DNA of 23,744 nt, from positions 1 through 23,744 of the IMG/VR virus record IMGVR_UViG_3300036845_000055. One strand, written 5' to 3'. Of this stretch, positions 1-23,744 are shown piece by piece. The notes under the pieces were generated by a model. That model worked only from the letters and a program-made list of their open reading frames with translations, was not told the DNA's origin and did not search any database. The stretch's first letter is position 1; every line of letters begins with the position of its first letter. The translations under genes and the position numbers were made by a program. The stretch is from a virus.

Positions 1-210
1 TGCACCTGGGCTCCCGGAGATGCCGAGTCCCCCGACCGCCTTGATGCTTGCGTCTGGGCTATTTCCGCCCTCAAGGGACTGTCTAGAGGATCTTGGGCTG
101 ACGCTTACGGAATCCTGACTTGCCTTAATGAGCAATGCAAGCGAGGATACCTTTCAGAAGGCCGTACTGCATGCCCGCACTGCGGCACTCCCAAGCCGGA
201 GGCAGCATGA
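1..210 (+). CDS. Terminase large subunit, C-terminal end (partial)
   Basis: The open frame enters from the left edge and ends at TGA 208-210; only the last 69 codons are present. The stretch SPDRLDACVWAISAL is the hallmark end of the TerL RNase H-like nuclease domain (SPDRLDA-VWA-xxL), which cuts concatemeric DNA during packaging; the ATPase domain lies outside the window. After it comes a Cys-rich tail with CLNEQC and, 16 residues later, CPHCG, which looks like a small zinc ribbon added to the C-terminus. The next gene starts inside the stop codon (ATGA), so the two are probably translationally coupled. Identity rests on one short motif and on the head-gene context downstream, so it is likely but not certain. 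Confidence 0.8.
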   Translation, partial: CTWAPGDAESPDRLDACVWAISALKGLSRGSWADAYGILTCLNEQCKRGYLSEGRTACPHCGTPKPEAA

Positions 211-485
211 CCCCAGCAGAAAAGCGTGACCTGGCAGCCTTGAAGGATGAAATTGCCAGCCTGCGAGACGAGATCAAGGACCTGAAGGCACCTGCGCATC
301 ATGACTGCCATGGCTGTCACGGATGCCACGGGTGCAATCACGGTTATTGCATACATCATTATCACTGGCCGTCTTACCAGCCTTACCAGCAGCCGCTGGT
401 TACCTGGACAAATACAACTACGACTGGTGCCGGGAATTATTACACGTCATCGTATTACCAGCTGCCAGCCGGCGGGAGTTCTTGA
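207..485 (+). CDS. Small coiled-coil protein with CHG repeat, unknown function
   Basis: 92 aa. Start chosen at ATG 207, which overlaps the terminase stop (ATGA) and has GGAGG at 198-202; the frame is open further upstream, but that part lies inside the terminase gene. Residues about 3-27 are charged and heptad-like (ALKDEIASLRDEIKDLK), predicting a short coiled coil. Residues 34-48 contain three consecutive Cys-His-Gly triplets, then CNHGYC, with extra His on both sides, giving a dense Cys/His cluster that could bind zinc or another metal. The C-terminal half is rich in Tyr, Thr, Gln and Pro (YQPYQQP, NTTTTGAGNYYTSSYYQ) and probably disordered. No family was recognised. A small virion or packaging accessory protein is possible from position only. 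Confidence 0.7.
   Translation: MTPAEKRDLAALKDEIASLRDEIKDLKAPAHHDCHGCHGCHGCNHGYCIHHYHWPSYQPYQQPLVTWTNTTTTGAGNYYTSSYYQLPAGGSS
306..332 (+). repeat. Three tandem 9-bp units encoding Cys-His-Gly
   Basis: Three in-frame 9-bp units (TGCCATGGC, TGTCACGGA, TGCCACGGG) encode CHG-CHG-CHG inside the 92-aa protein. They are followed at once by a degenerate unit encoding C-N-H-G. The units differ mostly at third codon positions, which suggests the amino-acid pattern is kept by selection and is not just a recent slippage product. Confidence 0.75.
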
Positions 486-730
486 TGGCTGCGATTGAGA
501 ACATCGAGTTTGAAAACACTCAGCTAACAGATGACGCACTCGATCGCCGGGCGGCCCTTGCTGATTCCGTGAGCCTGGCTTCCGCGGCCAGTATCTTCAG
601 CCGAGAGCACGATAACCTGATCCTGGTGCGCGCAGAGGCCTTCTACCGCTGGCTGCGCCTGCGGGATACACTCAAGCCGTCACTCACCGTCTCGGCGGGA
701 ACGCCGGAGCAGCAAGGAGCAAGACCATGA
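485..730 (+). CDS. Small helical protein, unknown function
   Basis: 81 aa. The start is ATG 485, whose A is the last base of the previous stop (TGATG), with GGGAG about 8 nt upstream; the frame is open back to 323, but that part overlaps the previous gene. The sequence is acidic and mostly helical (FENTQLTDDALDRRAALADSVSLASAASIFSREHDNLILVRAEAFYRWLRLRDTL is the region, residues about 9-62), with a Trp-containing helix. No membrane segment, signal peptide or metal motif is visible. The next gene overlaps its stop (ATGA), so it belongs to a coupled run of small genes behind the terminase. No family was recognised. Confidence 0.7.
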   Translation: MAAIENIEFENTQLTDDALDRRAALADSVSLASAASIFSREHDNLILVRAEAFYRWLRLRDTLKPSLTVSAGTPEQQGARP

Positions 731-1062
731 CCACCCCAGCCCCCGTCACCCTGACCACGATTCAGCAGGTAGTCCTGACCGCCTCGGAGACCAACGCCGC
801 CGGTGGTGCCGTCACCCCGGCTGACGCTCTTTCCTGGTCGTCAGACAACACTGCTGTTATCACTCTTACGCCTTCTGCTGACACCTTGACGGCCACTGCC
901 GTTGCCGCCGGCGCTGGCACGGCGAATGTCACCGTTACAGACCCGGGCCTGAGCCTGACGTCTGCTGCACTCGTCATTGACGTTACTGCTGCGGGTGCAA
1001 CTCAGGTTGCAATCTCAGCTGGCGCACCGGAAGACATCCCGGCACCTGCGCCAGTCGCATAA
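727..1062 (+). CDS. Bacterial Ig-like (BIG2-type) domain protein
   Basis: 111 aa, starting at an ATGA overlap with the previous gene and with AGGAG just upstream. Residues about 15-90 fit a single bacterial Ig-like domain of the type common in phage virion proteins: a W-S-S-D-N-T-A-V core (residues 37-44), a T-L-T-P strand, then TATAVAAGAGTANVTVTD, where the Gly-Ala-Gly turn before the last strand is typical of BIG2 repeats. The C-terminus is a Pro/Ala-rich tail. Such domains usually decorate capsids or tails and may bind surface carbohydrates weakly. There is no signal peptide. The domain fold is fairly safe, the role is inferred. Confidence 0.75.
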   Translation: MTTPAPVTLTTIQQVVLTASETNAAGGAVTPADALSWSSDNTAVITLTPSADTLTATAVAAGAGTANVTVTDPGLSLTSAALVIDVTAAGATQVAISAGAPEDIPAPAPVA

Positions 1063-1089
1063 TCCCTAATACAACCGGCCTGGAGGCTA

Positions 1090-1611
1090 ATGGCGATCGC
1101 CCGGTACTACAAGGTCGGCGTGTTTGACACCTCGACACCTCTGGCGACGGGTGCATCTGTCGCCACCACGACGCCGACGGGAATTCTGGCAGGTCTTCTG
1201 GCGGCTACGACTGACATCAACATCTCAGCAGTCCGGGCGTCCTGCCTTGGTGCAGCGTCTTTCCCGTCGAACGCCTCGGTCGCGGTATCACTCAACATTG
1301 CCACGACCACCATCACCGGCGGCAATGCGGCAAGCCCGAGGCTCCTGGGCGGCGGCTCGGCTCTTGCCTCCCAGACTCCGTGGAAAACTGCTGGCGGCAC
1401 TAGTGCGACGGTCCTGACTGGCGGCTTTGTCCTGTCTACATTCTTGTGGTCACAGGAGCTGCCATTCACAGCCGGCGCTAACTGGGGTGAGTGGTTCTCA
1501 CCTGGTTTCGAAGCTAACGTCGCGGCATCTGCCCAGGTCGTGCTTTACGTCACGCAGTCTTCGGCCGGCACTGGTACTACGTTCACCGGGGAAGTCGAGT
1601 ACACGGAGTAA
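1090..1611 (+). CDS. Putative beta-rich virion protein
   Basis: 173 aa, ATG preceded by a strong TGGAGG with 3-nt spacing to the start (GGAGGCTAATGG). The composition is Ala/Thr/Ser/Gly-rich with few charged residues and alternating hydrophobic stretches such as ASVAVSLNIATTTI and ASAQVVLYVTQS, as in all-beta phage structural proteins. The final segment FTGEVEYTE looks like a closing strand. There are no catalytic motifs or membrane segments. It lies in a row of surface-type genes, so fibre or decoration is the likeliest role, but no specific family was recognised. Confidence 0.7.
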   Translation: MAIARYYKVGVFDTSTPLATGASVATTTPTGILAGLLAATTDINISAVRASCLGAASFPSNASVAVSLNIATTTITGGNAASPRLLGGGSALASQTPWKTAGGTSATVLTGGFVLSTFLWSQELPFTAGANWGEWFSPGFEANVAASAQVVLYVTQSSAGTGTTFTGEVEYTE

Positions 1612-1623
1612 AATGAGGCGCGC

Positions 1624-1887
1624 ATGGATCAGTCGCTGACGAGGTTTTCTCGGCTGCCGGTGGAAGTGCTCTGGCAGCCGGTTGCGAAGGCACTGGCGGA
1701 TACCAGGCGAGAAGGCGGGTCAATCGATGATCTCACCGACAAGCTGGTTGCCATCTGGTCCCAGTACTCCTGGTTTGATGCCGAAACGTTCCGCCGTCAT
1801 GCGACCGGGCGGTCAGGCGTCTGCCTGCCAGATGAAAGTGCACACGGACGACCGGCTAGGCGTCCTGATCCCGTGCGGCAGGCCTGA
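1624..1887 (+). CDS. Small protein of unknown function, overlaps next gene
   Basis: 87 aa. Start ATG 1624 with GAGG at 1615-1618. The first about 62 residues look like a compact helical protein (FSRLPVEVLWQPVAKALADT, then an aromatic WSQYSWFDAETF stretch). After about residue 62 the sequence turns into Arg/Pro-rich text (HGRPARRPDPVRQA) that is probably a by-product of the overlapping gene in the next frame. The overlap with the downstream zinc protein is at least 56 bases, unusual for this otherwise compact set. It may be a true overlap, a frameshift fusion, or an assembly error. No family was recognised. Confidence 0.55.
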   Translation: MDQSLTRFSRLPVEVLWQPVAKALADTRREGGSIDDLTDKLVAIWSQYSWFDAETFRRHATGRSGVCLPDESAHGRPARRPDPVRQA

Positions 1888-2047
1888 CGCCTCGCTTGTG
1901 CGGATAACATGCACGCGCCTTGGCCACACCGAGAATGTGATCATGTGCAGTAAGTGCATGTTCGCGATCACATACTGCCAGGAGTGCTTTGACACTGACA
2001 AGATGCTTGTCAGGGCAACTGTTCTCGCTCTAGCACGAAGAACATAA
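1832..2047 (+). CDS. Small zinc-binding protein (CxxC pairs)
   Basis: 71 aa from ATG 1832; an alternative in-frame ATG at 1799 would add 11 residues, and neither has a good ribosome site, so translation probably depends on the overlapping upstream gene. The core LVRITCTRLGHTENVIMCSKCMFAITYCQEC is in outline C-x3-LGHTENV-x2-C-x2-C-x7-C-x2-C (residues about 28-54), a zinc-ribbon-like arrangement with four or five Cys plus His. Similar small HTENV-type zinc proteins are, as I recall, common in actinobacteriophage structural regions, where their job is not known. The next gene follows after 3 bases. Confidence 0.65.
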   Translation: MKVHTDDRLGVLIPCGRPDASLVRITCTRLGHTENVIMCSKCMFAITYCQECFDTDKMLVRATVLALARRT

Positions 2048-2050
2048 CTG

Positions 2051-2758
2051 ATGCCGCTACTTCTGAACAGTGCTGAAGGCGGCACGAACGGCACCACTGT
2101 TACCGTCGCGAACTCTGGCGGGGCCAGTGGCAGTCCGTTCGATACGGTCAGTATCGGCTCAGGAGCAGCGCTCACGTATGACAGCACTCGCTCTGCTCAT
2201 GGCAACCTGAGCTACAGCTTCTCAACTGGCGTCACAGCGGTACTGTCCAATGTCCAGTGGACGACGGTAATTGGCGGATTCCAGCCTCAGATCTGGTTTC
2301 GGACTTACTCTTTGTTCACGTCAATACCCGCCGCAACTCAGCGGATATTTACTAGCACAAATGGTGGCACAGGAGCGGCTATTTTCGTCCTCCTGACAAC
2401 TGGCCACATTCAGTGCCGCACCGGGGCAGCCGGAACGCAGACATTGAACAGCACGAATGCGATTACGGCTGGGCAGTGGTTCCGCCTTGAAGGCTTCGTT
2501 ATCGGCGATCCTGCCGTCGGGCAGGTCGAATTCAAGCTCTTTCTTGGCGGCAGTGTTGACAGCGTTACGCCAACTGAAACGCAGACATCAGCCGCGAGTG
2601 TCAACACGACTGGCCAGGTAAATGCTTGCAGCTTCGGTATCTCCACAAACACTGCTAACGCCGGGCCGTACTGGGAAGATGATCTCGGCTTTTCCACCAC
2701 TGGCTACATCGGCCCGGTTATCAGCGCACCTGTTCTCAGCGGCTTCAGGCTGACTTAA
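2051..2758 (+). CDS. LamG/concanavalin-like jelly-roll virion protein
   Basis: 235 aa, ATG 2051, weak ribosome site. After an N-terminal region with the pattern F-D-T-V-S-I-G-S-G-A, the protein shows successive beta strands typical of a concanavalin/LamG fold: PQIWFRTYSLF, a strand at TTGHIQCRTG, the GQWFRLEGFV motif (normally W-hydrophobic-R-hydrophobic-E) near residues 142-152, VEFKLFLGG, and the closing YWEDDLGFSTTGYIGP, where the acidic D-D-L/V strand is a common hallmark of this phage group. Such domains bind carbohydrates or serve as fibre or decoration parts. It is followed after 3 bases by the sulfotransferase-like gene. The fold is likely, the exact virion location unknown. Confidence 0.75.
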   Translation: MPLLLNSAEGGTNGTTVTVANSGGASGSPFDTVSIGSGAALTYDSTRSAHGNLSYSFSTGVTAVLSNVQWTTVIGGFQPQIWFRTYSLFTSIPAATQRIFTSTNGGTGAAIFVLLTTGHIQCRTGAAGTQTLNSTNAITAGQWFRLEGFVIGDPAVGQVEFKLFLGGSVDSVTPTETQTSAASVNTTGQVNACSFGISTNTANAGPYWEDDLGFSTTGYIGPVISAPVLSGFRLT

Positions 2759-2761
2759 TTC

Positions 2762-3292
2762 GTGAGCATCATTGTTGTTACAGGCATACCACGCTCTGGT
2801 ACGTCAATGATGATGCGGATGCTAGAGGCAGGCGGCGTGCCATGCTTTCACGATCCCGACCAGCGGGCTAACCAGTTTAACCCCGGCGGGTTTTACGAGT
2901 CTCAGGCCGTCATGGGCGGGGACTTCGCAGGCGTTCCTGATGGTCACGCCGTGAAGTGCCTGCATATGCTGGCGACGATGCCTGACGACCTGGACGCCAG
3001 GGTCATCATCATGCAGCGCGACATCGCCGTGACGATGGCGTCAGCGAATCGGATGGCAGCGGCGGCCGGGAAGCCACTACTGCCTGATGACTACGCCGGA
3101 TTCCTTCAGGGCTGCATGGACGCAACCCGGCTGTGGTGTGCCGGCAAGCCGCATGTTGAAGTGCGGAAAGACGATGTCCACCGCAACACGGCCAATGAAT
3201 GCCTGCGGGTGCGCAGGATGCTGGGCATTGACCTGGATCTGGCCGCAATGGCGAATGTGCCGTCTCCGAGGTCATACTTATGCCGACGCTGA
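2762..3292 (+). CDS. Sulfotransferase-like P-loop protein
   Basis: 176 aa with GTG start at 2762. Residues 8-17 (GIPRSGTSMM) match the 5'-phosphosulfate-binding loop of PAPS-dependent sulfotransferases (PRSGTS). R86 and S94 in the stretch QRDIAVTMAS match the 3'-phosphate-binding R-x7-S motif (family RDPxxxxxS). NPGGFYES near residue 40 resembles the NPRGYFE motif of small bacterial and phage sulfotransferase-like proteins. The family transfers a sulfonyl group from PAPS to sugar, protein or lipid hydroxyls in the cytoplasm. At 176 aa it is shorter than typical enzymes (about 250-300), so it may be a minimal version. It sits between two virion-surface candidates and overlaps the next gene by 13 bases. 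Another P-loop kinase-like role is a less likely alternative. Confidence 0.75.
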   Translation: MSIIVVTGIPRSGTSMMMRMLEAGGVPCFHDPDQRANQFNPGGFYESQAVMGGDFAGVPDGHAVKCLHMLATMPDDLDARVIIMQRDIAVTMASANRMAAAAGKPLLPDDYAGFLQGCMDATRLWCAGKPHVEVRKDDVHRNTANECLRVRRMLGIDLDLAAMANVPSPRSYLCRR

Positions 3293-4080
3293 CTTTTAAT
3301 TACACAGGAGCCGCCCAGACGTGGACGGTGCCTGCTGGCGTCTCGTCGGTGAATGTCGATATGGCTGGCGCTCAGGGCGCGACTGTCACTGGTGACAATG
3401 GCGGGAATGGCGGCCGGACGCAGGTTACGGTCCCCGCCACTCCCGGCGATGTATGGCAGATCAATGTCGGCGGCCAGGGCTCAGGTAACGTCGCCGGCTT
3501 CAACGGCGGCGGCAATGGCACCGCCGGCGGGTTCTCCTCTAAGACTTATGTGCCTGCGTCGGGCGCCGGCGGTGGCGCATCAGATATTCGCGTGCCGAAT
3601 TCATCGCCAACGCTGGCTAACCGCACCGTTGTCGCGGGCGGTGGCGGTGGCGGCGGCTCAACGGCAGGGAGTTCCGGGTCAGGCGGCACTGGCGGGGGCG
3701 GTAACGGCCCGGCCGGTGACACCGGCGGGATCGGGCTTGGGGTTACCGGCTGCGCCGGCGGAGGTGGCACGCAAGTCGCCGGGGGCGTGGCGGGGACGCA
3801 GAGCGGTCATCCGGGTAACGCGGGGTCGCTGGGGGTGGGCGGGAACAGTACCGCGCACGGTGTTTTCTTCACCTACCCAGGCGGTGCCGGCGGCGGCGGC
3901 CTGTACGGCGGCGGTGGTGGTGTCAACACGGGCGGTGGCGGGGGTGGCTCCAGTTCAGGTCCTGGCAGCCCGGTTTACACCGACGCCTTTCAGTCTGGCA
4001 ACGGCTACGTCACGCTTACTTACGCGGCTGCTGCTTCTTCTCAGCCACCAGCTTTTGCCTATCTGAGACGGCGTATCTAA
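3280..4080 (+). CDS. Glycine-rich virion/adhesin-type protein
   Basis: 266 aa, ATG 3280 with GAGG upstream, overlapping the sulfotransferase-like gene by 13 bases. The N-terminus (residues 1-60) is a beta domain with FNYTGAAQTWTVPAGVSSVN and the pattern V-D-M-A-G-A-Q-G. From about residue 70 the protein is dominated by Gly runs (AGGGGGGGST, GGTGGGGNGPAG, YGGGGGVNTGGGGGG) with the family motif GAGGGASDIRV. It closes with GNGYVTLTY, the usual last strand. This is the bacterial glycine-rich (ALK/LTK GRP-like) domain. In phages, poly-Gly helix bundles form receptor-binding tips, as in the phage S16 adhesin, so a receptor-binding role is a reasonable inference. The low-complexity DNA creates long false frames on both strands. 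Confidence 0.8.
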   Translation: MPTLTFNYTGAAQTWTVPAGVSSVNVDMAGAQGATVTGDNGGNGGRTQVTVPATPGDVWQINVGGQGSGNVAGFNGGGNGTAGGFSSKTYVPASGAGGGASDIRVPNSSPTLANRTVVAGGGGGGGSTAGSSGSGGTGGGGNGPAGDTGGIGLGVTGCAGGGGTQVAGGVAGTQSGHPGNAGSLGVGGNSTAHGVFFTYPGGAGGGGLYGGGGGVNTGGGGGGSSSGPGSPVYTDAFQSGNGYVTLTYAAAASSQPPAFAYLRRRI

Positions 4081-4098
4081 CCAGGGAGCGGAGGGATC

Positions 4099-4692
4099 AT
4101 GGGCGCACGCACGTACTGGTCGGCACCAGTACCGCAACTTGGATTCAGCAGCCTGGTCGTGGCGTCGTTCACGACCGCGACGCTCACGGACATCTCGCCG
4201 TACCAGGTGATCCTTCAGCCGGGAATGCTTGAAGTCGGCACTCGCGTCCGCATCAGGGCGTACGGCGAGTACACGGCGACGACGACGGCCTCGACGCTGA
4301 CGTGGGGTTTCTACATGAACTCCACCCTCACCAACAACATCGCCACTACGGCAGCGGCTCTTGCGACTACTGCCTCCACGGCCGCTGTGGTTGCGACGGC
4401 ATGGCCCTGGATGCTGGATTACGAGGGTCAGATTCGTGCAATCACTGACCCTACTGTTGGTGCCACAAACGCGCAGATTTACGGCATGGGAAAGGCGTTC
4501 CTGCCGGCGTCACTAACCACGTTCACCCTGACGGCAATTCCAGTTACGGCCGTTGCCAGGACGGTGCAGCAGACAGCAACGGGCCTGGTGACGAACATCG
4601 CCCAGACCGTCTCGGTTGGCCTGACTGTTGGCACGAATACCGGCTTCACCAGCGCGACTTGTGACGAGCTGACCGTCGAGCTGCTCGGGTAA
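4099..4692 (+). CDS. Putative beta-rich virion protein
   Basis: 197 aa with ATG preceded by GGAGGG. The sequence is Thr/Ala/Val-rich with few charges: VGTRVRIRAYGEYTATTTASTLTW is the region of residues about 46-69, followed by an Ala/Thr stretch and a C-terminal strand DELTVELLG. Phage proteins of this make-up (a G-E-Y/W-strand followed by L-T-x-G-hydrophobic-Y) are often annotated as tail or decoration subunits. No enzymatic motif is present. It lies between the Gly-rich protein and the long repeat protein, consistent with a surface-structure block. No specific family was recognised. Confidence 0.7.
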   Translation: MGARTYWSAPVPQLGFSSLVVASFTTATLTDISPYQVILQPGMLEVGTRVRIRAYGEYTATTTASTLTWGFYMNSTLTNNIATTAAALATTASTAAVVATAWPWMLDYEGQIRAITDPTVGATNAQIYGMGKAFLPASLTTFTLTAIPVTAVARTVQQTATGLVTNIAQTVSVGLTVGTNTGFTSATCDELTVELLG

Positions 4693-4716
4693 AGGGCTCT
4701 CTCCTAGGAGGTCCCT

Positions 4717-7236
4717 GTGCCGCAGCTCCCGCCAGGTGGCGGACCGCCGTATCTTCCGCTTAACGGTCCTTCTAACCCCGGCGAACCGTTTACCTCGTGG
4801 GTGTTCCCGCAAGGCATGCCCTTGCAGCCGGCGATCACTCATGTCAACGCCGGGTCAATCAGTGCCTCGGGTGCATCGGCAGCCGCGTACTCAGTCACGA
4901 TCCCAGCCGGCACCGGTATTCAGCCCGGCGACCTGATCGTCGTCAACGCGAACTCCAATGGCACGCATGTCACTAATGGCATGTCGGTGCAGGACTCCGT
5001 CAACCTGACGAACTACACGACGATTAAGGAGCAGGACCTTTCCAGCGCGTCAACACGCTGGATGCAGACGTTCTTCTACCAGACCAACGTCGCCATTGCT
5101 GACGGCTCGACGATCACCCTGACGCCGTATGCGTCGAATGTCGCCAGCTCGTTCTGCGTTGATATTTTCCGAGGCACGTCTGGCGCAATTGCCGCCACCG
5201 TCCAGGGAGTCAGCCCGGCCGCCGGGACGACGGTAATCGCGCCGGCATTGCTGACGGCTCCGCCGTCATTTAGCCTTGTCCTGTCGTTCGCGTCGTTCTC
5301 CACCTCGGCGACGAGCCTGTCGCCGCCGTCGCCGCTGCCGTTCACGCTCGGATCAAACCGGCTGACTACGCCGGCAGTTGGCATCGCCTACGTTCTGGCG
5401 GCTAACGGGCTCAGTACCTACAGTGTTACCTGGACTAACGACAGCTCGCAGTCCAATGCGGCCGAGACGGTCGCGTTTGGCGCGCTGTCCACCACCGGGA
5501 ACCTTACAGTCCCGCCGCTACGCGGCCCGGTCGTGGCTGCCAGCAGGCCGCTGCCGCCGCGTGGCCGGTGCATGACAGTCGTAGGGATTCCCTACGATTC
5601 CGTTTCGCCACCGCCTCCTGCCCTTCACGGGCCGGTTGCGGCAGTTAGTCGTTTCCTGCCACCTCGCGGGCGAATCGGCAGTAATCCTGGCGTAGCGACG
5701 GCTGTTGCCCCGGCATCGGCTACGCTTTACCCGTTGCACGGCCCGGTGCAGGCACCTCAGCCGCTGCCAGTCAGAGGGCGGGCTCAGGGCCGGGCTGGAA
5801 CATTCACGGCGGCTCCGACTCCGGCTCCGCTGTACCCGCTTCACGGGCCAGTTGCGGCAGCCGGCCGTAGTCTCGGAATCCGGGGACGGAACCGCAGTAG
5901 TAATGGCGTCTTCAGCCAGCTCGGCCCGGCCTTCACGCAGCTTCGCCGGCCGGTTGCTGCGATCAGTCGTCCTCTGCCGTCACGCGGACGGGCATCTAGC
6001 AATCAAGGTATCTACAATCAGGTCGGACCGCGGCTAACGCCACTTCAGCGAGCCCTCCAGGCTCGCCAGCCTCTTCCGGCGCGAGGAAGAGCATACGGGC
6101 GTACCGGAATTTACGGTCAGCTCGGCCCGGCTCTTACCCCGTTGCAGCGGCCAGCTGCAGCTCGCCTTCGTGTACTGCCACTGCGTGGCCAGATTTACCG
6201 TAACGCCGGCACGCGCGGCCAGCTGGGTCCGTCACTGACGCCGCTACATCAGCCGGTGCAGGCTCGCCAGCCACTTCCGCTGCGTGGCCGTACATACCGT
6301 AACCCTGGCGTGCCTGGCCAGGCAGGCCCGGCTGTTTACCCGCTACATCGGCCAATTCAGGCGCGGTACATCCTGCCGTCACGCGGCCGGACGATAAGCC
6401 GTGGTGGCACGTTCTCAGTATTCACACCGGTTTCCGGGCCTCCGCTTTATCCTCTGCATGGCCCCATTCAGGCACGTCAGCCACTACCGCAGCGCGGTCA
6501 TACTGACACGCTTATCTCGATCCCGCTGTATTACCTGGGACCTTCGCTGACACCGCTTCAGCGTCCGGTGGCGGCCAGAATTCAGCCGCCTCAGCCGCTG
6601 AAGGGCCGGACGCAGTGGCGTCAGGGAACAAGTGCGCAAGTCGGCCCGCCGGTCTACCCGCTTCACGGCCCGGTGAAGGCTGCGTTCCGCACGCTGCCGC
6701 CGAAGGGCTCAGCACAGGGACGCGCTGGCGTACGTAACCAGACCGGCCCGGCTGTCAAGCCGCTTACCCGGCCGGTTTTCACGTTCTCGCCAGCACCACG
6801 GCGCGGAACGAACACCAGCCGGGCAGCAATTACAACGCTGCCGTTCGCTCAGGCGGTGCTGTACCCAAGGCACGGTCCAGTCAAGGCGCAACCTCCGCTG
6901 CCGTCTCGCGGGCGCAGTTACCGGACGCCACCGTATGTTACGCCGCTAATCCCAGTTCACGGACCGCCGCTTACTCCGCTGCATGGTCCCGTGCGCAGCC
7001 GGATCTTGCCGGCAATCCGAGGCGGCACGGCACACGGCCTGGCGGGCAATCTTATCTCCAAGCCAGTTGAGTTCAGTGTTTTTAACCCGTTCTCGAGTTG
7101 GATACTGAACATCCCGCAGACGGCGTGGACAACTGGTAATGTTGCCCTGAACTGGAACATTAGCGCCTCAGCACCAGGGTCAATGTGGATAACGGGCAGC
7201 ATCAGCGGAAACTGGTTCCTGGGCAACCCGGATTAG
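4717..7236 (+). CDS. Large virion-surface protein with about 15 Pro/Arg-rich repeats
   Basis: 839 aa, GTG start 7 nt after AGGAGG. Three parts are visible. Residues about 37-262 form an all-beta domain (GIQPGDLIVVNANSN motif, typical of phage tail or fibre jelly-rolls). Residues about 265-786 consist of about 15 degenerate units of 33-38 residues, each built around PLHGPVxARxxLPxRGR, then a variable linker ending in GP. Residues about 790-839 form a Trp-rich C-terminal domain (FSSWILNIPQTAW, ALNWNIS, GSMWITGSISGNWFLG). The repeats are basic and Pro-rich, with no predicted helix, suggesting an extended, regularly folded rod or a flexible arm. No peptidase or glycosidase motif is seen. A fibre or tail-associated role is inferred from context. 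Proteins of similar repeat style occur in actinobacteriophages as far as I recall, but without a known function. Confidence 0.8.
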   Translation: MPQLPPGGGPPYLPLNGPSNPGEPFTSWVFPQGMPLQPAITHVNAGSISASGASAAAYSVTIPAGTGIQPGDLIVVNANSNGTHVTNGMSVQDSVNLTNYTTIKEQDLSSASTRWMQTFFYQTNVAIADGSTITLTPYASNVASSFCVDIFRGTSGAIAATVQGVSPAAGTTVIAPALLTAPPSFSLVLSFASFSTSATSLSPPSPLPFTLGSNRLTTPAVGIAYVLAANGLSTYSVTWTNDSSQSNAAETVAFGALSTTGNLTVPPLRGPVVAASRPLPPRGRCMTVVGIPYDSVSPPPPALHGPVAAVSRFLPPRGRIGSNPGVATAVAPASATLYPLHGPVQAPQPLPVRGRAQGRAGTFTAAPTPAPLYPLHGPVAAAGRSLGIRGRNRSSNGVFSQLGPAFTQLRRPVAAISRPLPSRGRASSNQGIYNQVGPRLTPLQRALQARQPLPARGRAYGRTGIYGQLGPALTPLQRPAAARLRVLPLRGQIYRNAGTRGQLGPSLTPLHQPVQARQPLPLRGRTYRNPGVPGQAGPAVYPLHRPIQARYILPSRGRTISRGGTFSVFTPVSGPPLYPLHGPIQARQPLPQRGHTDTLISIPLYYLGPSLTPLQRPVAARIQPPQPLKGRTQWRQGTSAQVGPPVYPLHGPVKAAFRTLPPKGSAQGRAGVRNQTGPAVKPLTRPVFTFSPAPRRGTNTSRAAITTLPFAQAVLYPRHGPVKAQPPLPSRGRSYRTPPYVTPLIPVHGPPLTPLHGPVRSRILPAIRGGTAHGLAGNLISKPVEFSVFNPFSSWILNIPQTAWTTGNVALNWNISASAPGSMWITGSISGNWFLGNPD
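5509..7074 (+). repeat. Degenerate protein-coding repeat array, about 15 units of roughly 100-115 bp
   Basis: Within the 839-aa protein, the core PLHGPVxARxPLPxRGR recurs about 15 times. Examples are LHGPVQAPQPLPVRGR, LQRPVAARIQPPQPLKGR, LHGPVKAQPPLPSRGR and LHQPVQARQPLPLRGR. Units are separated by 15-20 variable residues that often end in G-Q-L-G-P. The DNA copies have diverged strongly in third positions, so the array is old and maintained at protein level. Units 6-9 are the best conserved; units 13 and 15 are the most degenerate. Confidence 0.85.
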
Positions 7237-7243
7237 GAGGCGC

Positions 7244-7561
7244 GTGCCAGCTGACCTGACCATTGCGTCATCCTCGATAGAGTACGTGAATGTCCCCGTC
7301 CAGGCAACTGTGGCGGGGACTCCGTACAACCCCACGGCAGATGCCGTCGCAATGGCGTTTATCGCAGGGCCGGCGCAGCCCACGTCATTCACGAGCGGCT
7401 CGTGGATAACCACGGTCCAGGGTAATTACATCGCCCGGTGCCTAGTTGGCACGAATACAAATGGGATCTTGCTTGCACCCGGCTTGTACACGGTCTGGGT
7501 TAAGATCACTGACAGTCCTGAAGTGCCGGTCAGGCCCGCAGGCACCTTGCAGATCACGTAA
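7244..7561 (+). CDS. Small beta-rich structural protein
   Basis: 105 aa, GTG start at 7244 with GGAGGC 3 nt upstream, 7 bases after the repeat protein. The pattern SSIEYVNVPVQATVAGTPYN, then a strand with AMAFIAG, GSWITTVQGNYIARCLVG, and LAPGLYTVWVKITDSPEVPV ending in AGTLQIT, fits an Ig-like or FN3-like single-domain phage protein. Proteins with the ending YTVWVKITDxPEVPVR are, from memory, frequent in actinobacteriophage structural operons, with no known function. There is no signal peptide or metal site. A small fibre, decoration or connector subunit is the likely role. Confidence 0.7.
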   Translation: MPADLTIASSSIEYVNVPVQATVAGTPYNPTADAVAMAFIAGPAQPTSFTSGSWITTVQGNYIARCLVGTNTNGILLAPGLYTVWVKITDSPEVPVRPAGTLQIT

Positions 7562-7571
7562 CGGAGGCGTC

Positions 7572-8018
7572 ATGCCATTCAGCCTGACAACGATCTCCGT
7601 AACGGGATCATTCTACAACGCGGCCGGAACGGGGCTTTCGGGGTCGGTCACGTTTACGCCAACGGCTGCCCTGACTGATGCATCGGCAAAGCTGATCATG
7701 TCTGACACTCCGATTATCGCTGCTGTGACGTCCGGGACAATGACCCCGCAAACGCTTGCCACGACTGATAATGCAGGCCTCATCCCAGCGGGATGGCAGT
7801 ATGCAATTGGGGTTGCCATCCCGGGTGCATCTACCGTATTCAACACGTACCTGCCGTCCACCGTCGGCACGGCAGGGACAGTTGACATCTCGCTGCTTCA
7901 GCCGTCCACGGCAGTCATAACTCCTTCAGGCTCTTATGTCCAGTCACTAAACGGCTACACTGGCCAGGTAAGTATCTCCTTTGCGAACGGGACCCTGACT
8001 GTTGGACCAACCCTTTAG
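7572..8018 (+). CDS. Putative fibre-like structural protein
   Basis: 148 aa. Start at ATG 7572, with GGAGGCGTC upstream; the open frame reaches back to 7446, but that part overlaps the previous gene. The N-terminal 115 residues form a beta domain: ISVTGSFYNAAGTGLSGSVTFTP is the region of residues about 8-30, then ATTDNAGLIPAGWQYAIGV. The end contains SLNGYTGQVSIS, closely resembling the VNGxTGxVTL hinge repeated in phage tail fibres, so the protein may be a short fibre base or an adapter to a separate fibre. It overlaps the next gene by 17 bases. Confidence 0.72.
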   Translation: MPFSLTTISVTGSFYNAAGTGLSGSVTFTPTAALTDASAKLIMSDTPIIAAVTSGTMTPQTLATTDNAGLIPAGWQYAIGVAIPGASTVFNTYLPSTVGTAGTVDISLLQPSTAVITPSGSYVQSLNGYTGQVSISFANGTLTVGPTL

Positions 8019-8301
8019 TGAGCCGCAGTTTACTGCTGAAGAACTTGAAGGCTACCGAGAGCAGTTCCAGAAAAAGGAAGGCTGCATCCACTGCGGTGGC
8101 CTTCACCTTCGGGCCTGCCGGCGAGTACGCCGGATGGTCATGAAGAACAAGGAAGACCTTGCCGAAGTTGAGTTCTGGGCTGACGGCATATGGGACGAGT
8201 CAGGCATTATCTGGCCTGAAGACGTTTACGGTGTTGAGGCAGGAGATGGCGACGATGGCCAAGGCAGCGACAAAGCCGAAGAAGCCGGTAAAGCCGGTTA
8301 A
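8002..8301 (+). CDS. Small CxxCGG zinc-finger-like phage protein
   Basis: 99 aa with TTG start at 8002, the only usual start codon in this frame; it overlaps the upstream gene by 17 bases and has only a weak GGGA site. Residues 28-39 read CIHCGGLHLRAC, a C-x2-C-G-G-x-H-x4-C arrangement likely to hold one zinc ion, followed by the basic RRVRRM. Then VEFWADGIWDESGIIWPEDV (residues about 52-71) completes the profile of a family I recall from actinobacteriophages near portal genes, with unknown function. The last about 20 residues overlap the start of the next gene in another frame. A GTG at 8018 is in a different frame and was not used. Confidence 0.7.
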   Translation: MDQPFSEPQFTAEELEGYREQFQKKEGCIHCGGLHLRACRRVRRMVMKNKEDLAEVEFWADGIWDESGIIWPEDVYGVEAGDGDDGQGSDKAEEAGKAG

Positions 8302-8866
8302 GAAACTTCCGCCAGCCGCAGCCAAGCAGAAACTACGCCATGCATTTATCTCTAACAGCAGGGTTCATGTAATACGTAGTCGCACGCCCGTGCCATCAAA
8401 GCCAGTCAAGGCCATTCAGCCGGATTATCCGGATCTCAAGTTCCCGGGTAAGTCATACTGGTCTCTTGGGCACAATGATGAGCTGGAAACGTGCGCTATG
8501 ACGGCACTTGCGAATCATCTTCTCATCAGCAAGCGGTCTAAGGCTGATGACGATGACATCGCTGCCGCTGGCGAGAACCTGAGTCTTAAAGATGCTGTCG
8601 CCTACGCCGAGAGTTTCGGCCTGGCAGGCTGGGGAATCAAGGACGCTTACCAGATCGAGCTGAATGCGCAAGCGCTCACGGCTCCTGGCGTTCTCTTTGC
8701 CCTGGATACTGAATGGGGCCCGCACGCCGTCGTTACGGTGGGTGGCGGGCTTTGCATTTCGTGGGGCCGGATCATGCGAATCAAGCCGCCGATGAAGATT
8801 ACGGAAGCCTGGTTCTGTGACTGGAGCCGGGAATCACCTCGCACGTGGGACTACCCGGTAGGATAG
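8255..8866 (+). CDS. Papain-fold cysteine peptidase-like protein
   Basis: 203 aa from ATG 8255, 9 nt after AGGAG; ATG 8246, three codons earlier, is a close alternative. The N-terminus is Lys/Pro-rich and basic (KPKKPVKPVKK), possibly disordered. From residue about 65 the sequence resembles the papain/C39-like fold: C80 in ELETCAMTALANHLL at the start of a helix, H157 in GPHAVVTVGGG, and SWG at 169-171, matching papain's His-Ala-Val and Asn-Ser-Trp-Gly elements. The third catalytic Asn is replaced by Ile168, so activity is uncertain. It could be a head-assembly protease, a transglutaminase-type enzyme, or an inactive structural relative. It sits directly upstream of the portal with 7 bases between them. 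Confidence 0.68.
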   Translation: MAKAATKPKKPVKPVKKLPPAAAKQKLRHAFISNSRVHVIRSRTPVPSKPVKAIQPDYPDLKFPGKSYWSLGHNDELETCAMTALANHLLISKRSKADDDDIAAAGENLSLKDAVAYAESFGLAGWGIKDAYQIELNAQALTAPGVLFALDTEWGPHAVVTVGGGLCISWGRIMRIKPPMKITEAWFCDWSRESPRTWDYPVG

Positions 8867-8873
8867 GAGAAAA

Positions 8874-11603
8874 GTGGCAGGCAGAGGATCAGTCCTGAGT
8901 GGCCTGCGGGCTGCCCAGAACTACGCGACGAGCAGCTCGGGCGGGTCAGCCCCACACCCGAGCTATGTCTCGCCGCTCCTCGGCCAGTACGCACAGTGGA
9001 CAATGGGCCGTCAGTCCCAGTCCATGTCACTGCCACGCGACCCGCTTGAGTTCCTGACCGGCGCATTCGGGCCTCTTCAGCCAATCAAGCCCATCGGGGT
9101 TGACCAGCCGCAGCCGGGCGATCAGCGCCCGATCCCGCGCCGGTGGCAGTACCCGGTTGCCTGGAACATGCCGGTTGGCACTCCCGGCTCAGAGGGCCTC
9201 AAGCTAGCTGACTTCGGAACACTCCGGCTCTATGCTGAAATATATTCCGTGGCGCGTGCATGCATCCAGCTTCGCAAGGATGAACTTCTCGGCATCGGCT
9301 GGGACATCGGCCCGACTTCCGAGGCCGCTAAGAAAATGCGCGGCGATCGTAAGGCGCAGCGAGATTTCGGTGAGCGGCGAGCCGAGATGCTCAAGTTCTG
9401 GCGTCGTCCGGACCCGAACTACAACGACTTTACCACCTGGCTCGAGGCAGTACTCGAGGATGTCCTTGTAATCGACGCTCTTTCGCTTTACATGCATCCT
9501 GCGCGCCTTCCTGGTAAAGGTGTTGTTGGTTCTGACCTGGCTGGGCTTGACCTTATCGCAGGCGAGACCATCAGGCCGCTGCTGGACCTGCGAGGCGGCA
9601 GTCCTGCCCCGCCGAACCCGGCATACCAGCAGTACCTGTATGGCGTCCCGCGGACTGATCTCATGACGGTCCTGACGGGTGAGGACCTGAAGGACATGGA
9701 CGGGCCGGTTCACCAGTACCGGTCTGACCAGCTGCTATACCTCCCGCGCAATCCGCGGTCATGGACTCCGTACGGGCAGGCTCCGATGGAGCGCTGCATC
9801 GTCCCGGTCATCACGGGCCTGCGGCGGCAGCAGTACCAGATGGACTACTACCTTGAGGGCACGATCCCGGGGATGTTCGTCTCGCCGGGTGACCCGGACA
9901 TGACCCCGAACCAGCTCCGGGAACTCCAGGACACCTTGAACGCCCTTGCCGGTGACCAGGCATGGAAGCATAAGATCATCGTCCTGCCTGCCGGGTCGAA
10001 GGTTGACCCGCAAAAGCCACCTGAGCTGAGTGACCAGACTGACGAAGTCCTCATGACCGAGGTCCTCATGGCGTACTCCGTCATGCCCCTCGAGCTTGGC
10101 ATCCTGCCAAAGATTGCTGCTACCCAGACGCCCAGCTCGGCCCGCCTCGGCCAGGATCAGGGTGATGTCCAGGAGCGCAAGACTGTTAAGCCTGATCTGC
10201 TGTGGCTGAAGAATGCCTTGTTCGACAAGATCATTCAGGGCATCTGCAATCAGCAGGACATGGAGTGGCGCTGGGACGGCCTTGAAGAGGACAAGGACGA
10301 AATGATCATGACTCAGCTTCTGACTGAGCAGATCAACGCCGGCCTCATTTCCATCGACGAGGGCCGTGAGGAAATCGGCCGTGACCCGTGGGGCATGGAA
10401 ATCACGGGAGACCCGGGATGGGGAACAGCCGCAGGCTTCATGCCGCTCGGGGCGATCAATCCCGACACCGGAATGCCGGCTGCACAGGAGGCGCAAGGCT
10501 TTGCCCCGAACGGCGTTCCCGCTATCCCCGGCAGTCCGGCCGGGTCATCGCGCTCGGGAAACGTCAGGCGAGGTGGCCCTCCAGTTGCGCCGGGACCGCG
10601 GCGGCCAGCAAGCGCGGGACCGCAGACCGCACCGCCGCCGAAGCCGGGGTCTCGCCCGCAGTCACCCTCACACGACGCGGCGGCGGCCGGCCAGGCAGCG
10701 AACCGGAAGCCCCGAGCAACCCCGAAGGCGATGCTGTCTGAGCTTGACATGCTCGGCCGTCACCTGAACAAGGGACTTCAGATTTCGCAGTGGGAGCCTC
10801 GCCACATCCCAGGGCGCAGTGTCTCTGACATCTCGGAGGCCATGGCTAACGGCCTGACGGCCGCAATGGCAGTTGAGATCGAGAAGGCAAAGCTGTCGTC
10901 CAAGCGTCCCGGTCATGACCCTGATTACGGAGACACTGAGCCGAACGATCAGGGGCCGCTCAGCCCTGGCACGGACATCGGGCCGTCATATGACGGGCAC
11001 TCCAGTGTCTACGGGCAGTGGGAGAACAGCACGCTTGCCGCCCCGCCCGGCGGAATCGAAGGGCAGTGGGGCAACAACGCGGGACCGTCCGGAGGCGCAG
11101 GGCAGCCAGGTGGCCAGACGCAGTACACAAACATGGGGCCAGCCGTCAAGGCTGCTGGCGGCAGCCTGGCGGCCAAGATCAAGGCGCAGCTTCTTGAGGA
11201 TTACCCGCTTGACTCCATGGACTGGATCGACGGAATCAAGTGGACTGGCCCCGTGGAAGTTCCGTCTGAGAAACTTGACACGGATGGCCGCAAGACCTGG
11301 AACGCCTGGCATGAGAAGGACAGAGTCAGGTCAATCGCTAGCAAGATCCGGCGTAAGAAGGCCAAGGGACAGCACGTCAAGCCGGCTGTCATTCTTGACT
11401 TGCCTGACACTGAGCGTAATGATCAGTACCGGGTTATTGACGGACATCACCGGACCTTGGCCTCGATGCAGGCCGGTGAGCCGCTGTGGGCCTGGGTGGG
11501 TACGGCAAGCAAAGTCAAGGGTCCGTGGGACGAATTCCATGCAGACCAGAAGCGTGAGGGCAAGGGCACAGACGCTTATGCTGATGAGCCCTCCAGCAAG
11601 TAA
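8874..11603 (+). CDS. Portal protein with C-terminal ParB/sulfiredoxin-like domain
   Basis: 909 aa, GTG at 8874, AGGAGAAA just before it. Residues about 100-525 are the portal: ARACIQLRKDELLGIGWDI, then DQLLYLPRNPRSWTPYGQAP, TNQ-type stem region with GTIPGMFVSPGDPDMTPNQL, and the wing/clip stretch LMAYSVMPLELGILP, ending with NAGLISIDEGREEIG. Twelve such subunits form the DNA channel at the capsid vertex. Residues about 540-620 are a Pro/Gly/Arg-rich linker. The C-terminus (794-900) has VEVPSEKLD, a PAVILDLP strand and V-I-D-G-H-H-R (D856-R860) followed by TLASMQAGEPLWAWVG, the ParB/Srx-type motif known from phage MuF-associated proteins. Typical portals have 450-550 residues, so the extension is nearly as long as the core. 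Confidence 0.9.
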   Translation: MAGRGSVLSGLRAAQNYATSSSGGSAPHPSYVSPLLGQYAQWTMGRQSQSMSLPRDPLEFLTGAFGPLQPIKPIGVDQPQPGDQRPIPRRWQYPVAWNMPVGTPGSEGLKLADFGTLRLYAEIYSVARACIQLRKDELLGIGWDIGPTSEAAKKMRGDRKAQRDFGERRAEMLKFWRRPDPNYNDFTTWLEAVLEDVLVIDALSLYMHPARLPGKGVVGSDLAGLDLIAGETIRPLLDLRGGSPAPPNPAYQQYLYGVPRTDLMTVLTGEDLKDMDGPVHQYRSDQLLYLPRNPRSWTPYGQAPMERCIVPVITGLRRQQYQMDYYLEGTIPGMFVSPGDPDMTPNQLRELQDTLNALAGDQAWKHKIIVLPAGSKVDPQKPPELSDQTDEVLMTEVLMAYSVMPLELGILPKIAATQTPSSARLGQDQGDVQERKTVKPDLLWLKNALFDKIIQGICNQQDMEWRWDGLEEDKDEMIMTQLLTEQINAGLISIDEGREEIGRDPWGMEITGDPGWGTAAGFMPLGAINPDTGMPAAQEAQGFAPNGVPAIPGSPAGSSRSGNVRRGGPPVAPGPRRPASAGPQTAPPPKPGSRPQSPSHDAAAAGQAANRKPRATPKAMLSELDMLGRHLNKGLQISQWEPRHIPGRSVSDISEAMANGLTAAMAVEIEKAKLSSKRPGHDPDYGDTEPNDQGPLSPGTDIGPSYDGHSSVYGQWENSTLAAPPGGIEGQWGNNAGPSGGAGQPGGQTQYTNMGPAVKAAGGSLAAKIKAQLLEDYPLDSMDWIDGIKWTGPVEVPSEKLDTDGRKTWNAWHEKDRVRSIASKIRRKKAKGQHVKPAVILDLPDTERNDQYRVIDGHHRTLASMQAGEPLWAWVGTASKVKGPWDEFHADQKREGKGTDAYADEPSSK

Positions 11604-11618
11604 CAGCCTCGGAGGCTA

Positions 11619-12212
11619 ATGGCGTCATCGTCAATTGTTAACCCTGAGCTGAACCAGACCCAGGCCGCCTGGGAGATGCTGGCCCTGACTATCGATGGCC
11701 TGCTTGGCGCAACAAACAGCAGCCGGTACGTCGGAGCCACGGCGTCAGGTGCACCAACGACAGGCATTTTTGTTCTCGGTGACTGGATCATCGACCTGAC
11801 GGGCAAGGTCTGGATTTGCACGACCGCGGGTCAGCCGGGAACCTGGACAAATCTTGTAGCCGCGAGCCTGCCGGCCGCGGGCGGGACTGTGTCAGGACTG
11901 CTGACCCTCGGCGGTGGCACGGCGACAAACAGCTCGGCCCCGATCATCGCCGCACCTGGCTTCTCGGCAGGAGCAGCATCACAGCTTTCTGACCTGACTC
12001 GTGACTATATGGTCTACCTGACGGTGGGCACGGGTGGTGGCACGTTCGGGATTTCCATCGGCCCGGCAAACACGACGGTGGATGTCATCATCCCGACGGC
12101 AACGGTTGGCGTTGCCGGTGTTGGCTACACTGTCCGGCTGCCGGCTAGCTGGTGGCTGAAAGTTACGGCAACAACCTCAACCATCGCTAACCAGATTGCT
12201 GTCGGGTGCTAA
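11619..12212 (+). CDS. Putative structural protein between portal and MuF
   Basis: 197 aa, ATG 11619 with GGAGGCTA right upstream. The N-terminus is a short helix (LNQTQAAWEMLALTIDGLL), followed by SSRYVGATASGAPTTGIFVLGDWIIDLTGKVWICTTAGQPGTW (residues about 33-75), a beta motif common in phage fibre and decoration proteins (YxGAT-x-GxPTTG-x-F-x-x-GD-x-hydrophobic-D). A Gly/Ala-rich spacer and a C-terminal beta domain follow. It interrupts the usual direct portal-MuF neighbourhood, and the MuF gene starts at the base after its stop (TAAATG), so the two are probably coupled. No enzymatic motif is visible. Confidence 0.7.
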   Translation: MASSSIVNPELNQTQAAWEMLALTIDGLLGATNSSRYVGATASGAPTTGIFVLGDWIIDLTGKVWICTTAGQPGTWTNLVAASLPAAGGTVSGLLTLGGGTATNSSAPIIAAPGFSAGAASQLSDLTRDYMVYLTVGTGGGTFGISIGPANTTVDVIIPTATVGVAGVGYTVRLPASWWLKVTATTSTIANQIAVGC

Positions 12213-13883
12213 ATGACAGCCTGGCCGGGGTGGGAAGAGGATCAAGAACTCTCTGAGCGGTACACGCGCAAAATCCGGAGCTCAGTCCGCGGGTGCGTCA
12301 ACGCCCGAGAGCTGATCACGGCCTGGGACACCATCAGTGCGATCCCGCAGCGCTGGGTTCCTGGTGACGCTGAGTCATTTCTCATGGCACAGGTTGCAGG
12401 CCGGATACAAGGTGTCATGGCTGAGCTGCTCGACCTTCTCTGGCAAGATGCGTGGGAACTCGGGGTTGCGAGTGCGGTGGCTCTGGCCGGTGACGGCATC
12501 GCGCCAGTCCAGAAAGGGAAGTCTAAGGACTTCGAACGCAAAGTCAAGTGTGATCTGGGACATGAGCACAACAGCCATGCCGCTGCCGGGCTCCTGATCC
12601 GGCATAAGCCGCCAGGTGAGAAGCGGAAGTGGCTGCTTCAGAAGCGCGGTGACGTCTCTGATTCCGGTATGTGGGAGATTTTTGGCGGTGCGCTTCATAA
12701 GGGCGAGCCTCCTTACCAGGGGGCGTGGCGTGAGGCTGAGGAAGAGGCAGGCAAGCTGCCGTCTAACCTGACGCTACACCATAAGGTTATTAATGATCAC
12801 GGTGGATGGACGTACACGACGTTCCTCATGGATAGTCCCGAGCTGTTCAACCCGACGCTGAACGGCAGTACGCCGGGTGAGGTTGCCGGGGCTGGCTGGT
12901 TTACTCACAAGGAAGTAAAGGGCCTTCCGCTACATCACGGCTTTGCTGACTGCTGGGATGTCCTCAGGCACAGCACGCAGGACACGGCAATCAACGCCGC
13001 GATGGCAAAGCGGTGGAAGAACCCGTTTCCGGGCGGGACGGCAGCCCCGCTGCCGGACGATCCGTGGGAGGACATCTACAACCGGCTGATTGCCCGGAGG
13101 GTTCCGCCGCTGCTTGCCGGCCCGCTTGCGTCGGCGTTCCTGACGTGGGAAAGCAATGACGGGGCATCAAGCATCATTGCCATGATCCGGACTCTCGTTA
13201 CGAAAATTGCGGGGGTCTTGCTCAGGCGGCGAGCGGGAACAATTACCTCGCGAGAAGCCGTCCAGGAAATAGACACGATTACTGGCAACGAGCCGCACAT
13301 GCGGCGCATTGCGACGACTGAGATTTCCGAGGCCGTCAACGCGGCTGCCCGCGAGACTTATATCGTCACGAATGAGATCGAGTATGTTCAGTGGGTAGTC
13401 GCTGACGCCGGGGCTTGCGCAGTATGCAAGATGAACGCAGCGGCGGGAGCCATCCCGATCGATCATGCATTCCCGTCCGGGGCCGTCCTGCCTCCTGAGC
13501 ACCCGAACTGCCGGTGTGCAATTATCCCGGCAGCAGTCCAGCCGCCGACCCGGCACGAGGAAATGCTGACGCCATGGAGTATGGCTAAGTCAGCCGAGAC
13601 GCCGTACCTGAGCAGTCATCACGCCCCGATCGGGCATGAGGGGCTGTGGCATTCGAAGAACCCGCCACTTCAGCTGCCGGCTTACATCCAGAACATCAGG
13701 AACGCCCTGATGCGAAGTGGCATGGACGAGCGCAAGGCGCACGCGATGGCTGTTGCAGCCGTTGAGCGCTGGGCAAAGGGTGACCTGAAGTGGGGCCCGA
13801 CCAGGCATGTAACACCAGAGGTTCGTGCAGCTTCAGCTGATGCGGTGCGTCAGTGGGAAGCACTCAGAGCGAATCATCCATAA
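12213..13883 (+). CDS. MuF-type head protein with embedded NUDIX hydrolase domain
   Basis: 556 aa, ATG directly after the previous stop. Residues about 110-265 are a NUDIX domain: CDLGHEHNSHAAAGLLIRH, a WLLQKRGD strand, then the Nudix box at 159-181, with G159, E165, R173, E174, E177, E178 and G180 all in the GX5EX7REUXEEXGU positions; only the last hydrophobic place is Lys181. These glutamates bind Mg and cleave nucleoside diphosphates linked to another moiety. Residues about 355-435 are the MuF domain: RRIATTEISEAVNAAARETY, ACAVCKMNAAAG (401-412) and PPEHPNCRCAII (428-439). Residues about 465-556 carry the LPAYIQNIRNALMRSGM and VTPEVRAASADAVRQWEAL segments seen in related head proteins. MuF proteins attach inside the head near the portal and can be ejected with DNA. 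The combination is unusual. Confidence 0.88.
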   Translation: MTAWPGWEEDQELSERYTRKIRSSVRGCVNARELITAWDTISAIPQRWVPGDAESFLMAQVAGRIQGVMAELLDLLWQDAWELGVASAVALAGDGIAPVQKGKSKDFERKVKCDLGHEHNSHAAAGLLIRHKPPGEKRKWLLQKRGDVSDSGMWEIFGGALHKGEPPYQGAWREAEEEAGKLPSNLTLHHKVINDHGGWTYTTFLMDSPELFNPTLNGSTPGEVAGAGWFTHKEVKGLPLHHGFADCWDVLRHSTQDTAINAAMAKRWKNPFPGGTAAPLPDDPWEDIYNRLIARRVPPLLAGPLASAFLTWESNDGASSIIAMIRTLVTKIAGVLLRRRAGTITSREAVQEIDTITGNEPHMRRIATTEISEAVNAAARETYIVTNEIEYVQWVVADAGACAVCKMNAAAGAIPIDHAFPSGAVLPPEHPNCRCAIIPAAVQPPTRHEEMLTPWSMAKSAETPYLSSHHAPIGHEGLWHSKNPPLQLPAYIQNIRNALMRSGMDERKAHAMAVAAVERWAKGDLKWGPTRHVTPEVRAASADAVRQWEALRANHP

Positions 13884-13903
13884 GAAAACAATTTTGGAGG
13901 CCC

Positions 13904-16885
13904 GTGGCCGTCATCACTGACCAGCCGGAAGGTGCGCTGGCCTTCGATAAGATCTTCAGCTTCCCGATCGAGAAGTCAAAGACGGAAATCACCGCTGATG
14001 GTGACATGTTCGTGTACGGGAAGTGCACGGACGGGCGCATTGACGCTGATGAGCAGATCGTTGACCCTGAGTGGTCAGCAGACGCCTTGTCTAAGTGGTT
14101 CGAGACGGGTGCCAACGTCCGGCAGCAGCATGACCCGAAGAAGCCGGTCGGCAAGGGCATGCACATCGAGCTGAACCGAGATGCAGACGGCGGCCACTGG
14201 CTGCGGGCTGAGGTCGTTGACCGAGACGCTCAGCGCCTTGTCAAGAAGGGCGTCCTCCAGGCATTCTCGGTCGGCATCATGAAGCCCAAGATCTTCGCTC
14301 ACAACAAGGCTCGCGGCGGCATCATCAAGGGCGGCGAGATGGGCGAGGTTTCCCTCGTTGACCGGCCAGCTAACTCGGGCTGCGGCTACGCAATCGTCAA
14401 GGCAACCGGCAACGGCACGCCAGAGTACATCGGCAAGCTGTCCGGTGACGCCGGTGTCCTGCGCAAGGCGCTTGGCATCGATCCTCGTGACATGCTGAAG
14501 ATGCCGCAGCCTGAGAAGGGCGTTGTCCCGGGCATCATCCGGTCGAGCGTGTTCGCTGACCCAGTCTCGAACCGGCTGAATGACGCGCTCCAGGACGAAG
14601 ACCTGCTGATGAAGCGGGACTTCTCCGCATCCGCCCGGCGCAGGTCAGCCAGTTCCGGGCACGCCATGTCTGACGGGTCGTTCCCGATCGAGAACGGCGG
14701 CGACCTCGACAACGCTATTCACCTGGCCGGTCATGGTAAGAACCCGGCTGCTGCTCGCTCGCACATCCGCCGTCAGGCATCCCGGCTTGGGCTGTCAGAC
14801 AAAATTCCCGACACCTGGAAGATGGCAGGTGACGCCGAGGATATCAGCGACCTGACGTCCGGACTCACTGAGGAGCTAGTGAAGGCTATCAATGAAGGGC
14901 TCGCATCAGTGGACGAGGTTCGCGAGGAACTCGGCAAGACGGCTGAGCCTGATCTCGTCAAGTGCGCAACTTGCGACGGCTCAGGCACGATCCGCGGTGG
15001 CGCAGTTGCCTGCCCGGACTGCAAGGGCAAGCCGGGCAAGGGTGACGAGGATGGTGTCGGCAAGTCACTCGCGCCGCCGGATGACGGTGACGACGATGAT
15101 GACGATGATGATGACAAGGACACCGGCGGCAGCGACTCTGACACCGGTAACAACACCAGTGGCAAGTCAGCTCGCACCGGCAGTGGCGGTGGCCTTGCAC
15201 TAGGCAAGAAGCCTCGTAACAGGGGTAATGGCGCGGGAGCCAAGCCGAGTGCTGACGTACAGGACAACAGCATGTCGGATGACTCCGCAAGTGGCCCCAA
15301 GGGCCGTAACTACTCAGGCAACAAGACCAGCAAGAAGTTTGCCTGCTCTAGCTGCGGGCACAAGGCCTTGAAGAGCGCGGCGTTCTGCGCTGGCTGCGGA
15401 GCTGAGTTTGTCGGCAAGCGGGGTGACCCGGCAGCAGGCGTTGTCGCCAAGAAGCCGACGAAGCCACTTCCGTCACACCGCGAGCCTGACGGCAATGTCC
15501 AGGATCTTGAGGGTGACGCAGGGCTGCCGTCCAGCCGCGAGAGCGACGGCCGTGACAACCAGCTGAATGCAATGGGCTGGGACAGCAGCGGCAAGCCGCC
15601 GGCTGGTGCAGCACTGCTGGATGGTGGCAGCAGCGCAGTCGGAGTCGGTAGTGGCAACAGCACGTCAATGGGGCGCAAGGGCTTCCCGGCTCCGTATTCT
15701 GTCGCCCGGATGCATGATGCTACCTGCTCGGCTTACAGCCTCCAGGTTGTCCTTGATGAGTACCCGTCGCTGGCAAAGGTTGCTGACGCGATGGATGTCG
15801 AGGACATCCGCATGCAGGCGTCAAAGGCCCTCGCTGACGGCGACTATGACCTGTCTGAGCTGATGCTTGGCGTTGCCCGCAATGCCGACATCGTGATCAA
15901 GACTGACGCGGATATTGTCGAAGACGTTCACGCCGACATGCACAAGGGCTTCCAGTCCATGTACCCGACGGCCAAGCCAACTCCTGGCTCAGTCTCACCT
16001 GGCATGTTTAAGCGGCCGTACGTGGACGCCGGGCACGCCCCGCTATCAGCTGAGCCGCGCAAGGCTGACCCGGCTGTCCCAATGCCGCCGGAGGCCCCGA
16101 ACGCCCAGGACTTCACGCGTGGCGCGCTCACTGCCGGTGAGCAGCGCGAGAGCCCAGGCAAGCAGACTGACACCGCCCGGGCAAAGCCGGGACGGCGCTT
16201 CTACTCAAACATGGCTAAGACTGACGCACGGACTGCCATGCAGGCCGTCCATGACCACGTCTCGTCCATGTTCCCGGACCTCTGCCCGCTGAATGCCCAG
16301 ACCGCACTGCCAAGCCCGATGGCAAAGGCAGAGGGCAGCGAGCAGCCGCAGAACCTCAACCTTCAGGCAGGCGAGATGACTCCCGAGGACGTGACCAAGG
16401 CCGTGCAGGAGGCCCTCCTGGCTGCCGGATACGACCCGCAGGGGATTAGCGCTGAGCGCTCAATGCCTGCTACCAGCAACCTTCCAGACGTCCAGCAGGG
16501 CCGTGCAACGGCATCGCTGGTCAAGGCCAGCAAGAGCAAGAATGCAGTTGCTCCTGCCGGCCTCTCTCCTGAGGATGTGGCTGAAATCGTTAAGTCAGCG
16601 ACAACGCCACTTCTCGACCAGATTTCCCAGCTCTCCACCCTCGTGGATAAGCTGGGCTCACAGCCTGATCCCGCACAGGCCCCTAACCGCGGGATGGTGC
16701 TAACAGGCAGCCAGGTCACAACGGGCGGTGCCCGGCCAGCGGAACGGCGTTCCCTGGTGGACGAGGCTGCGGTTAAGGCACGTGATGAGAAGCTCCGGTA
16801 CCTCCAGAGTTTCTCGCAGTCCGGCGACCCGACCATGCGCATGATGGCCGAGGAGCAGATTCACAAGATGCTAACCGCAGATTAA
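13904..16885 (+). CDS. HK97-type prohead protease fused to long scaffold-like region
   Basis: 993 aa from GTG 13904, with TTGGAGG at ideal distance; the frame is open upstream, but that part overlaps the MuF gene. Residues about 20-180 are the S78 prohead protease: H76 in NVRQQHDPKKPVGKG and S122 in LQAFSVGIMKP correspond to the catalytic His and Ser (HK97 H65/S114). Residues 257-305 form a DGSFPIENGGDLDNAIHLAG-type helical domain. Next are a DnaJ-like CxxCxGxG module (C354, C357, C370, C373), a poly-Asp stretch near 392-405, and a zinc ribbon (C481, C484, C495, C498). The C-terminal region is helical (VTKAVQEALLAAGYD, LLDQISQLSTLVDKLG), as in scaffolding domains that the protease removes during maturation. 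Typical proteases have about 200-250 aa, so this is exceptionally long. Confidence 0.88.
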   Translation: MAVITDQPEGALAFDKIFSFPIEKSKTEITADGDMFVYGKCTDGRIDADEQIVDPEWSADALSKWFETGANVRQQHDPKKPVGKGMHIELNRDADGGHWLRAEVVDRDAQRLVKKGVLQAFSVGIMKPKIFAHNKARGGIIKGGEMGEVSLVDRPANSGCGYAIVKATGNGTPEYIGKLSGDAGVLRKALGIDPRDMLKMPQPEKGVVPGIIRSSVFADPVSNRLNDALQDEDLLMKRDFSASARRRSASSGHAMSDGSFPIENGGDLDNAIHLAGHGKNPAAARSHIRRQASRLGLSDKIPDTWKMAGDAEDISDLTSGLTEELVKAINEGLASVDEVREELGKTAEPDLVKCATCDGSGTIRGGAVACPDCKGKPGKGDEDGVGKSLAPPDDGDDDDDDDDDKDTGGSDSDTGNNTSGKSARTGSGGGLALGKKPRNRGNGAGAKPSADVQDNSMSDDSASGPKGRNYSGNKTSKKFACSSCGHKALKSAAFCAGCGAEFVGKRGDPAAGVVAKKPTKPLPSHREPDGNVQDLEGDAGLPSSRESDGRDNQLNAMGWDSSGKPPAGAALLDGGSSAVGVGSGNSTSMGRKGFPAPYSVARMHDATCSAYSLQVVLDEYPSLAKVADAMDVEDIRMQASKALADGDYDLSELMLGVARNADIVIKTDADIVEDVHADMHKGFQSMYPTAKPTPGSVSPGMFKRPYVDAGHAPLSAEPRKADPAVPMPPEAPNAQDFTRGALTAGEQRESPGKQTDTARAKPGRRFYSNMAKTDARTAMQAVHDHVSSMFPDLCPLNAQTALPSPMAKAEGSEQPQNLNLQAGEMTPEDVTKAVQEALLAAGYDPQGISAERSMPATSNLPDVQQGRATASLVKASKSKNAVAPAGLSPEDVAEIVKSATTPLLDQISQLSTLVDKLGSQPDPAQAPNRGMVLTGSQVTTGGARPAERRSLVDEAAVKARDEKLRYLQSFSQSGDPTMRMMAEEQIHKMLTAD

Positions 16886-16906
16886 TCCAGATGGCTAAGG
16901 AGCCTA

Positions 16907-18787
16907 ATGGCGCAGATTATTGACGACGTCTCGGACGTCGCGAAGGATGCGGCGAGTGAGTCCGCATGGTATGAGACGCCCGTAGACATGCTGGCTGGCC
17001 GTATGCCAGAGGCAGTCAAGGGCGCAGGCTTTGCCCTCGGGCGAGGCAACAAGCCGCTTGACAACCCGGATGAGATCTTCGACCGCTCGTTCAAGGCGAC
17101 GAAGGCCCTCCGGGCCGCCACCTTCAAGGGCTACACGGCCCCGGACGAGGTGCGGAAGTCGCTGAACCCGGCGTTCTCGTCGCAGTTCGGCATGTTCATG
17201 GCTGGCGGAACCCCAGGGTTCGGCAACAACGGCCTGGGCAATCTTGTTGACCAGATCAACAGCGCATTCAAGCAGACCGACGCGCTGAAGAACTTCACCC
17301 TGACGTCCCCGCTGTCGTCTGGCTTCGTGCCGTTCGACCTCGTGGCACCGTCTCGGCTCATCTACCCGGTTTACAGCCCGCTGCGGAACAAGATCCCGCG
17401 GACGCCCGGGCAGGGCACCTCACGGCGCGTCAAGGTCACGACCGGTATCTCCGGCTCGCAGACGGGCGGCCAGGGTGTTGTTGACATCTCGATCCCGGAG
17501 CTTGTGTCCGGCTCATCGATCACCGGCACATGGCCGCTGAACCTGCCAGGCTCAGGCGCGCAGACTGCCGTTGACCTCAACGTGCCTTACCAGTTCTTCG
17601 GCCTTACCGAGGCGCTGTCATGGCTGGCGCAGTTCGCCGGCCAGGGCTTCGAGGACATTTCTGCCCTCGCCAACCTAATCCTCCTCCAGGAGTTCATGCT
17701 GGCTGAGGAGTACGCCATGATCGCGGCTACCCCGGTCAACCTCGTTGCTCCTGGTGCCCCGACTCTGGTTGCCCGCACCGCGGGCTCAAACGAGACGGCA
17801 ATCACCTACTCCAGCGGTGTTGTCGTCTGCGTTACGGCCGTGAACTACTACGGCGAGACAATTGCCTCGTCAACCGTTCACGCCACTGGTACCACCTCGA
17901 CCACGACAGTCGTGGACGTCACGATTGCCCCGGTTGCCGGCGCGCAGCAGTACAACCTGTACGTGGCTGACTCCGCAACAGCGGGTCTTGCCTCGGCTAC
18001 CCACCTTTACGTCGGCACCTCAGTGCAGGCAGGCGTCTCGTATGCAGGCAACCAGCAGGCTGGCTCAGTCGGCGGCCTGAAGTTCACGCTTCAGGGCGTT
18101 ATCAACGGCCCGCTGACGGGTGTTGCCCCTCCGATTGCCGACACCGGCACTGGCAAGTCCACCCGCATGGCCGGCATCATCCCGGTCCTCTCGGGCCAGG
18201 CTGCGACTGCTGGCGTGTACCCGACCTCCCCGGTCTCATGGCAGGGTGGTTACCTCAACCAGAAGCTGGGCACCCACCTCAGCATCACCGGTGTTAACAA
18301 CGCCCTCCAGGCGCTGTTCGACGGCTCCGGTGCGAACTCGCCGGGATCGTTCCGCGCTGACCCTGCCGAGCTGATCGGTGAAGGTGGCGACCTGATGCGC
18401 ATGTCTAACGACATCGTGCAGTCAGGCGCGGCTACCAACTACCGGCTCAACCTCGACCAGGGCCAGATGGCTGGGGTCCGGACCGGTGCGGCCGTGTCCG
18501 AGTTCCAGAACCCGATCACCCGGTCGATTATCCAGCTGCTGGTTCACCCCTGGTTCACCCAGGGCACGGCCATGCTGATGTCCTACACCCTTCCGTTCAC
18601 CTGGTCGAACGTGGCCAACGTGTGGGAGATGGTCATGGTGCAGGACTACCTCAGCATCTCGTGGCCAGTCATTGACGCAACGTTCCGGTACTCACTGTTC
18701 CAGTACGGCGCGCTCGTCTCGCAGGCACCACAGTACTGCGCCCTGATCCAGGGCATCCAGCAGTCGGACACTACCCCTTACAGCTGA
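16907..18787 (+). CDS. Major capsid protein (HK97 fold) with Ig/FN3-like insertion
   Basis: 626 aa, ATG 16907, AGGAG upstream, 21 bases after the protease/scaffold gene, the standard position for the capsid gene. The N-terminal part (1-110) is the delta/N-arm region; features such as FVPFDLVAPSRLIYPVYSPLRNKIPR (about 140-165) and EALSWLAQFAGQGFEDISALANLILLQEFMLAEEYAMI (about 228-265), a long spine-like helix, fit phage capsid proteins. Residues about 280-390 read as an extra beta domain: PGAPTLVARTAG, VCVTAVNYYGETIASS and VAGAQQYNLYVADS are FN3/Ig-type strands. The C-terminal part holds the A-domain-like segments TLPFTWSNVANVWEMVMVQDYLS. A perfect hairpin terminator follows. There is no membrane segment. 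Confidence 0.87.
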   Translation: MAQIIDDVSDVAKDAASESAWYETPVDMLAGRMPEAVKGAGFALGRGNKPLDNPDEIFDRSFKATKALRAATFKGYTAPDEVRKSLNPAFSSQFGMFMAGGTPGFGNNGLGNLVDQINSAFKQTDALKNFTLTSPLSSGFVPFDLVAPSRLIYPVYSPLRNKIPRTPGQGTSRRVKVTTGISGSQTGGQGVVDISIPELVSGSSITGTWPLNLPGSGAQTAVDLNVPYQFFGLTEALSWLAQFAGQGFEDISALANLILLQEFMLAEEYAMIAATPVNLVAPGAPTLVARTAGSNETAITYSSGVVVCVTAVNYYGETIASSTVHATGTTSTTTVVDVTIAPVAGAQQYNLYVADSATAGLASATHLYVGTSVQAGVSYAGNQQAGSVGGLKFTLQGVINGPLTGVAPPIADTGTGKSTRMAGIIPVLSGQAATAGVYPTSPVSWQGGYLNQKLGTHLSITGVNNALQALFDGSGANSPGSFRADPAELIGEGGDLMRMSNDIVQSGAATNYRLNLDQGQMAGVRTGAAVSEFQNPITRSIIQLLVHPWFTQGTAMLMSYTLPFTWSNVANVWEMVMVQDYLSISWPVIDATFRYSLFQYGALVSQAPQYCALIQGIQQSDTTPYS

Positions 18788-18798
18788 TCAACGACGGG

Positions 18799-18826
18799 GC
18801 CCGGCAGGTCACCCTGCCGGGCTTCT
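18799..18826 (+). terminator. Rho-independent terminator after the capsid gene
   Basis: A perfect 10-bp GC-rich stem, GCCCGGCAGG at 18799-18808 and CCTGCCGGGC at 18813-18822, with a 4-base loop (TCAC), followed by TTCTT. It starts 11 bases after the capsid stop and ends before the ribosome site of the next gene. It probably ends or attenuates the head operon, separating high capsid expression from the genes after it. The T-tract is short, so partial read-through is likely. No clear promoter is visible after it. Confidence 0.8.
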
Positions 18827-18841
18827 TAACAAAGGAGGCGC

Positions 18842-19105
18842 ATGGGCGCACCCCAGTCGGTCCCCGTCGCAACATCTGCTACATATGTCCAGACAGCAGC
18901 AGCAGGGGTCCAGTACCAGATCATGAATGTAGGCACAGTCACCGCTTACATCAGTAACAACGCGGCCGTCTCGACAACGACCGGATTCCCGCTGACTCCG
19001 AACAGCTTCATTAACTGGTATAGCGGGTATCAGCTTGGCGGGGCTATCTACGCCATCTGCGCGGTCGGTGGCACGACACTCAATGTCACCGGTGACGCCA
19101 CGTAG
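18842..19105 (+). CDS. Small beta-sheet decoration-type protein
   Basis: 87 aa, ATG 18842 with AAAGGAGG upstream. The pattern VPVATSATYVQTAAAGVQYQ, then MNVGTVTAYISNNAAVSTTTGFPLTP and a closing GGAIYAICAVGGTTLNVT, matches a widespread phage small beta protein (strand with V-x-V/A-Y-hydrophobic-G, TxTGFPLxPG turn, LYAIxAxG-T-x-V) found as decoration or connector subunits. It is the first gene after the capsid terminator, which suits a head decoration or head-tail joining role. No charged cluster or metal site is seen. The next gene encodes another 87-aa beta protein. Confidence 0.72.
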   Translation: MGAPQSVPVATSATYVQTAAAGVQYQIMNVGTVTAYISNNAAVSTTTGFPLTPNSFINWYSGYQLGGAIYAICAVGGTTLNVTGDAT

Positions 19106-19112
19106 GAGACAG

Positions 19113-19376
19113 ATGGCCACAAGCAAGACCGTTTCGCACCCGGCAGCAACAACGCTTCAGCTGGCCGGTAAAAGCTCGGGAATTCAGAGTGTCACTGTAA
19201 CGCCAACCGCAGTGGGCGAGCGACTGTGGATAGGCACTGACTCTCGAGTCAGTATTTATCCGTGGTACGGGGTATCAGTGACAACTGGCCAGTCTGTGAC
19301 GTTCCACGTGCCAGCGGGCCAGACTCTGTATTCATACACCAACCAGCCAGCCCAGTTCACCGTCTCAATCGCCTAA
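19113..19376 (+). CDS. Small beta-rich structural protein
   Basis: 87 aa. ATG 19113 was chosen because of TAGGAGA upstream; the open frame extends to 19035 but that would overlap the previous gene. Sequence features: TLQLAGKSSGIQSVTVTPTAVG, then ERLWIGTDSRVSIYPWYGVSVTTGQSVTF and VPAGQTLYSYTNQPAQFTV. It looks like a small all-beta domain whose end resembles carbohydrate-binding or decoration folds (PAGQTLY-turn). It has the same length as the upstream protein and a similar strand/turn layout, but I see no convincing residue-level match, so relatedness is only possible. Confidence 0.68.
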   Translation: MATSKTVSHPAATTLQLAGKSSGIQSVTVTPTAVGERLWIGTDSRVSIYPWYGVSVTTGQSVTFHVPAGQTLYSYTNQPAQFTVSIA

Positions 19377-19385
19377 TGGAGGCAA

Positions 19386-20093
19386 GTGCCTGCTTACACA
19401 CCACCGCTGAACGAGACAACGTCTCCGTACCTGTTTGACAGTGCCGTCTCAATCGGTGGCGCTGCGGCATGGACATCGCTGTCTCCGTGGGCCCCGGCTG
19501 ACTTCGGCTTCAAGGCCTGGAATATCCCGACGTACTTCGCAACTGGCACGTCAACGTTCAATGTCGTCGGCTCGGTTTACCTGACGACAATGCACCTTAC
19601 GGCCAACCAGACGTATTCCAACATCTACGTCAGCGTCCTGGCTTCCGGTGGCACGGCAACAGCCGGGTCATGCTTTGCCGGAATTTACAACTCAGCCGGC
19701 ACGCTTGTAGCCACGACTGCTGACATCTCGGGTGTCTTGGGAACAGGTGCCGCAAACCTTGGCAACCTGGCATTCCCGCTGTCCACCTCGTACACGCCAT
19801 CTGCTGGCGGCCTGTTCTACGTTGGCATGTTCTTCAACACATCGGGTACGGCTTCATTCCCGGTGCTGAGGAGCATGGTAGGCCAGACGGCAGCTAACGG
19901 CCTGACGGCCTGGGCTGGCACCGTTGGCTGGGCGGGGCTTAACGGAACTGGTGCAGTCGGCACTGGTACCAACGTCGCTCCGTACCCGTGGTCAGCGATT
20001 GCCACGACGTCAGCAACTTCCATGCCGGCGTCATTCACCCTTGGCTCAGCTGGTACCACCGGTGCTACATGCTTCTGGTGCGGTCTGGCGTGA
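19386..20093 (+). CDS. Beta-sandwich virion protein, fibre or decoration type
   Basis: 235 aa, GTG 19386 with TGGAGG upstream. The central part (residues about 58-165) shows a clear beta sandwich: VVGSVYLTTMHLTANQTYSNIYVSVL, a Gly/Thr turn, SCFAGIYNSAGTLVATTADISG, and GGLFYVGMFFNTSGTASFPVL. This order (VYLT-hydrophobic-hydrophobic, SxFAG-hydrophobic-Y-xxAGTLhAxTAD, YYVG) recurs in phage virion proteins with a lectin-like or appendage role. It has no catalytic motif. Its stop overlaps the next gene's GTG (GTGA), which couples it to the sugar cassette downstream and may mean that its product and the cassette act together. No specific family name is claimed. Confidence 0.72.
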   Translation: MPAYTPPLNETTSPYLFDSAVSIGGAAAWTSLSPWAPADFGFKAWNIPTYFATGTSTFNVVGSVYLTTMHLTANQTYSNIYVSVLASGGTATAGSCFAGIYNSAGTLVATTADISGVLGTGAANLGNLAFPLSTSYTPSAGGLFYVGMFFNTSGTASFPVLRSMVGQTAANGLTAWAGTVGWAGLNGTGAVGTGTNVAPYPWSAIATTSATSMPASFTLGSAGTTGATCFWCGLA

Positions 20094-21163
20094 CAACCCT
20101 TGCCGTGGTCGGCGGATGCGGGCACGTGGGCTTGCCCCTCGCGCTTGCGTTCGCTGGCCACGGCGTGCAGGTTACCATCCAGGACATCTCAGAGGAGCGA
20201 GTCAGGCAGGTGGCCATGGGCCATATGCCATTCATGGAACCTGGCTGCGCAGATCTTCTTGATTATGTCTTGGAGGAGGGGCTGCTTCATGTCACTACTG
20301 ATCCTCAGGCTATTTCTGAGGCTGAGAACATCATTGTCATCACGGGCTCTGGCCTGTCTGACGTGCTGCCGTGGCTTCGCAATGGCCAGCTCGTCATCCT
20401 CCGGAGCACCGTCCGGCCGGGAACACTCGCCGAGGCTGAAAAGGAAATGGCAGCCGCCGGGCTTGCAGTTGATCTTGCGTTCTGTCCTGAGCGCATTGCC
20501 GAGGGTCATGCCCTGACTGAGCTTGCTGAGCTACCGCAGCTGATCGGGGCTCACAGCCAGCAAGCCTACCAGCGAGCAGTGTCGCTGTTCTCCCTGATTA
20601 ACGGGCGCATCATCGGGATGACCCCGGAAGAGGCTGAATACGCCAAGCTCTTCACGAACGCGTGGCGGTACATCCAGTTCGCAGCGGCTAATCAGTTCTG
20701 GATGCTGGCAACATCGGCGGGGCTGGAGTACGAGGACATCAGGCAGGCTATGATGCTCTCATACCCGCGCCTTGACACCTTGCCTAAGGCAGCTTTTGCC
20801 GCCGGGCCGTGCCTTCCAAAGGATACCCGGCTTCTGAACTGCCCGCTCGGTGACGCGGCGCTTGCCGTTAATGAGGGTCAGCCTGCGTTCCTGGCTGATT
20901 TCATCGCAAAAAATTATGACCTGCCAGCCATGACAATCGGGATCTTGGGGATGACATTCAAGCCGGGGTCAGATGACGTCAGGAACAGCCTGTCATACGA
21001 TCTCCGGGATGAGCTCCTGAAGAACGGTGCCTTGCGCGTTTTCTGCACCGACCCCTATATCGCGTCTCTGCCATCTCTTAACGAAGTCCGGGAGGCTTCT
21101 GACTTGCTCATCATCGCTACGGCCCATCCGGAGTATGACGGCATAACCGGGATCCGGATGTGA
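20090..21163 (+). CDS. UDP-glucose/GDP-mannose-type nucleotide-sugar 6-dehydrogenase
   Basis: 357 aa from GTG 20090, which overlaps the previous stop (GTGA); an in-frame ATG at 20069 is less likely. The N-terminus TTLAVVGGCGHVGLPLALA (residues 2-20) is the NAD-binding GxGxxGLP loop. FCPERIAEG lies mid-domain. AEYAKLFTNAWRYIQFAAAN is the central helix with the conserved Lys and Asn. C241 in GPCLPKDT is the catalytic cysteine that oxidises the sugar C6 alcohol to a carboxylate in two NAD-dependent steps. ILGMTFKPGSDDVRNS begins the third domain. Products are uronic or aminuronic acid nucleotides (UDP-GlcA, UDP-ManNAcA and similar); the substrate cannot be read from sequence. At 357 residues it is shorter than usual (about 400-440). 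It works in the cytoplasm, likely with the epimerase next to it. Confidence 0.85.
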   Translation: MTTLAVVGGCGHVGLPLALAFAGHGVQVTIQDISEERVRQVAMGHMPFMEPGCADLLDYVLEEGLLHVTTDPQAISEAENIIVITGSGLSDVLPWLRNGQLVILRSTVRPGTLAEAEKEMAAAGLAVDLAFCPERIAEGHALTELAELPQLIGAHSQQAYQRAVSLFSLINGRIIGMTPEEAEYAKLFTNAWRYIQFAAANQFWMLATSAGLEYEDIRQAMMLSYPRLDTLPKAAFAAGPCLPKDTRLLNCPLGDAALAVNEGQPAFLADFIAKNYDLPAMTIGILGMTFKPGSDDVRNSLSYDLRDELLKNGALRVFCTDPYIASLPSLNEVREASDLLIIATAHPEYDGITGIRM

Positions 21164-22128
21164 GCCGCGTCCTAGTCACCGGCAGCGCCGGTTTCATCGG
21201 TACTTATCTCACCACTGAGCTGGTAAGCCTCGGCTATGAAGTCCGTGGACTCGATAATTTCAGTAAGTATGGCCGGGTCGATCGTGACTATGATCTCGTA
21301 GAGGGAGATTGTAAGAGCCTCGAGACTGTCACCAATGCGCTTGAGGGATGCGATCATCTTATCGCAGGTGCTGCGAAAATCGGCGGGATCGAGTATTTCC
21401 ACAAGCTCCCCTATGACTTGCTGGCTGAGAATGAGCGTATCATGGCGGCTACGTGTGACGCCGCCATTGAGCAATTCAAGAACGGCCAGCTGAAGAAAGT
21501 TACTTACATTTCGTCCTCGATGGTGTACGAGAGCACGAACATGTGGCCGTCGTTTGAGGGCGATGAGCTAGACGTCCCGCCTCCGCGCAGCAGCTACGGT
21601 TTCCAGAAGCTAGCCGTGGAGTACTGGGCCAGGGCGGCTTACGAGCAGTACGGTGTCCCGTACACCATCGTCCGGCCGTTTAACTGCGTCGGTGTTGGTG
21701 AAGATGCCTACATGTCGCACGTAGTCCCTGATCTTGCACGGAAAATCCTGAGCGGCCAGGACCCCCTGCAGATTTACGGAGACGGCTACCAGATCAGGCA
21801 TTACACATACGGCGGAGACCTTGCCAGGGGCATTGTCATGGCAATGGAGCATCCGGCGGCTCTCTGCCAGAGCTTCAACCTCTCATCGTCTGTCAGCACG
21901 ACTGTCCTGGAACTGGCGCATCTTATCTGGCGTAAGATCAATAAGAATAAGCCATTCCGGCACATTACCCTTCCGGCCTTTGAGCATGATGTAGCCTGCC
22001 GCATCCCGGACACGTATAAGGCGGAGACTATCCTGGGCTTCAAGGCTGAGACAAGCCTCGAGGAGATGGTGGACATTACCATCGAAGCGATTAGGAAGGA
22101 ACAAGACAATTCGTATCCTATGGCATAG
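21160..22128 (+). CDS. NAD-dependent nucleotide-sugar epimerase/dehydratase (extended SDR)
   Basis: 322 aa, GTG 21160 overlapping the dehydrogenase stop (GTGA). Residues 7-14 (TGSAGFIG) are the GxxGxxG NAD-binding loop. S118-S120 in ISSSMVYES and Y146-x3-K150 (YGFQK) form the catalytic set of extended SDRs. RPFNCVGVGED, GDGYQIRHYTYGGDLARGI and the late HDVACRIPDTYKAETILGF match the sugar-binding half of UDP-glucose 4-epimerase/UDP-glucuronate decarboxylase relatives. Following the 6-dehydrogenase, plausible reactions are decarboxylation of a UDP-uronic acid or epimerisation of a uronic acid nucleotide. The exact substrate is not readable. The C-terminus overlaps the glycosyltransferase frame by about 20 bases. 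Confidence 0.85.
   Translation: MSRVLVTGSAGFIGTYLTTELVSLGYEVRGLDNFSKYGRVDRDYDLVEGDCKSLETVTNALEGCDHLIAGAAKIGGIEYFHKLPYDLLAENERIMAATCDAAIEQFKNGQLKKVTYISSSMVYESTNMWPSFEGDELDVPPPRSSYGFQKLAVEYWARAAYEQYGVPYTIVRPFNCVGVGEDAYMSHVVPDLARKILSGQDPLQIYGDGYQIRHYTYGGDLARGIVMAMEHPAALCQSFNLSSSVSTTVLELAHLIWRKINKNKPFRHITLPAFEHDVACRIPDTYKAETILGFKAETSLEEMVDITIEAIRKEQDNSYPMA
22093..22111 (+). promoter_or_regulatory. Ribosome binding site and probable ATT start of glycosyltransferase
   Basis: AGGAAGGA at 22093-22100 is followed after 8 bases by ATT at 22109. The glycosyltransferase frame has no ATG, GTG or TTG near this point, while the conserved N-terminus (ILWHSNAPW) begins at the third codon after ATT. The nearest alternative ATG, at 22208, would remove about 33 conserved residues. 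ATT starts are rare (infC is the classic case), so this may be real low-level initiation, coupled to the overlapping upstream gene, or the result of a sequence error or frameshift. Confidence 0.45.
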
Positions 22129-23744
22129 TAACGCTCCGTGGATCAATACGGGCTACGGCCAGCAGACGGCAGTATGGCTGCCACGGATCGCATCTCTCGG
22201 TTATGAGATGGCAGTCTCAGGCCCGTTCAGCTTTGCCGGGTCATCTATGACCTGGAAGGAATGGACGGTCCTCCCCGGAGCCGGTGACCCGTTCGGGTCT
22301 GACGTTATCCAGGGCCACTACGCCGTGCACAAGGCTGACTTCATGATCACGTTGTGTGACGTGTTCATGATGAACCCGGAAGTTCTCAAGCCGCTGAACG
22401 TCGCGTGCTGGACGCCGGTTGACTGCAAGCCGCTCAGCGTCCAGGATAACCGGGTTCTGCGGGAATCTGAGGCCCACGTCATCGCGATGAGCGAGTTCGG
22501 CAAGGACCTGCTCCGCGAGAGTGCGTACCATCCGATGTACGTCCCGCACGGTATCGACACGTCAGTGTTCACGCCGGGTGACGACCGGATGGACTTGCGC
22601 CGGCAGATGGGCATTTCCGAGAGCACGTTTGTTGTCGGTATCAATGCCGCCAACAAGGAAGGCCCACGCAAGGCTTTCCAGGAGCAGATCCAGGCGTTCG
22701 CCGCATTCCACAAGCGGCACCCGGACTCGCTCCTGATGCTCCACACGAACGTCCATGCGGGCAACAAGCTCCAGCCGCTGATCGAGTACCTGGGCATCCT
22801 GCCAAAGGTTATGGTCCCGAATCAGTACTCGTACGCGACGGGCATGATGGGCACTGACCAGGTGTCAAACTGGTACCGAGCCTGTGACATCTTGTCTATG
22901 GTGTCATACGGCGAGGGCTTCGGTGTCCCGGCAATTGAGGCTCAGGCGTGCGGTACCCCGGTTGTCGTGAATAACTTCTCAACTGGCCCGCAGGTTAAGG
23001 GTGCCGGCTGGATGGTTGAAGGCGAGCCGTACTGGGTGGACGGGCACTGTGCCATGTGGCAGCGGCCCGACATCTCAGGCATCGAGGATGCCTACGAGCA
23101 AGCATGGGAGACCAGGGAAAGCGGCGCAATGCCGGAACTTCGCGAGAAGGCCCGGGCGTTTGCCGAGCAGTATGACGCAGACCTGGTTCTTGAGAAGTTC
23201 TGGAAGCCGGCCCTCGCGCAGATCGAGGACAGCATCCCGCACACCCGCCGGGTTCTGGCAGGCGAGCAGGACAGCGTGCCGCTGCCAAGCGCAGTCTCTG
23301 ACGGGCGTGACCTGGCCGTCATCGTTCCTAGCCGCGGCCGGCCGGCAAATGTCAAGCGCCTGATTGACGCCGTGACTGACACCAAGACACTCCCTGGCAC
23401 TCACCTGTGGTTTGCGTTTGACGACAACGACGAGACTCTTCAGGAGAGCCTGGCCATCTGTAAGGAAGCAGAAGGCAAGGGCGTCAATGCCGTGTTCGGG
23501 CCACGCATGTCTCTCGCTGGCTGGACGAACAAGCTGGCCGAAGAACTTCACGATCACTATCACGCACTGGCTTCGTTCGGCGATGATCATGTCCCGCAGA
23601 CCCCGGGCTGGGACGCCGAGCTGATGAAGGCCATCGGCGAGTGCGGGATTGCGTACCCGAACGACCTGGTGCGCGAGGACGTGTGCGAGGCCGTCGTTAT
23701 GTCATCGGCCATCGTCAAGGCCCTCGGCTGGATGGCTGAGCCGA
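22109..23744 (+). CDS. Two-domain glycosyltransferase: GT-B (GT4-like) plus GT-A-like (partial)
   Basis: At least 545 codons, open to the right edge of the window. Residues about 3-360 are a GT4-type GT-B domain: RILWHSNAPWINTGYGQQT start motif, VPHGIDTSVF (the usual V-P-H-G-hydrophobic-D), and E269 and E277 of the EX7E nucleotide-sugar motif in GEGFGVPAIEAQACGTP. From about residue 401 a second domain begins with DLAVIVPSRGRP, and contains a GDDH metal-site motif (D492-D493-H494) and TPGWDAELMKA, typical of a GT-A transferase family found in phages. The fused enzyme could add two successive sugars. Donor and acceptor are unknown, but the dehydrogenase and epimerase upstream suggest an acidic sugar or derivative. 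The start codon is uncertain (probably ATT 22109). Only the end is missing. Confidence 0.82.
   Translation, partial: MRILWHSNAPWINTGYGQQTAVWLPRIASLGYEMAVSGPFSFAGSSMTWKEWTVLPGAGDPFGSDVIQGHYAVHKADFMITLCDVFMMNPEVLKPLNVACWTPVDCKPLSVQDNRVLRESEAHVIAMSEFGKDLLRESAYHPMYVPHGIDTSVFTPGDDRMDLRRQMGISESTFVVGINAANKEGPRKAFQEQIQAFAAFHKRHPDSLLMLHTNVHAGNKLQPLIEYLGILPKVMVPNQYSYATGMMGTDQVSNWYRACDILSMVSYGEGFGVPAIEAQACGTPVVVNNFSTGPQVKGAGWMVEGEPYWVDGHCAMWQRPDISGIEDAYEQAWETRESGAMPELREKARAFAEQYDADLVLEKFWKPALAQIEDSIPHTRRVLAGEQDSVPLPSAVSDGRDLAVIVPSRGRPANVKRLIDAVTDTKTLPGTHLWFAFDDNDETLQESLAICKEAEGKGVNAVFGPRMSLAGWTNKLAEELHDHYHALASFGDDHVPQTPGWDAELMKAIGECGIAYPNDLVREDVCEAVVMSSAIVKALGWMAEP

Follow-up and report, generated by a model that had tools for sequence, protein, structure and literature searches.

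A RenU-type NUDIX domain inside a MuF minor head protein as a probable virion cargo

The window analyzed here, a 23.7-kb IMG/VR virus record (positions 1 to 23,744), encoded a MuF minor head protein with an embedded NUDIX domain, which, as judged from sequence, is probably carried in the virion as cargo for use against the host. By its closest relationships in sequence and predicted fold, the domain is of RenU type. A head-borne hydrolase of ADP-ribose/NADH type, acting at the start of infection, would be the simplest reading of the analysis.

Architecture and genomic context of the NUDIX-MuF gene

The NUDIX-MuF gene (12213..13883, plus strand, as for all features below) was open in one frame from an ATG at 12213 to a stop at 13883 and encoded 556 amino acids. 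The original prediction had placed a NUDIX hydrolase and a MuF domain in a single polypeptide, and Pfam and PHROGs profiles recovered both. NUDIX (PF00293) matched residues 136-237 (E 9e-11) with 42.3 bits, well above the cut-off of 21.1. MuF membership was assessed with the models PF04233, PF25310 and TIGR01641, and MuF matches were near the cut-offs: VG15 (residues 356-440) scored 27.1 bits, just above 26, and Phage_Mu_F (residues 361-438, E 8e-6) 27.0 bits, below 29.6, with TIGR01641 at 26.3 bits, below 39.65. PHROGs matches were to a MutT/NUDIX hydrolase (E 6e-13) and to a minor head protein (E 2e-11, the best of several head families). The same single-frame fusion, with the same domain order, was found in a relative on a 97.9-kb contig (L010:10653-12329; 48% identity overall), and an assembly artefact was rejected on this ground.

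The protein was divided into four modules in the full-length AlphaFold2 model (helices 7-93, NUDIX 121-252, MuF 317-445 and C-terminal helices 490-554), with disorder predicted at residues 97-120, about 256-310 and about 451-484. The alignment behind this model (mean pLDDT 77) included WPGW-MuF pieces, and its pTM of 0.52 makes the relative placement of the domains uninformative. The N-terminal helical segment of the MuF protein, with a WPGW motif (residues 1-96, 12213..12500), is directly followed by MuF in most relatives having the segment. In the window it was followed by a disordered linker (residues 97-120, 12501..12572, pLDDT < 50), the NUDIX domain (residues 121-252, 12573..12968), a second disordered linker (residues 256-310, 12978..13142, pLDDT < 50) and the MuF helices and core (residues 317-445, 13161..13547), delimited with Pfam, PHROGs and the model. 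The predicted order, NUDIX ahead of the MuF core, thus held, and in the model the NUDIX domain is a separate bead on flexible tethers. The C-terminal helical module (residues 465-556, 13605..13880), traced with profiles and tblastn, formed its own gene in relatives or was joined to a ParB-like domain or to the protease.

Gene order in the window was portal, an extra small gene, NUDIX-MuF, an S78-type protease and a probable major capsid protein. The NUDIX-MuF gene occupied the place typical of MuF genes, between portal and prohead protease/major capsid, and by this gene order it sits in the late head cluster. The portal protein (8874..11603, 909 aa; PHROG portal E 2e-48, Pfam Phage_portal E 8e-9, below cut-off) had a C-terminal extension with a ParB/SerK-like domain carrying a DGHHR motif (11178..11573; weak matches to free serine kinase, SbnI and Noc). 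In relatives this ParB/SerK-like domain shifted among portal, own gene and C-terminal module gene, much like NUDIX. The extra gene between portal and MuF (11619..12212), identified as an ORF with a tail-fibre-like segment in PHROGs, lay in the MuF reading frame, with a single TAA directly before the MuF ATG; L010 lacked this gene, and its portal and MuF genes overlap. The S78-type prohead protease (13853..16885, 1010 aa; PF04586 E 6e-4 and TIGR01543 E 5e-5, both below cut-off) had a long C-terminal extension with zinc-ribbon-like CxxC segments (weak Pfam matches). The probable major capsid protein (16907..18787) was assigned from phrog_13692 (unknown function, E 9e-61), a weak major head protein match (E 0.07) and its position after the protease. 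Elsewhere in the window, positions 4717-7236 encoded an 839-aa protein with many degenerate LYPLHGPVQARQPLPxRGR-type repeats. After the head genes, positions 19988-23743 encoded a UDP-glucose/GDP-mannose dehydrogenase and an NAD-dependent epimerase (Pfam), together with a glycosyltransferase-like ORF recognized by eye, and sugar decoration of the virion or of the host is a possible function of these genes.

The Nudix box and the relationship to RenU

The Nudix box, GALHKGEPPYQGAWREAEEEAGK, was located exactly where it had been placed (residues 159-181, 12687..12755) and was nearly complete: against the consensus GX5EX7REUXEEXGU, the sole mismatch was the last of the 23 residues, K181 standing for a hydrophobic residue. 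All metal-binding residues were present, with E165, R173, E174, E177 and E178 intact. The pattern GX5EX7REXXEE was intact in 118 of 118 complete NUDIX domains (117 head-linked and the free-standing one of L007), a count that leaves aside one further domain cut by a contig end, and the five residues were conserved at 100%. A decayed NUDIX domain was rejected on these counts. A chance box was likewise rejected, because the pattern occurred 0 times in 2.3 million residues of other ORFs from the collected loci. Between the window and L010, identity was 52% in NUDIX versus 37% in MuF, and NUDIX dN/dS was about 0.2 with synonymous sites near saturation. Judged from these sequences, catalysis of the head-linked NUDIX domains is under selection. 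ADP-ribose pyrophosphatases carry a signature proline about 15-16 residues past the Nudix box; by eye, this proline was absent in the window domain, so that RenU is the sole guide to the substrate.

Structure prediction of the domain (AlphaFold2 with 35 relatives) returned the NUDIX alpha/beta/alpha fold with pLDDT 84 and pTM 0.81, as the original prediction required, and with the metal site intact. Foldseek gave 511 PDB matches at E<=0.001, and among the matches listed all were NUDIX enzymes or NUDIX-fold domains. Ranked first was RenU of M. smegmatis (6uuf; E 3e-11, TM about 0.75), at 37% identity over the aligned fold, a distance at which NUDIX substrates are hard to predict. The closest relative by fold agreed with the closest by sequence: in phmmer searches of PDB sequences, RenU scored 58 bits (E 6e-15) and the next match 18 bits. 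The family profile of the window NUDIX gave 52.4 bits for RenU versus 11.8 for T4 NudE. In a small NUDIX tree, the window domain, RenU, L010, L144 and L146 formed a supported clade with T4 NudE outside; RenU and T4 NudE were both long branches, which leaves the placement of NudE, and thereby the separation of the window domain from a NudE clade, unsure. RenU (MutT3 of mycobacteria) and the window NUDIX also had a C-terminal LPLH..F..W motif in common.

RenU hydrolyses ADP-ribose, FAD and NADH, not NAD+, with low activity on NTPs (PMC4401782). The wild-type enzyme has a Nudix box like that of the window domain, and it is inactive once three box glutamates are replaced (PMC4401782); all three were kept in the window domain. 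The two proteins differ in setting, RenU being a free-standing cellular redox enzyme whereas the window NUDIX is fused to a virion protein. The 6uuf chain reads RAAHAAAG in place of REXXEEXG and is apparently the inactive mutant described in the literature, with alanines at E74/E77/E78; its active-site metals are not directly comparable with the model because the box glutamates are alanines.

NUDIX positions among relatives and exchange with other enzymes

About 170 related viral loci were collected with alignment-based IMG/VR scans (the best 80 loci per scan) and typed with profiles built here; scans with single proteins (P0001, P0002, P0004) returned only one relative each, and alignments were needed. 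Survey queries held NUDIX, so that NUDIX frequencies are biased upward, and some contigs were near-duplicates. Across these loci the fusion was kept, at several positions. In this NUDIX-biased sample of the best 80 loci per scan, 128 of the 133 NUDIX-bearing loci harbored NUDIX in cis with portal or MuF, at differing positions. The commonest orders among these best 80 loci per scan were portal-NUDIX-MuF (37 loci) and portal-helices-MuF-NUDIX-ParB-like (35), alongside portal-NUDIX-ParB-like (13), portal-ParB-like-NUDIX (10) and portal-NUDIX with MuF as a separate ORF (10). The order portal-ParB-like / helices-NUDIX-MuF-C-terminal module was found, among the roughly 170 loci from the best 80 per scan, only in the window and L010. 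In the remaining 5 of 133 loci, NUDIX was encoded by a separate ORF next to the portal. Two of them were scanned with Pfam, and in both the start of the ORF truncated the domain (profile position 25); such ORFs may stem from a broken frame within a single gene.

Head-linked NUDIX domains fell into two clearly separate families. The RenU-like family comprised the window, L010, L001, L014-L020 and others, and the MutT-like family, whose box looks MutT-like, comprised most portal-NUDIX-MuF phages. Isolated phages also encoded such fusions: portal-NUDIX-MuF in Arthrobacter phages Mufasa8 and Sonali, MuF-NUDIX in Pam4, protease-NUDIX in Gilgamesh and 2H-protease in Edmundo. No full-length relative of the whole NUDIX-MuF protein was found by tblastn among isolated phages, and a profile search of genome contigs with the portal alignment yielded two MAG loci only.

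Several portals of the survey were unusual in other respects. An intein-like insert with C...TGN ends, about 340 aa long, interrupted the L010 portal gene (L010:7001-10714), and the portals of L143 and L182 were split by inserts at a similar place. The C-terminal portal extension of L161 carried a cysteine-rich segment, CDTCTMFRAPNGCTLVTGVIKPGDTCDRWYGG, ahead of NUDIX. Portals of L172, L165, L177 and L185 displayed a ParB-like domain and long extensions with no recognized enzyme, which may hold further cargo.

A 2H phosphoesterase (PF13563), with HxT motifs intact in 13 of 13, replaced NUDIX or stood alongside it in relatives. At least 8 changes between NUDIX and 2H were counted on a portal tree of 111 rows, and in two pairs of loci (L048/L100 and L046/L096) the portals were 91% identical, one encoding NUDIX and the other 2H. 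ADP-ribosyltransferases (ART) were also encountered. L164, from the same large portal clade as the window, had a separate helices-MuF (WPGW-MuF) gene without NUDIX and an ADP-ribosyltransferase (PF03496, E 2e-11); in L059, a single chain comprised portal, NUDIX and ART, whereas L104 carried 2H on the portal and ART on MuF. An enzyme domain in cis with a virion protein, as expected of a head-packaged effector, was thus found. The sequence pattern fits an interchangeable, catalytically selected virion cargo and not a structural part. That NUDIX might be a virion-delivered enzyme gained support as far as cargo-like behavior goes (NUDIX is an autonomous domain flanked by disordered linkers, occupies several positions and has repeatedly been exchanged with 2H); delivery itself is uncertain, since the prohead protease could cut both linkers.

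Possible roles and known systems

It is an even call whether the gene encodes a portal-vertex MuF protein with an active, tethered RenU-type NUDIX that is carried in the head, delivered, and hydrolyses NDP-X compounds of ADP-ribose type. The MuF part would bind the portal and bring a few copies inside the procapsid, a targeting by the portal that is known for SPP1 gp7 (PMC6316719). Carried in the head, NUDIX would enter the next host with the DNA and, if it acts like RenU, would hydrolyse ADP-ribose, its conjugates, NADH and FAD there. Early in infection it would most likely dampen alarm signals derived from NAD or alter NAD(H) metabolism, and in relatives the same role may fall to the second NUDIX family, to a 2H phosphoesterase or to an ADP-ribosyltransferase. 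The ADP-ribose type is our best guess for the substrate class, whereas nothing in the analysis pointed to alarmones, which the original prediction had also named.

Linkage to portal, MuF or protease would also place the enzyme at a site where signals are produced, if NUDIX acted at the portal during assembly or late infection and cleared ADP-ribose-type products of host TIR NADases clustered there. The portal dodecamer of SPbeta activates SpbK, which produces both ADPR and cADPR (PMC12847820), and RenU cleaves ADPR (PMC4401782). However, SpbK works by depleting NAD+, and hydrolysis of ADPR does not bring the NAD+ back, so that this role would need a signalling defence; it also presupposes that the portals of these phages are sensed, and for 2H and ART, the alternatives to NUDIX, action at the portal is not obvious. 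We regard it as unlikely.

Removal of NAD or other NDP-X caps from host RNA by a virion-delivered NUDIX is improbable. The NUDIX superfamily includes enzymes acting on NAD-capped and other capped RNAs (PMC9503650), and the 2H enzymes that replace NUDIX in relatives also act on RNA ends (PMC5512222); yet NAD+ is not hydrolysed by RenU (PMC4401782), and no RNA-binding module was recognized in the NUDIX-MuF protein. A MutT-like function in keeping the nucleotide pool clean near the packaged or incoming genome seems just as doubtful: the MutT-like box of the other head-linked family and the presence of MutT and MTH1 among the Foldseek matches would suit it, but the window domain is RenU-like, RenU has low activity on NTPs (PMC4401782), and a sanitizing enzyme would hardly be expected to trade places with 2H enzymes and ART. 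Least credible is a structural or regulatory module in which catalysis has ceased to matter, for although NUDIX belongs to a head protein, its metal-binding residues were never lost in 118 domains, and a purely structural role is rejected by its changes of position and its replacement with unrelated folds.

Iyer et al. 2022 described Nudix domains joined to MuF, to portal and to prohead protease and predicted that they are packaged (PMC9503650), and a 2017 survey reported several enzymes, 2H among them, fused to MuF and portal (PMC5512222); this kind of fusion is therefore already known, and the idea is not new. Like the window protein, the fusions of Iyer et al. 2022 join NUDIX to head proteins encoded in late gene clusters, and packaging and injection are predicted for them, but they were described as T4 NudE-like (PMC9503650), whereas the window domain groups with RenU. 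The window protein further differs from them in having NUDIX between the MuF helices and core, and a MuF protein separate from the portal. MuF-ART, other MuF effector fusions and SPP1 gp7 share with the present proposal the use of MuF as an enzyme carrier or portal-bound minor head protein (PMC5512222, PMC6316719), although the effector in such fusions is usually C-terminal and the window enzyme lies ahead of the MuF core. T4 NudE, a phage NUDIX annotated for FAD, diadenosine polyphosphates, ADP-ribose and NADH (record note), is free-standing and of a different NUDIX group. A literature search for NUDIX against Thoeris or in phage counter-defence gave only Iyer et al. 2022 on point. New as far as searched are the RenU-type enzyme in such a fusion, the insertion between the helices and the core of a MuF protein that is not joined to the portal (window and one relative), and the counted NUDIX/2H exchange on near-identical portals.

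More speculatively, and with little probability in our view, the portal-MuF region of many soil phages could be an exchangeable counter-signal slot, holding two independent NUDIX families, 2H or ADP-ribosyltransferase, swapped under pressure from host defences based on NAD or nucleotide signals, with the portal tether mattering since some defences are triggered there. It is commonly predicted that MuF proteins carry enzymes into the host cell, and the head-borne NUDIX described here has a characterized cellular relative, RenU, and a metal site that was never lost. Among close relatives, NUDIX and 2H stand in for each other on portals that hardly differ, which gives ready-made swap pairs, and the same type of fusion occurs in isolated Arthrobacter phages. 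Together these features make the role of a head-borne NUDIX testable in an ordinary laboratory.
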